From an uncultured bacterium (lineage in GTDB: Bacteria > Verrucomicrobiota > Kiritimatiellia > PWTM01), in assembly GCA_938010045.1 (NCBI GenBank), contig CALLFZ010000010.1, forward strand, positions 62,001-126,000: a stretch of DNA of 64,000 nt, in the 5' to 3' direction. Below the pieces are notes generated by a model. That model saw nothing but the letters and a program-made list of their open reading frames with translations. It did no database searches and was not told the DNA's origin. The position numbers and the translations under genes were made by a program. Each line of letters begins with the position of its first letter. Within the stretch, counting starts at the first letter, position 1. Shown piece after piece: positions 1-64,000 of the stretch.

Positions 1-393
1 GTGTGCGGTATGCGCCGCGCGAGGGCACCTCACGGCGCGTGACCAGCGGTCGCCCAGCACGATCGCGATGAGATCGGCAACGGTGTTGTCTCGACCGACC
101 ACCTCGAGCCCGGCCGGCGCGCCACCTGGCGCGTATGCTCTACACACCGTGCAGCATCCGCGCTCGCGCACTGCCGCCCCGCCGCCCTCCGGCATGCGCA
201 GCGCCAACGTCCGACACGCCCGCACGCACTCGCCGCACCCTTGACAACGCGCGGCGTCAGCGGAGAGCAGCGGCTCGAGCGTGACGCTTTCGGGATTGCT
301 GCACCGCCGAGAGCGCAGCGGAGAGTGCGTCAGAACCACTGTCGTTCGAATCCCCGACCCGACGTGAATCGCAAAGCGCTGGATCTCGAACAC
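1..393 (-). pseudogene. Decayed glycyl-radical-enzyme activase (radical SAM), cut by the left edge
   Basis: The frame opens with GTG at 393, right after a TAA, and runs off the left edge. Residues 1-20 (VFEIQRFAIHVGSGIRTT) match the start of glycyl-radical-enzyme activating proteins, followed by NPES and a ferredoxin-like cluster C50-x2-C53-x2-C56-x3-C60. The radical SAM CxxxCxxC has become S24-xxx-S28-xx-C31, so two of three iron-sulfur ligands are gone. The second ferredoxin motif keeps C81 and C84, but the third cysteine is Y87 and the fourth is missing. The conserved block GLEVVGRDNTVADLI survives, after which the expected SGGGVT region is unreadable. Intact relatives use S-adenosylmethionine to place a glycyl radical on a partner enzyme; the partner's remnant lies just upstream (stop at 411). 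Loss of catalytic residues in both points to a dead operon. Start choice is uncertain. Confidence 0.72.
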
Positions 394-410
394 TTAGTCG
401 GGCCGATGCC

Positions 411-1240
411 CTACGCTGAGCGAGCGATGATCCCGTCCTGCATGTCCGGCGTGAACCGCACAAAGAACTCGTGACAGGCCGCGATGCGCACCACGAGGCC
501 GCGGTACTGATCTGGGTTCGCCTTCGCGGCGCGGAGTAGCTCGGAGCTGACGGCATGGATCGGCAGCTCCTACTCGCCGCTCCTAAAGAACACCGCGAGC
601 GTGCCCCCGAGGTTCTCTCGCGCGGCCGCCGTATCCACCATGCCCGCATGGGGCCGGAGGTTGACCTGCGTGCGGCAGTTCCAGCTCCCTACACCATGGG
701 GTTGGAGGAGGGAGTTCAGCAGCGCGGGGGCCTCGATTGCTCCGCGCCAACCGCCTCGCCGATCTCGTCGAGCGCCGCCGGTCGCCGCTCGACGACGACC
801 TCACGGATCGTGGTAAACGAATCCACGGCGTTCGCGAACGCGATGCCACGGCACGAGAGGTGGTAGTCGGTGGTGCCGGCCGCGATGTCGCGGGCACGCG
901 CGATGTACCCGTCGAAGAAGCATGTGGTCAGCGGGGTGACGCCCCACCGGTTCTGCGCCTCGTGCACCTTAAGCAGGTTCGCGTGGGTGCGATGCATCTG
1001 CGCCCGCACGTCGGCCGCCACGGCATGCGTGAACTTCTCGAACATCATGATGCGATCGTGAGGCCGGATCGCGAGCGGCAAGGTCTCGAAATCGCGCCTC
1101 AGCGTGGTCGCCGTGCGGACGATCCACGGGTCGGCCTCGCGCTGCGGACCGACCTCGCTGAACACACGCGCGCGAGGCAGCACGAGGCGCACCGGCGCAT
1201 CAACGATCGCCCGTCGCAGCGCGGCGATGCGACCATCGGA
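411..1240 (-). pseudogene. Decayed glycyl radical enzyme (pyruvate formate-lyase-like family)
   Basis: Three pieces of one glycyl radical enzyme can be read on the minus strand. From about 1235, RRAIVDAPVRLVLPRARVF and PWIVRTATTLRRDFETLPLA match the N-terminal domain. The frame then jumps directly to a C-terminal block (CFFDGYIARARDIAAG, then GIAFANAVDSF), so several hundred codons including the catalytic-cysteine region appear deleted. After about 720 the frame shifts. The end reads QVNLRPHAGM, a premature TAG at 570-572, then AVSSELLRAAKANPDQY and RGLVVRIAACHEFFVRF, ending FTPDMQDGIIARSA at a TAG at 411-413. Family members read RVxGYSxF at the radical site; here it is RIAACHEF, so the radical glycine is lost. 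Deletion, frameshift, internal stop and missing active site together make this a clear pseudogene. Its substrate cannot be told. Confidence 0.75.
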
Positions 1241-1265
1241 CGGCGTCGGCCGGCTGGAGCCGATT

Positions 1266-1288
1266 GCGCTGTGGATGGTTTTGATGGG
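1266..1288 (+). repeat. Dispersed repeat copy (GCGCTGTGGATTGT family)
   Basis: Reads GCGCTGTGGATGGTTTTGAT followed by GGG. Similar words lie at 11769-11791, 12342-12380 and 36637-36661, always in spacer or decayed DNA and near CTGTCCCC/GGGGACAG words. It interrupts the region just upstream of the glycyl-radical pseudogene. Function unknown. Confidence 0.45.
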
Positions 1289-1532
1289 TAAGACGAGAAG
1301 GCGGACTGCGCGAAGGGCGAACATCTTCGTGATCGAACCGAACCACCTCGGCTTCCGTGTCCTCAACCGTCGCTTTCCCCTTCGGAGATCCACTTCGAGA
1401 TCGCCCTCTTTCCTCCTCAGATCGTTGTTCGTCGAGTTCCGGCCTGCGCTATACCGGGTGAGAGCTCGCGTGCCCTGCGATCGCCGCGCCATAGGCTCGG
1501 GGTGGAACCCGGCCCTCCAACGGCCGCTGTAG

Positions 1533-1594
1533 TTCCGCCGGTCCCCCGGCGGAAGATTTGGGCGAGAAAGCTCCGGCGGCAGAGCGCCGGAGCT
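1533..1594. repeat. REP/BIME-like pair of hairpins
   Basis: Two perfect stem-loops lie side by side. TTCCGCCGG/CCGGCGGAA is at 1533-1554 with a 4-nt loop; AGCTCCGGCG/CGCCGGAGCT is at 1569-1594 with a 6-nt loop. The outer flanks CTGTAG and CTACAG are also complementary, so the whole unit is a nested inverted repeat, as in paired REP elements. No Y1-type (RAYT) transposase gene is seen in the window. Confidence 0.6.
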
Positions 1595-1974
1595 ACAGCA
1601 GAGCGCCGCGCCAGCTGCAACGCTGGGGACTGGTGGGGACAGACACGAACTGTCGGCCGGGCTCTCGGCGATAGTCGCTTCGCGTCACCGCTATAGAGCC
1701 GTCACAGGGGCCGGCACCACTCTGGGAGCAGTGGGCGAAGTGGGCGCAGGAAACCGAAGGGAGTCGCTAGGTGCCTATCCCCAGTCCGACAGTCCGAAGC
1801 GTGCTCAGCATAGTGCTGAGCTGAGAGCCAATCCGTCGGCGCGGCTCGGCTGTCTAATTAGCCCAGTCCGACTGCGCTCGTGCGAGGATCGCGCTCGGCC
1901 GCTCGGAACAACGACCGGAGCGGTGGACTCCTCAACACGCCGTGGTGAGGCCGCGATCCTCCCGCTCGCGTGTT

Positions 1975-2020
1975 GTCCGATGCTTGGAGGGCACTCGTCC
2001 ATTTCGTCCAAAGCATGGAC
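1975..2020. repeat. Paired TCC-N7-GGA element, copy 1
   Basis: Half-sites TCCGATGCTTGGA (ending 1988) and TCCAAAGCATGGA (starting 2007) are separated by 18 bp. The arms are nearly complementary, so the unit could also fold as RNA. It sits in the spacer downstream of the minus-strand Gfo/Idh gene. Five more copies occur in the window. Confidence 0.6.
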
Positions 2021-2208
2021 ACCGCCACGGCGTCAGCACGACGCCACTGGACCCAGGGCCATGTGCCCTGCGGAGCATGTGATGCTGGTCATCAGGGAAC
2101 GCGAGCTCGCGAGTTCCAACGAATCTGCCGCGTGTGGGTCGCCGGCACCGGCGGACTCAACCGCTACGATCGGCGAGCGGCGCGACGGCCGCGTCAGGCG
2201 GACGCGCC

Positions 2209-3561
2209 TCAACCGATCGGCCAGCCCGGCCGCGGCTTCTCGGGCTTAAGCAACGCATTCGCCGCCGGCGGATCGAGGAACCGCCCGGCCGCACCGTCCC
2301 ACCGCAGCAGACGGCCGGGGAACCGCTGCGCGATGATGCCGAGCAACGCGATCTCGGTCAGCGGTCCTCCGTAGTCGAAACTCGAACCGGCCGGGCGCCC
2401 GGTTCGGATCGCCTCGATGAAGTCCTCGTGGTGTCCAGCCACGCGCGGCCACCTTGGCTCGGGCGGCTTGAACTCGCGCATCCTCGATTCCGGGATCAGC
2501 CTCGGACTCGAAGCTCCATGAGATCCGTACACGATCGTGCCACGTTCACCGACGACGAGGGCGCCAATATTGGGCAGTTGGCGCTCGGGTTCGAGCTCCG
2601 GCGGTCGCGGCGGTTTGACCGTGCCGTCGTACCAGTGGAGGGTCACCGCACCCCGCGTTCCCGCGGCGGGAAAGCGGTACTCGATGTGCGAGCCAAACGG
2701 GAAGGTCTCGGCATGTGCCGCGGGATCGAACCGGTCGGTTTCGACGGCGCGCACCGTTTCCGGCGCGCCGAGATCAAGGGCCCAGACCACAGGGTCCACC
2801 ACGTGGCAGACCCAATCACCGATCGTCCCGCAACCGAACGCTGACCAATCGCGCCAGGCGCCGGGCAGATAGACGGAATGGTAGGGGCGTTCGGGGACAG
2901 GCCCGAGCCATGAATCCCAGTCCAGCTCGGGCGGCACGGGCGGGCGTTCCGTCAGCAGGTGCAGTTTGGGGATCGCGCAGTGGACCTTTGAGCACCATGC
3001 ATGGACCGTTCGAACGGCGCCAATCGCGCCCGCTTCGATCCATTCGCGGAACATGCGGATCGTTGCGGAGGAGTGTCCCTGATTGCCGAGCTGCGTGACG
3101 ACCTTCGCCCCGCGTGCCGCGCCGACGAGCGAGCGGACTTCGTACACGGAGTGGGCGAGCGGTTTTTCGCAGTACACGTGCTTGCCCAGCCGGATCGCCG
3201 CCAGCGCCGCGCAGGCATGCGTGTGATCGGGAGTAGATACGACCACGATGTCGAGTTCGCGATGGTGCCGTTCCAGCATCTGCCGGTAGTCGCGGTAGCG
3301 CGGCACATCGGGATACTTTTTGTAGAGCGGTGCGGCGCGACGTTCGTCCGCGTCCGCGAACGCGACGATGCGCACGTGCGGCGCGAGCCCTCCGATGTTC
3401 GCCTCACCGCGACCGCCGACACCAATGAACGCGGCGCGCAATTTCTTCTGTTCGGCGGCATCGACGGCCGGCACGCGACGCACCGCGCCAGCCAGAACGG
3501 AGAGCGCGCCGGCCCGCAAGACAGTTCGGCGGGACCACTGGTCCGACAACGAACGATACAT
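2209..3561 (-). CDS. Gfo/Idh/MocA family oxidoreductase with Tat signal
   Basis: A 450-residue NAD(P)-dependent sugar or inositol dehydrogenase-type protein. The N-terminus has a twin-arginine signal (SRRTVLRAG, arginines 11-12) and a hydrophobic stretch to about residue 35, so it should be exported folded to the periplasm. The Rossmann start FIGVGGRG is at 45-52 and the family lysine motif EKP at 132-134, followed by a C-terminal sheet domain containing GDWVCHVVD. Secreted members of this family are common in Verrucomicrobiota and Planctomycetota, where they are usually tied to carbohydrate breakdown; the substrate here cannot be told. It follows lpxA on the same strand after 119 bp, so it may be a separate unit or the tail of that operon. 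Confidence 0.9.
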   Translation of the reverse strand: MYRSLSDQWSRRTVLRAGALSVLAGAVRRVPAVDAAEQKKLRAAFIGVGGRGEANIGGLAPHVRIVAFADADERRAAPLYKKYPDVPRYRDYRQMLERHHRELDIVVVSTPDHTHACAALAAIRLGKHVYCEKPLAHSVYEVRSLVGAARGAKVVTQLGNQGHSSATIRMFREWIEAGAIGAVRTVHAWCSKVHCAIPKLHLLTERPPVPPELDWDSWLGPVPERPYHSVYLPGAWRDWSAFGCGTIGDWVCHVVDPVVWALDLGAPETVRAVETDRFDPAAHAETFPFGSHIEYRFPAAGTRGAVTLHWYDGTVKPPRPPELEPERQLPNIGALVVGERGTIVYGSHGASSPRLIPESRMREFKPPEPRWPRVAGHHEDFIEAIRTGRPAGSSFDYGGPLTEIALLGIIAQRFPGRLLRWDGAAGRFLDPPAANALLKPEKPRPGWPIG

Positions 3562-3680
3562 GGCTCACGTCCTCCTTGGCATTCCGACGCCGAGACCACC
3601 ACTCGTCGTCATCACACTCAATGTTGCGCCACGCCGCTCACGATGTCAGCCCCAAACGAGGAGGCCAGCCGGCGCCGGCA

Positions 3681-4490
3681 TCAATCGGCGTCGTCGCTGC
3701 CGGTTGCGGCGCGCCGCCAGCGGCGGCAGATGCCGCGCCGAGAGTTTTCGATGAACGCGGCCCAGCCCGCCGCGAATCCCGACGTGAACTCGGAGCGGAG
3801 GCGGCGAACCACCTCGTCGAGTGGCAATCCAGACTGAAACACGAGCCGAAAAGCGGCGCGGAGCTGGCGTCGCTGCTCGGGGGGCACGCCGGCACGGCGC
3901 AGCCCCACCCAGTTCAGACCGGCGACGCGGTTTCGTTCGACGCCTGCGGCGGTGCAGCCGGGCAGAATATCGAGACCCAGGCCAGCCCCTCCTCCAATCA
4001 TCGCGAAGTCGCCGATCCGCGTGAACTGGTGAACGACCACATTCCCGCTGAGGAACGCCCGCTCGCCGACCTCGACATCGCCGGCCAGCAGCACGCCGTT
4101 GGCCAGGATCACGCCCGCGCCGAGGCGGCAATTGTGCGCAACGTGGCTGTTGGCCATCAACAAGCAATTGGGCCCGATGACCGTCACCGATCCTTCGTGC
4201 GTTCCGCGGTGAATCGTGACGCCTTCGCGGATGACGCAGCCTTCGCCGATTTCGACCCGACTTTCGCCCCCGCGGAACTTGAGGTCCTGCGGCACGTCGC
4301 CGAGCACCGCGTGGGCATGAACGCGGCAGTCGGGCGCGAGGATCACGTGTTCCAGCAGCACGGCATGGGGACCAATCCGGCAGCGGTCGCCGATCACGAC
4401 GCCAGGCCCGATCACGGCGCAGGGACCAATCTCAACGTCTCGGCCGATTTCGGCTCCCGGATGGACAACGGCGGTGGGATGAATGCTCAC
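3681..4490 (-). CDS. lpxA: Acyl-ACP--UDP-N-acetylglucosamine O-acyltransferase
   Basis: LpxA moves a hydroxyacyl chain from ACP to the 3-OH of UDP-GlcNAc, the first step of lipid A synthesis, in the cytoplasm. The 269-residue protein shows the left-handed hexapeptide repeats (IGPxxVIGPGVVIGD and so on) over residues 1-170, then a helical tail. The family motif GDVPQDLKF is near residue 64. ANSHVAHNC carries H119, which aligns with the catalytic histidine (H125 in E. coli), and VVHQF carries H154. Its ATG overlaps the radC stop by 4 bp, so it is the last gene of the dksA-like to lpxA operon. No fabZ, lpxB or lpxD is next to it, unlike the common proteobacterial layout. It supports a lipid A-bearing outer membrane. 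Confidence 0.95.
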   Translation of the reverse strand: MSIHPTAVVHPGAEIGRDVEIGPCAVIGPGVVIGDRCRIGPHAVLLEHVILAPDCRVHAHAVLGDVPQDLKFRGGESRVEIGEGCVIREGVTIHRGTHEGSVTVIGPNCLLMANSHVAHNCRLGAGVILANGVLLAGDVEVGERAFLSGNVVVHQFTRIGDFAMIGGGAGLGLDILPGCTAAGVERNRVAGLNWVGLRRAGVPPEQRRQLRAAFRLVFQSGLPLDEVVRRLRSEFTSGFAAGWAAFIENSRRGICRRWRRAATGSDDAD

Positions 4491-5263
4491 CGACGGCCTC
4501 CGGAATCATCGAAGCTGACCAGTCCCGACTCGCGGAGGCTGCAGTAGCGGCGGGGCGAGTCAGGGTCGGCCGCGCGACCAAGGATCACGTGGTCCAGGAC
4601 GCGGATGTCCACCGTCCGGCCCGCTTCGACCAGCCGGCGCGTCATCGCGAGGTCGTCAGCCGATGGCGTCGGATCGCCAGAGGGGTGGTTGTGGCAGAGG
4701 ATCACGGCGGCGCTGCAGGTGCGAATGGCGGGTTCGAAGACTTCGCGCGGGTGGACGAGGCTTGCGTCGAGAATGCCGCGCGTGATTTCGACGGGATGGC
4801 GCGGGATCAGCCGGTTTTTTTTGTTTAGCGGCAGCACCCAGAAGACCTCGACCGATTCGCGCTCGGCGTGGGGGCGCACGGCGCGGTCCACATCGGCCGG
4901 GCTGCGAATCGTGGGCCGGTCGCGGAGCTGTTCATCGCGCACGCGCCGGCCGAGCTCGAACGCCGCGATGAGCGTCAGGGCCTTCACCTTTTTGATGCTT
5001 TTGATCGAGGCCAGCTCGGCGAGCGAGGCGCGGGAGAGTTCGGCCAGCGAGCGGTGGCGCCGGAGCAGTTCGCGCGCAAGGTCCAGTACGTTGCGCCCAG
5101 GCATGCCGGTGCGTAGCAATACGGCCAGCAGCACGTCGTCTGGGACGTGCGCTGGGCCGAACCGCTCGAGCAGTTCCCGCGGCTGCAAGTCCGGCGGCAG
5201 GTCGCGAATGCGAACGGCCGCCGGGTACAGCGAGTCGTTGGAGGGCGGCACGCCGCGGCTCAC
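4487..5263 (-). CDS. radC: RadC/JAB-domain (JAMM metalloprotease-like) protein
   Basis: A 258-residue RadC family protein. Residues 20-110 contain the helix-hairpin-helix-like region (LASIKSIKKVKALTLIAAFE). The C-terminal JAB/MPN domain has the zinc motif H191-N-H193-x7-S201-x2-D204 in HNHPSGDPTPSADD. The historic link to DNA repair is weak, and the true activity of the family is not settled. It overlaps hflX by 4 bp and lpxA by 4 bp, so translation is probably coupled. One oddity is the substitution pattern NKKNRLI where many relatives have DxKN, which is minor. Confidence 0.93.
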   Translation of the reverse strand: MSRGVPPSNDSLYPAAVRIRDLPPDLQPRELLERFGPAHVPDDVLLAVLLRTGMPGRNVLDLARELLRRHRSLAELSRASLAELASIKSIKKVKALTLIAAFELGRRVRDEQLRDRPTIRSPADVDRAVRPHAERESVEVFWVLPLNKKNRLIPRHPVEITRGILDASLVHPREVFEPAIRTCSAAVILCHNHPSGDPTPSADDLAMTRRLVEAGRTVDIRVLDHVILGRAADPDSPRRYCSLRESGLVSFDDSGGRR

Positions 5264-6555
5264 GCCTCAGGCTCCGACGGATGGTAGGGGGCGATCAGGG
5301 CGCGGTAGCGCGCCGGGATGGTGCCGACCAGCCGAATCCGATCGTTCTGCATGGTCTCGGATTGTAGGGCCGCGTGTTCGCGGATCAACGCGAGCGCGCG
5401 TCCTTCGGCGGCGGGCACCTCGATCTCGAACGGGAGGCCGCGGTCGCGCAACGCTTCGGCGATCGCGCCCCGCAGCTCATCCAGACCCTCGTGGCGGGCG
5501 GCGGAAATGGGGACGCAGCGTCCGGCGCCGTGGGCAAGGCGACGAGCGCGATCCGCCGCGCCGGGCACGTCAATTTTGTTCAGCGCGAAAATGCGCGGAC
5601 GGTCGGCCGCACCGAGGTCCCGCAGCACGCTATCCACCGCTTCGATGTGGCGGTCGGCGGCCGGGTGAGCGCAGTCCACGACGTGCACGAGCAGGTCGGC
5701 GCGAGCGGTTTCTTCGAGCGTGGCTTGGAACGCCTCGATCAGGCGGTGCGGCAGCTTACGGATGAAGCCGACCGTGTCGGTCAGCAGCGCGGGCTGATGG
5801 TTCGGCAGTTCGAGGCGGCGCGTGGTCGGATCGAGCGTCGCGAACAGGCGGTCGTCGGCGGGCACGCCCGCTCCACACAGCGCATTGAGTAGCGTGGACT
5901 TCCCGGCGTTGGTGTAGCCAACCAGGCACACGAGCGCCCAGCCATGGCGGCGGCGGCCGCGCCGGAGCTCCTCGCGCCGCTCGCGCACGTGCTCCAGTTC
6001 GGACCGGATCCGCGCGATCCGGCGGTCGATCCGGCGGCGGTCCATTTCGAGCTGGGTCTCGCCCGGCCCGCGCAAGCCAATGCCGCCGCGCTGTTGCTCA
6101 AGCCGTCCGCGGCTGTGGCGCAGCCGCGGCCGCAGATATTCGAGCTGCGCCAGTTCGATCTGCAGACGCCCTTCACTGGTGTGCGCGCGCTGCGCGAAGA
6201 TATCGAGAATCAATTGCGTGCGGTCGAGCGTGCGCAGGCCGGTGAGGTCCTCGAGATTGCGCGCTTGGGCGGGCGCGAGGTCGTCGTCGAAAATCAGGAG
6301 CGTAGCGCCCGCGGCGGCGGCTTCGCGGCCGACCCCTTCGGCGCGGCCGCGGCCGATCCAGGTGGCCGCGTCGGGCTCGCGCAGCCGGGCGATCGTTTCG
6401 CCGGCCACGATGACGCCCGCGGTGCGGGCTAGTTCCCGCAGCTCGGCGAGCGTGTCCCGCGCGGCCCACTCGGGCTCGCCGGGGCGTTGCACGCCCACCA
6501 GCCACGCCGCGTCAGCGGCGGCGCTCACTTCACATGGCCGCAGGCGTCGGTCCAT
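5260..6555 (-). CDS. hflX: Ribosome-associated GTPase HflX
   Basis: HflX binds the large ribosomal subunit and uses GTP to rescue or split stalled ribosomes. The N-terminal glycine-rich domain ends in the signature GIGLRGPGETQLE. A coiled region follows, then a G domain with P-loop GYTNAGKST, the G3 motif DTVGFIRKLP and G4 NKID. The longest open frame begins 21 codons upstream; ATG at 6555 is taken here. A GTG at 6528, one base after the miaA stop, would give a product that begins closer to the family start (VSAAADAAWLVGVQ). The 3' end overlaps radC by 4 bp. The miaA-hflX order is familiar from many bacteria. Confidence 0.95.
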   Translation of the reverse strand: MDRRLRPCEVSAAADAAWLVGVQRPGEPEWAARDTLAELRELARTAGVIVAGETIARLREPDAATWIGRGRAEGVGREAAAAGATLLIFDDDLAPAQARNLEDLTGLRTLDRTQLILDIFAQRAHTSEGRLQIELAQLEYLRPRLRHSRGRLEQQRGGIGLRGPGETQLEMDRRRIDRRIARIRSELEHVRERREELRRGRRRHGWALVCLVGYTNAGKSTLLNALCGAGVPADDRLFATLDPTTRRLELPNHQPALLTDTVGFIRKLPHRLIEAFQATLEETARADLLVHVVDCAHPAADRHIEAVDSVLRDLGAADRPRIFALNKIDVPGAADRARRLAHGAGRCVPISAARHEGLDELRGAIAEALRDRGLPFEIEVPAAEGRALALIREHAALQSETMQNDRIRLVGTIPARYRALIAPYHPSEPEA

Positions 6556-7465
6556 CGCGTTCCCAAAGCCGCAACACCTCGTCGGCAATCTTGTCCGGCG
6601 AACAATCGGGACGGACACGCACCCATTGCATGCGAGCCTGATGGCGGAACCAGGTCATCTGCCGGCGGACCAGCCGACGGGTACGCCGGATGGTCTCCTC
6701 GATCGCCGCCTCGCAGGAAAGGCGCCCGTCCAGCACCGCGAACGCCTCGCGGTAGCCAATCGCCTGCAGGGCAGCGTTCGAGAGCGACGGCCAGCGATCG
6801 CGCAGCGCGGCGACCTCGTCGAGCAGACCCGCGTTGAACATGTGTCGGACGCGCTCAGCCACCCGTACATCCAGCTCTGCCTTTTCGCGCCATAGGCCCA
6901 CGAGCGAGGGCGGGTCCTGCCAGGTGGCCGGCGGGGAGGCGTCGCCACCCTGCCGCGCCACCTCGTACGCGCGGATCAGACGCCGCGGGTTGTTCGGATC
7001 GCGCAGCCGCTCGAAGGCCTGCGGCGCGGCCCGACGGATCAGATTCTGAAGCGCCACTAAACCGCCGGTTTGCCATGTTGCCTCAGCTTCCGCGCGGGCG
7101 ACGGCATCCGCGGTCGGCCGCGGCGCGAGCCCCTGCACGAGGCATCTGAAATACAACCCCGTGCCCCCCACGGCGATCCACGTCTTTCCACGGCCTGCAA
7201 GCGGTTCGCGTACGGCCTCCAAATAGCGGCCGACACTGCATGTTTCCGACGGGTCCACGATGTCCACCCCTGCATACCCGTGAGCGGAGAGCTCCGCGAG
7301 GGACGGTTTGGCGGTGCCGATGTTCATGCCGCGGTAGACGAGCATGGAATCCACGGAGAGGATTCTCGCGCCCAGCCGCTCTGCCAGGCAGTGGGCCACG
7401 GCCGTCTTGCCGCATGCGGTGGGGCCAGCGAGCGTAAACAGCAGCGTGGATGCAGCTTCAGCCAT
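6530..7465 (-). CDS. miaA: tRNA dimethylallyltransferase
   Basis: MiaA adds a dimethylallyl group to A37 of tRNAs that read codons starting with U. The P-loop GPTACGKT is near the start, followed by the substrate-site motif ILSVDSMLVYRGMNIGTAKP, then GGTGLYF and the conserved AIGYREAF and RRQMTWFRHQ blocks. The ATG at 7465 (MAEAAS) overlaps the lspA stop by 8 bp and is preferred to an ATG four codons upstream. Length, about 311 residues, is normal. It lies between lspA and hflX in one minus-strand operon. Confidence 0.95.
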   Translation of the reverse strand: MAEAASTLLFTLAGPTACGKTAVAHCLAERLGARILSVDSMLVYRGMNIGTAKPSLAELSAHGYAGVDIVDPSETCSVGRYLEAVREPLAGRGKTWIAVGGTGLYFRCLVQGLAPRPTADAVARAEAEATWQTGGLVALQNLIRRAAPQAFERLRDPNNPRRLIRAYEVARQGGDASPPATWQDPPSLVGLWREKAELDVRVAERVRHMFNAGLLDEVAALRDRWPSLSNAALQAIGYREAFAVLDGRLSCEAAIEETIRRTRRLVRRQMTWFRHQARMQWVRVRPDCSPDKIADEVLRLWERDGPTPAAM

Positions 7466-7964
7466 CGGGCGGCGCACGATCCGGCGGCTGAGTCTCGTGC
7501 CGGTCGGCCCACCAGCTCGAGACGGTGAACATGACCACGGCCAGCGTGATCCCGCTGTCCGCCAGGTTAAACGCGGGAAACTCGTATCGTCCGAACTGAA
7601 GGCTCAGAAAGTCGGTGACATAGCCGAGCCGCAACCGGTCCATGAGGTTCCCGGCGATGCCGCCCGCCAGCAATCCTAGGGCGATACGGTGGGTCAGCGT
7701 GCGCCGCATGAGCGATGAGCGGAACCGCACCAGAACTGCGAGCGTGACGAGCGACAGGACCGCCAGCCAAAGGTTCGAGCCGCGGAACATTCCCCAGGCG
7801 GCACCGGTGTTACGAACGTAGGTGAGATAGGCAAACCCATCGATGATCGGGCGCATTTCGTACAACGACAGGCTCCGCCGCACCCAGTCTTTGGACCACT
7901 GGTCTCCGATCACCAGCGCCAGCGCGATGGCCAGGGCCAGCATCGGACGCGCAAGCCCCATCAA
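7458..7964 (-). CDS. lspA: Signal peptidase II (lipoprotein)
   Basis: LspA cuts the signal peptide from diacylglyceryl-modified prolipoproteins in the inner membrane. The 168-residue protein has four predicted membrane segments. The catalytic aspartates are D118 in GYVTDF and D136 in AFNLADSG, with the family motifs NTGAAWG and AGNLMDRL also present. At least two lipoproteins in this window (12533 and 51530) carry lipoboxes that would be its substrates. The start overlaps the stop of the TraR/DksA-like gene by 4 bp (ATGA). Confidence 0.95.
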   Translation of the reverse strand: MMGLARPMLALAIALALVIGDQWSKDWVRRSLSLYEMRPIIDGFAYLTYVRNTGAAWGMFRGSNLWLAVLSLVTLAVLVRFRSSLMRRTLTHRIALGLLAGGIAGNLMDRLRLGYVTDFLSLQFGRYEFPAFNLADSGITLAVVMFTVSSWWADRHETQPPDRAPPDG

Positions 7965-8647
7965 TTCTCCTGCGACCCGAACGCTTCGCCCGGAATCCCG
8001 GAGGACGTGAAGGGGCGGAACCGCTTGCGGTTGCGCTCGAGCTGTTCCTGCGCCTCGCGGCAGTAGCGCGCGTAGGGCAAAACCTTCAGGCGTTCAATCT
8101 CGATGGGGCGGCCGGTCATTTCGCAAATGCCGTAGGTGCCCGCGTCGATGCGGTGGAGCGCCTCGTCAATCTCATAGAGCACTTCCTGCTCGTTGCTAAC
8201 GAGCGAAAGCGCGAACTCGCGGTCGAAATTGTCGGTGCCCTGATCGGCCATGTGGACCGCGTGGTTCGAGAGATCGCCGCTCGCGTCGCGCTGGGACTTG
8301 TTCAGGTTGTCGCCCGCGAGGAACGAGATACCGTCCACGATGCGGTCGCGCAGGTTGAGCAGCATTTGGCGAAACATCTCGAGATCCTTGCGGCTCAGCG
8401 GCGAGCGCGCCGGCTTGCGGCCGGTCTCCGGAGGGGCGTCCGAAGCCGTCCGCGCAGGCGCGGCCGGGCGGGACGAGGTGGCGCGCGGCCGGCGCGCGCT
8501 GGAAGCCGAGACGGTCTTCTGACGCCGCTGGGGCGCCGCACGCCGTGCGGTTCCGGACGAGCGCGGTGCGGACGCGCGCTGCCGCCGAGCGCTCGTCTTG
8601 CGCTTCGGCTTCGAATCCCGCCGCGGTGTCTTCTTTTTGCTGGCCAT
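7961..8647 (-). CDS. TraR/DksA-family protein with a basic N-terminal tail
   Basis: 228 residues. Residues 1-90 are very rich in Lys, Arg, Ala, Ser and Pro (for example SKKKTPRRDSKPKRKTSARR), like a histone H1-type DNA-binding tail. The rest is a DksA/TraR coiled-coil and finger region: LSRKDLEMFRQML, then QGTDNFDREFALSLV, then GTYGICEMTGRPIEIERL. The classical C4 zinc finger is reduced to two cysteines (C in GICEMTG and C in YARYCREA); the other two positions are Thr/Gly-type. Such proteins may act on RNA polymerase or nucleoid structure. It is the first gene of the operon, with a GAGGAG Shine-Dalgarno 6 bp before the ATG and a promoter at 8706-8734. Confidence 0.85.
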   Translation of the reverse strand: MASKKKTPRRDSKPKRKTSARRQRASAPRSSGTARRAAPQRRQKTVSASSARRPRATSSRPAAPARTASDAPPETGRKPARSPLSRKDLEMFRQMLLNLRDRIVDGISFLAGDNLNKSQRDASGDLSNHAVHMADQGTDNFDREFALSLVSNEQEVLYEIDEALHRIDAGTYGICEMTGRPIEIERLKVLPYARYCREAQEQLERNRKRFRPFTSSGIPGEAFGSQEN

Positions 8648-8705
8648 GCGTCGTCTCCTCGGTTCGACTCGAGATCGCAGCCCTTCGTCGTTCGAAAGGC
8701 GTGGA

Positions 8706-8734
8706 TCTGTACTTCACGACGCAACGGAAGTCAA
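8706..8734 (-). promoter_or_regulatory. Sigma-70-like promoter of the dksA-like/lspA/miaA/hflX/radC/lpxA operon
   Basis: On the minus strand, TTGACT (8734-8729), a 17-bp spacer and TACAGA (8711-8706) form a plausible -35/-10 pair. The predicted start is near 8699, giving a leader of about 50 nt before the ATG at 8647. Confidence 0.45.
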
Positions 8735-8896
8735 CCTCGAACAGTCATGATCGTGTGCGCGAACGTCCTCAGGATGAATCTGCGGAACCGGCGCCGGGCG
8801 CAAATTGGCCCGCCCAACGGCGGTCTCGGTGTTCCGGGGAATCACCGCGGCGCTTGCACACCAGCGCACAACAGAGGATGGTAGCCGCGTACGGCC

Positions 8897-9691
8897 ATGA
8901 GGTTGAAGCTGATCGCATGCGAAATTTTTCTCCGCGAGCTCTCCGCGCTCGCGGCGGCGGCCCCGCACCGCGTGGATCCCGAGTTTCTGCCGAAGGGATT
9001 GCACGACCTGCCCTCGGGTGACATGCGCGCCCGCGTGCAGGCGGCGGTGGACGCCGTGCCCGAAGGGCGCTACGAGCGCGTGCTGCTCGGCTTTGGCCTG
9101 TGCAACAACGGCCTCGCCGGCGTGCGCGCGCGTTCGACGCCGCTCATCGTGCCGCGCTCGCACGACTGCATCGGTCTGTTCCTCGGCAGTCCAGAACGCT
9201 ACCGCGAGGTGTTTGACTCGATGCCGGGCACCTACTTTCTCACACCCGGCTGGATCGAACGCGGCGAGCCGTGGGACGAGCTGCGCCATCAGACGGTGCT
9301 GCACCGGCTGGGGCTGGACCTGTCGTTCGAGGAGCTCGCGCGCCAATACGGCGAGGAGAACGCGCGCTACATAACGGAAACGCTCGCGGATGGCGTTCGC
9401 GCATACCATCGCTACCTCTACATCCGCACTGGCTGCGGGCCGGACGAACTCTTCGAGGCCGAGGCGCGCCGGCGAGCTCAGGAGCGAGGCTGGTCGTTCG
9501 AGGTGTGCGACGGCGATCCCGGCTGGCTGAAGCAGCTCGTCGTTGGACCGTGGCCGCCCGATCGGTTCCTCGAAGTGCCTCCTGGCGCAGTGATCCGCGC
9601 GCGGCCGGCCGACGGCGTCATGTGCGCGGAGCCGGCACCGCGGAACGGCCATGGCTCGGCGGCCGGGTCAGGAGTTTCGGCGGGCACTTGA
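8897..9691 (+). CDS. DUF1638 domain-containing protein
   Basis: A 264-residue protein. It begins LKLIACEIFLREL and has the DUF1638 hallmarks: GFGLCNNGLAGV (about residues 67-78), LIVPRSHDCIGLFLGS (about 86-101) and the YFLTPGWIE block (about 115-123). Conserved Cys, His and Asp residues in these blocks hint at a metal site, but no activity is established as far as I know. There is no signal peptide. It starts a plus-strand group that continues with a small unknown gene and thiM-thiE. The ATG at 8897 follows about 250 bp of divergent spacer. The last 25 residues are low complexity. Confidence 0.85.
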   Translation: MRLKLIACEIFLRELSALAAAAPHRVDPEFLPKGLHDLPSGDMRARVQAAVDAVPEGRYERVLLGFGLCNNGLAGVRARSTPLIVPRSHDCIGLFLGSPERYREVFDSMPGTYFLTPGWIERGEPWDELRHQTVLHRLGLDLSFEELARQYGEENARYITETLADGVRAYHRYLYIRTGCGPDELFEAEARRRAQERGWSFEVCDGDPGWLKQLVVGPWPPDRFLEVPPGAVIRARPADGVMCAEPAPRNGHGSAAGSGVSAGT

Positions 9692-9750
9692 TCGCGGCAT
9701 GTCCGGACGTACTTTGATCATGATGGAAGTTTGATGCATCATGAACGCCC

Positions 9751-10158
9751 GTGAAGCGGACTACCTCTCGCGCTCCACAGCCGGAATGGCAAGGAGTGCT
9801 GTTTGCCTACGGTCTGACGCAGCATCGACTGGTGTTGGCCCTGTTCCGCCTGCTGCCGGTCGCGTGGGTGCACTACGAAGATATCGTATACATCCGCCAG
9901 CGCGGCGCGGCCGATTTCCGCTCGATATTCGTGCCCGGCCGGGCCTGGTACTGGCCGCACGCCTGGTTTCTGGGCCGCGCGGACTTCGATCACGCGCCGT
10001 ACGTGATCCGCACGCGGAGCGGCCGCGAAATCTTTGTGCGGCTCCGGCACGGGTTCCACTACGTGCTGCGGGACCGGGTGGGGCAAGCGCGGGCTGCGGC
10101 GGCAGAGACAGCGGCCGACCGAGTCGGCGCTCGGACCGTTCCGCCGCGAACCACCTGA
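9751..10158 (+). CDS. Small protein of unknown function, PH-like pattern
   Basis: 135 residues from a GTG start; a stop at 9742-9744 excludes an earlier start. The middle (HYEDIVYIRQRG, then YVIRTRSGREIFVRLRHG) resembles the beta-strand pattern of bacterial PH-like domains, and it is rich in Trp, Tyr and Phe. This is a pattern impression only. The gene ends 10 bp before thiM, and the GAAAGGA before thiM overlaps its stop, so the two are probably co-transcribed. The overlapping +1 frame lacks protein-like features and was set aside. Confidence 0.6.
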   Translation: MKRTTSRAPQPEWQGVLFAYGLTQHRLVLALFRLLPVAWVHYEDIVYIRQRGAADFRSIFVPGRAWYWPHAWFLGRADFDHAPYVIRTRSGREIFVRLRHGFHYVLRDRVGQARAAAAETAADRVGARTVPPRTT

Positions 10159-10168
10159 AAGGACGCAG

Positions 10169-10996
10169 ATGAGCATATTCACCGAATCCATGATCACGGA
10201 ATGCGCGGCGCGCGCACTGATGCGCATCCGCGTGAGCCGTCCGCTCGTGCACAACATCACCAACTACGTCGTGATGAATACGACGGCCAACACCCTGCTG
10301 GCGCTGGGAGCGTCGCCCATCATGGCGCATGCGCGGGAGGAGGTCGAAGAACTCGCGACGATGGCCAGGGCGCTGGTCTTGAATATCGGAACTCTCTCGC
10401 CGGCGTGGATCGAGGCGATGGAGCTGGCGGGCGCGGCGGCCGCCGCGCGCGGGGTGCCGGTGGTGCTCGACCCCGTCGGCGCGGGCGCCTCGCGGCTCCG
10501 AACCGAGACTGCGCTGCGATTGCTCGAGCGCGCCCGGCCGCGCGTTGTGCGCGGCAACGCCTCGGAGATTCTCGCGCTCGGGGGCGGAGCTGGCGGCAAG
10601 GGCGTGGATGCGGCGCATGCGGTGGATGAGGCGCGGGCCTCAGCCTCAGACCTCGCGCGGCGAACTGGAGCGGTGGTCGCGGTGACCGGCGCAGAAGACT
10701 ACGTCACCGACGGACGCCAAGCGGTGCGCGTGGCGAATGGAGATGCCTGGCTGGGCCGGATCACCGGTTCGGGATGCGCCGCGACTGCCGTGACCGGTGC
10801 GTTCCTCGCTGTTGAGCATTCTGCGCTCGCCGCCGCGGCGGGAGCCCTGATCGCCTTCGGCATCGCGGGCGAACGGGCCGCGGATGGCTGTCCGGGGCCT
10901 GGCTCGTTTCAGGTGAGGCTTCTCGATGCGCTCGCCGCACTGGATGAGGATACGATCCTGCGGCGTGCCCGTGTGCGGATGGAGGTGGTCGCGTGA
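10169..10996 (+). CDS. thiM: Hydroxyethylthiazole kinase
   Basis: ThiM phosphorylates 4-methyl-5-(2-hydroxyethyl)thiazole, a salvage step of thiamine synthesis. The 275-residue protein has the family blocks LVHNITNYVVMNTTANTLLA, PVVLDPVGAGASRLRT, VVRGNASEI and the ATP/anion-hole motif GRITGSGCAATAVTGAF. The ATG at 10169 with GAAAGGA upstream is chosen over an in-frame upstream extension. It overlaps thiE by 4 bp (GTGA). No TPP riboswitch was found upstream. Confidence 0.95.
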   Translation: MSIFTESMITECAARALMRIRVSRPLVHNITNYVVMNTTANTLLALGASPIMAHAREEVEELATMARALVLNIGTLSPAWIEAMELAGAAAAARGVPVVLDPVGAGASRLRTETALRLLERARPRVVRGNASEILALGGGAGGKGVDAAHAVDEARASASDLARRTGAVVAVTGAEDYVTDGRQAVRVANGDAWLGRITGSGCAATAVTGAFLAVEHSALAAAAGALIAFGIAGERAADGCPGPGSFQVRLLDALAALDEDTILRRARVRMEVVA

Positions 10997-11667
10997 AACG
11001 GCGGCCGGACTATTCCGTGTACCTCGTCACCGACCGGGCCATGGCGGGTGCCCGACTGCTCGAGGCGGTCGTCCGCGCCGCGGTGACCGGCGGCGTCTCG
11101 ATCGTGCAGATCCGCGAAAAGACGCTCGGCGGGCGCGCCTTCTTTGAGGCGGCCCTCTCCCTGCGGCGCCTGCTGGACGAACTCGGACGGCCTCTCATCG
11201 TGAACGACCGGCTCGACATCGCTCTGGCCTGCGGCGCCGCAGGCGTGCATCTGGGGCAGGAGGACCTGCCCTGTGCTGAGGCGCGGCGTCTGGCCGGGCC
11301 GGATGTCCTGATCGGTGTGTCCGTCAGCACGCCAGAGGAGGCCGTGCAGGCGGAGCGGGACGGTGCAGATTATCTCGGGGTCAGTCCGGTGTTCGATACG
11401 CCCACCAAAACTGATGCGCCGCCGGCGGTCGGCCTCGAGGGGTTGAGGCGAATTCGCGAGGTGACCTCATTGCCCCTGGTCGCCATCGGTGGCATTCACC
11501 CGTCCAATGCCGCGGAGGTGATTCGGGCGGGCGCGGACGGAATCGCCGTGGTATCGGCGATCATGGCGGCACCGGATCCCTGCATGGCCGCGACGACGCT
11601 CACCCGCGCGGTCGCGGCCGGCCGGAATTCGGCCAACCTCTGGGCGACGGGCGCGGCGCCGGCCTGA
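10993..11667 (+). CDS. thiE: Thiamine-phosphate synthase
   Basis: ThiE joins HMP-pyrophosphate and thiazole phosphate to thiamine phosphate. The TIM-barrel motifs are present: YLVTDR, SIVQIREKTLGGRAFF, LIVNDRLDIALACGAAGVHL, GQEDLP, YLGVSPVFDTPTKTDAPP and VAIGGI. Length (224) is normal. The GTG start overlaps the thiM stop, so translation is coupled. The pair forms a salvage module; thiC, thiG or thiD are not in the window. Confidence 0.95.
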   Translation: MKRRPDYSVYLVTDRAMAGARLLEAVVRAAVTGGVSIVQIREKTLGGRAFFEAALSLRRLLDELGRPLIVNDRLDIALACGAAGVHLGQEDLPCAEARRLAGPDVLIGVSVSTPEEAVQAERDGADYLGVSPVFDTPTKTDAPPAVGLEGLRRIREVTSLPLVAIGGIHPSNAAEVIRAGADGIAVVSAIMAAPDPCMAATTLTRAVAAGRNSANLWATGAAPA

Positions 11668-11768
11668 ACGAACGCGGCCCGGGCGAGCGGCGGGTGCGCC
11701 TTCGATTCCAGTCGTGATTTCCCTAGCTGGCCACCGCGCGGTCGCGGCCTACCGAGGTTGCGCCGTGT

Positions 11769-11791
11769 GCGCTGTGGATTGTTTCGAGGGG
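11769..11791 (+). repeat. Dispersed repeat copy (GCGCTGTGGATTGT family)
   Basis: Reads GCGCTGTGGATTGTTTCGAG then GGG, followed at 11809 by ATGCGGGTAGAAG. It matches the copy at 12342-12380, which has ATGCGGGTAGACG at the same relative place. Confidence 0.5.
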
Positions 11792-11918
11792 TGCGATAAG
11801 GGGGCGACATGCGGGTAGAAGTGCCTCGTCTGCCAGTCCCCAATCGAACAGCTCCCTGTCGCTCCGGCGCTCGGCCGCCGGGGCCTCCCCGCCCACACCT
11901 TCCGTTGCAATTGCGCTC

Positions 11919-12224
11919 GTGCCTGTCCCCCATCGCGGACGGTAGCTGCGGACCGGGAACAGGCGCTTGCCGCAGGCATGGCCCCAGGGGCCCAATGGGG
12001 ACAGGCAGCTGGCAATCCCCTTCGCCTTCCTGGGGCCCTTGTGCTCCAAAAGGTGCCTGTCCCTGTGACGACTCCATGGCGGCTGGCGCGAAGCGGCCAT
12101 CGCCGAGTGACCGGCCGACAATACGTCCCTGTCCCCAGCAGCCCACCGTGCCTGTCCCCAGCCGCCCATCCCCATTAGCGCCTGAAGTGCCTGTCCCCAC
12201 CGGCCGGCCCAGCTGCCTGTCCCC
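11919..12224 (+). repeat. GTGCCTGTCCCC repeat array 1
   Basis: The 12-mer GTGCCTGTCCCC occurs at 11919-11930, 12148-12159 and 12187-12198. Near matches are at 12053-12063 and 12214-12224, and an inverted copy at 11997-12008. There is no fixed spacing, so this is neither CRISPR nor a simple tandem repeat. The same word builds the array at 36699-37378. Confidence 0.6.
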
Positions 12225-12341
12225 AGGCAGGACCAGGGAGGCAATCTCCAGAGAGGCAACGCGCGGAATCAGCAATCTGCTTCGCCGGGTTTTCGTCGCG
12301 GCTGTCGCCGCGCCAGGCACCCCGCTGCCGCGAGGCCGATC

Positions 12342-12380
12342 GCGCTATGGATTGTGGCAAGGCCTGGATGCGGGTAGACG
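12342..12380 (+). repeat. Dispersed repeat copy (GCGCTGTGGATTGT family)
   Basis: Reads GCGCTATGGATTGTGGCAAG and ends in GATGCGGGTAGACG. It is in direct orientation to the copy at 11769. Confidence 0.45.
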
Positions 12381-12532
12381 CGCATTTGCGTCTGTTCTCA
12401 ATCGAACCCCCACAGCGCCCTCAGCTCATGGGGTCCGCGGGTGCTCGCCAGCTGATGAAACGGGGAGTAGGATCCAAGAAAGTACCAACCCATCTTCCAA
12501 AGAGGGTGGTCTCCAGCAGCAGGAAGCAGACG

Positions 12533-13318
12533 ATGAACAAACGAGCGACGGTGGGAGTGTGGATGGGCACGGTGACGGCCGCGTGGCTGAGCGGATGCGC
12601 AGGCAGCGAATCTCCCGAGGCCATGGCCGAACGTGAGGAACTGCGCGCGATGACCGCAAAACTCGAGCGACGCATCAGCGAACTCCAGACCGAGATCGAG
12701 ACGATGCGCGCCGAACGCACCACGGAATTGAAAGCGACCGTGCAGGACATGCTTCGAGCGGAGCTGGACGCGATGATTCAAACGACCGTCGTCGCCCGCG
12801 TGGAGCAGAAGCTCGGCGACAAGGCCCAGGTGGACCGGCTGGTGCGAGATACGGTCATGGACACGCTGGCGGCCGTCGAGGCGCAAAAACGGGCCGAGGA
12901 AGAGGCGCGCCGCGAGCAGGAGCGGCTCGAACGCGAACAACGGCGCGCGCAATTTGAAGAGGAACGATGGAACCGCGCAGCCCAAGAGCTCGGCCTCAAT
13001 GAGGCACAAAAGGAGCAGATGCGCGCGGTGAATCAGGCGATCCGTGGCGAGATCGATGCCCTCGTAGCGCAGTTTCGTGACAGCGGCCAGATGCCTGACC
13101 TGAACAGCATCCGACAATCGGCCCAGCAACTTAAATCGAAATACGAAGGGGCTCTCGCCCAAGTGCTGACGCCGGAACAGATTGCCGCCTATCGCAACCA
13201 GCCGTTCAGCCTCCTGCGCATGCTCGACGCGATGAGCGGCGGCGAGGGCGGACCCGGCTTTTTCATGCGTCGCGGCGGAGGCGACGACGGCGATCGACGG
13301 CGCGGTCCACCGCGTTGA
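12533..13318 (+). CDS. Coiled-coil lipoprotein of unknown function
   Basis: 261 residues starting at ATG 12533, with an AGGAAG Shine-Dalgarno about 10 bp before. The signal peptide ends in the lipobox LSGC (Cys22), so it should be processed by LspA and lipid-anchored. Residues 30-150 are a long charged coiled coil (EREELRAMTAKLERRISELQ and a Glu/Arg-rich stretch). Residues 150-240 look like a helical domain of the Spy/periplasmic stress type (LGLNEAQKEQMRAVNQAI, then LTPEQIAAYR). The Gly/Asp/Arg-rich tail is probably disordered. The LTPEQ pattern fits Spy/LTXXQ-like or Heavy-metal-resistance-like proteins, but this is only suggestive. It converges with the next gene. Confidence 0.8.
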   Translation: MNKRATVGVWMGTVTAAWLSGCAGSESPEAMAEREELRAMTAKLERRISELQTEIETMRAERTTELKATVQDMLRAELDAMIQTTVVARVEQKLGDKAQVDRLVRDTVMDTLAAVEAQKRAEEEARREQERLEREQRRAQFEEERWNRAAQELGLNEAQKEQMRAVNQAIRGEIDALVAQFRDSGQMPDLNSIRQSAQQLKSKYEGALAQVLTPEQIAAYRNQPFSLLRMLDAMSGGEGGPGFFMRRGGGDDGDRRRGPPR

Positions 13319-13327
13319 TCGCGGACG

Positions 13328-13714
13328 TCACCGCAGGCTTCGCAGCCAACTCACGATCCGCGGCAAAAACACCAGCGCGCCCACAGCCGCGGCCACGAGG
13401 ATGGCCAGCAGCACCGCGCCCGCAGCGAGATCCTTCGCACGGCCGATACCTGGATGCTCATCTGGGTGGAGCGCATCCGCGAGGGCCTCGATCGCCGAGT
13501 TCAATGCCTCCGCGGCACCGACCAGCCCCACCGCGCCCAGCGCCAGCGCCCATTCGCAGGCGTCCAACCGCACTATCGTACCCCCAACAACCACCCCCAC
13601 CGCGGTGCCGGCGACGATCCGACCGTGTAGATCGCAACACACCCACTCCCTAAGCCCGCGCCACGCGTCCCGAAACGAGGCTGATAGAGACCGCGGCTTC
13701 AAGGTCACCTCCAC
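13328..13714 (-). CDS. dgkA: Diacylglycerol/undecaprenol kinase-like membrane protein
   Basis: A small integral membrane kinase of the DgkA family, which phosphorylates diacylglycerol or undecaprenol at the inner membrane. Recognisable parts are SFRDAWRGL at the N-terminus, a first membrane segment (AGTAVGVVVGG), the catalytic helix VGAAEALNSAIEALADAL and the KDLAAGAVLLAILVAAAVGA helix. The longest frame opens with TTG at 13744, inside the stem-loop at 13739-13768, so a GTG at 13714 (VEVTLKPRSL) is preferred; the start is uncertain. It faces the lipoprotein gene, with 9 bp between their stops. Confidence 0.85.
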   Translation of the reverse strand: MEVTLKPRSLSASFRDAWRGLREWVCCDLHGRIVAGTAVGVVVGGTIVRLDACEWALALGAVGLVGAAEALNSAIEALADALHPDEHPGIGRAKDLAAGAVLLAILVAAAVGALVFLPRIVSWLRSLR

Positions 13715-13738
13715 CCCATGCCCGGCGGCCCATGAAAC

Positions 13739-13768
13739 GAACAACCCCGGGCGATCCCGGGGTCGTTC
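13739..13768 (-). terminator. Stem-loop after the barrel-protein gene, possible terminator
   Basis: Arms GAACAACCCCGGG and CCCGGGGTCGTTC (13 bp with one G-T-type mismatch) close a CGAT loop. It lies 18 bp past the stop of the minus-strand gene at 13787. The following minus-strand bases (GTTTCATG) are only weakly T-rich, so termination is likely but not certain. Confidence 0.55.
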
Positions 13769-13786
13769 AACGATCGGGCTGCCGTT

Positions 13787-14362
13787 TTAGAACCGGAACA
13801 AAATGCCCGCATTCACTCCCCAGCCGCCGAAGTCGCCATCTTTGATGTCGACCTTCGTGCCGTCGATCTTGACCTCTTCGACCTCGCCGACCTGGTACTT
13901 CACTTCGGCGAAAATGCCGAACGTGTCAGAGATCAGCCACTCGATGCCGGCGACCCCGAAATACCCCCACACGTCCTCCGGATCAATGTCCGGCTCAAGA
14001 CTGTTGCCGATGGCGGCCTTGCTTTCATACTCGGGGAACACGTAGTACCCGACGCCTACGCCAGCATAGAGCCGGAGCACATCCGCGACCGGAAGCATCA
14101 GCCGGAGGTTTGCCTCACCCGACGCGAGCCAGGAATCTTCGGTCATCGGATCGTCTCCGCCATAGCCCGTGAGGCCTTGGATGCGGAGTTCGACGCCAAG
14201 CCAGGATTCCACGAGATCCGCTTGGAGCTTCAAACCTCCGCCGTAACCAGCGTCGTCGAAGTCCTTCAGGTCGGCATACGTGCCGTACACTGCGAACCCG
14301 CCACCCGCCCGCGCCGCCGAGGCGAGCGCAACCACCAACGCAATCGCGAACCACTTCTTCAT
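13787..14362 (-). CDS. Outer-membrane beta-barrel protein
   Basis: 191 residues from ATG 14362, with a near-perfect AGGAGG 8 bp upstream. The signal peptide is MKKWFAIALVVALASAARA. The mature part shows alternating aromatic and polar strands (GFAVYGTYADLKDF, GYGGGLKLQADL, LRLYAGVGVGYYVF, WGYFGVAGIEWLI, FGIFAEVKYQVG). It ends in FRF, the C-terminal aromatic signal typical for BamA-dependent barrels. Size fits an 8-strand OmpA/OmpW-like barrel. Ligand or role unknown. An open frame extends 34 codons further upstream but lacks a signal peptide at its start. Confidence 0.8.
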   Translation of the reverse strand: MKKWFAIALVVALASAARAGGGFAVYGTYADLKDFDDAGYGGGLKLQADLVESWLGVELRIQGLTGYGGDDPMTEDSWLASGEANLRLMLPVADVLRLYAGVGVGYYVFPEYESKAAIGNSLEPDIDPEDVWGYFGVAGIEWLISDTFGIFAEVKYQVGEVEEVKIDGTKVDIKDGDFGGWGVNAGILFRF

Positions 14363-15138
14363 ACTCCGCACCTCCTGGGATCGCGCCCCTGAACGGCCAC
14401 CATGCCACTGAGCGCGATCTCCAAAAATGAAGACTACATGCGAACCATATAGGTGGCAAGACACAACAGAAACCGATCGCCACGCCCTTGGGAGGGAACC
14501 ACGTCCCGCCGGATCAGCGAGGGACGGCTGTCCACCGGGCCGGCCGCGGCGCCAGCGGCTACGGATGCGTAACCGCCCAAGGAAACCCGCTTACAGTCGA
14601 TCACCAGTGCACGAATCTTTCGCCAACGAGGCCTTCACGCCATGCATCGTGTCACACCGATGGTCGCCGACTGAAACCAACCTCGCCGTCGCGCAAATGC
14701 GGGCGCCACAACCCAGCACGAACCGGGGGATCGAGGCGTCCAGGTGCGGCGCTCAATAAAAAGAGAATCCCGAACGTGGTGGCGTTCGAGCGCGCGGGTG
14801 TCCCCACCCGCGCGCGCGTCGCAGACGGACGCTGGATCACAGCTCACTACAATTTTTCCTGTCGAGCACCCGGACAACTTCGAGGCCGTCGCAGTCCTTT
14901 TCCTCTCCGACACGGGGCATACCTGCACGCCGCCGCGCGTGATCACGGTGGTGAACTCTCCGTGTGAATCGGGTTCCCGTTTGACCCCCACCTCGTATCG
15001 CTGCCCCACCGCCACGCTCACCTCGATTTCGCCCGCGATCGCGGCCATCGCAGTGGCCGTCCTGGGCGTGCTGCGTACTCGGCCATCCCTACTGTGTGTT
15101 GCCGAGGACGGACCGGTATCAAGCCGCGCCTTGTTGCG
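14363..15138. other. Spacer with one strong hairpin, no supported gene
   Basis: No frame shows protein-like pattern. A perfect 10-bp hairpin CGCGCGGGTG/CACCCGCGCG with TCCC loop lies at 14791-14814 and looks REP-like. The right end leads into an IS3 remnant. Confidence 0.55.
14791..14814. repeat. REP-like hairpin
   Basis: Arms CGCGCGGGTG and CACCCGCGCG are separated by TCCC. It is not near the end of an intact gene, so a terminator role is unlikely. Confidence 0.45.
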
Positions 15139-15425
15139 GTGGACCCCGGATTTGAAACCAGGGAGGAAGTTGACGATGGGCGGTCTCCTGCGGGCGCAGA
15201 AAGGAGCGGGAGATGGGCCAGCGAAGGCAGCCCAGTGCGGAGTTCAAGGCGCGGATGGCGCTGGAAGCGGTGAAAGGGCAGAAGACGGTCCATGAGATTG
15301 TCGCGAGTACGAAGTACACCCGGTGCGAGTCAGCCAATGGAAAACGGACTTGGTCGAGCGCCTGCCCGAAGTCTTCGGGCGAAAGCCAGGTCCAGACGAG
15401 CTCCAGCCCACCGCCCGACTCGCCG
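15139..15425 (+). mobile_element. IS3-family remnant: frameshifted 5' part of orfA
   Basis: ATG at 15213, preceded by AAGGAGCGGGAG, starts MGQRRQPSAEFKARMALEAV and continues KGQKTVHEIVAS, the N-terminus of IS3-family OrfA transposases (helix-turn-helix). One base is missing near 15305; in the next frame it continues YEVHPVRVSQWKTDLVERLP, then EVFGRKPGPDEL. Homology stops at about 15420, where a different minus-strand gene fragment begins. No orfB or right end is present. The left end may be TGGACCCCGGATTTGAA at about 15139, which is inferred. It is a dead fragment. Confidence 0.75.
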
Positions 15426-16311
15426 GTAAACTGACCCGCCTTTGCCGGAGACGTGCCGCGATTGTCCTCGTCGTTGGCTTCGTCATCCACCGGTGAGGTG
15501 TCAGCGGTCGGATCCTCCGTATCGAAAGATTTTGGATCGGGTGCGGCGGCTCGACGGTCAGCATGACCTCGGCAGTCACCTTGTCTCTCGGATTAGCCTC
15601 GACCGACCCGCTGACAACGCGGGCGTCCGGGAATACCCGCAATGCGTTGGGAGTCAACCCGCCTGGCCAGTTGGGATCTGCATCGAGTGCATCATCATCG
15701 TTCCGGCGGTTGCCTTTGCCCGTCCACGTGATCTGATCCACCCGAACAACAGTCAAGGCCACCTCGTCATCGCAAGTCGTGCCGCTGCTGGTGTATTCCA
15801 CCCTGAGCTTCGTTCCCTGTTGCGCGGTATGGGCGGAAATGCCCTCCACCCACATCGTCTTGACCAGGCTGTCGCCTTCCACCGTAAAGTCGCCCGGCAC
15901 ATTCAAGGCCGTTCCAAGTATGTAGGCGCTGGACGCCGCCTTGTTGTTGTTCCTCCAGACGGCGATATTGCCCGCACCCGCCGTCGCCAACAGTTTCACC
16001 TGCCCCTCCTTCCAACTCGACGGCTTCAGCTTCAACTTGATCTTCACCAGTTCGTCATCGTCATCGGCACCCGTGACTTCATCGTCCGTGGTAGCCCCAC
16101 CGTGATCAAACTTGGCCTCGTTGTCGTCGTTGTCCAGATTGACGAAGGCCACGCTGTCTGTTGTCAACTCGTCCGCCTTTGCAATCATCGGTTCGGCCGG
16201 ATCAACAACCCTTGGTTTGTAGATCTCCAAGTCTGCTGGAATGACGACGATGGAGTCGGTGGCCGGCGTGAGGGTGTTGGTGAGGAGGTTGAGCAAGAAC
16301 GTTCGCGTCAC
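15425..16311 (-). pseudogene. Fragment of a large Asp-rich surface protein
   Basis: The minus-strand frame from about 16311 reads as a beta-rich, Asp/Asn-rich extracellular protein: TDSVAFVNLDNDDNEAKFDH, LVKIKLKLKPSSWKEGQVKL, AVWRNNNKAAS, GDSLVKTMWVEGISAH, QITWTGKGNRRNDDDALDAD, VRVFPDAR-like NALRVFPDARVVSG and PRDKVTAEVMLTV. Near 15530 the frame shifts and continues DTEDPTADTSPVDDEANEDN, then RGTSPAKAGQF, until the IS3 piece at about 15425. There is no start, no signal peptide and no C-terminus. It appears truncated by the IS event and by frameshift. The family is not named with certainty. Confidence 0.6.
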
Positions 16312-16359
16312 GGTTCTCCACCATCGTCACGGTCGCCCCCAGCCGAGACGGGTCCGTCA

Positions 16360-16860
16360 GCGCCAAGGCAACATCTGGCACCCATACAGATGCGCCAGCG
16401 CCAACCTCGCCTCGTTCGCCCACCCACATCGTAGCGACGGCAGTGCCAGCATCGGCTCGTCCACCACATTTCACAACACCAGATCTCTCCCCCGCGGGTC
16501 TTCACTCAGAGCGATATCGTACACCCGCACCCCGTGTGCCCATCGCCCCTTCAGCCCATCCAGAAACAGGCGGGGAAAGCGATGAGGTTCAAACGCCAGA
16601 AGTCCGGGAACCCGCGGCACCCCAACTCTGAAATGCGCATCCGGTGGCAGCAGCTCCAAGTGCTCCAATCGCCACAATTCGAAGCGCGTTTGCAGATCGG
16701 CGAGATTCCGGACCGTCTCGATCCTCGGCGGGCCCCACAATCGTTCAGAACCCAATTGCAGCATCTCTTCGGTACCCGTCCGGCTGGCAAGGACACAGAG
16801 AGGCAGAGAGAAAACACGCTCCGCGAGCGCAGGCACATCCGCGGTAACTGGCGACTCGAT
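16360..16860 (-). pseudogene. Fragment of an unrecognised gene with an in-frame TGA
   Basis: The minus frame reads VPALAERVFSLPLCVLASRT, LQLGSERLWGPPRIETVRNL, ELLPPDAHFRVGVPRVPGLL, FPRLFLDGLKGRWAHGVRVY and DIALSEDPRGRDLVL. After a TGA at 16471-16473 it goes on in the same frame with NVVDEPMLALPSLRCGWANE, then ARLALAHLYGCQMLPWR. The continuous protein-like quality across the stop suggests a recent nonsense mutation. The frame is then lost in front of the surface-protein fragment. I do not recognise the family. Confidence 0.4.
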
Positions 16861-17571
16861 TGTACGACGCTGTATGATCTACGGTCCCATGCAGATTTCA
16901 ACTTCCTATCCGAACGCTTGGGTTAGAGAATTTGGTCCGCCAGTTGGAGACAGGAGGCCAGGCCCGTTCGGCCTCAAGCTGAGGCCGGCTCTGCGCGCGA
17001 GGGGCAAGCTCGCCCTTGTTCCGCCGCGGCGCGGGTGGTGTTCAGGCCGGCGTCGAAGCGGGCAAGCCCGCACGGCGGGCGCCGCCACCAAGAGACCGGA
17101 GCGTTTCTGTTCTACCGCCACCGCTCCGCCGCAAACCCAAGCTATGTCGCGCTAGGATACGCGCAACACTCGCCAAGGCCGCGTTCGACGCGCGTGACGA
17201 CAGCCACGCACGGATGTTCTCACCGCGATCGGTCATCGCGGCAAAGGATGCCCCCGCGCTCACCGCGTTCGGTGGGCACGATTCTCCCCGACTTCGGAGC
17301 CCGCGGGCCATAGCTCCAGAGACGCCCTCAACGGGATCGAATACAGAGGCACATTTGACCGCGGAGCAACGGGAGCAGAACCGCAGCGCCGCGCCCCTTC
17401 TCATAGGAGGATCGGGAGGACGCTGTCCCTACCCGCGGCTGGGTCCATCGCGTGCGGCGGCGCTGGGGAGTCGGTCGGGTCGGCCGCCGGCCAAGACATC
17501 GCGGTAAGAGCGCAGCGGCGGGTCCGTGGATGAGCTGAGCGATGGTGGCGGATCGGGCGGGCGGGCGAACG
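16861..17571. other. Spacer with REP-like hairpins, no supported gene
   Basis: No convincing frame. It carries a run of GC-rich palindromes at 16969-17065 and, near 17340-17400, sequence rich in CGCGG/GACCGCGGAG words. The stop of the next minus-strand gene is at 17572. Confidence 0.5.
16969..17065. repeat. Cluster of REP-like palindromes
   Basis: CGGCCTCA/TGAGGCCG with AGC loop is at 16969-16987. It is followed by GGGC/GCCC around AAGCTC near 17003, and by GCGGGC/GCCCGC around AA near 17057. The repeated GGCAAGC core suggests related units in both orientations. Confidence 0.45.
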
Positions 17572-19788
17572 TCAGGGCGTGGCAGGTTCCGCATCTGTGA
17601 GGGCGATGTGGATCGCTTCCAGCCGCAGAAAGCCGCGCGGAGTGAGGGCGGGAACACATTCGAGGCTGACGTCGAGATCGTGCGCCACTTGAAGATCGTG
17701 TGTCCACTCGACGGCCCGCCGGCGCCGCCCCACATTTGCCCGCGCCAGCTCGCATTTGTCTGTGCGCACGATGACCGTCGCGCCGGTGAATGATCCGACC
17801 GGGCAGAAGTCCAAAGCCACTCGAAGGCGCACAGGCGCGGCCAGTCCCTCGGCCGTCCGCACCACGGGCAGGCGGATCCGTCCGCCGTCGCGCATGGCCA
17901 CACCGTATGGGTCGGCGAGCGCGCCGATGAGAAACGGTGGTTCAAACCACCGCATCGCGGACAGCCGCCGGTACGGCCCCAGCTCGAATCGAACCGGGCG
18001 ATCGCCGCGCTGAATCGCCGCGACCGGCTCATCCGGCACCGGCCCGTCTCCTTCCAGCCGCCATTCACCTGCGCGAGCACGAACTACGTCGGGAACCGCC
18101 AGCACATGGAGGCCGGTGCCTTCCCCCACCCAGACCATTTGCGAGTCGTTCTCTCCATTCCGCGGCCGCCAGCGGAACGTCCAGCGCCTGATCGGCGCGC
18201 AGCGCAGATCGAGCCACAGCGCGGCGGCATCGTCGGGCCATTCGAGCGAGCCCTCGGCCACCGGCGGTACGGCGGCGGTCCACGCGACCAACCGCCACAG
18301 CTGGTATTGTCCTTCGCCCAGAGCCATGGTGTTGGTTGTGCCGCCCTCCTCCGCCGGGATCCAGCGGCCGTGCTGCCGTAGCCACTCCCCCACCGTGGCG
18401 CCGCCGCGCTGCACCCGGGCCTTCGAGAAGCATGCGCGGTTTAGCGGCTGCAGGAAGACCGCGCCTGACGGCGGACCATTCCGCAACATTTCGGGCCAGA
18501 GCAGCGGTGCGTGAGCGTGGTGCAAAACCAGCGACTCAGCGAAACGGCAGTCGCGTTCCACGAACACCGGCCGGCCGGCGGCGGCACGATCCACGCGCGC
18601 GGCCGCCTCTTGCGTTTCGCGCCAACCGAATCGCGGTCCGAGCGTTATCGACGGCTCGCGCACAGCGGCGAACGCGACCGCCGCCAGCGCCACGCCCACC
18701 CCACCCGAACTGGCGCGTGACCCCAGCTGGGGCCAACGGTACCCGAGCCATCCCAACGTCGCCGCCCATCCCTCCGCCGCCATCCAAGCGCCGCCCAGCC
18801 ATGCGATCGTCAGATAGCGGGGCGCCGCGAGAAACACGGCGTAGAGCGGAATCGTCAGCAGAACCGCCGCCGCGCCCATCCACCCGGCCGGATCCCGCCG
18901 ACGCGCGCACCTGCCCCATCCGAGCACGGCGCCCACGATGCCGATGACCCCCATCCCGCGAAAAAACAGCACGCTCAGATCGCGCAGATTCGGGCCGAAG
19001 CGGCGCCATCGGCCCAGTTCGAGAAGCTCATACCGAAAGCCATGGAGCTGGCCGGTCCAAGCGGCTAGACCGCTGTCCGAACGGGTGAACCACCACAGGG
19101 CAACGGCGGCGAGAGATGGAGCAGCCAAGGCCGCGAGCGCTGTTGCGCGCGGCCGGGCGCTGGCGCCCGGCCGCGTCGCCGCCGCGAGCGCGGGGCCCAC
19201 CAACACCAGCGCGGTCGGCTCTCGAGCTGCTGCCGCGAAAAGGCCGAAGGCACCCGCCGCCAACCAGCGGCGCGGCGACACCGGCAAGTCGGCGACACTC
19301 GCCCAGACCGCCGTAAGTCCCAGCACTGCTCCCATCTCGCGGTACGGGTGCAGCAGCCATTCCGGCTCGAGCGGATGCGCGTTCAGCAGGATGGCCGGCA
19401 CCCCTGCCAGCACCAATCCCGCCGTCGTGCCCTCGCCCCAGCGGCGAACCGCGAGCACGCGCAGCGCCGCGAACCACCCAACGCCGAGCAGCCAGTTCAA
19501 CCAATACGGCGCCGCAGGCCCGCCCACACGACGGCTCAGCGCCAGCAGTCCTGGCCACAGCGGAGAAATCTGCGACAGGGCGTGCCGCCAACTGTCCGAT
19601 CCGGGCGGCAGTTCGTCGAGCGAGCGCGCCAGCCCGATGTAGAGTTTCGGGTCGCTTGTGACGACATAGGTCACGACGCGAAGCTGGGCGAGCGTCCAAA
19701 GGATCGCGAGCGCGACCAGCACGAGCCAGCTGGTGCGGACTGGGCTGGCGCTGGCTGGAGTTGCGCCGGCGGGCGGGCGGGCCGTCAT
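17572..19788 (-). CDS. Large polytopic membrane protein, possibly envelope-glycan related
   Basis: 738 residues. Residues 1-360 hold roughly 9-10 hydrophobic segments (for example WLVLVALAILWTLAQLRVVT, GAVLGLTAVWASV, WMGAAAVLLTIPLYAVFLAA). The arrangement recalls membrane glycosyltransferase (GT-C-like) proteins, with acidic SDPKLYIGLARS after the first segment and HPLEPEWLLHPYREMGAVLG in a later loop. Residues 400-738 form a soluble part with a beta-sandwich character. No family is assigned. It overlaps the ABC exporter ATPase by 4 bp, so it is last in the mfd-exporter unit. A role in making or handling the exported polysaccharide is inferred from this position only. Confidence 0.75.
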   Translation of the reverse strand: MTARPPAGATPASASPVRTSWLVLVALAILWTLAQLRVVTYVVTSDPKLYIGLARSLDELPPGSDSWRHALSQISPLWPGLLALSRRVGGPAAPYWLNWLLGVGWFAALRVLAVRRWGEGTTAGLVLAGVPAILLNAHPLEPEWLLHPYREMGAVLGLTAVWASVADLPVSPRRWLAAGAFGLFAAAAREPTALVLVGPALAAATRPGASARPRATALAALAAPSLAAVALWWFTRSDSGLAAWTGQLHGFRYELLELGRWRRFGPNLRDLSVLFFRGMGVIGIVGAVLGWGRCARRRDPAGWMGAAAVLLTIPLYAVFLAAPRYLTIAWLGGAWMAAEGWAATLGWLGYRWPQLGSRASSGGVGVALAAVAFAAVREPSITLGPRFGWRETQEAAARVDRAAAGRPVFVERDCRFAESLVLHHAHAPLLWPEMLRNGPPSGAVFLQPLNRACFSKARVQRGGATVGEWLRQHGRWIPAEEGGTTNTMALGEGQYQLWRLVAWTAAVPPVAEGSLEWPDDAAALWLDLRCAPIRRWTFRWRPRNGENDSQMVWVGEGTGLHVLAVPDVVRARAGEWRLEGDGPVPDEPVAAIQRGDRPVRFELGPYRRLSAMRWFEPPFLIGALADPYGVAMRDGGRIRLPVVRTAEGLAAPVRLRVALDFCPVGSFTGATVIVRTDKCELARANVGRRRRAVEWTHDLQVAHDLDVSLECVPALTPRGFLRLEAIHIALTDAEPATP

Positions 19789-20525
19789 TGCCCGGCTCCA
19801 TACTCGTGGGCGATCGCCCCCAGCGGCCCGTCAGCCCGCAGCCGGCCGCTCTCGAGCCAGATCGCGCGCGTACAGAACGCACGAACCCGCTCGATGACAT
19901 GACTGACGACGATCGTCGCGCCTCCGCGCGCGGTGAACTCGGCGAGCCACTCGAAGCAGCGGGCCTGGAAGCGCGCGTCGGCGGCGGCGAGCACCTCGTC
20001 CACAGCGAAGATGTCGGGCCCAGAGTGCACCATCACCGCGAAGGCGAGGCGCAACATCATCCCGGAGGAATAGGTCCGCAGCGGCGCGTCGAGAAACTCG
20101 GGTATGTCCGCGAACGCCTCGATCGAGGTCGTCTGCGCCTCGACCTCTGCGCGGCGCAACCCGAGCAACGAACCCAGCAGCCGGATATTTTCGCGCCCCG
20201 TGAGGTCAGGATGGAACCCCGCGCCGAGCTCGAGCAGCGCGGCCACCCGCCCGCGCACCTCGAGACGGCCTTCGGTCGGCTCAGTGGTTCCGGCCAGAAG
20301 GGTCAGCAGCGTGGATTTGCCGGCGCCGTTGGGGCCGATGAGCGCGACGCGCTCGCCGCGCCGCAGCTCGAACGACACACCGCGCAGCGCCCAGAACCGC
20401 CCTCCCGCGCGGGAGCGGCGCGCGAGCCGCCGCCCCAGCGCTTCGGCGAGCAGCGGAGGATGTCGCACCGCGCGGAACGCCTTGCCGACACCTTCGAACC
20501 GTACGAGAGGGTCCGCCGCCGGCAT
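19785..20525 (-). CDS. ABC transporter ATPase for polysaccharide/O-antigen export (Wzt/TagH type)
   Basis: 247 residues from ATG 20525; a GTG at 20555 that overlaps the permease stop (GTGA) is an equally possible start. Walker A GPNGAGKST, signature YSSGMMLRLAFA, Walker B as DIFAVDEVLAAAD and H-loop VVSH are present. The LLxLAGTTEPTEGRLEVRGR and ALLELGAGFHPDLTGRENI blocks are typical of the ATPases that power export of O-antigen or teichoic acid polymers. It lacks the C-terminal carbohydrate-binding domain found in some Wzt proteins. It works with the permease encoded directly upstream. Confidence 0.92.
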   Translation of the reverse strand: MPAADPLVRFEGVGKAFRAVRHPPLLAEALGRRLARRSRAGGRFWALRGVSFELRRGERVALIGPNGAGKSTLLTLLAGTTEPTEGRLEVRGRVAALLELGAGFHPDLTGRENIRLLGSLLGLRRAEVEAQTTSIEAFADIPEFLDAPLRTYSSGMMLRLAFAVMVHSGPDIFAVDEVLAAADARFQARCFEWLAEFTARGGATIVVSHVIERVRAFCTRAIWLESGRLRADGPLGAIAHEYGAGQ

Positions 20526-20551
20526 GGCGACGGTGTCATGGGCGTTCGGGT

Positions 20552-21367
20552 TCACAAGTAGTCGGCGCAGGTCGGCGCGATGCGGCGCGCCGTCCACGCC
20601 GCCAACGCGAGCGTCAGTGCCGTCACGCCCACCGCCGACGCCAACGTCGGCCCATGCGGCGGCTGGTGAGCGAGCATCACTGCGCGCGCCGAGTCGATCA
20701 CGCCCACCAAAGGGTTTAACGAATACAGCCGCCACAACCACGCCGGCGCGCGCAGGCGGACCGCATCGGCGGGATAAAAGACCGGCGTGAGCCAGAATAC
20801 AACCACGAGGCCTGATTCCACGAGATACCGCATGTCGCGCAGGCGCACGTTCAGCATGCAGGCGAGCGTCGCGGCAGCGGCCACCCAGACCAGTTCGAGC
20901 GCGAGGATCGCCGGCAGCCACAGCCACTGCCGCGTGATGGGCACCCGCCCGATCGCGGCGAAGACGCCGAGCAGCAGAAGCTGGACCCCGAAATGAAGCG
21001 CCTGCGAGAGCACCGTGGCGAGGGGCAGAAGGGTACGGGGAAACGGCACGCGTTTGACGATCGCGGCGTTGTACTGGAGCGAGGGCGTCGCCGCGGACAG
21101 CGAAAGCGAGAAGAAGTTGTAGGGAACGACCCCCAGCAGCAGAAACACAGGGAAATAGGGGCGATGAATGCCCTGCACCGCGTAGGTAAAGACAAACGCG
21201 AACATGCCGAGCAGCACGAGGGGGTTCAGCAGCGACCACGCGACGCCGAGCGACATATTGCGATAGCGGGCGCAAAAGTCTGCCCAGAGCAGGTTCGACA
21301 GCGCCCATCGCCAACGCCAGAGGTCGGCGGGCGTCTCGCGGGGACCTATCGAACCCAGGGTGCGCAT
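20552..21367 (-). CDS. ABC-2 type polysaccharide export permease (Wzm/TagG type)
   Basis: A 271-residue inner-membrane permease with six predicted membrane segments. Family landmarks are LLWADFCARYRNMSLGVAWS near the N-terminus, LGMFAFVFTYAV, the FFSLSLSAATPSLQYNAAIV region, KRVPFPRTLLPLATVLSQAL and FWLTPVFYPAD. It pairs with the ATPase gene that follows and would move a lipid-linked polysaccharide across the inner membrane. It lies 15 bp after mfd. Confidence 0.92.
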   Translation of the reverse strand: MRTLGSIGPRETPADLWRWRWALSNLLWADFCARYRNMSLGVAWSLLNPLVLLGMFAFVFTYAVQGIHRPYFPVFLLLGVVPYNFFSLSLSAATPSLQYNAAIVKRVPFPRTLLPLATVLSQALHFGVQLLLLGVFAAIGRVPITRQWLWLPAILALELVWVAAAATLACMLNVRLRDMRYLVESGLVVVFWLTPVFYPADAVRLRAPAWLWRLYSLNPLVGVIDSARAVMLAHQPPHGPTLASAVGVTALTLALAAWTARRIAPTCADYL

Positions 21368-21382
21368 CGGTCGGCCGCGAAC

Positions 21383-24300
21383 CTAACGAACCTTGCGCTC
21401 CTCCGCAATCCCGCCCGCCACGGCGGACGATGCCGCAGCGTCCGCGCGGCGCGCAAGCCGCCGGAGCAGCGCCACGAGTTCTGCGATGCGGTGGTCCACC
21501 GCCTCGGCTCGCATCCGCGGCGCGCGCCCGCCGGGCATCCACGGCTCACCGTCGCGGTAGAGCAGCACACGATCGCCGTCGGTCTCGACGCGCTCAAATT
21601 CCGCGCGGCTGGCAAGGATGCGCAGGCGGGTGAGTTCGAGCAGCCGGCGGGCGGGCGGCGGCGGCGGACCGAAGCGGTCACGCAGCTCGGCCGCGAGATC
21701 ATCAATCTCCGCCTCGCTCAGCGCGGCGGCGATTCGGCGGTACACGTGCAGGCGGAGCGACTCGTCGTCCACATACTCGGCCGGCAGTGCCGCGGCCTCG
21801 TCGGCGAAGACCGGATCGGGGCTGTAGCGGATGAAGTCGAGGTGCAGGCGGGCGGCGGCCGGCGCGGGCGGCGGTTCGCCGCGCAACTGGGCGATCGTGC
21901 GCCGCAGGAGCTGGCAGTAGAGGTCGAAGCCGACCGCCGCGATGTGCCCGCTCTGTTCGGCGCCGAGCAGGTTGCCCGCGCCACGAATCTCGAGATCGCG
22001 CATCGCGAGCCGGAACCCCGCGCCGAGGCCACTGTGGCGCCGGAGCGCGCCGATCCGTTGGCGAGCCGCGTCGAGCAGCCGGCCGTGCCTCGGCAGCAGC
22101 AAGTAGGCGTAGGCCTGATGGCGGTAGCGGCCCACGCGTCCGCGAAGCTGGTACAGATCCGCAACGCCGAACCGGTCGGCGCGCTCGATGAGAATCGTGT
22201 TCACGCGCGGCATGTCGAGGCCGCTTTCGATGATCGTTGTGCACACGAGCACGTCGAAGTCGCCCTCCGCGAAGCGGCGCATCACTTCGGCGAGTCGCCG
22301 CTCGGGCATTTGGCCGTGGGCGACATCGAATCGCGCTTCGGGCACCAGCCGGCGCAGCGCTTCGAGGCGGTGGCCGATGGTGGCAACGCGGTTGTGCAGA
22401 ACGAACACCTGCCCGCCACGGTCGAGTTCGCGCAGAATCGCCTCGCGCACGAGCGCGTCGTCCCACGGGCGGATGATCGTCTCGATCGGGAGCCGGTCCT
22501 GCGGCGGTGTTTCGATCACGCTGAGGTCACGCGCGCCGACGAGGCTGAGGTACAGCGTGCGCGGAATCGGCGTGGCGCTCATCGCGATCACGTCCACCGT
22601 CGGCCGCCAACGTTTGAGCGCCTCTTTGTGCTCGACGCCGAAGCGCTGCTCCTCGTCCACGATGACCAGGCCAAGATCGCGGAAGGCGACGTCCGGCTGC
22701 AACAAGCGGTGGGTGCCAATCACAATGTCCACCGACCCCTCGCGGAGCCGCCGGAGCGTTTCGCGCTGCTGGGCGGGGGCGCAGAAGCGGCTCATCATCG
22801 CGATCGTCACAGGGAAGGCCGCCATGCGCTCACGGAACGTGTCGTAGTGCTGCTGCGCGAGCACGGTCGTCGGCGCCAGCACGGCGACCTGACGGCCGTC
22901 CATCACGACCTTGAACGCGGCGCGCATCGCGACCTCGGTTTTGCCGTAGCCGACGTCGCCGCAGATGAGGCGGTCGGCTGGGCGCGGCGCCTCGAGGTCC
23001 CGTTTCACGTCGGCCATTGCGCGCACCTGGTCATCCGTCTCGGTGTAGGGAAAGGCGGCCTCGAACTCGACCTGCCACGGGGTGTCCGGACCGGTCGCGT
23101 GGCCGGGCAGTACCTGGCGCAACGCTTGAGTTTGGACGAGCCGCGAGGCGAGGTCGCGCACCGCGCGTTCGGCCGCGCCGCGCTCCTGTGCCCATCGCCG
23201 GCCGCCGAGGCGGTGCAGCTCGGGACGCCGCCCGCCCACGCCGATGTAGCGGCTCAGCAGGTGCGCCTGGTCGAGCGGCACATAGAGCCGGGCGCCTTCC
23301 GCGTACTCGACCGCGAGCGCCTCCTGTGGCCGATCGCCCACGCGGATCGTCGTAAGGCCGAGGTACCGTCCGATGCCGTGTTCGACGTGCACGACGAGGT
23401 CGCCCGGCTCCATCCGTCCGGCGTCGAGCAGCCGTTCGCTCTCCGCCGCGGGGGCCGCCGCGCGCCGACGCCGGCCCAGCCGCCCCGCCGTGGGCCCGCG
23501 TCGAGGAAATAGGTCCGATTCGGCCACGACCGTGAGCGAGCCGTCGGCCAGTTCGAACCCGCCCGAGAGCGGCGCCACCGCGAACCGCACGCCCGACGGC
23601 CACCGGTCAGACGGCAGATGGAGTTCGCGGAAGCGCGCCCGCGCGCCCTCGGTCGCGAAGACCATCCACACCTCACCTCCGCGCCGCGCGCGCGCCAACC
23701 AGGCGTTGATGCGCTCCGCGCGCGCAGCGGTCGTCGCGGCCAGTTCCCCCTCGGGCGCGGACCACGGATCCAGCGCCCGGACCGCCAGCACCCATGGCGT
23801 GCCCGCCTCCGGCAGCGCCGCGAACACGAGGTGCCGTCTCGGCCGCCCCCGCAGCTCTTCGAACGACGGCGTCGCCGGTTCGATCTTGCGATGAGCCTCC
23901 GCGTGTGCTCGGAGCGCGGGATCGTCGTGCCACACCACCACCGCTTCCCCTGGCAGATGGTCCAACAGCCACGCCGAACTCGCCGTCTCCTGCGCGGGCC
24001 CCAGCGAAACCTGTTCGATGCGCTCCACCGACCGCTGGCGCACCGGATCGAATGTTCGCAGGGATTCGATGTGGTTCCCGAGCCACTCAATCCGCACCGG
24101 CCAGGGTTCCGCGGGCGACCACACGTCCACCAATCCGCCGCGCGCCGCCGCCTGCCCCGGCGAATCCACTTCAGCGACCCATTCGTACCCTCCGGCCGTG
24201 ACTCGCTCCCGGACGACGTCCAGCGGCACCGCCGCGCCCAGCGCAAGGTCCAGACCTGCGCCCGTCGCCTCGTGCCCGACCGTCGGCTGCAGCAACGCCG

Positions 24301-24670
24301 CCACACACGTCGCGATCACCGCGGGGGGATCGTTCGCCAGACAGCGGCGCACAACCGCGACCCGTTCGCTTTCGATGCGCCGCCGCGCCGCCGGCGAAAT
24401 CAGCCGGTCGGCCGGCTCCCGCCGCCGGAACACCGCCCACCGCGCGCCCTCCGGCGCCAATGCGGAGAGGTCGTCCGCGAGGGTCTCCAGCGCGTGCGGT
24501 GTGTCCGTCACCCACAGCACCGTCGAACCGGTCAGCTCGTGCAGGCACCACGCCACGTAGGCCTGCGCGGCGGACGGTAGGGGCTCGAAACAGTACGGCG
24601 CACCGCCCAGCGCCGCGCTCAGGGCCTCGCGGTCATCGCCGGTGAGTCTTCGTGGAGGCCGATCCGTCAT
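21383..24670 (-). CDS. mfd: Transcription-repair coupling factor
   Basis: Mfd is the translocase that removes RNA polymerase stalled at DNA lesions and recruits UvrA. The 1,095-residue protein starts at ATG 24670 (MTDRPPRRLTGDD); the very long frame further upstream is not coding. Domain order is a UvrB-like N-terminal part (to about 340), the RNA polymerase-interacting domain (GDLVVHVEHGIGRYLGL, about 440), the RecG-like motor with Walker A GDVGYGKTEVAMRAAFK (about 570), DEEQRFGVEHKE (about 670) and SATPIPRTLYLSL, then DLYQLRGRVGR (about 840) and the C-terminal TRCF domain. All motifs look intact. It shares the strand with the exporter genes. Confidence 0.96.
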   Translation of the reverse strand: MTDRPPRRLTGDDREALSAALGGAPYCFEPLPSAAQAYVAWCLHELTGSTVLWVTDTPHALETLADDLSALAPEGARWAVFRRREPADRLISPAARRRIESERVAVVRRCLANDPPAVIATCVAALLQPTVGHEATGAGLDLALGAAVPLDVVRERVTAGGYEWVAEVDSPGQAAARGGLVDVWSPAEPWPVRIEWLGNHIESLRTFDPVRQRSVERIEQVSLGPAQETASSAWLLDHLPGEAVVVWHDDPALRAHAEAHRKIEPATPSFEELRGRPRRHLVFAALPEAGTPWVLAVRALDPWSAPEGELAATTAARAERINAWLARARRGGEVWMVFATEGARARFRELHLPSDRWPSGVRFAVAPLSGGFELADGSLTVVAESDLFPRRGPTAGRLGRRRRAAAPAAESERLLDAGRMEPGDLVVHVEHGIGRYLGLTTIRVGDRPQEALAVEYAEGARLYVPLDQAHLLSRYIGVGGRRPELHRLGGRRWAQERGAAERAVRDLASRLVQTQALRQVLPGHATGPDTPWQVEFEAAFPYTETDDQVRAMADVKRDLEAPRPADRLICGDVGYGKTEVAMRAAFKVVMDGRQVAVLAPTTVLAQQHYDTFRERMAAFPVTIAMMSRFCAPAQQRETLRRLREGSVDIVIGTHRLLQPDVAFRDLGLVIVDEEQRFGVEHKEALKRWRPTVDVIAMSATPIPRTLYLSLVGARDLSVIETPPQDRLPIETIIRPWDDALVREAILRELDRGGQVFVLHNRVATIGHRLEALRRLVPEARFDVAHGQMPERRLAEVMRRFAEGDFDVLVCTTIIESGLDMPRVNTILIERADRFGVADLYQLRGRVGRYRHQAYAYLLLPRHGRLLDAARQRIGALRRHSGLGAGFRLAMRDLEIRGAGNLLGAEQSGHIAAVGFDLYCQLLRRTIAQLRGEPPPAPAAARLHLDFIRYSPDPVFADEAAALPAEYVDDESLRLHVYRRIAAALSEAEIDDLAAELRDRFGPPPPPARRLLELTRLRILASRAEFERVETDGDRVLLYRDGEPWMPGGRAPRMRAEAVDHRIAELVALLRRLARRADAAASSAVAGGIAEERKVR

Positions 24671-24905
24671 GCGGAGGTCAAACCTAGACCCGCTGGCCGC
24701 CAGCGTCAAAGGCGCGCCGTCGCGACGGAGCCGCCTGGCGAAGCGGTCGCGTTGACGCCTCGGCCGACACGGTCTACGGGGCCGATCGCACCGGTTCCTC
24801 AGAAACAGAACGGCCTGATGTCGCCCGACTTCGCCCAAGCCACTCGCACCAGCGGCGTGCTCGCCCGAGCCTCCCACCGCCCGGCGCCGAAGCTGCCGCG
24901 GCAAC

Positions 24906-24953
24906 GTCCAAGCTTTGGACGCGAGCGTGGGCAGGTTGTCCCCGCATGGAAAC
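24906..24953. repeat. Paired TCC-N7-GGA element, copy 2
   Basis: Half-site TCCAAGCTTTGGA (ending 24919) is itself a near palindrome. It is followed by 19 bp and TCCCCGCATGGA, which is one base shorter than usual. The unit sits about 100 bp before trxB in the divergent mfd/trxB spacer. Confidence 0.6.
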
Positions 24954-25030
24954 GGCGCTGTGGACATCGGCCAGGCATCGCACGGAGGCCACCTCCGCGG
25001 CGCGCGGATGCGTGAAGCTTCGCGGGCTGT

Positions 25031-25036
25031 TATAGT
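25031..25036 (+). promoter_or_regulatory. -10 box of trxB
   Basis: TATAGT at 25031-25036 would start transcription near 25043, leaving a leader of only about 12 nt before the ATG at 25055. GCTGGAG lies within that leader as a weak ribosome binding site. No clear -35 box. Confidence 0.4.
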
Positions 25037-25054
25037 GCGCGCTGGAGTTTCGTC

Positions 25055-25978
25055 ATGGAACAGGTGGTCATTCTCGGTTCGGGATCCGCCGGCTATACGG
25101 CGGCGATTTACGCGGCGCGCGCGAATCTCGCGCCGTTGGTCGTCGAGGGGCCGCAGCCGGGCGGCCAGCTCACCACGACGACCGAGGTCGAGAATTTTCC
25201 GGGCTTTCCGAACGGCGTGGACGGCTTCGAGCTGATGCACCTGCAGCGGCAGCAAGCCGAGCGCTTCGGCGCGCGCGTGGTCTCGGCCTCGGCGGTCGCT
25301 GCGGACCTTTCGGGGGAGCCGCTGCGCGTGACGCTGGACAATGGCCAGACGATCGAAACCCGCACGCTGATTGTCGCGACCGGCGCGCGCGCGAAGTACC
25401 TCGGGCTGCCGAGCGAGCAGGCGCTGATCGGCCACGGCGTCTCCGCCTGCGCAACATGCGACGGCGCCTTCTTCCGCGGCGTGCCGGTGTGCGTCATCGG
25501 CGGGGGCGACACCGCGATGGAGGAGGCGACCTTCCTGACGCGGTACGCCTCGGAGGTGATCATCATCCACCGGCGTGACAAGTTCCGCGCGTCGCCGATT
25601 ATGGCGCAACGGGCGCTTTCGAACCCGAAAATCCGCGTGCTCTGGAACTCGGTCGTCGAGGACGTGCACGACCCAACCCAGGGCAAAGTCACCGGCGTCA
25701 CGGTGCGGAATGTCGTCACGGGTCAGAGCCAACGGATCGAGGTCGGCGGCTACTTCTGCGCGATCGGGCACGAGCCGAACAGCGGCCTCGTCCGCGGGCA
25801 GCTCGAGCTCGACGCAAACGGCTACATCCGCACGCAGTTTACGCGCACGTCGCGGCCGGGCGTGTTCGCGTGCGGCGACGTGCAAGATCCGGTGTACCGC
25901 CAGGCGATCACCGCGGCTGGCAGCGGGTGCATGGCCGCGATCGAGGCGGTGCGCTACCTCGAGGCGCACGGCGGATGA
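25055..25978 (+). CDS. trxB: Thioredoxin-disulfide reductase
   Basis: Flavoenzyme that uses NADPH to reduce thioredoxin in the cytoplasm. The 307-residue protein has the FAD dinucleotide motif [18 protein letters not shown], the substrate block [17 protein letters not shown], the redox pair C132-A-T-C135 in SACATCDG, the NADPH motif [15 protein letters not shown] with HRRDKFRAS, and the closing FAD motif [10 protein letters not shown]. All are intact. Its stop overlaps the ABC transporter start (ATGA). Confidence 0.97.
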
Positions 25979-27729
25979 CCGGCGCTCTGCCCGCCGCGGC
26001 GCCGCGCCGAGCGTTGGCGACCTATCGCCGGCTGCTGCGTTACGTGCGGCCGTACGCGGGACGGCTGCTGGTCGGTGTCGTCGCGGGGCTGCTGTTCGCG
26101 GGCTCGACCACCTCAATGTTGCTGGTGTTCCGGTACCTGCTCACAACGGTGTTCGTCGAGCGGGTGGACCATCTCCACGCGGCGCTTGCGATCGCGGCCC
26201 TGATGCCGACCCTCGCGGCGGTGCGCGGCATCGGTTTCTTTGCGAGCCGCTACCTCGTGGAGTGGGTCGGCCACCGCGTGGTCATGGACCTGCGCGTCGC
26301 GATCTTCGACCACCTGCAGGACCTCTCGTTGGACTTTTTCACGCAGAGCCGCACCGGCGAGCTGATCTCGCGCACCTCGAACGACACGTCGCTCGTCGAG
26401 CGCGCGGTCTCGACAGTGCTCGCGGACTTACTGCAGCAGCCGTTCGTGCTCGTCGGCGCGGCGGCGTACCTCGTCTGGCTCGACTGGCGGCTGGCCACCG
26501 CGAGCCTCGTTGTGTTTCCGGTGTGTTTGGTGCCGATCATCGGCTTCGGGCGCCGAGTGCGACGGCACGCCCGCGAAGGCCAGCAGCGGCTCGCGGATCT
26601 CGTCTCGCTTCTGCAGGAGACGATCAGCGGCATCCGCGTGGTCAAAGCGTTCGGGGCGGAGGAGTTCGAGCGCGAACGGTTCCGCGAGCGCAGCGCGTCG
26701 GTCTTCCGCCGCATCATGCGCCTGACGCGCGCGCGCGTCGCGGTGGAGCCGATCATCGTCGCCTTTGCGGCGATCTGGCTGTCGCTGCTGCTCATGTACG
26801 CCTGGTGGGCCCGGCTGCCGGTGCAGGATTTCCTCACCTTTGCGGCCGCGCTGTTCGTGATGTACGACCCCGCGAAACGGCTCGGCAACCTGCACATGAA
26901 CATCCAGCACAGCGCGGCGGCTGCCGACCGCATCTTCGAGCTACTCGACGAGCCCGTCCGCGTCGCCGACCTGCCCGGCGCGACCGACTTCGCCGAGCCG
27001 GTGCGCGAGATCGTGTACGACGCGGTGGACTTCGCCTACGACCACGTGCCCGTGCTGCGCGGCGTGACGCTGCGCGTGCCGGCGGGCCGGCGCGTCGCGA
27101 TCATCGGCCCCTCCGGCGCCGGCAAAACGACGTTGGTGAGCCTGCTGCCGCGCTTTTTCGACGTCAGCGGCGGCCGCGTGCTGCTGAATGGCCGCGACGT
27201 CCGTTCGTTCACCCTGCGCTCGCTGCGCGCGCAAATCGGACTGGTGACCCAGGAAACCGTGCTCTTCAATGACACGGTCGCCGCGAACATCGCCTATGCG
27301 CGGCCCGACACGCCGATGGAGCAAATCGAGCAAGCTGCGCGCCGCGCCCAGGCCCACGAGTTCATCCGCCAACTGCCCGAGGGCTATCAGACCATGATCG
27401 GCGAGCGCGGAGTGCGGCTCTCCGGCGGCCAGCGGCAACGGATTGCGATCGCGCGCGCGATCCTGCGCAACCCGCCGATCCTGATCCTGGACGAGGCCAC
27501 CAGCTCGCTCGACACCGAGAGCGAGCGGCTCGTGCAAGCCGCGCTGGACGAGCTGATGATCGGCCGCACCGTGCTGATCGTTGCGCACCGGCTCTCGACG
27601 ATTGTCGGGGCCGATGAGATCGTCGTCCTCGAGGACGGCCGGATCGTCGAACAGGGCACGCACGCGGAGCTGCTGGCGCGCGGCGGCGTGTACCGGAGGC
27701 TCTATGAGCAGCAGTTCGCCCCGACGTGA
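25975..27729 (+). CDS. MsbA-type ABC exporter (fused membrane and ATPase domains)
   Basis: 584 residues from ATG 25975. Residues 15-330 form a six-helix exporter domain ([35 protein letters not shown]). The nucleotide-binding domain has Walker [11 protein letters not shown] (about 379), signature [17 protein letters not shown] (about 481), Walker [13 protein letters not shown] (about 502) and the H-loop IVAHRLSTI. Domain order and length match homodimeric exporters such as MsbA, which flips lipid A; with lpxA in the window an MsbA role is reasonable but not proven, because many homologues carry other substrates. The next gene starts inside its 3' end. Confidence 0.92.
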
Positions 27730-28306
27730 GGCGGCGCCCGGTTGGGCGCCGCGGCTCGCGAACGCCGCGATCGCGATCACCGTGATCGTGCTGGTCGGTG
27801 GACTCGCGCTCGTGCAGGCGATGCGCGAACTCGGCACCCGCGCGGACCGGCCGCTCCAAGCCCCGACCGGTCCGCTCAGCTACCGGCACCCGTCCAGCGC
27901 CTTCGAGGTCCCTCTGCCGCCGGGATGGACGGTCCGCGAGCGCGACGTGCATCGCGAGGCGGGCGAACTGGCGTTCACCGTCATCCGCGCACCGAGTGAG
28001 CTTGAGCTTTGGGTCCGTCTGCGCGATCTCGGCCACGACCGCCCGGAACGGCTCGTGGCGGAATTGCGCGATCGCGCGGAACAACTGGGCCTGCCGGTCG
28101 AGCCGATCGTCACGAACCTCAACGGCCGCGTCGCGTTCGTGCGCCGGCTCGGCATCTACCAGAACGAAATCCTGACGGTGGATCTTCTCGTCGGAACCAC
28201 AAACCACCATCTCCAATTCGCAGCGCCCAAAGGCCGGCTGGACGCCTGGGAGCCGGTGTGGCGGGCTGTGCTCGACGGATACCAACCTTGCCCCGCCGCG
28301 CGCTGA
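27704..28306 (+). CDS. Membrane-anchored protein of unknown function
   Basis: 200 residues from ATG 27704, with GGAGGC 4 bp upstream, overlapping the ABC exporter by 26 bp. One membrane segment (AAIAITVIVLVGGLALVQAM, about 22-41) is followed by a periplasmic domain. That domain includes YRHPSSAFEVPLPPGWTVRE, which resembles the opening of proteins that bind or process small hydrophobic ligands (PsbP/DcrB-like fold). The resemblance is weak and no function is claimed. Overlap suggests coupling to the exporter. Confidence 0.7.
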   Translation: MSSSSPRREAAPGWAPRLANAAIAITVIVLVGGLALVQAMRELGTRADRPLQAPTGPLSYRHPSSAFEVPLPPGWTVRERDVHREAGELAFTVIRAPSELELWVRLRDLGHDRPERLVAELRDRAEQLGLPVEPIVTNLNGRVAFVRRLGIYQNEILTVDLLVGTTNHHLQFAAPKGRLDAWEPVWRAVLDGYQPCPAAR

Positions 28307-28354
28307 ACGTCGCCGGGGCTTTTCAGGTTCATCGTCCGTCCCTAAAGTCGTGCC

Positions 28355-30484
28355 GTGCGCATTCGCCGCCATCGAATCGCTCTGCTGCTTGGGCTCGCAG
28401 CCTGGGCCAGTCTGCGTCTGGCGTCGGGCACCGCCGTCCTCGAACGGCTCGACAACGTGACCTGGGACTGGCGCATGCGTTGGTGCGCGCGCCCCTCGCC
28501 GGTCACCGACCGAATCCGGGTCATCCTGCTCGATCAGGCCAGCCTCGACTGGGCGCGCCGAGAAATGCGGCTGCCCTGGCCGTGGCCGCGTGAGGTGTAC
28601 GCGCCCATTCTCGACTTCTGCCGACGCGCCGGCGCGCGCGCGGTCGGCCTCGACATGGTCTATACCGAGCCTTCGGTGGCCGGCGTCGCCGACGACGAGG
28701 CGCTGGGCGCGGCCCTCGCGCGCAACGGCCGCGTCGCGGTCGCGCTGTACACGGGCGGTTCCGGCGAGGGCGAGGCGACGCGATGGCCCGACGGCTTCGA
28801 TGTGTCACGCTACGCGCCGGCCTCCGTCGCCGCCTCGTCGTCGAACGCATGGCGCGCGACGCATGTCGCCTGGCCCGTGCCCGAAGTCGCCTCGAACGCG
28901 GCCATCCTCGGCGGCGTCAGCGAAACCGGCGACAGCGATGGCGTATTCCGCCGCGTGCGGCCATTCCGGGCATTCGACGGTCGTCTGGTTCCGTTGCTCG
29001 GGCTCTCCCTGCGCCTCGTCGAACTTCACGCCGAGGGCCAAACCAACCCCGTGCGCAGTGTCCCCGGCGGTCTCCGGATCGGCCCCCACGAGATTCCGCT
29101 CGACCGCGACGGCCGCGCGCGCCTGCGATTCCGCGGCCCCTCCGGCACCCACCGCACGTTCAGCGCCGCGGCGGTGATCCAATCCGAGCTGCGCCTAGCG
29201 GAGGGCGGAGAGCCGACGGTGGATCCCGCCGAGTTCCGCGACTGCTACGTGCTGTTCGGCGCGAGCGCGCCGGCCCTGCTCGATCTGCGGCCCACGCCGC
29301 TCAGCCGCGTCTATCCCGGCGTTGAACTCCATGCGACGGCGCTCGACAACCTGCTGGCGGGCGATTTTGTGCGGCCGGTGCCTGCGGCCGCCGTGGACCT
29401 GGGCGCGGCGCTCTTCTGCGTGCTGCTGGCGATCGGTGGCGGCGCGACGCGACGGGCCTGGCAACTGGGCGTCGTGTTCGCGCTCGCGCTCGGCGTGCCG
29501 CTCGCTACCGCCGCCGGGCTGACGGCCGCCGGTTACGCCACGCCGGCCGCATGGCCGTCGCTCGCGTCGCTGCTCGCCGCGCTCGGCGCCGCGCTCTGGA
29601 ACTACTCGACCGAGGGCCGCCAGAAGGCCTTCATCCAACGCGCCTTCCGCCACTATCTCGGTCCCGAGGTGATCGAACAGATTCTGGCGGACCCTTCGCG
29701 CCTGCGGCTCGGCGGCGAAAAACGCACGCTGACGATGTTCTTCTCCGATATCGAACAGTTCTCGACCTTCTCCGAGCGCCTCGATCCGCCCGAGCTCACG
29801 CGTCTGCTCAACGAGTACCTCACCGCGATGGGCCGCGCGATCCTTGACCAGGGCGGTTACGTGGACAAGTACATCGGAGACGCGATCGTCGCCTTCTGGA
29901 ACGCGCCGCTCGAACAGCCGGACCACGCCCGCCGCGCTGTGCGGGCGGCGCTCGAGTGCCAGCGCATCCTCGCCGCCCGGCGCGCCGAGTGGGCCACCGC
30001 GTTCGGCGCCGAGATCCGCATGCGGATCGGCCTCAACACCGGCGAGGCGGTCGTCGGCAACATGGGCTCGGAGGAGCGGTTCAACTACACCGTCCTGGGC
30101 GACGCCGCGAACCTCGCCTCGCGCCTTGAGGGCGCCAATAAGTATTTTGGCACCTACACAATGGCCGCCGACTCGGTGCGGCAGGCCGCGGGCGACGGTT
30201 TCGTATGGCGGCGGCTAGGGCGCATCCGCGTCGTGGGCCGAACGACGCCGGTGACCGTATGGGAGCCGCTCGGCACCGATCCCGCCACCGCGCCAGACTG
30301 GCTGGCCACCTACGATGCCGCCCTCGCGCTCGCCGAGCAGGGCCGTTTTGCCGAGGCCGCCGAGGCGTTGGAACCGTTGGCCGGGCTCGATCCGGTCTCC
30401 CAGCGCCATCGCGAGCGATGCCGCCGGTTCGCCGCGCAGCCGCCGCCAGGCTGGGACGGCGTCTGGACCTTGGAATCAAAATGA
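28355..30484 (+). CDS. CHASE2 sensor with adenylate/guanylate cyclase domain
   Basis: A 709-residue receptor cyclase from a GTG start. Membrane segment 1 lies near residue 10, followed by a periplasmic CHASE2 sensor (LDNVTWDWRMRWCAR, RVILLDQASLDW, PWPWPREVYAPILDF, VGLDMVYTEPS). Three membrane helices (about 345-420) lead to a class III cyclase domain starting near 450. MFFSDIEQFSTFSERLDP carries the metal-binding aspartates, GGYVDKYIGDAIVAFWNAP the second, and RMRIGLNTGEAVVGNMGS and NYTVLGDAANLASRLEGANK the rest of the active site. It should make cAMP or cGMP in response to an envelope signal. The tail after 640 has a TPR-like helix pair. An MBL-fold gene follows after 40 bp. Confidence 0.93.
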   Translation: MRIRRHRIALLLGLAAWASLRLASGTAVLERLDNVTWDWRMRWCARPSPVTDRIRVILLDQASLDWARREMRLPWPWPREVYAPILDFCRRAGARAVGLDMVYTEPSVAGVADDEALGAALARNGRVAVALYTGGSGEGEATRWPDGFDVSRYAPASVAASSSNAWRATHVAWPVPEVASNAAILGGVSETGDSDGVFRRVRPFRAFDGRLVPLLGLSLRLVELHAEGQTNPVRSVPGGLRIGPHEIPLDRDGRARLRFRGPSGTHRTFSAAAVIQSELRLAEGGEPTVDPAEFRDCYVLFGASAPALLDLRPTPLSRVYPGVELHATALDNLLAGDFVRPVPAAAVDLGAALFCVLLAIGGGATRRAWQLGVVFALALGVPLATAAGLTAAGYATPAAWPSLASLLAALGAALWNYSTEGRQKAFIQRAFRHYLGPEVIEQILADPSRLRLGGEKRTLTMFFSDIEQFSTFSERLDPPELTRLLNEYLTAMGRAILDQGGYVDKYIGDAIVAFWNAPLEQPDHARRAVRAALECQRILAARRAEWATAFGAEIRMRIGLNTGEAVVGNMGSEERFNYTVLGDAANLASRLEGANKYFGTYTMAADSVRQAAGDGFVWRRLGRIRVVGRTTPVTVWEPLGTDPATAPDWLATYDAALALAEQGRFAEAAEALEPLAGLDPVSQRHRERCRRFAAQPPPGWDGVWTLESK

Positions 30485-30524
30485 GCCCATCACCGCCCAG
30501 ACGAGCCGGACGGGAGAGAGGATC

Positions 30525-31364
30525 ATGAAGATCGTCTTTGGCGGAGTCCGCGGATCGTATCCGACGCCCGACGCCGACCGATTGCGATACGGCGGTGAAA
30601 CCACCGCCGTCGCGATCGTCGGCCGCGGCGGGGAGCGCCTGCTCATTGACGCGGGCACCGGCGTGCGTCGGCTCCGCCCCCACCTCGGCTCGCCCTCCGA
30701 CCCCCTCACCGTCCTGTTCACGCACTACCACCTCGACCACGTCGCCGCGGTTCCGATGTTGATGCCCCTGTTCGATGCCGGCCGCGCCGTCACATTCGCC
30801 GCGCCTCGCCTCGGCGGCCGGACCGTCGAGGACGTGCTGCGCACGCTGGTGGGTCCCCCCTTCTGGCCGATTCCGATCGGGCGCATGCCAGCCCGAATCG
30901 CCTTCCAAACGTTGGAAGCCGCACCGCTCGTGCTCGGCGATCTGGAGGTGCGATGGTGCCCGGTGGAACACGAAGGCGGCTGCGCCGCCTACCGAGTGGA
31001 CGAGCGTGGCGGGGGCGCGATCGTGTTCGCGACCGACGTCGAATGGGCGGCCGCAGGCGAGGACCTGCGCCGCGAATTCGTGCGTTTCTGCCGGGCGCCC
31101 AACCCGGCCACGCTGCTGTGTTTCGACGGCGCGTACACGGCCCAGGAATACCCCGCGCGCCGCGGCTGGGGCCACAGCACCTGGCCGGAGGCGGTCGCGG
31201 TTGCGCGCGCGGCCGCCATTCCGATGTTGCGCATCATCCACCACGCCCCCGACCATGACGACGCAACCCTCGACGCGATCGAGCGCGCGCTCCGCGCCGA
31301 ATTCCCCCGCGGCACGCTCGCCCGCGAAGGCGAGGACCTCGTCGTGCCGCCGCCACCCGACTGA
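30525..31364 (+). CDS. MBL-fold metallo-hydrolase, possible cyclic-nucleotide-linked
   Basis: 279 residues from ATG 30525, preceded by GGAGAGAGGA. The metal motif THYHLDHV (HxHxDH, about residues 65-72) and the later ligands (CPVEHEGGCAAYR, FATDVEW, DGAYTAQEY, HHAPDHDD) are all present. The ending and SYPTP/GGETT opening match the MBL proteins of the RNase Z/phosphodiesterase-like branch. It directly follows a nucleotide cyclase, so hydrolysis of a cyclic nucleotide or another phosphodiester is conceivable, but this is inferred from position. A half-site-like TTCCAAACGTTGGAA lies inside the gene near 30903. Confidence 0.8.
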   Translation: MKIVFGGVRGSYPTPDADRLRYGGETTAVAIVGRGGERLLIDAGTGVRRLRPHLGSPSDPLTVLFTHYHLDHVAAVPMLMPLFDAGRAVTFAAPRLGGRTVEDVLRTLVGPPFWPIPIGRMPARIAFQTLEAAPLVLGDLEVRWCPVEHEGGCAAYRVDERGGGAIVFATDVEWAAAGEDLRREFVRFCRAPNPATLLCFDGAYTAQEYPARRGWGHSTWPEAVAVARAAAIPMLRIIHHAPDHDDATLDAIERALRAEFPRGTLAREGEDLVVPPPPD

Positions 31365-31432
31365 CGGACCGTCGTCGCGACGTCCCCGCCGCCGCGAGCG
31401 GCGCACGCCCTGCCCCCGACGGCCGGCCCGGG

Positions 31433-31438
31433 TATACT
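31433..31438 (+). promoter_or_regulatory. -10 box directly before the rRNA methyltransferase gene
   Basis: TATACT ends 6 bp before the ATG at 31445, so a start about 7 nt after the box would fall on the A of the ATG. This suggests a leaderless mRNA. No clear -35 box. Confidence 0.4.
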
Positions 31439-31444
31439 GTGCGC

Positions 31445-32260
31445 ATGGCCATCCGCATCACGAGCCCGCGAAACGAGCGCGTGAAAGCGGCGCTCGCGCT
31501 CACCGACCGGCGCGACCGCGACCGCACCGGCCGCATGCTGATCGAGGGCTACCGCGAAAACCTCCGCGCGCTCGACCACGGTGTCCGGCCCGTCGAGTTC
31601 TTTTTCTGCCGCGACCTGTTTCTCGGCACGAACGAAGACGCTCTGCTCGCGCGCGCGGCCAGCCTGGGGGCCGATCTGCTCGACTGCTCCGAACAGGTGT
31701 TCCGGCGCCTCTCCTATCGCGATCGCCCCGACGGGCTCATTTCGGTTGCGCCGATCCTGCGCCGGCGGCTGGAGGACCTCTCGCCGGGACCCGTTCCGTT
31801 GGTGCTGGTGATGGAGGGCATCGAAAAACCGGGCAATCTCGGCACGATGCTGCGCAGCGCCGACGCCGCCGGCGTCGACGCGGTGATCGTCGCTGACGGC
31901 CGCACTGACCTCTGGAATCCGAACGCGATCCGCGCGAGCGTCGGCGCGATCTTCACTGTGCCAGTCGTCGAGGCGACGAGCCGCGACACAATCGCGTGGC
32001 TGCGCGCGCGCAGTGTGCGCATCTTCGCCGCCACGCCGGCCGCGGCACGGCCGTACTTCGAGTGCGACATGCGCGGTCCCACCGCGATCGTCGTCGGCTC
32101 GGAGCAATATGGTCTCACCGCCGCCTGGCTCGAGGCCGCCGATGAACGCGTGGTGATCCCCATGCGCGGCAGTTGTGATTCGCTGAACGTCTCGGCCGCC
32201 GCGACGATCCTGCTTCACGACGCAGTCCGCCAGCGCTGGCCCGGCGCTTGCCGTTCCTGA
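31445..32260 (+). CDS. SpoU/TrmH-family RNA 2'-O-methyltransferase
   Basis: 271 residues. The N-terminal substrate-binding part (ITSPRNERVKAALALTDRRD, then GRMLIEGYRENLRAL) resembles RlmB/TsnR. The knotted SPOUT domain has LVLVMEGIEKPGNLGTMLRS (motif 1, about 118), IVVGSEQYGL (motif 2) and IPMRGSCDSLNVSAAATILL (motif 3). It transfers a methyl group from S-adenosylmethionine to a ribose in rRNA or tRNA; the exact target is not clear. A GTG two codons upstream is an alternative start. Confidence 0.92.
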   Translation: MAIRITSPRNERVKAALALTDRRDRDRTGRMLIEGYRENLRALDHGVRPVEFFFCRDLFLGTNEDALLARAASLGADLLDCSEQVFRRLSYRDRPDGLISVAPILRRRLEDLSPGPVPLVLVMEGIEKPGNLGTMLRSADAAGVDAVIVADGRTDLWNPNAIRASVGAIFTVPVVEATSRDTIAWLRARSVRIFAATPAAARPYFECDMRGPTAIVVGSEQYGLTAAWLEAADERVVIPMRGSCDSLNVSAAATILLHDAVRQRWPGACRS

Positions 32261-32894
32261 TCCGGGCCGCCCGTTGCCGGGGAGACGCCGGGGGCGGCGT
32301 ACGTCCCCGCCAACGCCCCGCGATGAGCGCAGCCATTGGAGCGGGGTGCCCACCGGAGCGCGGCACCGGCGGAGCTGGCGCCGGAGGCGCCCGACGCCGT
32401 CGCGAGCCGCAGGATCGCGGCGGTCGAACGTCAAAGCGGATCGTGGTCGGACGGCGGTACCCGCGCCCTCCACAACGCGCGACCGTTCGCGGGGTGGGCA
32501 ACCTCGCACATCCCGAACACTCCTCCCATGTTTGGAAATCTCGCCCCGGTGGTCATCCAAACGTGGGAGCGCCGTCGCGGCCCGCGCCACGCGCACGCGC
32601 GGCTCACGAGGACGGCGCGCGAATCGCCATCGCGACCTCCGCAGCGCGAAGCGTGATGCACACCATGGGTCGCCGGGGGTCGGCCGTACGCGATGACTCG
32701 GCCGTTGGAAAACGAGCGAGTGCCGGACGCGCTCGTCGCCGGCCCGATGGAATCGCGCGAACCGCGACCCTCGTGACCCGGCGCAATCGCCCACACCGCC
32801 CTTCATAGCGCTTGTCATCTTCGCCACACTGGATGATGTTGTTCCATGTCGTCCGCGACACATCTGCGGACCGACCAGCCACAGGAGGTGGAGA
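32261..32894. other. Spacer before the FAD oxidoreductase, no supported gene
   Basis: 634 bp. It holds a paired half-site element at 32523-32569 with the best complementarity of all copies. CAGGAGGTGGAG, a strong Shine-Dalgarno, lies just before the ATG at 32895. Open frames on both strands show no recognisable pattern. Confidence 0.55.
32523..32569. repeat. Paired TCC-N7-GGA element, copy 3 (best copy)
   Basis: Arms CTCCCATGTTTGGA and TCCAAACGTGGGAG match as an inverted repeat in 13 of 14 positions around a 19-bp spacer. Both arms fit TCC-N7-GGA. Located 325 bp before the FAD oxidoreductase. Confidence 0.7.
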
Positions 32895-35180
32895 ATGGGC
32901 CGAACACGACACAGGGTCGGGATCGCGGGCGCGCTGATCGCGGTCGGAGCGCAAGCCGCCGTGCTGATCGAGGCGGAATCCTTTGAGAACCTCGGCGGGT
33001 GGACGCTCGACACCCAATTCATCCACATCATGGGTTCGCCGTACCTGATGGCGCACGGCCTCGGGCGCCCGGTGGCCGACGCGACGACCCGCGTGCGGCT
33101 GCCCGCGCCGGGCCGGTACCGGCTCTGGGTCCGAACGCTGGACTGGGTCGCGCGCTGGGAGGCCCCCGGCGCGCCCGGCCGTTTTCAGGTCCTGATCAAC
33201 GGCCGCGCCGTCCCGGTCACGTTCGGCGATCGTGGCGCCGACTGGCACTGGCAAGACGGCGGCGTCGTTGACATCGACTCCGCTGAGCCCACCCTCGCGT
33301 TGCACGATCTCACTGGATTCAACGGCCGGTGCGATGCGATCGTCTTCGCCGCGCCGGATGAGCCCGCACCGCCGGCCGGCGGCGATGCGCTGTGGACATG
33401 GCGCCGCGAACAGCTCGGCGCGCGCCAACCGGAGGACGGCGGCGAGGCGGATGTCGTGGTTGTGGGCGGCGGTCTCGCCGGCAGCGCGGCCGCGATTTCG
33501 GCGGCGCGCATGGGGTGCCGCGTCATCCTCATCCAGAACCGGCCGGTGCTCGGCGGCAACGCAAGCGCGGAAATCCGCGTATGGCCCCAGGGACGGACCC
33601 GCCTGCCGCCCTTCCCCCGGATCGGTGAAATCGTCGAGGAGATCGCGGGCAAGCCGAGCGAAAGCCCCGCCCGCACCGAGGAGTACGTCGACGACCATCG
33701 CGAAGCCGTCGTCCGCGCGGAGCCCAACATTGCGCTCTACCTTCTGCATCACGTTCATGCGGTCGAGATGGACGATGGCCGCATTCGCGCGGTGATAGCC
33801 CTCGATGTGCGCCGAGGCGTCGACAAACGGTTCCGCGGCCGGCTGTTCGTGGATGCCACCGGCCATGCCGACGTCGGCGTTCTCGCCGGTGCCGACCACA
33901 CAATCGCCGAACGCGGCCATATGGGTATGAGCAACATGTGGCGCTGGCGCCGTGCGGACGGCCCCCGCGACTTCCCGGACGTCCCCTGGGCGCTGCCGCT
34001 GGAGCTGAACGACTTTCCGTTCCCGAAGAATTTCAAGGGCGAATGGTTCTGGGAAAGCGGCTTCGATCTTCACCCGATCGAGGAACTCGAGCTCGTGCGC
34101 GACCACAATCTGCGGGCCGTATTTGGCGCATTCGCCGCGATGAAGCGCGCGCAGGCCGGCGGCCGGCCGATGTTTCCCGACGCCGAACTCGAATGGGTCG
34201 CCGCGATCGGTGGCACCCGGGAATCACGCCAGCTGCTCGGCGATGTCATCCTGACCGAACATAACATTCGCGAGCGGACGCCCTTCCCCGATGCCTGCGT
34301 GCCGACGACCTGGGATATTGACCTGCACTACCCGGACCCGAAATACACGAACGCGGCACCTCACGCCCCATTCATATCGAAAGCCGTATTCGGCAAAGCC
34401 GTGGACCGCAATGTCGGCTATCCGATCCCGTACCGATGCTTCTATTCGCGGAACGTGCCCAACCTGTTCATGGCCGGCCGCTGCATTAGCGTCACGCGCG
34501 AGGCGCTCGGCACGATCCGTGTGATGAAAACCGGCGGCATGATGGGTGAGGTCGTCGGCCGCGCGGCGTCGGTCTGCCTGCGTCACAACGCCGACCCGCG
34601 TGACGTCTACCTGCGCCACTGGGAGGAACTCCGCTCGCTGCTCGAGTTGCCCGGCGTCGCACGCCGAACGCACTACCGCGACGACCCCGTGGTACCGCCC
34701 AACGCGCCACCGCCCGCAGCGTCTCCCTCTCCCGAGAAGCACGAGCACCGGCCGGGTATTCCGCCCGCCGCATTGCCGGGCGTCGTCGTGGATGACGAGG
34801 CCGCCCGCCTCACCGGCCCGTGGGAATTCGGCGACAGGCTCGAGGGCTACATCGGCATCGGCTACCGCTACAGTTCGCCGGGCCAGGCGGCCTCAGCGCG
34901 GTTCGAGTTGCCAGACTCGCTAACCGGACGCCACGAACTCCGATTCGCCTACCGCCCATATGAGAACCGCGCCCCGCAGGTCCGCGTCCGCGTGGTGCAT
35001 GCCGACGGCGAAACCGTGACCAACGTCAACCAACGCGAGGAACCTCCTCTCCCCGGGGGCATGGTCTCCCTCGGCACGTTCCGGTTCGAACGGGGACGCC
35101 CCGGCGCCGTGATCGTGGAGACCGGCGACGCCCGCGGCCACGTCTGCATCGACGCCGTCCAGGCCGTCCCAGCACCGTGA
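32895..35180 (+). CDS. Secreted FAD-dependent oxidoreductase with C-terminal golvesin-like domain
   Basis: 761 residues with a signal peptide ending near QAA (about 21). Residues 22-155 form a beta-sandwich carbohydrate-binding-like region (LPAPGRYRLWVRTLDW). Residues 185-590 are an FAD-dependent oxidoreductase domain of the Pfam FAD_oxidored type: VVVGGGLAGSAAAISAARMG binds FAD, followed by PVLGGNASAEIRVWPQ, FVDATGHADVG and PNLFMAGRCISVTREALGTI. Residues 630-760 resemble the golvesin/xanthan-lyase C-terminal domain (GYRYSSPGQAASARFELPD, ELRFAYRPYENRAP). Enzymes of this layout are expanded in PVC bacteria and tied to polysaccharide use. The substrate is unknown. It overlaps the next gene by 4 bp (GTGA). 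Confidence 0.9.
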   Translation: MGRTRHRVGIAGALIAVGAQAAVLIEAESFENLGGWTLDTQFIHIMGSPYLMAHGLGRPVADATTRVRLPAPGRYRLWVRTLDWVARWEAPGAPGRFQVLINGRAVPVTFGDRGADWHWQDGGVVDIDSAEPTLALHDLTGFNGRCDAIVFAAPDEPAPPAGGDALWTWRREQLGARQPEDGGEADVVVVGGGLAGSAAAISAARMGCRVILIQNRPVLGGNASAEIRVWPQGRTRLPPFPRIGEIVEEIAGKPSESPARTEEYVDDHREAVVRAEPNIALYLLHHVHAVEMDDGRIRAVIALDVRRGVDKRFRGRLFVDATGHADVGVLAGADHTIAERGHMGMSNMWRWRRADGPRDFPDVPWALPLELNDFPFPKNFKGEWFWESGFDLHPIEELELVRDHNLRAVFGAFAAMKRAQAGGRPMFPDAELEWVAAIGGTRESRQLLGDVILTEHNIRERTPFPDACVPTTWDIDLHYPDPKYTNAAPHAPFISKAVFGKAVDRNVGYPIPYRCFYSRNVPNLFMAGRCISVTREALGTIRVMKTGGMMGEVVGRAASVCLRHNADPRDVYLRHWEELRSLLELPGVARRTHYRDDPVVPPNAPPPAASPSPEKHEHRPGIPPAALPGVVVDDEAARLTGPWEFGDRLEGYIGIGYRYSSPGQAASARFELPDSLTGRHELRFAYRPYENRAPQVRVRVVHADGETVTNVNQREEPPLPGGMVSLGTFRFERGRPGAVIVETGDARGHVCIDAVQAVPAP

Positions 35181-36502
35181 GACGACCTCTCGCCACCGCC
35201 AGCCTCGTGGCGGCGACGTTCACCGTCGGCGCTGTGCCGGAACCGGACGAAATCACCGTCGATCTCGCCTGGGCCGGTCACCCTGTCGGGTTCGCCCTCC
35301 ATACCGCGCCGCCCGACCAGTTTGTGGCCTACTACGACGCGGACCGCTTGATGACCGTCGCGCAACGACGCATCGGCGAGACGAACTGGACCCGCGTTCG
35401 CCTCGACAGCCGCGTGGGCTGGGATTCCCACAATTACATCGCGATCACCCTCGATCGCGCCGGCCGCCTGCACCTCGCCGGCAATATGCACGCCAGCCCC
35501 CTTGTCTACTTTCGCAGCCGCGCCCCTCGCGACGTCTCAGTCATCGAACGTATGCCCGCCATGGTTGGCGATCGCGAGTCGCAAATGACCTATCCCGTCT
35601 TCTTCCGCGACGCCGAGGAACGGCTCCTCTTCCGCTATCGTGACGGGCGTAGCGGCAAAGGCGACGACCTGATCAACCTGTGGGACGAGGACGCTCAACG
35701 TTGGCGACGGTGGCTGGACGTCCCGCTCTTCAGTGGCGAAGGCTGTCGGAACGCCTATGCGAGTGTTCCGACTCTCGGCCCGGACGGTCACTTCCACATC
35801 GTCTGGGTCTGGCGGAACACACCGGATTGCGCGACCTCCCATTCCCCTGGCTACGCCCGCAGCCGCGATGTGCGCCAGTGGGAGGATGCCTTCGGCCGCC
35901 CGCTGGCGCTTCCCATCACGCTCGAGCGCGGCGGTACGATTGATCCTGTCCCGCCCGGCGGAGGAGTGATCAACGGGAATGTATGCCTCGGCTTCGACTC
36001 GTCCGCGCGCCCGGTTGTGACCTACCACAAGTACGACGCAAACGGCGATCTCCAGATCTATGCCGCTCGCCCGGAGTCTAACCGGTGGGCAATTGTTCAG
36101 GTGAGCGACTGGACGGGGTATCGCTGGACCTTTGGCGGGGGCGGCTCGATCCCGTTCGAAGTCCGGGTCTTTCCGGTCGAACGAGCGTCGCCCGGCCGCC
36201 TGCGGCTGCGATGGCGCTCCGGCCTTGGTTCCGGCGTGTGGTGGCTCGATGAAACCTCGCTGGTGGCGCTACCCTTCCGCCCGGAACCCACATCCCCACC
36301 GTGCCGGTCGCGCGGCGCGGCGCCGCTCGCGCCGGAACGGCCGGAACTAGAACTCCAAACTGCCGCCGACAGCGGAGCGGCTGCCGAGGGTTGGCAGTAT
36401 GTGCTTCTGTGGGAGGCCCTCGGCGTCCATCGCGACCGCCCCCGCGATCCGCCATGGCCCGCTCCCTCCCGCTTGCGCGTCCGGCGGCTGCCTCGGCGGT
36501 AA
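35177..36502 (+). CDS. BNR-4 repeat-containing secreted protein, likely polysaccharide-acting
   Basis: 441 residues with a short signal peptide (about 1-19). GWDSHNYIAITLDRAGRLHL, then AGNMHASPLVYF, is the hallmark of the BNR-4 family, a seven-bladed propeller family that includes some ulvan- and other polysaccharide-lyase proteins. RESQMTYPVFFRD, LLFRYRDGRSGKGDDLIN, YASVPTLGPDGHFHIVWVWR and VTYHKYDANGDLQIYAA mark further blades. A lyase or sialidase-like activity is possible, not shown. The GTG start overlaps the stop of the FAD oxidoreductase, so the two products are made together and probably act on the same glycan outside the cytoplasm. The last 60 residues are low complexity. Confidence 0.85.
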   Translation: MRRPLATASLVAATFTVGAVPEPDEITVDLAWAGHPVGFALHTAPPDQFVAYYDADRLMTVAQRRIGETNWTRVRLDSRVGWDSHNYIAITLDRAGRLHLAGNMHASPLVYFRSRAPRDVSVIERMPAMVGDRESQMTYPVFFRDAEERLLFRYRDGRSGKGDDLINLWDEDAQRWRRWLDVPLFSGEGCRNAYASVPTLGPDGHFHIVWVWRNTPDCATSHSPGYARSRDVRQWEDAFGRPLALPITLERGGTIDPVPPGGGVINGNVCLGFDSSARPVVTYHKYDANGDLQIYAARPESNRWAIVQVSDWTGYRWTFGGGGSIPFEVRVFPVERASPGRLRLRWRSGLGSGVWWLDETSLVALPFRPEPTSPPCRSRGAAPLAPERPELELQTAADSGAAAEGWQYVLLWEALGVHRDRPRDPPWPAPSRLRVRRLPRR

Positions 36503-36636
36503 GCTCCTCCGTTCCTTGCACCGGCCATTCGCGTTCGCATCCGCAAGGTCGGCCGCCTTCGTTCCAGCACCGCCAATCGAGTCGCCTTCCCAAAAAAACA
36601 ACTGGTGGGTTGCCTTAGTTGGCCGATAGTAGCCGA

Positions 36637-36661
36637 CGGCGCGGTGGTTTGTTTTGAGCGG
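36637..36661 (+). repeat. Dispersed repeat copy (GCGCTGTGGATTGT family)
   Basis: Reads GGCGCGGTGGTTTGTTTTGA then GCGG, diverged from the copies at 1266, 11769 and 12342. It again lies directly before CTGTCCCC words. Confidence 0.4.
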
Positions 36662-36698
36662 CGCAACGCGGGATCTGAATGCGCTTGCGCCTGCGATT

Positions 36699-37391
36699 GT
36701 GCCTGTCCCCAAGAAAAGACCGGGGACCGGGATTGGCCCGAAAGCAACCCTGACCACCACGCTCGGCTCGGCGTGAGGCAACCGCCTGGTTTCGCGCGGC
36801 AAAAGGGGACAGGCACCTGACATCCTCCGGCACCTGACATCCCGGCGGCTCCAAATGGGGACAGGCACCCGACATGAAGTCACAGTGGGTTGAAAGAGAG
36901 ATCGTTGCGTCGTCTGCGCTTGTGCCTGTCCCCAATCGCCCCAATCGCGCACGGGGTAAGGGCCTGGGGACGGGGCATGGGGACATGCACCTGGCAACTC
37001 GCCCCCCCGCGACGTACCTGTCCCCATGACGACTCACCATGACGACTCAGTGCGCTTGTGCCTGTCCCCAAGAAAAGACCGGGGACCGGGATTGGCCCGA
37101 AAGCAACCCTGACCACCACGCTCGGCTCGGCGTGAGGCGACCGCCTGGTTTCGCGCGGCAAAAGGGGACAGGCACCTGACATCCCGGCGGCTCCAAATGG
37201 GGACAGGCACCCGACATGAAGTCACAGTGGGTTGAAAGAGAGATCGTTGCGTCGTCTGCGCTTGTGCCTGTCCCCAATCGCCCCAATCGCGCACGGGGTA
37301 AGGGCCCGGGGACGGGGCCTGGGGGGCATGGGGACAGGCGCCTGGCAACTCGCCCCCCCCCGCGACGTGCCTGTCCCCATGACGACTCAGT
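36699..37391. repeat. GTGCCTGTCCCC array 2, tandemly duplicated
   Basis: Copies of GTGCCTGTCCCC lie at 36699, 36922, 37058, 37264 and 37367 (plus) and at 36805, 36857, 37164 and 37199 (minus), with one-mismatch copies at 36979, 37014 and 37330. The segment 36699-37050 is repeated at 37058-37391 with a period of 359 bp; the first copy has a 17-bp insertion (an extra CACCTGACAT word). Neighbouring copies in opposite orientation could pair as hairpins. No Y1 transposase is nearby. Confidence 0.75.
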
Positions 37392-37710
37392 GGCGGCTCA
37401 TGCGAGGCGACCGACGCTAAGGTGCCCAGCCCACAGTACGTGCCCGTCAGCAACGAACCGCTATCGCCGCCCCCAGCGGTCGGCGGCCGTCCCGGCTGCA
37501 TGTCCCCTGCGAAGGGGCTAGCTGGTCAAAACATCCGTTTTTTGGGGGAGCGTCGAGACACACCGGCGAATGGCGCGGGGTCATTGTCGTGAACGATACT
37601 TCCACCACTTCGCCGATGCCTCCATGGGCCGCACATTCCCGATAGCGCAATCGGCGCAACAACCGGTCGTCTGTGTTGGCCGACAATGAGTGAGGTGGTA
37701 TTCTTCCACT

Positions 37711-40700
37711 GTGAGCGCAGGGTTCCAGCGGAAGCCGCGGATCACCCACGTCGGCCTCGTCATTTGCCTGCTGGGCGCCATTTGCCTGCTGGGCGCCACG
37801 TCCGCCAAGGGTCAAACCACCGGCGTCTTTCGTGAGGTCTTCACCGGCATCACCGGCAACGCGGTCTCCAACCTCACTAACGCCGTCGTTTATCCTTACG
37901 GCCCCTCGCTGGAGGGGTATCTGCTCCAGTTTGAGGCACCCACCAACTGGGCCGATAACTACGGCCAGCGCCTTCGTGCTCTGTTGATCCCGCCGACCAG
38001 CGGGGTGTACCGCTTCGCCATCGCGAGCGACGACGCCTCGGTCCTGTATCTGAGTCCCACCACGAACGAGTCTGAAAAGGTTCCGATCGCGTGGGTCAAT
38101 GGTTGGACGAGCTTTCGACAATTCAACAAGGAAACGAATCAGTGGTCGGCCACGATTCCGCTGACCAACGGTTCCGCGTACTACATGGAGGCCCTGCAAA
38201 AAGAGGGAAGTGGCGGCGACAACCTCTCGGTGCTGTGGGTGATGCCGGGCCAAGTAACGAACAGCCCGATTCCCGGCGCGTTTCTGCGACCCATCGGCAT
38301 GCCTCCGCCGGTCATCACCTCTCAACCGCCGACGGAGCTGACCGCGATGGCGGGCGATCCGCTCGTCTTAGAGGTCAGGGTTCAGCGTCCATTGAACATC
38401 GGGTATCGCTGGCAGCGGAACGAGCAGCCAATTCCGGGCGAGAGCAATTCTGTGCTCATCATCCACGCCCTCAGTGCGACGAACGACCAGGATCGCTATC
38501 GCTGCATCGTGACGAACCTTCATGGCGCTGTGACGAGCCGAACTTGCGTCCTGAGCGTCGTTCCGGATACCCGCCCCCCGGAGATTGCGAGCGTTCGCGT
38601 CGCCTCACCCCTCACCGTAGAGGTGATGTTCACCGAACCTGTGGATCTCACGAACGCCAGCTGGTCCATCGATGGCGGCGGTGCCGTCGTTGCGGAGCGC
38701 AGTTCGCTCGATCGCCGCTCGGTGCTGCTCACGCTGGCCTCTCCTCTGACCACGGGCGTGACCGTGCGGGTCTCTGGCGTCCGCGACCTCGCCGACACGC
38801 CGAACACGATCGCCCCGGGCTCGACTGCCGCCGCTTCTCTGGCGCCGGGCTTCACCCCGCCTCACGTCCTCTTCGGCCAGCGGGAATCCCCCGGACCGAG
38901 CACCCGCCGGACTCCGCTCGCGATCACGGAAATCCACTACAACCCGCCGAATCGGCCCGACGGCCGCGACCTCGAGTTCATCGAAATCTACAACTCGGTC
39001 GAGTGGCCGTGGGACATCAGCGGCTATCGCCTGGGTGGTGAAGTGGGCTACACGTTTCCCGCCGGCACCGTGATCTCCGGCCGCTCGTACCGAGTCATTG
39101 CGGCGGTTCCGTCCGACGTCGCCGCGGTCTACGGCCTCTCCGGCGTGCTCGGCCCATACACGGGCCGGCTCTCCAACGGCGGCGGGACCGTGCGCCTGAT
39201 CGGCCGACTCGGCGAAGTACTGCTCACCGCCGACTACGACGACGATCCGCCGTGGCCCGCAGCGGCGGATGGCGCCGGCCATTCGCTCGTGCTGGCTCGC
39301 CCGTCGTACGGCGAGCGCGACCATCGCGCCTGGGCGGCGAGCCCATGGCCGGATGGCTCGCCCGGCACACCCGATCCCGTCGCAACGCAAGCCTGGACCG
39401 GTGTCGTCATCAACGAGTGGTTGGCGCACACGGATGACCCTGTTGAGGACTTCGTTGAGCTCTACAACACCTCCACGCAAGCGGTCAGCCTCGCGGGGTT
39501 CTGGCTCTCCGACGATCCCGCCACGAACAAATTCCGCATTCCGGACGGCACAGTGATCCCCGCCGGCGGGCATCTGGTATGGACCCAGTCACAACTCGGT
39601 TTCGCGCTCGACGCCGCCGGCGAGGTGATCGTGTTGCGCGCGCCAGATGGCCGCACCGTCGTGGACATGATTGCGTTCGGCGCATCCGCGAACGGCGTGT
39701 CGCGCGGACGCACCCCCGACGGCGCCCCGGACTGGGCCGATCTCTCCTTGCCCACGCCGGGTGCGCCCAACCTCGGGCGCCGCGCGTGGCCGGTGGTGAT
39801 CAACGAAATTATGTACCACCCGATCACCGAAGATGACGGCGACGAATTCATCGAACTGTTCAACCACGGCACCAATGCCGTAAACATGTCGGGATGGCGG
39901 ATCCGTGGCGGCATTTCGTTCAACATTCCGGCCGGGATCGAGTTGCCTCCGGGTGGTTACCTCGTCGTCGCGGCGGATGCGGCCCGCATGCGCGCCCGAT
40001 GCCCGTGGCTCAATGCGACCAACTGTGTCGGCAACTTCGCGGGACGATTGTCCGACCGCAGCGACGTCATCCGCCTGCAAATGCCGGACGCGATCATCTC
40101 GACCAATTCGGCAGGCCAGTGGGTTACCAACCTCGTCCACGTCACAGTCAACGAGGTGAGGTATTGGGACGGCGGACAATGGGGCTCGTGGGCTGATGGT
40201 GGGGGCAGCAGCCTCGAACTTACCGACCCTCGCGCGGACAACCGCCGTCCGTCCGCGTGGGCGGACAGTGACGAACGCCAAACGTGCGGCTGGGTGACGA
40301 TCGAGCACACCGGCGTGCTCGATCATGGCCATCCAAGCTTTCCGGCGACGGAGCTTCAGGTCCTCGCGCTGGGTGTCGGAGAATACGATCTCGACAACGT
40401 CCAAGTTTTGAACGCATCGGGCCAGAACCTCATCACGAATGGCACGTTCACCGCCGGCGCAGACGGATGGACGATGCGAGGTTCGCACCAAGAGAGCGAA
40501 TGGCGGGCCGACGCTGGCGAAAGCGGAGGCGGCCTGCGCATTCGCGCCTCTTGGCGGGGCGATCCTGGCGTCAATCGGGTCGGCTCAAAGCTCACCGCGA
40601 CCATGGCCACCGGAACAGTAGCGACCGTACGCGCAAGGGTGCGTTGGCGCGCCGGACATCCCGAACTATTGCTGCGTCTGCGCGGCAACTGGCTAGAAGC

Positions 40701-43700
40701 GACCGGATCCTTGCTCACGACTAGCGTGTTGGGCACCCCGGGCCGCCCGAATAGCCGGCTTGCGACGAACGCACCCCCTCAGATCTGGAACGTCACCCAC
40801 TTCCCCATCCTGCCCGCCCTCAACCAGCCCGTAGAGGTCTGGGCGCAGGTGGATGATCCCGACGGCACGTTTCTGCCGCGGCTGACGTACCGGCGCGACC
40901 CTCTTTTGCCCACCACGACCGTACCGATGGAACCGCGCCGCGGAGGCTTTTTCGTGGGCCGCATTCCTCCTCCTTCGGCCCCCGGCCTCACGGCCTTCTG
41001 GATCGAAGCCGAGGACGCGGGCTCTCCGCCAGCCGTCGCTCGGTTCCCCTCCGCCGCGCCGAAGATCGAAGGCCTCATCCTCTGGGGCGCCACCAACGCG
41101 CCCGGCACCTTCGCGACGTACCACCTCTGGATCACCGAGGCCATCCGGCAGGAATGGACGCTCCGCGATAAGAACAGTAACCACCCGCTCTGGGGCACGT
41201 TTGTATACAACGGCGAGCGTGTGATCCACGACATGCGTTGCATGTATAGCGGTAGTCCGTTCCACGCCCGCAATTTCAACGGCCCGACCGGCAGCGCATG
41301 GTGCGATTACTCGCTCGAGATGCCGAAGGACAACCGGTTGCTCAACGCCACCGACTTCGTCCTCCAGATGGTCACCGATGACGGCACTCGCGTGCGCCAA
41401 CAGGTCGGTTATTGGGCGGCCGAACAGCTCGGAGTTCCGTACCTGCATCGCCGATACCATCATTTTTTCGTGAATGCGGTGCGCCGCACGCCGCTGTTGG
41501 AGGACTCGCAACAGCCTGCCGGCGATGTGATCGAAGAATTCTATCCCAACGACGACCGCGGTCCCCTCCATAAGGTCGAGGACTGGTTCGAGTTCCAGGA
41601 CGACGGCACCAACTTCTCCAACATCAACGCCACCCTCGGCGATTTTCGAACCACCGGCGGCGTTCGGAAAACCGCTCGATATCGCTGGAACTGGCGGCCG
41701 CGTTCCGTGCGCGGCAGCGCGAACGATTACACCGAACTGTTCAAACTCGTCGACGCGGTCAATGCCACCTCACCCCAACCCTATGAGGTGCTGGTGCCGG
41801 CCACGCTTGATCTGCGCGAGTGGATGCGCGTGTTCGCCTTCGAGCGAGTCTTCCGCAACTACGACTCCTACGGCTTCCAGCGGGGCAAGAACATGTACGC
41901 CTACAAGCCCGCTCAGAGCCCATGGCAACTGTTGATGTGGGATATTGACTTCATTTTCGCGGCCAGCAGCACAAACGAACCGCTCTTCGGCAACGAAAAC
42001 GACGCCGTGATGGCCCGCCTGAAGAGCTATCCGCCGTTCCAGCGCATCTTCTGGGCATCGGTCAAAGAACTGCTGGACGGCCCGTTCCGCGTCGAAGCTC
42101 TCGAGCCCCAAATGCAGATGCGGTACGCCGTGCTCGTCAGCAACGGGGCCGCGCCAGGTGCGTACAGCAGCCTGCTGACCTTCGTCCGGGACCGCCGAAA
42201 CTACGTTCTCCAGCAGCTCGCGGACGTCCAGTCGCCCTTCACCGTCGGACTTCCCTCGCTGCTGGTCACGAACGCAAACTACCTCGAAGTGACCGGCACA
42301 GCCCCGGTCGAGGCCGACCGCATCACGATCAACGATATCCAGTACACACCCGCGTGGCTCTCTCTGAACCAGTGGCGCGTACTCGTGCCGCTGGCGGCCG
42401 GCACAAACGCATTGCGCGTCCACGCGGTGGACGTCCGCGGCGCGCCAATCACCAACGCCCCGGTCGAGGTCACGATCGTCTCCGGCGCGGCCTCGGAGCC
42501 CGCGCCGGGCCATGTCGTGATCAACGAGATCATGTACCAACCTACGACGCCCGGCGCGGCGTTTGTAGAACTGCACAATGCCTCGACCTCGACGTGGTTC
42601 GACCTGTCGCGCTGGGTGCTGAACGGCGTCGGGCTCACGATCCCGGACGGCACGGTGGTGCCCCCCGGCGGCTTTGCCGTGTTCGCAGCCAACCGCCTCA
42701 AGTTCGCCGAGGCCTACGGCTCCTCGATCCCTGTCGCCGCAGAGTACCCCGGCGGTCTCGCCGACGCCGGCGAAACGCTCACTCTGATCCGGCCCGGACC
42801 AACGCCCGCCGACGACGTGATCGTGGATCAGGTCGCCTACGAGCCCCGCCTCCCGTGGCCGCCCGAAGCGGCCGGGCAGGGCGCTTCGCTCCAACTGCTT
42901 CACCCCGCGCTCGACAACCGCCGTTCCGGCAACTGGGGCGCCACGCTCGGCAGCACCGCCTCGGCGCCGTCACAGGTGTTGATCGCCATGACCAACCTCT
43001 GGCGCTACAACATCGGCGGCACCAACCCCGGCCCCGACTGGGCCTCGCCGGTGTTCAACGCCGACGGCTGGCCGGCCGGCCGCGCCCTCCTCTATAACGA
43101 ATCCGCCCCGCTGCCCGCCCCAACGAATACGTGGATACCGCTCACCAATAGCGCGGGCGGACGCATCTGCGCGTACTTCTTCCGCAGCACCTTTTTGTTC
43201 GACGGTAATCCCAACGATGTGACGCTCGACGCTTCGTTCGTGCTCGACGACGGCGCCGTGGTCTATCTCAACGGCACCGAGGCCATCCGCATCGGTATGC
43301 CTGAGGGGCCCGTGAGCTGGACATCGCTCGCCGCGCGCGTGGTGGCCGATGCGAGCATCGAAGGTCCTTACGAACTACCCGCCGACCTGCTCGTGGCCGG
43401 GACCAACGTCGTGGCCGTTCAAGTCCACCAGAACAGCACGAATAGCTCAGACGTGGCGTTCGGGATGGAATTGATCGCTCGCCCCCGCTCGATGGCGGCA
43501 GCCACCCCGGGCACGACCAATTCCATCGCGCGAACGCTGGCACAAATCCCCGATCTGTGGATCAACGAGCTCGTGGTCTCCAACCTCACCGGCGCCGCGG
43601 ACTCGGCGGGGCAACGTGACCCCTGGATCGAGCTGTATAACCCGACTCCCCATCCGATGTCCCTCGCGGGTTGGTACCTGACCGACGACCCCTCCACGCC

Positions 43701-44985
43701 AATCAAGTGGGCCCTGCCGGCCACCAGCGTCATCCCCGGCGGCGGATTCCTCGTGGTCTGGCTCGATGGTCATCCTCAGCAGTCGTCCCCCGCCGAGCCG
43801 CATGCCTCGTTCCGTATCGGCGGGGCAACCGGCATCGTCGCGTTGGTCTGGAGCGGCTCCAACCGCATCGCCACCGCCGACCACATCCGGTGGGCGGGCC
43901 TGCCAGCCGACCGTTCCTACGGCTCCTGGCCCGATGGCGACCCCATCGCGCGGAAGCTGTTGCGGCAGCCTACACCCGGCGCCCCCAATGACGGCACCGC
44001 CCCACCCCTTCAGCTCTTCGTCAACGAATGGCTCGCCGACAACGTCGCCGTGCTCGCCGACCCGGCCGACGGCCAGTTCGAAGACTGGTTCGAACTCTAC
44101 AACCCCACCGACGACCCGATGGACCTCGGTGGCGCCTACCTCACCGATGACCTCTCCAATCCGACGAAGTACCGAATCCCCGCGGGCTTTTCGGTGCCTC
44201 CGCGCGGCTTCCTCCTCGTGTGGGCCGACAACGAACCCAGCCAGAACAACCTCGCCGTGCGCGCTGATCTGCACGCGGGCTTCGCGCTCAACAAGAATGG
44301 TGAGGCCATCGGGCTCTATGACGCTTCCGGACGGTTGGTGGACGCGCTCACCTTCGGGCCGCAGGTCACCGACGTCACTGAGGGCCGGTATCCCGACGGA
44401 GGGCCGGTCGTCGGCCGCCTGCCCCAGCCCACACCCGGCGCGCCCAACCCAGCGCCCAGCACGAACACTCCGCCGCGGCTGCGGCCAATCCCCGTCCAAA
44501 CCGTCTTCCGCGGGTCACAGCTTCGGTTCGTCGTCGCAGCGGACGATGACGACGTGCCCGCGCAGTCGCTGACCTACGAAGCGCTGGAGGCGCCGGCCGG
44601 TTCGCAGCTCAACCCCACCACCGGCGAATTCACGTGGACGGCACCCGCGATCGGTGGCATCGAGTCGCTGCGCATGATCATCCGCGTGACCGACTCGGGA
44701 TCGCCGCCGCTGTCGCATGAACGAGAGGTCTTCATCGTCGTAGTACCACGGCCGGAGATCGGTCCTTCGGCCGCCGGTTCGCTACCCCCGGGAATGACGG
44801 CCGGGTTCCGGTTTGGAACAGTGGCCGGACGCAGGTATCAGATCGAATACACCGATTCGCTTTCCCCGCCGAATTGGCTGCCCTGGAGCGCCTCGTTCGT
44901 GGCGGAGGGCGATAGTGTCGAGTTCTACGAGACCACGGTGCACCGCCAGCGCTTCTATCGCGTCCGCGACGTCACCCCGCCCTGA
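37711..44985 (+). CDS. Giant secreted protein with PA14, Ig-like, six lamin-tail and CotH domains
   Basis: 2,424 residues from GTG 37711; another GTG 7 codons upstream is possible. A signal peptide (VGLVICLLGAICLLGATSAK) is followed by a PA14-like domain (about 37-183, SGVYRFAIASDDASVLYL), an Ig-like domain (about 197-285) and three lamin-tail domains (about 403, 563 and 693; for example VVINEIMYHPITEDDGDEFI). A CotH kinase-like domain spans about 1135-1506, with FERVFRNYDSYGFQRGKNMY and LLMWDIDFIFAA holding the expected acidic residues. Then come a fourth lamin-tail domain (about 1600), a beta-sandwich (about 1755-1930), two more lamin-tail domains (about 1947 and 2100) and a cadherin-like domain (about 2250). 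The C-terminus (GRRYQIEYTDSL, QRFYRV) is a pattern common in Verrucomicrobiota secreted proteins. Likely cell-surface or extracellular; the CotH part may phosphorylate proteins. Confidence 0.9.
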   Translation: MSAGFQRKPRITHVGLVICLLGAICLLGATSAKGQTTGVFREVFTGITGNAVSNLTNAVVYPYGPSLEGYLLQFEAPTNWADNYGQRLRALLIPPTSGVYRFAIASDDASVLYLSPTTNESEKVPIAWVNGWTSFRQFNKETNQWSATIPLTNGSAYYMEALQKEGSGGDNLSVLWVMPGQVTNSPIPGAFLRPIGMPPPVITSQPPTELTAMAGDPLVLEVRVQRPLNIGYRWQRNEQPIPGESNSVLIIHALSATNDQDRYRCIVTNLHGAVTSRTCVLSVVPDTRPPEIASVRVASPLTVEVMFTEPVDLTNASWSIDGGGAVVAERSSLDRRSVLLTLASPLTTGVTVRVSGVRDLADTPNTIAPGSTAAASLAPGFTPPHVLFGQRESPGPSTRRTPLAITEIHYNPPNRPDGRDLEFIEIYNSVEWPWDISGYRLGGEVGYTFPAGTVISGRSYRVIAAVPSDVAAVYGLSGVLGPYTGRLSNGGGTVRLIGRLGEVLLTADYDDDPPWPAAADGAGHSLVLARPSYGERDHRAWAASPWPDGSPGTPDPVATQAWTGVVINEWLAHTDDPVEDFVELYNTSTQAVSLAGFWLSDDPATNKFRIPDGTVIPAGGHLVWTQSQLGFALDAAGEVIVLRAPDGRTVVDMIAFGASANGVSRGRTPDGAPDWADLSLPTPGAPNLGRRAWPVVINEIMYHPITEDDGDEFIELFNHGTNAVNMSGWRIRGGISFNIPAGIELPPGGYLVVAADAARMRARCPWLNATNCVGNFAGRLSDRSDVIRLQMPDAIISTNSAGQWVTNLVHVTVNEVRYWDGGQWGSWADGGGSSLELTDPRADNRRPSAWADSDERQTCGWVTIEHTGVLDHGHPSFPATELQVLALGVGEYDLDNVQVLNASGQNLITNGTFTAGADGWTMRGSHQESEWRADAGESGGGLRIRASWRGDPGVNRVGSKLTATMATGTVATVRARVRWRAGHPELLLRLRGNWLEATGSLLTTSVLGTPGRPNSRLATNAPPQIWNVTHFPILPALNQPVEVWAQVDDPDGTFLPRLTYRRDPLLPTTTVPMEPRRGGFFVGRIPPPSAPGLTAFWIEAEDAGSPPAVARFPSAAPKIEGLILWGATNAPGTFATYHLWITEAIRQEWTLRDKNSNHPLWGTFVYNGERVIHDMRCMYSGSPFHARNFNGPTGSAWCDYSLEMPKDNRLLNATDFVLQMVTDDGTRVRQQVGYWAAEQLGVPYLHRRYHHFFVNAVRRTPLLEDSQQPAGDVIEEFYPNDDRGPLHKVEDWFEFQDDGTNFSNINATLGDFRTTGGVRKTARYRWNWRPRSVRGSANDYTELFKLVDAVNATSPQPYEVLVPATLDLREWMRVFAFERVFRNYDSYGFQRGKNMYAYKPAQSPWQLLMWDIDFIFAASSTNEPLFGNENDAVMARLKSYPPFQRIFWASVKELLDGPFRVEALEPQMQMRYAVLVSNGAAPGAYSSLLTFVRDRRNYVLQQLADVQSPFTVGLPSLLVTNANYLEVTGTAPVEADRITINDIQYTPAWLSLNQWRVLVPLAAGTNALRVHAVDVRGAPITNAPVEVTIVSGAASEPAPGHVVINEIMYQPTTPGAAFVELHNASTSTWFDLSRWVLNGVGLTIPDGTVVPPGGFAVFAANRLKFAEAYGSSIPVAAEYPGGLADAGETLTLIRPGPTPADDVIVDQVAYEPRLPWPPEAAGQGASLQLLHPALDNRRSGNWGATLGSTASAPSQVLIAMTNLWRYNIGGTNPGPDWASPVFNADGWPAGRALLYNESAPLPAPTNTWIPLTNSAGGRICAYFFRSTFLFDGNPNDVTLDASFVLDDGAVVYLNGTEAIRIGMPEGPVSWTSLAARVVADASIEGPYELPADLLVAGTNVVAVQVHQNSTNSSDVAFGMELIARPRSMAAATPGTTNSIARTLAQIPDLWINELVVSNLTGAADSAGQRDPWIELYNPTPHPMSLAGWYLTDDPSTPIKWALPATSVIPGGGFLVVWLDGHPQQSSPAEPHASFRIGGATGIVALVWSGSNRIATADHIRWAGLPADRSYGSWPDGDPIARKLLRQPTPGAPNDGTAPPLQLFVNEWLADNVAVLADPADGQFEDWFELYNPTDDPMDLGGAYLTDDLSNPTKYRIPAGFSVPPRGFLLVWADNEPSQNNLAVRADLHAGFALNKNGEAIGLYDASGRLVDALTFGPQVTDVTEGRYPDGGPVVGRLPQPTPGAPNPAPSTNTPPRLRPIPVQTVFRGSQLRFVVAADDDDVPAQSLTYEALEAPAGSQLNPTTGEFTWTAPAIGGIESLRMIIRVTDSGSPPLSHEREVFIVVVPRPEIGPSAAGSLPPGMTAGFRFGTVAGRRYQIEYTDSLSPPNWLPWSASFVAEGDSVEFYETTVHRQRFYRVRDVTPP

Positions 44986-45446
44986 CGGCGTCACGGCGTC
45001 AACGTCCTGCCCGTGGACGGGCGGCGTTCCGAACCGGCTCAGCGGCCGCGAGTGAGTCGGGCCGCCGCCCTCTCAATCGTGGGACGCGTCAGATTTGGCG
45101 AGCCCAGAACCCCCAACTCATGTCGCCAATTCTTGGATGGCTCGCCTCGCTACCCGCCCAATGGCTGGACCGCGCACGCCCTCCAGACCGCAGACCGACG
45201 GCCGACAGATTGCAACCCAGCCCCCGGCACTAGATCTGGCGGTGACACGAGCCAAAGCCTCGTCCAAGGCAAGGTTTGAGAACGGGCGTCGGCCACACAC
45301 CCCTCGCATCCCGCACGAACGCCACGACGAATCGCCTTGCCCGTACAGAGGACCATCGGTGTTCTTCCGCTCGACAAACCGCCTCATCGGCGGCAAATTA
45401 TCGGCGGACCGGGCTAGGTGTCCGGAATGTGGGAGTACTCAGAACC
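44986..45446. other. Spacer before the parvulin gene, no supported gene
   Basis: 460 bp without a recognisable frame. It contains a degenerate paired half-site element at 45124-45170. Confidence 0.55.
45124..45170. repeat. Paired TCC-N7-GGA element, copy 6 (degenerate)
   Basis: Half-sites GCCAATTCTTGGA (ending 45137) and CCCAATGGCTGGA (starting 45157) each differ by one base from TCC-N7-GGA, but the 19-bp spacing is exact. Between the lamin-tail gene and the parvulin gene. Confidence 0.45.
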
Positions 45447-46238
45447 ATGCGAACGTTCGCAGCAATCATCTCGGTGGCGGCCGTGGCGGCATCGGCGCAG
45501 CAGCCGGCCAGCACCAACCAATTGATGCACGTGGTGGATCAGACGGTCGCGGCGGAGTTGTTGCGCGGCGCGGTGGCCAACCAGACCATCAACGTGCTCG
45601 CCCAGAGCCCGGACCTGCAACGCAATTATGTCATTGGCGTCATCGAGCAGGAACTCGTTCAGGAAGCCGCCCGTCGCGGCCTTCAGGAACGCCTCGACGT
45701 CCAACGCGCATTGATGCAGGCCCGCTATCAGATTCTGATTCAGGCGCTCCAGCAGGATGTGATGCGCAAGGTTCCGCAGCCCACCGACGCCGAGATTCAG
45801 GCGGCCTACCGCAAGGAGAAGGATCGCTGGGTCATGCCCGAAGCATACCGCCTCGTGATCTTTGCGGCCGAGAACACGAACACCAACGCGGTCGCCGCGC
45901 TCCGGGCCGCCGCCGGCACCGGCACCCCCGACGCCGATCGCTTGACGGCCGCGGGTGCGCGCCCTCTCCTCCCGCCCGCCGCCGGCGAGGTGTGGATCAC
46001 CGAGCGCGACATCGTACCAGAGGTCTGGAAGGCGCTCGCGGCGCTGAAGGACGGCGAATCCCGAGTGTTCGGTGTTCAGGAGAGCGTCTGGCTCGTCCAT
46101 CGGGTCGCCTACCGCAAGAGCGGGCCGATGACCTTCGAACAGGCGCGGGACGCCGTCCGCGCGGAACTGTATCAGGCGCGTCAGCGGCAGGAGTGGGAGG
46201 CTTTCGTCGATGCCCGCCGCCGCGCGCTCGGTCTGTGA
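45447..46238 (+). CDS. Periplasmic parvulin-type (SurA/PpiC-like) peptidyl-prolyl isomerase
   Basis: 263 residues from ATG 45447 with a signal peptide ending near ASAQQ (about 18). The helical N-terminal part (QTVAAELLRGAVANQTINVL, QELVQEAARRGLQERLDVQR) and PTDAEIQAAYRKEKDRWVMP match SurA N-domain and the linker to the parvulin domain. The parvulin core is shortened (EAYRLVIFA to VWLVHRVAYRKSG), so enzyme activity is uncertain and a chaperone role for outer-membrane proteins is more likely. It is followed by pheS after 12 bp. Confidence 0.75.
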   Translation: MRTFAAIISVAAVAASAQQPASTNQLMHVVDQTVAAELLRGAVANQTINVLAQSPDLQRNYVIGVIEQELVQEAARRGLQERLDVQRALMQARYQILIQALQQDVMRKVPQPTDAEIQAAYRKEKDRWVMPEAYRLVIFAAENTNTNAVAALRAAAGTGTPDADRLTAAGARPLLPPAAGEVWITERDIVPEVWKALAALKDGESRVFGVQESVWLVHRVAYRKSGPMTFEQARDAVRAELYQARQRQEWEAFVDARRRALGL

Positions 46239-46250
46239 TCCTGCCGACAC

Positions 46251-47312
46251 GTGAGCGGATCCTCCGAATCCGTTTCCTCTGGCCCGCCACGGCTGGCGAC
46301 GCTGGAGCACATCGCGGAGCTGTCGAAAACGGCGGCGGCCGAGATGTCCGCCGCCCCGGACGCCACCGCGCTCGAAGTGTTGCGGATTCGTTACCTCGGC
46401 CGCAAGGGAGTTGTCCCGTCCCTGATGGAGCGGCTGCGGGAGCTGCCGCCCGAGCAACGTCGCGCGTTTGGTCAGGCGGTGAATTCTCTGAAAGAAACCC
46501 TCGCCCGCGCCCTGTCCGACCGGAAACGTGAGCTGGACGAGGCCGAGGTGTCACGCGCCCGCGCGGACATCGACTGGACGCTGCCGGGCGAATGGCGCGG
46601 CGTCGGACGCCTCCATCCCGTCACCCAGATCATTGAGCGGTCAGTCCGGATTTTCCGTTCCCTCGGCTTCACGGTTGCCACAGGCCCGGACGTCGAAACG
46701 GTCCACAACAACTTCGACGCGCTGAACACCCCTCCCGACCACCCATCCCGCGACCCGCAGGACACCTTTTATCTCGAGAATGGGGACCTCCTGCGATGTC
46801 ACACCTCCCCCGTGCAAGTCCGTTACATGATGTCCCGCTCGCCGCCGGTCCGGATCGTCGCCCCAGGGCGCTGCTACCGGCGAGACACGCCCGACGCCAC
46901 CCATAGCGCCAACTTTCACCAGATCGAGGGACTGTACGTGGACCGCTCGGTGTCGCTGGCAGATCTGAAGGGCGATCTTTCGTACTTCGCGCGCGAACTG
47001 ATGGGGCCGGAGGTCCGGGTGCGGTTCCGTCCGCATTTTTTCCCCTTCACCGAACCGAGCGTCGAAGTCGATTTTTCGTGCCACGTCTGCCGCGGCGCGG
47101 GCTGTCGCGTGTGCAAACAGAGCGGATGGATCGAAATCGCCGGCGCGGGCATGGTCCATCCGAATGTCTTCCGCGCCGTCGGTTACGATCCCGAGGCGGT
47201 CACCGGCTATGCGTTCGGCATGGGTATCGAACGGATCGCCATGGTCCTATTTGGAATTCCCGACATCCGCCTGCTCTACGAGAACGATCTGCGTTACCTC
47301 TCGCAGTTCTGA
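46251..47312 (+). CDS. pheS: Phenylalanyl-tRNA synthetase alpha subunit
   Basis: 353 residues, GTG start. The N-terminal coiled coil (LEVLRIRYLGRKGVVPSLME) binds tRNA. The class II catalytic domain shows HPVTQIIERSVRIFRSLGF, TSPVQVRYM, PGRCYRRDTPDATHSANFHQ (motif 2), the Cys-rich insert CHVCRGAGCRVCKQSGW, and motif 3 YAFGMGIERIAMVLFGIPDI. It attaches phenylalanine to tRNA-Phe together with PheT. pheT is not the next gene, unlike in many bacteria, and is absent from the window. Confidence 0.96.
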   Translation: MSGSSESVSSGPPRLATLEHIAELSKTAAAEMSAAPDATALEVLRIRYLGRKGVVPSLMERLRELPPEQRRAFGQAVNSLKETLARALSDRKRELDEAEVSRARADIDWTLPGEWRGVGRLHPVTQIIERSVRIFRSLGFTVATGPDVETVHNNFDALNTPPDHPSRDPQDTFYLENGDLLRCHTSPVQVRYMMSRSPPVRIVAPGRCYRRDTPDATHSANFHQIEGLYVDRSVSLADLKGDLSYFARELMGPEVRVRFRPHFFPFTEPSVEVDFSCHVCRGAGCRVCKQSGWIEIAGAGMVHPNVFRAVGYDPEAVTGYAFGMGIERIAMVLFGIPDIRLLYENDLRYLSQF

Positions 47313-47497
47313 TCCTCCGCATGCGCCTCGGCCCGTGGCGGCCGTGAGGGCAACCGCACGACAACTGTGCGATCTCGGGCCCGTGTGTCGATGCGGCGCG
47401 ACGCGATCGGTCATCCCGATGACGGCATCGGCCTGCCCGCTCAACTGGGGCGGCCGAGCGGGCCTCGCCCGCCGCCCGGTCGCGTCGTCCGGACAAG

Positions 47498-47526
47498 TTG
47501 GAGTTTTCCGCCGCGCCCTCTAGAAT
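47498..47526 (+). promoter_or_regulatory. Sigma-70-like promoter of exbB-exbD-TPR
   Basis: TTGGAG (47498-47503), 17 bp, then TAGAAT (47521-47526). The predicted start near 47533 leaves a leader of about 50 nt before the ATG at 47584. Confidence 0.45.
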
Positions 47527-47583
47527 GTGGCCGTATTGTCCGCGGCCGCACGAACGCAAGGCCGCTGGGATGGAGCATCCGGC

Positions 47584-48327
47584 ATGAAACGAATCGTTTC
47601 GCTCGATCGGGTCGCAGGGTTGGCCGCCCTGGCCCTGCCCGCCGTTGCCCTGGCCAACGAAGCGGGGACCGCCGAGGCGGGCACCCATATGATGACGCTG
47701 CAGGAGATTCTCAAGGCGGGCGGCTCGTTGATGTACGTGCTGGGGGCGCTCTCGGTGGCCGCGCTGGCCTCGATCCTCTACCTCGCCGCGACGCTTCGGC
47801 CCGGTGCGGTCGCCCCAGCGGATCTGCTGCACGACCTTCGCGAGATGCTGGGCGCAGGCCGCCGCGAGGAGGCGCGACTCGCCTGCCGCCGCAGCCGTTC
47901 GGCGCTGGCCGCGATCGGAGAGACCGCGCTGACCTGGTTGCAACGCAACGAGGTCGGCAATCCCGCCATGCTGAAGGAGGTCATCGAAGGCGAGGGCAGC
48001 CGGCAGGCCGCCCTCCTGCAGAACTCCACGCAGTACCTCCACGACATTGCCGTGATCTCGCCGATGGTCGGCCTCCTCGGCACAGTGATCGGTATGCTGC
48101 AGGCGTTCAATGCCGTCGCCCTCGACTTAGCCCGGGCCCGCCCGATGACGCTCGCCGCCGGCGTCGCGCAGGCGCTCATCACCACGGCCGCTGGACTGAT
48201 CGTGGGCATCCCTGCGATGGCCTTCTACTCCTATTTCCGCGGCCGCGCGGCGAAACTCACCGCGCAGCTAGAGACCGCCGCCGCCGATTTGCTGGCCATC
48301 CTCACCGCCAACGTGAGGGCGCGATGA
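47584..48327 (+). CDS. exbB: MotA/TolQ/ExbB proton-channel protein
   Basis: 247 residues from ATG 47584; a longer frame upstream begins in the promoter. An N-terminal signal-like segment precedes the first membrane helix (GGSLMYVLGALSVAALASIL). The TolQ/ExbB core has ISPMVGLLGTVIGMLQAFNA and AGVAQALITTAAGLIVGIPA, the two helices lining the proton path. With ExbD it converts proton motive force into movement of TonB-like partners. No tonB or tonB-dependent receptor gene is in the window. It overlaps exbD by 4 bp (ATGA). Confidence 0.92.
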   Translation: MKRIVSLDRVAGLAALALPAVALANEAGTAEAGTHMMTLQEILKAGGSLMYVLGALSVAALASILYLAATLRPGAVAPADLLHDLREMLGAGRREEARLACRRSRSALAAIGETALTWLQRNEVGNPAMLKEVIEGEGSRQAALLQNSTQYLHDIAVISPMVGLLGTVIGMLQAFNAVALDLARARPMTLAAGVAQALITTAAGLIVGIPAMAFYSYFRGRAAKLTAQLETAAADLLAILTANVRAR

Positions 48328-48740
48328 ACTTCCGCGCCAAACTGCGCCCTGAGCCGATCGGCTTCCAACTGGCGCCGATGATTGACGTTGTGTTCCTGCT
48401 GCTGTGCTTTTTTATGACCAGCCAACTCTTCGCGCAGTGGGAGACTGACGTGCCGCTGACGCTGCCAACCGCCCGCACGGGCGAGACGTCGCGCCGGCTG
48501 CCGGGCGAGATCACGCTCAACATCACTGCCGACGGCCGCGTGATCGTGAACGCGAAGCCGTACACCGACACGGAACTCACCACGATGCTCGAGCGCCTCG
48601 CCAAGCTCTATCCGGGCCAGCCGGTCGTGCTTCGCGCCGACCGCGCCACCCCGTACGAGCAGATCATCCGCGTGCTCGATCTGTGCCGGCAAGCCGACAT
48701 CTGGAACATCTCCTTCGCCACGCTGCCGCCCTCCTCGTGA
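48324..48740 (+). CDS. exbD: ExbD/TolR-type biopolymer transport protein
   Basis: 138 residues. The single membrane helix LAPMIDVVFLLLCFFMTSQL carries the essential aspartate of the ExbD/TolR family in PMIDVVF. The periplasmic domain follows, with ITLNITADGRVIVNAKPYT and PVVLRADRATPYEQIIRVLD. It forms the energising complex with the preceding ExbB. It overlaps the TPR gene (GTGA). Confidence 0.92.
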   Translation: MNFRAKLRPEPIGFQLAPMIDVVFLLLCFFMTSQLFAQWETDVPLTLPTARTGETSRRLPGEITLNITADGRVIVNAKPYTDTELTTMLERLAKLYPGQPVVLRADRATPYEQIIRVLDLCRQADIWNISFATLPPSS

Positions 48741-51046
48741 AGCACCCGCTCTCGAGCTTCGTTCCGGCGACGCTCGCGCTGTGCCTCGGGCTGGTGGCCA
48801 CTGGCCTGCGCGGCGCCACGCTGGAAGAGCAGCAACAGTTCGCCGACGGTCTCTACGCGCGCGGGCTCCACGACCTCGCGCTGCGGGAGTACATGGCGAT
48901 TCTGCGCGCCGCTCCCGACTACCCTGCGCTCGACCAGGTCTTGTATCGCGTCGCCGAGTGCTACCGCGAGCGAGGCAACGTCGCGGCCGCCGATCTGTTT
49001 TACCGCCGAGTCATCCATGAGCACCCCAACAGCCCCTTCCGCGCACGGGCGGACCTGCGCCGTGCCGAGTTATTCCTCGGAGCCCGGCAGCCGGCCGAGG
49101 CCGCCCGGATGCTCCGCGAACTCATCGGACGCGCCCCGCCCCCCGAGATCGAGGCCGGCGCGCGATACTTTCTGGCGGTCGCCGCGCGCATGACGAACGG
49201 CCTCGCCGACGCGGAGTCGGAGCTTCGCACGGTCCTCCACCAATTCGCGAACACGCCGTTCCATCCGCTCGCGGCGCTGGAGCTGGCCGACCTCCGCGAA
49301 CAGGCGGCGGCGCCCTTCGAGGAGATCGCCGCGCTGTACCGCACCGCCGCGGACCATGCGACCTCCTCGAACCTCGCCGCCGAGGTCTGGCAGCGGCTGG
49401 GCAACGCCGCCTATGCCGCCACGAACTTCGCCGCCGCGGCCGACGCTTACGGCCGCCTGCTTCAGGACTACCCCGATCATCCGCGCGCGGTCGAGGCCGC
49501 GCTGCCAGCCGCTTGGTCGCTCTACCGTATCGGCCGCCCCGCCGACGCGCTCGCGCTCGCAGAACGCCAGATCGCGGCGCGCGGCGAAACCGATGAGTGG
49601 TTATACCTGCTGGCCAACGCCCGGCGCGCGCTGCTCGATAGCGAGCGCGCCGTGGACGCCTATGATGCGCTGGTGCGCCGTTTCCCCGAGAGCCGCCTCG
49701 CTCCCGCCGCCCGCTACGAGAGCGCACTGACCCTGTTCCGCCAGCGGCGCTTCGCCGAGGTGATCCGCCGCCTCGACCGGCCGGATTGGTCCCCCGAACT
49801 GCGCGCGGACGTCGATTGGATGCTCGCCGAGTCGTACGCGCAGACGGGCTCCCCGGATGCCGCGATCCAACACTACCGGCGCGTCATCGAGGCCGCTCCC
49901 CGCTCGCCCCGCGCGCCGGAGGCGATGTACAAACTCGGAGCCTTGCTGGTCGAGCGCGGCGCCCGGGCCGAAGCCTCCGACCTGCTGCGCGCGATGGTCG
50001 CCCGCCATCCAGAGCACCCCATGGCGCCCGCCGCGCTGCTGACCTCCGGTTTCGCCCATGCGGCGGACGATCGATGGGAGGAGGCCGTCGCCGACTGGGG
50101 CCGGCTCGAACGCACCTGGACCAACTCCCCCCACGCCGAGGAGGCGCTCTTTCAAAAGGGTCTTGCGGAAATGCGCCTCCAACGCGCCCCCGCCGCGACG
50201 GTCTCGCTGCAAACGCTGCTGCGCCGATTCCCGACCACCGAGCGCGCCGCCGAAGCCCACTACTGGCTCGCCGTGCTCGCCGACCGCACCAACGAGAGCG
50301 CCGAGGCCGAATCGCACCTACGGCGGGTTCTCGAGCTCGATCCTCCGCCAGAGCTCCGGCGCCGCGCCCGTTTCCTGCTCGCGCGCAGCCTCCAACAACT
50401 GGGCCGCGAGGCTGAAGCCGCTGACCTTTGGCAGGAACTGTTGGTCACCCCCGCACGCGCCGAAATGCCTCCCGAATTGATCGAGTGGCTCGCCCAACAC
50501 CGCATCGAGCATCGTTCCTACTCCAACGCGCTGGTGGCCGCCGAAGCGCTGCTCGCCACCGCTCAGGATGAGGCGTGGCGTCAGATCGGCTCCCACCTGC
50601 TCGGTCGCGCCCGCGAGGGTCTCGGCGACCGGGCCGGCGCTCTCGCGGCATACGAACAGGCCGACCGCGGCACCGCCGTGACGCGGGCGCGGGTCGACGC
50701 GCTCCTCGCGATCGCCCGCCTCAAGCTCGCCGACGGCAGCCTGGACGCGGCAGAGGACGCCGCCCGGCGAGCGGCCGAACTGGCCGGCGACGACCGCCTT
50801 GCCGAGTTCAAAGCGCGCGCCCTCCACTTGCTCGGCCAGATCGCCGAGGCACGAACGGACAGCGCGACGGCCGCTCGCTTTTACCTGAGCGTCGCCATTC
50901 TCTACGATCATCCCACCCTCTCGCCCGAGTCGCTCCACCGAGCGGCCACGATTCTCGCCTCGACCGGCGAGACGAACGAAGCCGCCCGCCTCCGCGCCGA
51001 GCTTCGCGAGCGCTACCCCGAGAGCGAGTGGGCGAAACAGCCCTAG
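48737..51046 (+). CDS. Large periplasmic TPR-repeat protein linked to ExbBD
   Basis: 769 residues from GTG 48737 with a signal peptide ending near GLRGA (about 27). The rest is a continuous series of about 15-18 TPR-like helix pairs (for example ADGLYARGLHDLALREYMAI, EVWQRLGNAAYAATNFAAAA, EAMYKLGALLVERGARAEAS, RAAELAGDDRLAEFKARALH). Coupled translation with exbB-exbD suggests it works with that complex as a scaffold. TPR proteins such as CpoB/YbgF sit next to TolQR in other bacteria, but this one is much larger. Confidence 0.85.
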   Translation: MKHPLSSFVPATLALCLGLVATGLRGATLEEQQQFADGLYARGLHDLALREYMAILRAAPDYPALDQVLYRVAECYRERGNVAAADLFYRRVIHEHPNSPFRARADLRRAELFLGARQPAEAARMLRELIGRAPPPEIEAGARYFLAVAARMTNGLADAESELRTVLHQFANTPFHPLAALELADLREQAAAPFEEIAALYRTAADHATSSNLAAEVWQRLGNAAYAATNFAAAADAYGRLLQDYPDHPRAVEAALPAAWSLYRIGRPADALALAERQIAARGETDEWLYLLANARRALLDSERAVDAYDALVRRFPESRLAPAARYESALTLFRQRRFAEVIRRLDRPDWSPELRADVDWMLAESYAQTGSPDAAIQHYRRVIEAAPRSPRAPEAMYKLGALLVERGARAEASDLLRAMVARHPEHPMAPAALLTSGFAHAADDRWEEAVADWGRLERTWTNSPHAEEALFQKGLAEMRLQRAPAATVSLQTLLRRFPTTERAAEAHYWLAVLADRTNESAEAESHLRRVLELDPPPELRRRARFLLARSLQQLGREAEAADLWQELLVTPARAEMPPELIEWLAQHRIEHRSYSNALVAAEALLATAQDEAWRQIGSHLLGRAREGLGDRAGALAAYEQADRGTAVTRARVDALLAIARLKLADGSLDAAEDAARRAAELAGDDRLAEFKARALHLLGQIAEARTDSATAARFYLSVAILYDHPTLSPESLHRAATILASTGETNEAARLRAELRERYPESEWAKQP

Positions 51047-51529
51047 CCCTCCGCCACTGCTCCTCCGAATCCACCGAACTTGCGCCCAGAGCGCATCGGC
51101 CGAGCGGTCGACCGGAGCCAACGCGCAACAAACCGCGCGCCGTCCGAGAACCACCGCGCCCTCGCGGTCGGCGTGCGCGCGTTGCACAGCCCCCACGAAG
51201 CGGCGGACTCTCCCACCCTTGGACAGCCGCCGAGACGGAGCCTCCCAGCATTGGAGATGTGGGCTCGTCGTTAGGCTCGCCGCCGCCGGCCGCATGGCGA
51301 GTGGATGTGCCGAAGACCTCGTGGACTGCAACCGAGCGCCGCGGTGCGCGTTCTCGGCCGCCGGATGGCCGTCCACCGCACCACCGGCACGTCGCGCGCT
51401 CCGCTCCACCTTGTCGGCACGCCACCGTGCCGGCGCTCCGCGCAGCCCAACCACGACCGGCCGGTTGCACATTCTCGCACGACGCGAGCCACTCCAACGA
51501 CCAACGTACGACGCGCCGCGGCCTCGATG
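51047..51529. other. Convergent spacer between two TPR genes
   Basis: 483 bp, no supported gene. It contains the paired half-site element at 51210-51256. No clear terminator was identified. Confidence 0.55.
51210..51256. repeat. Paired TCC-N7-GGA element, copy 4
   Basis: Half-sites TCCCACCCTTGGA (ending 51223) and TCCCAGCATTGGA (starting 51243) are separated by exactly 19 bp. It is located between two genes that end towards each other, where neither promoter is expected. Confidence 0.65.
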
Positions 51530-53581
51530 TCAACGTCCGGCGCGCTGGTTCAACCACTGACGCACCCGCTCAGCGTTCGGATCGTCGGGTGCCAGTTCAA
51601 GGAATTTCCGCAGCGCGCGCGCCGCGTCGTTCATCGTCGCCGGATCGCGACTCAGGATCACGCCCAGCAGATAGTACGCGGCGGCGTAGTTCGATTCGCG
51701 CGCGAGCAACTGCGAGAGCTGCTCTCGCGCGGTCGCGGTTTCGCCGAGCGCGTCGAGCACAAGAGCGAGGTTGTACCGCGCGGGACTGTAGTCCGGATCC
51801 AGCAGCAGCGCGCGGCGATAGGCCTCGCGCGCCAGGTCCAGTTCGCCGCGTTGGTAGTACACGTCGCCGAGATTGTAGTAGGCCAGCATGTACTGGGAAT
51901 CGAGCTCGAGCGCTCGCACATACTCCTGGGCCGCCCGAGCGAAGTCGCGGCGCTGTTGCAGGGTGCGCGCGCGGTTGAACGCCTCGACCGCCGCGCGCAG
52001 ATCGCGTCGCTCCGAGGGGCGCAGGGGTAGCTCGCGCCCCATCGGCGGCGGCACCGCGGGATCGGCCGTTCGCAAAGCCGGCGGCGCTGCGGCGGACGGA
52101 GGGGGCGCCGCCGTGACGGGCGGCAAAACCGGAACCGGCGCCGGCGACGCGAGAACCCGCAACCGCTCGGTCGCCGTCAGCGACCGCGGGTCGCTGGAGG
52201 CCCGCCGAACGAACTGCTCGTACTCACGCCGCGCATCGGCCGGACGGTTCAGGTGTTCGTCGTACAGCCGCGCGAGCGTCCATCGCGACTCGATGTCGTC
52301 CGGGTCAATCTCGAGTGCGCGACGCAGCGAGAGAACGGCCGCGTCCACCTCGTCCCCATTGCCGGCCAGCGCCATGCGCGCGAGGCCGCGGTGAGCGTCG
52401 GCGAGCGAGGGATTGACCTCCGCCGCCTTCGCGTAGGCCGCGCGGGCGCCGGTGATGTCCGCGCGTGCCTCGAGCCATCGGGCCAGCGCCATGTGCGCCG
52501 CGGCCTCCTCCGGCCCCAATTGCACCGCGATCCGCAGCGCGGTCTCCTCCGCCGCCGCGTCGCCGGTGTCGCGCGCGCGCTGGGCGGCCTCAAGGCATCG
52601 CTCCACCGCTTCGGCGGTGCGCCCGCGCTCCGCGAGACGCCGGGCGGCATCGACCAAATCGGCCGGGTGCCGGGCGCCGCCGCCGGGTGCGACTGGCGCG
52701 GCGGGCGCCGCGGTCGTCACGGCCGCCGCGGCCAGCCCACCGGCGGTCGTTGAGGACCCCGGAGCGCGCGCCACGGCGGGCATCGCGGTACCGGTGGGCC
52801 CACGCACCGCGAATCGGCCCGTACCCCGCCGCGCCTCGAGCCAGGCCCGCACCCCCACCGCGCGAGGGTCTTCCGCGGGCGCGATCTCGAGGAACTGCTG
52901 CGCATACGGCTCCGCCGCCGCCGCGTCGCCGAGCGCATAGGCATGGATCACATACAGGTTGTAGAGCGCGGGCGCGTAGCGCCGGTCCTGCTCGAGCGCC
53001 TTCAACAAAAACTGAACCGCGGCGGCCGGCCCGCGCCGATGAAGTTCGACCTCGGCGAGCGAGCTGAGAATCCGCGGCGAGTTCGGCGCCCGTTCGAACG
53101 CCGCCCTCCATCGCGCCGCCGCATCATTCCACTGCCGATGGTCGGCGTGGATCCGTGCGATCATTTCGAGCGGCCGCGGATCCTCCGGCGCCAGCCGCGC
53201 AGCCTCCGCGAACAACTCGATCGCTCGGTCGTACTGGCGAGCCTGACGGTACAAACACCCGAGATTGTACCAGGGCGCTGCAAAGCTCGGCTGGAGCCGA
53301 CGGCTTTCCTCAAACGCGCGCGCAGCCGCGCCCATATCCCCGAGCGCGTGGCACGCGAGCCCCAGAAGATTGAAGGCCACCGCATTGGTCGGATGACCCG
53401 GCCGCGCCTGAATGGAACGGTCCAGCAGGTCCCGCGCGCGAACCGGCCGCCCGCGCTCCAACTCCCGCCGTCCAAGGTCGAACTCCGCCTCCCCCCGACC
53501 GCGGCAACCCGCACAGAGGAGTCCGAGCACAAGCACGCCCGCACCGCAACAGAACCGCAACGAACAAGGAACCGTTCTCAC
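51530..53581 (-). CDS. TPR-repeat lipoprotein
   Basis: 683 residues from GTG 53581, chosen because it gives a clean lipoprotein signal (MRTVPCSLRF start, lipobox LCAGC, lipidated Cys near 26); the longer frame would mask it. TPR units follow in three blocks: about 40-260 (APWYNLGCLYRQARQYDRAI), about 300-450 (AAHMALARWLEARADITGAR) and about 560-680 (LAYYNLGDVYYQRGELDLAR). They are joined by Pro/Ala linkers. Lipid-anchored TPR proteins often help assemble outer-membrane or secretion machines; the partner is unknown. Confidence 0.85.
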   Translation of the reverse strand: MRTVPCSLRFCCGAGVLVLGLLCAGCRGRGEAEFDLGRRELERGRPVRARDLLDRSIQARPGHPTNAVAFNLLGLACHALGDMGAAARAFEESRRLQPSFAAPWYNLGCLYRQARQYDRAIELFAEAARLAPEDPRPLEMIARIHADHRQWNDAAARWRAAFERAPNSPRILSSLAEVELHRRGPAAAVQFLLKALEQDRRYAPALYNLYVIHAYALGDAAAAEPYAQQFLEIAPAEDPRAVGVRAWLEARRGTGRFAVRGPTGTAMPAVARAPGSSTTAGGLAAAAVTTAAPAAPVAPGGGARHPADLVDAARRLAERGRTAEAVERCLEAAQRARDTGDAAAEETALRIAVQLGPEEAAAHMALARWLEARADITGARAAYAKAAEVNPSLADAHRGLARMALAGNGDEVDAAVLSLRRALEIDPDDIESRWTLARLYDEHLNRPADARREYEQFVRRASSDPRSLTATERLRVLASPAPVPVLPPVTAAPPPSAAAPPALRTADPAVPPPMGRELPLRPSERRDLRAAVEAFNRARTLQQRRDFARAAQEYVRALELDSQYMLAYYNLGDVYYQRGELDLAREAYRRALLLDPDYSPARYNLALVLDALGETATAREQLSQLLARESNYAAAYYLLGVILSRDPATMNDAARALRKFLELAPDDPNAERVRQWLNQRAGR

Positions 53582-53643
53582 GTCGGCGAGACCCGATGGT
53601 AGGTCCCGCCGCCGCCGCGGGCAAGCAACCCCACCTTCACCCC

Positions 53644-54411
53644 TCACGGGGCCGCCGGCGCATTCGTCGCACCGCCAGCCGCCGCGGACAAATCTCGAAT
53701 CCGGATGTTCCGGAACGCGACCTCGTCGCCATGACCCAAAAACCCGATCCGACCCGAGCGACGCCGCACCCCCGGATGCTCGTCCAGCCCCTTCCCGTCG
53801 GCCGTCTCCGTCAACGTCGAAAGATCCGTGTCAAGGATCGTGCGCCCGTTCAGCACGACGGTGATCCGGCTGCCCACCGCTCGCACTTCCTGCTCGTTCC
53901 ACTCCCCGGGCCCCCGCAGGGCGCCGGGAGTTGCCGGGACCACCCCGTAAATCGAGCCGTGCTTCTGCCAAGGCTGCAGCCGATAGTTGTGGACCTCCAG
54001 GTAGTTGTCGTCGTCAATGATCTGAATTTCCATCCCGTCGTAGGATGGCTTCCCCATCGCCGGCGCGCGAATGGCCAGCCCGTTATTCGCGCCCCGATCG
54101 AGCCGGAACTCAAATCGGAGCACGAAATCGGAAAACTCGCGCGAATGGAACAGATTCTTTCCCCGCCCCTTCGGGCAGATCAGCAGACCGTCGCGCACCT
54201 CGTACCCGCTGCCCTCCGCCAGCCAGCCGTCCAGATCGCGCCCGTTGAACAGCAGCACGAAGCCCTCCTTCGCCTCGTCCGCGCTCAACGACGCCGTACC
54301 CGCACGTGGCGGCGCCTCCGCACGCGCGATGACCAGCGCCATCCCCGTGGTGGCAACCAGCGCGGCGACGCCGCCCATGATCCGTCTCGATCCTGCCGTC
54401 CGATCGCTCAT
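53644..54411 (-). CDS. DUF1080 (3-keto-disaccharide hydrolase-like) secreted protein
   Basis: 255 residues from ATG 54411, with a signal peptide or membrane anchor at about 12-32. The concanavalin-like fold begins EGFVLLFNGRDLDGWLAEGS. Family blocks GLLICPKGRGKNLFHSREFS, DFVLRFEFRLDRGANNGLAI, YDGMEIQIIDDDNY, GSIYGVVPAT and the closing GRIGFLGHGDEVAFRNIRIR are present. Some members hydrolyse 3-keto-glucosides; sugar binding is equally possible. The start overlaps the symporter stop by 4 bp, so both are expressed together. Confidence 0.9.
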   Translation of the reverse strand: MSDRTAGSRRIMGGVAALVATTGMALVIARAEAPPRAGTASLSADEAKEGFVLLFNGRDLDGWLAEGSGYEVRDGLLICPKGRGKNLFHSREFSDFVLRFEFRLDRGANNGLAIRAPAMGKPSYDGMEIQIIDDDNYLEVHNYRLQPWQKHGSIYGVVPATPGALRGPGEWNEQEVRAVGSRITVVLNGRTILDTDLSTLTETADGKGLDEHPGVRRRSGRIGFLGHGDEVAFRNIRIRDLSAAAGGATNAPAAP

Positions 54412-55403
54412 GGACCCACTCTCCTGTCCGGCCGCTCGTCCGAACTCGGCCGACACCCGGGATCCTGCCGCAGCGGGAGGGGGCGATGCAATCGCCACCA
54501 AGCCGCCAGCGCCGCCCCGATCACACAGTGGCAGAACGCCGAAATCGCGGCCGGCGCCGCGGCGGCCGGGTGCGGCAGATTCCGCGCCAGCGCCGAGGCT
54601 AGGCCCGAGTTCTGCATGCCCACCTCGATGCTGATCGTCCGTCGCCACGTCACCGGGTGACCGAACCATCGGGCGAGCCCGTATCCCAACGCGAACCCGA
54701 ACCCGTGCATCCAGGCCACCGCGCCGACCAGTCGAAATCCGCTCTCCAGAATCACCGGCTTCTGCGCCCCGGCAATGCCGCCGACGATCAGCACGATCCC
54801 CGCCACCGACACAAGCGGCGAAATCCGCTGAACCGTTTTGAGGCGCGCCCCCGCACGTTGATTGATCAGAATCCCCGCCACCACCGGCAACAACACCACA
54901 ACGGCGGTGTCCCGAAACAGGCCGATTCGATTCACCGCCACATAGTGCCCTGCGAGCCACCCCGTGAGCCACGGCGTCATCACGACCGCGAGCAGCGTCG
55001 AACACATCGTCATCAGCACGCTTAGGCAGACGTCCGCACCCGCGATGTGGGTGATCACATTGCTCGCGGTCCCGCCCGGGCAGCACGCCACCAGGATCAG
55101 CCCCGCCGCAAGACCGTCCGGCAACCGCGCCAGCTTGGCCACCATCCAGCCGCACCATGGCATAATCAAGTATTGCGCCAACACGCCGCTCCCCACCGCC
55201 CACGGTCGCCGAACCACCTGCCGGAACTCTTCAAACGTCAGCGTGATCCCCATACCGAGCATGATCACCGCCAGTCCCGGCGCAATGTACGGGAGAAACC
55301 ACGTAAAGTGGGAAGGGCGCACCCACGCCCACGCCACACCGAGCACGGTCCACAGCCAGAATAAATTCGTGATCCGTTCAACCGTAATTCGCATGCCACG
55401 CAT
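54408..55403 (-). CDS. Bile acid:sodium symporter (BASS) family transporter
   Basis: 331 residues from ATG 55403, with GGGAG 7 bp upstream; ATG 55394 is also possible. About nine or ten hydrophobic segments, with the family landmarks LAVIMLGMGITLTFEEFRQV and LVACCPGGTASNVITHIAGA (the sodium-site region) and ISIEVGMQNSGLASALARNL (the crossing helix). Bacterial members import organic acids such as pantoate or bile acids; the substrate is unknown. The C-terminal tail after about 310 is charged. It is co-expressed with the DUF1080 gene. Confidence 0.9.
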   Translation of the reverse strand: MRGMRITVERITNLFWLWTVLGVAWAWVRPSHFTWFLPYIAPGLAVIMLGMGITLTFEEFRQVVRRPWAVGSGVLAQYLIMPWCGWMVAKLARLPDGLAAGLILVACCPGGTASNVITHIAGADVCLSVLMTMCSTLLAVVMTPWLTGWLAGHYVAVNRIGLFRDTAVVVLLPVVAGILINQRAGARLKTVQRISPLVSVAGIVLIVGGIAGAQKPVILESGFRLVGAVAWMHGFGFALGYGLARWFGHPVTWRRTISIEVGMQNSGLASALARNLPHPAAAAPAAISAFCHCVIGAALAAWWRLHRPLPLRQDPGCRPSSDERPDRRVGP

Positions 55404-55595
55404 GGTGCTCCCAGGTGAGCCCGCACGCCAACCGCGCCGACCTCCAGCCCTCCGATCGGTATCCCGCGCACCGGCGCCCATCCCGATGGAGGGAGGGCCA
55501 ACACCTCCGAAGAACCGGCGCGCTGCGCCCCCCCCACACCATGATCGGTTCGCGATTGGACCATCCCGCTTGCATTCCCCTCGTACGGGCCGATA

Positions 55596-56234
55596 ATGCC
55601 CATAGAGAGCGGTGCGACGGAATCCGACGCACCCTCGAACGGCGACATGAGGACGAGCCAGCCACTGAAGTCCGCACCTTACCAACTCGTCGGTGGAGAT
55701 TCGGCACTGCGCCGGGCCGCGCCCGCGTTCACGCTCGTGGAAATGCTGATCGTCATGGGCATCATCGGGATTCTAGTCGCCCTCCTCTACCCGACCATCC
55801 GCAGCGCCCGGCTCGCCGCCGAACGCAACGAGGCCGCCCGGTCGGTCGCCGCGATCGAAGCCGCCATGAATGCCTACCAAAACGAGTACGGCCGTTTCCC
55901 GCTGCAGACCAGTGGCTCGGCCGACCGCGAATACACCGGTGCCGAGTACATTTCGCTTTGGCGGATCCTCCGTGGACTCGACGCGCAGTGGAACCCCAAG
56001 GGGCTGCCCTTCATGGATCTGCCGGACAAGGCGTTGTCCAGCGACGGACGATTCCTGGATCCCTGGGATCAAGAATTCCGGATCTTCGCCGACTTCAACA
56101 ACGACCGGCAGATCTCCGCCGGCGTGTACGGAACGATCTTCGGCCGCAGCGTAGTCGTGTGGTCGAAAGGTCCGGATCGTTCCGACACCACGCCCACCAA
56201 CCGCGCGGATGACGTGCGCTCGTGGGGAGGCTGA
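55596..56234 (+). CDS. GspG-like major pseudopilin
   Basis: 212 residues. The prepilin N-terminal motif is AFTLVEMLIVMGIIGILVAL, with Glu5 of the mature protein, but position -1 is Ala rather than Gly, which prepilin peptidase tolerates less well. The leader is long (about 43 residues from ATG 55596); ATG 55647 would shorten it. The C-terminal part has NAYQNEYGRFPLQTS and FLDPWDQEFRIFADFNNDRQ, the DPWG-like signature of GspG pseudopilins, with Asp-rich residues suited to calcium. It opens a five-gene cassette in the order gspG-H-I-J-K. Confidence 0.85.
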   Translation: MPIESGATESDAPSNGDMRTSQPLKSAPYQLVGGDSALRRAAPAFTLVEMLIVMGIIGILVALLYPTIRSARLAAERNEAARSVAAIEAAMNAYQNEYGRFPLQTSGSADREYTGAEYISLWRILRGLDAQWNPKGLPFMDLPDKALSSDGRFLDPWDQEFRIFADFNNDRQISAGVYGTIFGRSVVVWSKGPDRSDTTPTNRADDVRSWGG

Positions 56235-56237
56235 GCC

Positions 56238-56966
56238 ATGGCAACGACGTCCCTGCGGCGCTGGCTAGCCCGGATGCCCTCCCGACGACGAGCGAGGATT
56301 CGTCGAGCCTTCACGCTCGTCGAATTGCTCGTCGTGGTGGGGATCATGGGCATGATGCTCGCCATCACGGTCGTCGCGTTTGAAGGCATCGGCCGCGGAG
56401 CGAAAATGCGCGCCGCGTTGATGACGATCAAATCCTCCCTCGCGCTAGCCCGGCAGTACTCGATCACCGACCGGACGTTCTGCTTCGTCGTCTTCCCCGA
56501 TGACCGGGTTGATTTCTCCGCGGTCACGAATCTCGGCGCGACCCGCTACTCGGCGATGTTCCTTTGCACCACCGCGCGGTGGAGCCGCATGCTCGCGAAG
56601 TGGTACCACCTGCCCCGCGGGATCGTGTTCGATCGGGATCGCCAGCCGCCCGCCTATCCGCGGGTGCTCAATGTGTTCGACCGCAGCCACACGAACAACG
56701 TCTCCGGCATTCCCTTTCCCGTGGAGGCCTCGAACCAGGTGGACCAGCTCGTCGCGTGCATGCGCTTCCATCCGAACGGCCGCCTCCACCAACCCGATAC
56801 CATAACGGACCCGGCCATCATCGTCACGGAGGGTACGATCCGCTTCAATCCAACCACCTCGGAGCTGCTCGACTACTTCAAGCAGCCCAACGCGCCCGCG
56901 TACATGATCGAGATCCGTCCTCTCACTGGCCGAACGAAAATCACGGAGCTGCCGCCCACCCCATGA
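56238..56966 (+). CDS. GspH-like minor pseudopilin
   Basis: 242 residues. AFTLVELLVVVGIMGMMLAI follows a basic leader (RARIRR), again with Ala at -1. The globular part (KSSLALARQYSITDRTFCFV) has the GspH/FimT feature. A GGGAGG ribosome binding site lies in the end of the previous gene, 4 bp away. It overlaps the next gene by 4 bp (ATGA). Confidence 0.85.
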   Translation: MATTSLRRWLARMPSRRRARIRRAFTLVELLVVVGIMGMMLAITVVAFEGIGRGAKMRAALMTIKSSLALARQYSITDRTFCFVVFPDDRVDFSAVTNLGATRYSAMFLCTTARWSRMLAKWYHLPRGIVFDRDRQPPAYPRVLNVFDRSHTNNVSGIPFPVEASNQVDQLVACMRFHPNGRLHQPDTITDPAIIVTEGTIRFNPTTSELLDYFKQPNAPAYMIEIRPLTGRTKITELPPTP

Positions 56967-57496
56967 GCACCCGACATCCACGTGCCGCCCGGCGCGGGTT
57001 CACGTTGATCGAGATCTCGCTCGCGCTCCTCGTCATCTCGATCGGCGTGCTGGGCGCCTTCGCGCTGTTTCCCCACGGGCTGGCCGAAGGTCAGATGGCC
57101 AGCTTCGAAACCCAGGCCGGCCTGGTCGGCGAATTCATCCTGCGGAGCTACCGGGCAGTGGCCGTCACGCAAGCCTGGAACTCGATCAACTCCTCGCTGC
57201 GCCTGCGCGTGCCCGGCCATGAGGCCGGCATCTGGACGGGAAGCAGCACCACCTCTGAAATTGTTCCCGATGGTACCGTTCGCGAGCTCGTGTTGGCCGT
57301 TAACATTCCGGCGGCCACCGGCGGCACGGGCGAGACGATCGACCACGCGATGCGGTATCGCCTCGTCATTGAGGACCGCGTGCCCGGCTTCCTGAAACGC
57401 TTCATCCTATATCTGTGGCCCGGGCGCTACGGATCCACCGATCCCAACCTCGCCCGTGTGTACATGACCGAGATCTACAACATTCGAATGCCGTAG
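56963..57496 (+). CDS. GspI-like minor pseudopilin
   Basis: 177 residues. RRGFTLIEISLALLVISIGV is a classic prepilin motif with Gly at -1. Its size, the ALFPHGLAEGQ segment after the helix, and its position between GspH-like and GspJ-like genes support GspI. The body is beta-rich (YRLVIEDRVPGFLKRFILYL) with no enzyme motif. Confidence 0.82.
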   Translation: MSTRHPRAARRGFTLIEISLALLVISIGVLGAFALFPHGLAEGQMASFETQAGLVGEFILRSYRAVAVTQAWNSINSSLRLRVPGHEAGIWTGSSTTSEIVPDGTVRELVLAVNIPAATGGTGETIDHAMRYRLVIEDRVPGFLKRFILYLWPGRYGSTDPNLARVYMTEIYNIRMP

Positions 57497-57506
57497 GAGA
57501 CCGCCG

Positions 57507-58292
57507 ATGAAACCGCCGCGGCGCGCAGGGTTCAGCCTCATCGAGGTGCTGTCCGCGATGGCGATCCTGTCGATCATCGTGCTGATGGCCGCGCGCCTGT
57601 TCGCCGATAGCGTCCAGATGTGGAAGATCGGCAATCGGCGCGTCGAACAGGACGTCAACGCTCGCGCCGCACTCGAACTGATCGGGCGCCAGCTCACGAT
57701 GGCGATGGTGGACCCCGTGCTGCACATGCGCGTCGCCTACGGAGCGCAAGACCTGTATGGCAACAACAGCCACACCGTCACCTTCACGTCCTTCGATCAC
57801 CGCGCCGAAAACAAGTGGTTTCCTAGCCTCAATGCGTCCCGCCCGTACCGCGACATCCAGCAGACGCGGTATGCGTTGTTTCGCCCGCCGACCAATCCCC
57901 CCATCGGATTCCTGTTAATCCGATTGATTACCGAGGATGAGTCCTGGACGAGCTTCCGAGCGTACAGCGATCCCGCCTGGGCCGAAACGTTCACGGTCGG
58001 CATCACGAACGTGGTGGCCGAACATGTCGCGCGGTTTAATGTGTACACCTACGTCCCCGGCGCCGGCGGCCAGCCAGTGCGGCGCGAGACCTACGATTCA
58101 CGGACCGATCCCCCACCGCTGTGGTTCGATATTGTGGTGTACCTTTTGGACGAGGATGACGCGATCAAGGCCGCCAACCTCTCCGGCACGGCGCGCGACC
58201 GATACCTTGAGCGAAACGCGCGCCGCTATGTGCACCGCGCCTATCCGCACAACGTCCCCGGCATGAACATCCTCGGAGGGCCCCGCCCATGA
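57507..58292 (+). CDS. GspJ-like minor pseudopilin
   Basis: 261 residues. RAGFSLIEVLSAMAILSIIV is the prepilin motif, and the following NARAALELIGRQLTMAMVDP resembles the GspJ helix. TAGGAGACC gives a good ribosome binding site. It overlaps the GspK-like gene by 4 bp. Confidence 0.82.
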   Translation: MKPPRRAGFSLIEVLSAMAILSIIVLMAARLFADSVQMWKIGNRRVEQDVNARAALELIGRQLTMAMVDPVLHMRVAYGAQDLYGNNSHTVTFTSFDHRAENKWFPSLNASRPYRDIQQTRYALFRPPTNPPIGFLLIRLITEDESWTSFRAYSDPAWAETFTVGITNVVAEHVARFNVYTYVPGAGGQPVRRETYDSRTDPPPLWFDIVVYLLDEDDAIKAANLSGTARDRYLERNARRYVHRAYPHNVPGMNILGGPRP

Positions 58293-60661
58293 AACCGATC
58301 GCATCCGAGCGCCGCGGCATCGCGCTGGTCATCGTGCTCGGGCTGATGGCGATGCTCGCGATTTTTGGCATCAGCTTCGCCACCACGATGCGCACCGAGC
58401 ATCGCGCCGCCCGGATGGCAGGTGACAACCTCGGCGCCATCGAAATGACCTACTACGGGCTCGCCGAAGCGCTGTACCACCTCGACCGCGACGCCGAACT
58501 GGTCCAGTGGGTCGCGCCCAACTGGCCGAAGTACACGATCCACTCCGGCATGAACACCTACCATCCCGACAAACTGGGCGGGGGCCTCAATGACATGCTG
58601 GCGGGATATGGCGTGTGGTTCACGCCCGCCGCGATCGTCGGCGGCCCCCCGCCGAACGATGGCCGCGCCCGCGATGAAACCAACAACGTCCGGTGGATTC
58701 GCGTCAAGACGCCGGAAGGAAGGGTCATCGGCCAATTCTGTTACATGCTCATTGACGTTTCGGGCTTCCTTGATCCGAACGGCAACTACAGCACCATCCC
58801 GGAACTGGCCCGAAGCCAAACCCGCCAGTTCGGAACCAATGTCACTGAGCTCGCGCTCACCAATCCGATCCTCAGCGAACTGCGGAGAGGCCGTGAACGG
58901 TTCCTTTATGACGGACGCATCGGTCACCCCCGTCACAAACCCTACGGCCGCATCGAAACCCTCGCCGACATGCGGCCGGCCCTGAGTTCGCCAAATCTGT
59001 GGGACGGCACCATACCGATGTCCAACATCATCGCGACCAATTTCTTCCCCTTCTCCTATTTTCCGCCAGGGTACGCGGACGCGACCACGCGAGAAGCGAA
59101 ACCCCAGACGGACCTGCGAGGGACAGGCCCCGAACTCGCTGCCCGTGCGGCCGAGATCAAGGCCGCCCTCGTAGGTCTAATCCCCCCCACCGAGCTGGAC
59201 TTTTTCTTCAAAAACCTCATCGATTACGTGGATGACGATTACGTGCCGGGCGGTCTGGCCTCCTCGATCGGTCCCGGCCAAGACAACGCCGACTCCTTTT
59301 GCACTGAGCCGGTCCCGATGCTGAACGAACTTCAGATCGGCTGCCTTTATCAGGCGGCCGGCCCCAACATCGCTCTTCGGTTTCGCGTGACCACCGAGCT
59401 GTTCTTCCCGTTCTTGTTCACCAGCAACTCGATCGCCTCGCCGCCGCCTCCAACGCTACAGCTACGTTTCCGCGGCCGGCTGGAGGGTGGAACCTTCGAA
59501 CCCAAGACCTTCAACCAGAACATCAACATCAGTTGGAATCCCAACTGGTGGGTGAAAGACGGCAACGTCGCCGCCAGCGATCCGACGACTCCACAGATCA
59601 CCACGCACCCGATCAACCTTTCGATGACCGCCCCGGCAACCAACGCGGTCCCGCCCGAGCGTTTCGTGATCGAAGAGTGGGCTCTGACATTGCCGAACGG
59701 TACGGTGCTTGATCGGCTGGCGCCGGTCAACAACGGCGTGGTTGCGGACCTCCGAATGGACGAGTGGCTGTCGGTCAACGTGAATTCGCCGCAGCCCGTG
59801 TATTGCGGCTGGGAGTGCAATGACCCGCGGATCAACTGGCTGCTCATGAATGCGACGCACTGGCCCTATTCCTACAAGGCCCGCGCGCTCAGCAACCCGT
59901 TCGATCCCGACGTGACCACGCTCGGCGCAATGAATCGCAGCGCCGAAAAAGAGCAGGGCGAATGGGCGATGTATGTGAGCAACGGGCCACTGTACTCGAT
60001 TGGAGAGCTCGGCTACCTGCTCTTTCGCAGTACCCGGCCCTGGCAGACGATTTCGTTCTTTCCGGCTGCGGGCGGCCGCGTCGCGTTCTTGCCCGTGCTG
60101 GACCGCTTCACGCTGTTCCCCTATCCGAGGCACGGCCTCGTGAACATCAACACGCGTATCACAAATGTGCTCGCCACCGCCTTCAACAACTGCCCTGTGG
60201 AGCTGGCTCCGGGCATTCTGCAAAGCGGCGACCGCGTGCCTCTGCGTCCCACTGAAGCCATGGAGATCGCCGGCGCGATTGTCGCGGCGCGCCCGCCCCA
60301 GGGCTTCATCAACATGTCCGACATCCGAAACGTTACCGCGCTCGGCACGGCGGTTCCCCGTATCACGTCATGGCTGGCGCGAGAAGGCCTCATCCGCAAC
60401 ACGCACGGTCTGCTCGGCATCCGGCAAAACTTGATCATGGCGCTGATTGCGGGCCAGTCGTTGCAACAGTTCACCGACCCTGAAACGGGAAGTTCATCCG
60501 TCACCCGCCTGGCGGGGCACCGCGCGTTTGCGACGATCTGGCGCGACCCTTACAAGGAAAACATCGGCGGCCAGCTCATGCACCGGACGTTCGTCCGGAA
60601 TTTCCGCTGGTACGACGAATGGGTCGGCACCGGCGAAGTGGTCGAGCCGGGCCTGCCCTAA
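58289..60661 (+). CDS. Giant GspK-like tip pseudopilin
   Basis: 790 residues, more than twice the usual GspK. The N-terminus RRGIALVIVLGLMAMLAIFG, then ISFATTMRTEHRAARM, has the GspK pattern in which the mature protein lacks Glu5. It runs to the N-terminal helical region (LGAIEMTYYGLAEALYHLD). The large middle has FFFKNLIDYVDDDYVPGG and DSFCTEPVPMLNELQIG-like parts, and the later GLVNINTRITNVLATAF ("NiNTa"-type) is a GspK landmark, followed by helix-hairpin-like ARPPQGFINMSDIRNV. It should sit at the tip of the pseudopilus. No gspC, D, E, F, L or M is in the window. Comparable cassettes with a very large last gene are known in Verrucomicrobiota. Confidence 0.82.
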   Translation: MKPIASERRGIALVIVLGLMAMLAIFGISFATTMRTEHRAARMAGDNLGAIEMTYYGLAEALYHLDRDAELVQWVAPNWPKYTIHSGMNTYHPDKLGGGLNDMLAGYGVWFTPAAIVGGPPPNDGRARDETNNVRWIRVKTPEGRVIGQFCYMLIDVSGFLDPNGNYSTIPELARSQTRQFGTNVTELALTNPILSELRRGRERFLYDGRIGHPRHKPYGRIETLADMRPALSSPNLWDGTIPMSNIIATNFFPFSYFPPGYADATTREAKPQTDLRGTGPELAARAAEIKAALVGLIPPTELDFFFKNLIDYVDDDYVPGGLASSIGPGQDNADSFCTEPVPMLNELQIGCLYQAAGPNIALRFRVTTELFFPFLFTSNSIASPPPPTLQLRFRGRLEGGTFEPKTFNQNINISWNPNWWVKDGNVAASDPTTPQITTHPINLSMTAPATNAVPPERFVIEEWALTLPNGTVLDRLAPVNNGVVADLRMDEWLSVNVNSPQPVYCGWECNDPRINWLLMNATHWPYSYKARALSNPFDPDVTTLGAMNRSAEKEQGEWAMYVSNGPLYSIGELGYLLFRSTRPWQTISFFPAAGGRVAFLPVLDRFTLFPYPRHGLVNINTRITNVLATAFNNCPVELAPGILQSGDRVPLRPTEAMEIAGAIVAARPPQGFINMSDIRNVTALGTAVPRITSWLAREGLIRNTHGLLGIRQNLIMALIAGQSLQQFTDPETGSSSVTRLAGHRAFATIWRDPYKENIGGQLMHRTFVRNFRWYDEWVGTGEVVEPGLP

Positions 60662-60691
60662 CCTTCGGCGCGCCGCGCCCGACCGCCTCTC

Positions 60692-61135
60692 GTGTTGGGT
60701 CTCGCCCACACCTGGCGACGGCTCCTCCGCAGGTTGGGCCGCACCCGCGAATCCCTGCGCCCCGGCGAATGGGGTGAGCGCCTTGCGGAACGCCATCTGA
60801 GACGCGCGGGGCTGAAAGTGGTGGACCGAAACGTCCGCGTGGGCCGCCGTGACGAGCTCGACCTCGTCGCATGGGACGGCGACACGCTGGTCATCGTCGA
60901 GGTGAAGACCCGCGCGTCGGAAGACTTCGGTCCGCCGGTCAGTGCGGTGGGCCCCGCGAAGCGCCGCCATCTCTCCCGCGCGGCCGTCCGCTATCTGCGC
61001 GACCGCTACCACGGCTCCCCCCCCGCCTACCTGCGGTTCGATGTCGTTGAGGTCATCGGTCGGCCCGGCGGCCCGCCGCCCGAGATCCGTCACCTTCGAA
61101 ATGTGTTCGCTCTCGAGGGCGGCTACCGCATTTGA
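60692..61135 (+). CDS. YraN family endonuclease-like protein (UPF0102)
   Basis: 147 residues, GTG start. The PD-(D/E)xK-like core is RNVRVGRRDELDLVAWDGDT and LVIVEVKTRAS, with D and ExK residues in place, preceded by GEWGERLAERHLRRAGLKVV. Function is unproven; the family is predicted to be a restriction-endonuclease-like nuclease. It lies 31 bp after the GspK-like gene and converges with maf. Confidence 0.9.
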   Translation: MLGLAHTWRRLLRRLGRTRESLRPGEWGERLAERHLRRAGLKVVDRNVRVGRRDELDLVAWDGDTLVIVEVKTRASEDFGPPVSAVGPAKRRHLSRAAVRYLRDRYHGSPPAYLRFDVVEVIGRPGGPPPEIRHLRNVFALEGGYRI

Positions 61136-61240
61136 CCGCTGTCACCTCGATGGGTCGAGGGCGAATTCACGTTCGCGCGCGGTGTCGCCGAACCTTCTCC
61201 GTCGCACACTCCGGCCGTCCGAGAAGGGCGGCACGTCAAC

Positions 61241-61876
61241 TCAGCGCCGATCGCCCACCGGCGTAGCTTTGAGCCCCCACCGCCGCAACGCCACCACGAC
61301 CTCGGCCAGAGGCAGTCCGATGACGTTGGTCACCGAACCGCGGATTCTCCATACGAACTGCGCCGCGCCCTCCTGAAGGCCATACGCACCGGCCTTGTCC
61401 ATCGGATCGCCGGTGGCGATGTAGGCCTGGAGTTCGTCGAGGCCGAGACGTCGAAACCTCACCCGCGTCTCTACCGAGAACACTCGCCATCGGTCCCGAG
61501 TGCTCGGAGCCTGCCGGAGCATCGCAACCCCGCTGATGACGGAGTGCTCTCGCCGGCTCAGCCGCCGCAGCATCCGCAGCGCCTCGGCGGCGTCCAGAGG
61601 TTTGCCGAGGATAGCGCCAGCAACTGCCACGACCGTGTCACAGCCGAGCACGATCCGCGCGTGTCGTGGCGGCGGCAGACGCCTGGCCACGTCGGCGACT
61701 TTCGCTCGCGCCAACCGCCGCGCGCACGCCCCCGGCGCTTCGGCCGGCCGTGGGCGCTCGTCCACCTTGGGCACGACAATGCGCGGCTGGTAGCCCGCCC
61801 GGCGCAACAGTTCACGACGGCGCGGCGACGCGCTCGCGAGAATGAATTCGATCGGGCTCGACGTCGCCGATCGCAT
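61241..61876 (-). CDS. maf: Maf-type nucleotide pyrophosphatase
   Basis: 211 residues. It begins with the signature LASASPRRRELLRRAGY; VDERP, LGCDTVV and GDPMDKAGAYGLQEGAAQFV, then NVIGLPL, follow. Maf hydrolyses nucleoside triphosphates (m7GTP, dTTP, UTP types), perhaps to clear damaged nucleotides. All family residues are kept. It is last in the pyrE-trpB2-maf unit, 11 bp after the TrpB2 gene. Confidence 0.94.
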   Translation of the reverse strand: MRSATSSPIEFILASASPRRRELLRRAGYQPRIVVPKVDERPRPAEAPGACARRLARAKVADVARRLPPPRHARIVLGCDTVVAVAGAILGKPLDAAEALRMLRRLSRREHSVISGVAMLRQAPSTRDRWRVFSVETRVRFRRLGLDELQAYIATGDPMDKAGAYGLQEGAAQFVWRIRGSVTNVIGLPLAEVVVALRRWGLKATPVGDRR

Positions 61877-61887
61877 CGGGAGCCAAC

Positions 61888-63261
61888 TTACCCGAGCGGC
61901 GGCGGCTTCGGCAGCTGCGCGACCGCCTCGAGCGAGCGACGCATATCCTCCTCCGTCATCACGTAGTTTTGGAGCCGCCCCGAGAGGTAGGCGTCGTAGC
62001 CCGTGAGATCCATGAGTCCGTGCCCGGACCAGTTCAGCAGGATCACCCGCTCACGACCCTCCTCAGCGGCGCGGCGCGCCTCGCGCACGGCCGCCGCGAT
62101 CGCGTGCGAGGTCTCGGGAGCCGGAATGAAGCCCTCCGTCCGCGCCCACATCACCGCCGCCTCATAGCACTCGAGCTGCGGCAAAGCCACCGCCTCAATC
62201 AGATCGAGCCGGCGCAAATGTGACACGAGCGGCGCCATGCCGTGATAGCGCAGCCCGCCCGCGTGAATCGGCGGCGGCACGAACGTGTGCCCGAGGCTGT
62301 ACATCGGCAGCAACGGCGTCATCATCGCGACGTCGCCCGAGTCGTACACGTACGGCGCCATGCTCATGCGCGGCGCTGCGGCCGGCTCCGCCGCGATCAC
62401 ACGCACGTCCCGCCCATGGATTTTGTCGCAGACGAAGGGGAAGCTGATCCCCGCGAAATTCGAACCGCCACCCGCGCAGCCGATCACAATATCCGGGTAC
62501 GCGCCCAACATCTCCATCTGCTTCTTCGCCTCGAGGCCGATGATCGTCTGGTGCAGGCACACATGGTTCAGCACACTGCCCAGCGAGTACCGTGTGTTCT
62601 CCGACGTCACGCAGTCCTCGATCGCCTCGCTGATCGCAATGCCGAGGCTGCCCGGCGTGTTCGGGTCCTTCTCGAGAATTGCGCGGCCGGTCTTCGTTCC
62701 GGGGTTCGGGCTGGGCAAGCACTCCGCGCCCCACGTCTGCATCATCATCTTTCGAAATGGCTTTTGATCGAACGAAATCCGCACCATATAGACGCGGCAC
62801 TGCAGGCCGAACAGCCGGCACGCAAACGCGAGCGCACTGCCCCACTGGCCGGCGCCAGTCTCGGTCGTGAGCCGCCGGATCCCAAACACCTTGTTGTAGT
62901 AGGCCTGAGCGACGGCCGTGTTCGGCTTGTGGCTGCCCGCTGGCGATACGCCCTCGTGTTTGTAATAGATGTGCGCGGGCGTCGTCAGCGCCTGTTCGAG
63001 CGCGCGCGCGCGGTAGAGCGGCGTCGGCCGCCACAGCAGCAGCTTCTCCAACACCGGCTCCGGAATGTCAATCCACCGCTGCGTCGAGACCTCCTGCTCG
63101 ATGATGTTCATCGGGAACACCGGGGCGAGGTCCTCGGGGCGGACGGGCGAACCGTCCGGCCGGATCGGCGGGGGCATGGGCTTCGGCAAATCCGCCACGA
63201 TATTGTACCACTGCCGCGGGATCTCCCGCTCGTCCAGCACCACCTTGATCCGTTCGACCAT
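61888..63261 (-). CDS. TrpB2-type pyridoxal-phosphate-dependent tryptophan synthase beta chain
   Basis: 457 residues, longer than classic TrpB and typical for the TrpB2 group. The catalytic lysine lies in [34 protein letters not shown], the PLP phosphate clamp [11 protein letters not shown] and the C-terminal [14 protein letters not shown] block are present. It makes tryptophan from indole and serine or acts in indole salvage. No trpA is next to it. Membership of the TrpB2 branch rests on length and N-terminal sequence (WYNIVADLP). Confidence 0.93.
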
Positions 63262-63303
63262 GTCGCAGTCCTCCTGCCGCCGGCGGCGGCGTTCGAGTTC
63301 CCG

Positions 63304-63903
63304 TCAACTGCCCGGGTGTTCGGGACGCGAGCCCGCCGCACACAACGGGCACTCCGACGGCGTCCACACCGTCGGCGTCATGCGCAGCAGCGCGATCGTC
63401 GGCACCTCGAACCGCGCGGCGCCGCCGCTGCGGTCCACGAGCACCGCGACCCCCACCGGCACTCCGCCGGCCGCGCGCACGATCTCGATCGTCTCCTGCA
63501 CGCGCCCCCCACGCGTCACGACATCCTCAGCGATGATGAACCGCTCGCCCGGCCGGATCGTGAACCCGCGCCGCAGCACGAGCCGCCCCTCCTGCTTTTC
63601 CGCGAAAATCGAGCGCAACTCGAGCGCGCGCGCCAGCTCGTGACCGACGAACAGCCCGCCCATCGCCGGCGCGATCACCGTCTCGGCTGTCCAGCCCGCC
63701 CTGCGCGCCCGCCGCGCAAGCTCGCCGCACAGCCGCGCAGTGCGCACGGGCCACTGCAACACCAGCGCGCACTGAACGTACTGGTCGCTGTGCAATCCGG
63801 ACCGCAGCTCGAAGTGACCGCTGAGCAGCGCGCCAGTCCCTCGAAAAATCTCGAGCACCGCCGCCTCGTCAAGTACCGCTGCCTGCGTCCCAATCTCGCC
63901 CAC
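63304..63903 (-). CDS. pyrE: Orotate phosphoribosyltransferase
   Basis: PyrE makes orotidine monophosphate from orotate and PRPP in pyrimidine synthesis. Motifs are LLSGHFELRSGLHSDQYVQC, VIAPAMGGLFVGHELARAL and the PRPP loop FIIAEDVVTRGGRVQETIEI. The start is placed at GTG 63903, 5 bp after GGGAGAGG, rather than at ATG 63918, 63927 or the longest frame at 63987. That leaves the half-site element at 63917-63965 fully outside the coding region. The first gene of the pyrE-trpB2-maf unit. Confidence 0.92.
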   Translation of the reverse strand: MGEIGTQAAVLDEAAVLEIFRGTGALLSGHFELRSGLHSDQYVQCALVLQWPVRTARLCGELARRARRAGWTAETVIAPAMGGLFVGHELARALELRSIFAEKQEGRLVLRRGFTIRPGERFIIAEDVVTRGGRVQETIEIVRAAGGVPVGVAVLVDRSGGAARFEVPTIALLRMTPTVWTPSECPLCAAGSRPEHPGS

Positions 63904-63916
63904 GTCCACCTCTCCC

Positions 63917-63965
63917 ATCCAAGGCATGGACACTCCGCGCCCCACCCCGTCCCAACCTTGGAATC
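63917..63965. repeat. Paired TCC-N7-GGA element, copy 5, in the pyrE leader
   Basis: Half-sites TCCAAGGCATGGA (ending 63930) and TCCCAACCTTGGA (starting 63950) are separated by 19 bp. On the minus strand the element lies immediately before the GGGAGAGG of pyrE, so binding or folding there could affect pyrE expression. Confidence 0.65.
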
Positions 63966-64000
63966 GCGCCCATTCTGCCCGGCGCAACGAAAAAGAAAAG

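Follow-up and report, generated by a model that had tools for sequence, protein, structure and literature searches.

TIRYT genes are flanked by terminal repeats that share the consensus GGGGWSAS, and some of these repeats constitute families, arranged in dimers or clusters, that have been called moderately abundant (Di Nocera et al. 2013, PMC3733652). Most TIRYTs were assigned to subclass 2.1, corresponding to RAYT group 1, and no REP-like repeats were described beside subclass 2.1 genes (PMC6006769). Here, we analyzed a window of 64,000 nucleotides from a bacterial genome (3.2 Mb, 49 contigs, 98% complete), in which a first-pass annotation had noticed an array of the word GTGCCTGTCCCC. This observation was correct but understated. 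The arrays of this word are probably BIME-like clusters of non-autonomous MITE/REP-like repeats with a shared TIRYT-type end, GGGGACAGGCAC(C), that would have been seeded by a Y1 transposase, now either gone or missing from the assembly, and would have grown through tandem duplication.

The first-pass annotation reported at least nine exact 12-mers in both orientations, plus variants, in a block that was entirely doubled. We found nine exact copies, five on the plus and four on the minus strand, together with three copies carrying one mismatch, while shuffles predict only 0.38 copies with at most one mismatch for the whole window, where 22 are present. Alignment confirmed the doubling, with units of 359 and 342 bp, as well as the identical succession of plus and minus copies in both units. 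Among 331 aligned bases, 8 are different between the units, besides the four gap runs, which argues against a doubling created by the assembly; the duplication is real, old and already diverged, too old for an assembly echo. Both genes beside the main array are ordinary. An Rfam scan at the main array returned nothing above the gathering score. The second array and the degenerate pair of the window were absent from the first-pass annotation. We also observed an 18-bp tandem duplication (window 37758-37793) within the portion of the CotH/LTD gene that encodes the signal peptide.

Table. Position in the window, strand and description of the repeats and of the genes that flank the main array.
Feature	Position	Strand	Remarks
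Degenerate pair of one-mismatch copies	1635..1782	.	adjoins GTAG-type hairpin repeat
Second array, same word	11830..12224	.	syntenic site without array in two congeners
68-bp inverted-pair element, another MITE-like family	11997..12064	+	related to contig C4 copies
Left flanking gene, BNR_4 repeat family protein	35177..36502	+	outside array
Tandem duplication, unit 1	36692..37050	+	359 bp
Main array, GTGCCTGTCCCC in both orientations	36699..37378	.	9 exact and 3 one-mismatch copies
M2, 77-bp MITE-like element, copy 1	36857..36933	+	12-bp perfect terminal inverted repeats GGGGACAGGCAC/GTGCCTGTCCCC
Inverted pair GGGGACATGCAC / GTACCTGTCCCC	36979..37025	.	spacer 23 nt
Tandem duplication, unit 2	37051..37391	+	~342 bp; relative to unit 1, 8 mismatches and 4 gap runs
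M2, copy 2, in duplicated unit	37199..37275	+	
Inverted pair GGGGACAGGCGC / GTGCCTGTCCCC	37330..37378	.	
Array-end module around CACCGGCGAATGGCGCGG	37520..37610	+	exact match 37561-37578
Right flanking gene, multi-LTD CotH protein (lamin-tail domains)	37690..44985	+	outside array

A count over the whole genome, as the first-pass annotation had proposed, gave 460 exact copies of GTGCCTGTCCCC (232 forward and 228 reverse), with none for the reversed control. Coding and intergenic DNA do not carry the word at equal frequency: in a 441-kb sample, 82% of which was called coding by a rough gene caller, 86 of the 91 exact copies were intergenic. About 24 clusters contain all exact copies of this sample but one. 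A 12-bp word with hundreds of copies on both strands has the appearance of a DNA uptake sequence, such as those of Neisseria or Pasteurellaceae. Uptake sequences, however, are spread along the genome, coding DNA included, and are common to relatives, whereas the copies studied here are clustered, nearly absent from genes and species-private, so that this explanation is hardly credible. A literature search for the exact word gave no bacterial-repeat paper among the listed titles.

The anatomy of the arrays speaks for mobile units. Conservation around the word is limited to about 14 positions, with GTGCCTGTCCCC followed by A in 80%, and the arrays are mosaics of recurrent modules in which inverted word pairs delimit short elements with conserved interiors. 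For M2, the genome gave 61 model matches, corresponding to about 57 copies over about 30 contigs once opposite-strand and weak matches were dropped; these copies occur in both orientations, and none was found in the relatives searched (four relatives / three congeners). A second element type bounded by inverted words measures 68-70 bp. Folding as single-stranded DNA, also proposed by the first-pass annotation, revealed hairpins between inverted copies, with z from -2.8 to -6.4 against shuffles for M2 and most of the other inverted-pair units. In addition, the module around CACCGGCGAATGGCGCGG was found 20-400 bp beyond the last word of about 15 arrays, in the outward orientation every time.

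Satellite-like growth, driven solely by replication slippage and recombination and with no transposase taking part, could be proposed from the 359-bp tandem duplication and from short internal duplications in the window (17 and 13 bp). Nevertheless, it would leave unaccounted for the presence of the 77-bp element on about 30 contigs in both orientations, as well as that of this very word next to Y1 genes in other phyla, described below. Slippage and recombination are contradicted as sole cause, an explanation that we regard as very improbable, and are likely a secondary process.

We also looked for the word in relatives. Exact copies of GTGCCTGTCCCC numbered 30 in the congener G002 and one in G001, and none was found in G003. 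The 12-mer GGTGCCTGTCCC, which overlaps the word, was counted in 288 genomes of the class: the own genome contains 204 copies and the next one 14, and a single other genome of the 288 exceeds ten. Amplification of the word is massive and lineage-specific. The syntenic sites of both window arrays are empty in congeners. Between matching flanks, the gap that holds the main array measures 1327 bp here versus 326 bp in G001, and that of the second array 946 bp versus 172 bp in G001 and 1083 bp versus 208 bp in G002; the intergenic remnants are too diverged from the congeners for base-exact insertion ends. The copies of G002 (L266-L284) belong to another unit, often as pairs in direct orientation that are spaced 54-56 bp apart and enclose ATGATGAAT-like sequence. 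As the units of the two genomes are unlike, the word excepted, the word alone carries the link.

Strict intergenic placement, clustering and the use of both orientations would also suit a host-functional array of binding sites for a nucleoid, segregation or regulatory protein, kept and amplified by selection. This is very improbable, considering that two congeners are essentially devoid of copies, that the syntenic sites are empty, that the copies are irregularly spaced and that elements bounded by inverted words have conserved interiors, as expected of mobile units.

Compared with described systems, the arrays are most likely a family of TIRYT-type ends, whose membership is incomplete because an intact gene with flanking copies is missing here. 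Every exact copy contains GGGGACAG, which fits GGGGWSAS (consensus in PMC3733652 and PMC6006769), and the repeats occur single, as dimers and in clusters, as in TIRYT/TIRtron families; the word moreover flanks Y1 genes in inverted orientation at related loci of other phyla. They differ from TIRYTs in having no intact Y1 gene here, in a copy number of 460 against "moderately abundant" families, in the recurrence of an exact 12-13 nt word with unlike transposases in many phyla, and in that REP-like repeats are not reported near subclass 2.1 genes in PMC6006769.

The arrays also share several features with GTAG REP/REPIN/BIME repeats and their RAYTs, being extragenic, present in more than 100 copies and able to form hairpins between inverted copies; their alternating orientations and recurrent modules in mosaic clusters are BIME-like. 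On the contrary, the word possesses neither a GTAG foot (the tetranucleotide GT[AG]G is absent from its consensus) nor a local palindrome, and the search for a RAYT gene in the same genome gave relics only, with no PF01797 match. A separate GTAG-type hairpin repeat, GCTGTAGCTCCGGCGCTCCGCCGCCGGAGC, is scattered among the arrays (window 1535-1600; L057, L058, L066 and L067) and is also present in the family member G008, which possesses Y1 genes; its 21-mer was found exactly 24 times in this genome and 27 times in G008. Finally, short non-coding elements of 68-77 bp with 12-bp terminal inverted repeats, many dispersed copies and empty sites in relatives are reminiscent of MITEs, from which the arrays differ by the absence of a parent transposon in the genome and by several interiors that share one end and are concatenated.

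Y1 genes were searched with Y1_Tnp (PF01797), and no intact gene was found in this genome or in the three congeners. Using a profile built without the relic, two broken Y1 genes were detected in this genome. The first, on contig C4 (L063 13313-13546, E 9.9e-11), is an N-terminal piece with a damaged HUH motif; at its truncated end it passes into the final word of an array, and the word is present on that side only. The second, on contig C1 (3570-4117, E 1.7e-14 and 1.1e-7), is frame-broken and has no word nearby. An E-value of 1.6e-20 for the relic was set aside, because the query alignment had included the relic itself, and the search was rerun without it. Y1 fragments are also present in G002 and G003.

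The REP/TIR family could still be mobilized today by an intact Y1 transposase located in an assembly gap. In favor of this, contigs C3 (at both ends), C5 and C6 end inside arrays, completeness is 98%, and units of 99% local identity exist; furthermore, the end of C3 (L061 14870-15014) and the start of C5 (L065 1-145) have about 140 bp of array sequence in common, and the two contigs therefore probably join there. We consider this possibility unlikely, as a single-copy gene normally assembles even between arrays, the three congeners are likewise without an intact gene, and two separate relics point to loss.

Evidence linking the word to Y1 transposases came from other phyla. We scanned the 14-mer GGTGCCTGTCCCCA over 84,980 species genomes, and its loci, among the matches listed, belong to many phyla. 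Whole-genome counts of GGTGCCTGTCCC, made in genomes picked because the word was present and thus showing spread, not prevalence, reached 292 in a Desulfonatronospira MAG, 240 in a Massilia MAG, 211 in a Singulisphaera MAG, 146 in a Lachnospiraceae MAG, 117 in an Atopobiaceae MAG and 62 in Collinsella phocaeensis (reversed controls 0-3). The word is therefore not private to this genome and is amplified in genomes of many phyla. Pfam Y1_Tnp genes were present in 35 of the 44 word-bearing genomes sampled. Counting copies within 500 bp with one mismatch allowed, the word lies in inverted orientation on both sides of intact Y1 genes in Prevotella, Oceanobacillus, Halobacillus, a Clostridia MAG, a Lachnospiraceae MAG, Massilia and Collinsella, the Collinsella match having one stop within the Pfam hit. 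Exact words at most 300 bp from Y1 genes numbered 11, at 7 of 37 loci, versus 0.41 expected from each genome's own density. Other Y1 genes bear variants of the word, for example GGGGTCTGTCCCC, GGTTCCTGACACC and GGGGACTGTCCCC. The first-pass annotation had read the array as hairpins of a REP-type element or substrates of a Y1 (RAYT) transposase and had suggested looking for such genes beside the copies. The link to Y1 stands through these other phyla, where intact genes are flanked by the word, with a relic at one array edge and no intact gene in this genome, but the repeat is not a classical GTAG-tagged REP and has no local stem.

The word-flanked Y1 genes are scattered across the Y1 tree. A single clade of word-flanked transposases was rejected, as the 11 flanked genes correspond to 11 tree changes, no fewer than with shuffled labels; word-flanking as a trait of the family of this genome was also discarded, as those relatives that are rich in Y1 genes do not carry the word. 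Matches of the intact word-flanked proteins to the NCBI model REP_Tyr_transpos lie mostly under its cut-off. Judging by eye from the motifs NH[VIF]H, FQ and Y[IV]H.NP and from C-terminal helix-turn-helix-like tails, these proteins would belong to subclass 2.1. In two relatives of this genome, we observed a Y1 transposase domain in frame within the long reading frames of one methylase-like and one helicase-like protein (L076 of G004, 58-3240; L079 of G008, 391-3261), adjoining repeated SAGVPPA-type peptides. The 0.8-Mb genome of a member of Nealsonbacteria (G070, L219) gave 15 Y1_Tnp matches, unusually dense for that size.

At the loci of other phyla, the bases outside GG-TGCCTGTCC-CC pair with one another (2.69 of 7) much more than they do once the arms have been redistributed between loci (1.88; z 7.9 for a single copy per locus, z 9.8 for all copies). 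At least five stem pairs were found at 26 loci versus 2.4 expected, some of these loci coming from the same genus, so that events are fewer than loci. Such stems are unlike from organism to organism, and no local stem was detected at the word in this genome (z 0.8) or in G002 (z -0.6). Two aspects seem to be new, namely the association of one and the same word with transposases that differ deeply from each other, and the use of the word as a constant loop on species-specific stems in several phyla. Tentatively, GG-TGCCTGTCC-CC might be a cross-phylum recognition loop: several deeply separated group-1-type Y1 lineages, for which no REP-like repeats have been reported, would mobilize hairpins that keep a constant loop but can change their stem, and in this genome the stem would have been dropped, leaving the word alone as terminal inverted repeat. 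If this were true, a REP class would be defined by its loop and not by its foot.

For the arrays of this genome, seeding by a Y1 transposase may have proceeded as follows. A Y1 HUH enzyme would have recognized the word in single-stranded DNA, for example on the lagging strand, and transferred units, by copying or moving them, to intergenic sites close to earlier copies. Clusters would then have grown via tandem duplication and inter-repeat recombination, giving the BIME-like mosaic, and the enzyme would later have been lost, or be missing from the assembly. We infer the role of the enzyme from the other phyla and from the relic; the order of events is the one that we would favor, and, with the enzyme gone, the arrays would probably be immobile relics now.

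Group 1, or subclass 2.1, is the second largest group of REP-type transposases and was described as lacking REP-like partners. The word, together with its variants, looks like a partner of group 1 and recurs from Bacillota to Planctomycetota. As GGGGACAGGCACC single strands, it represents a concrete and short candidate DNA substrate for several available enzymes, and the combination of a constant word with interchangeable stems raises the question of whether the protein reads the loop of the hairpin or its foot. The genome studied here would offer a natural case of hundreds of repeats outliving their enzyme.
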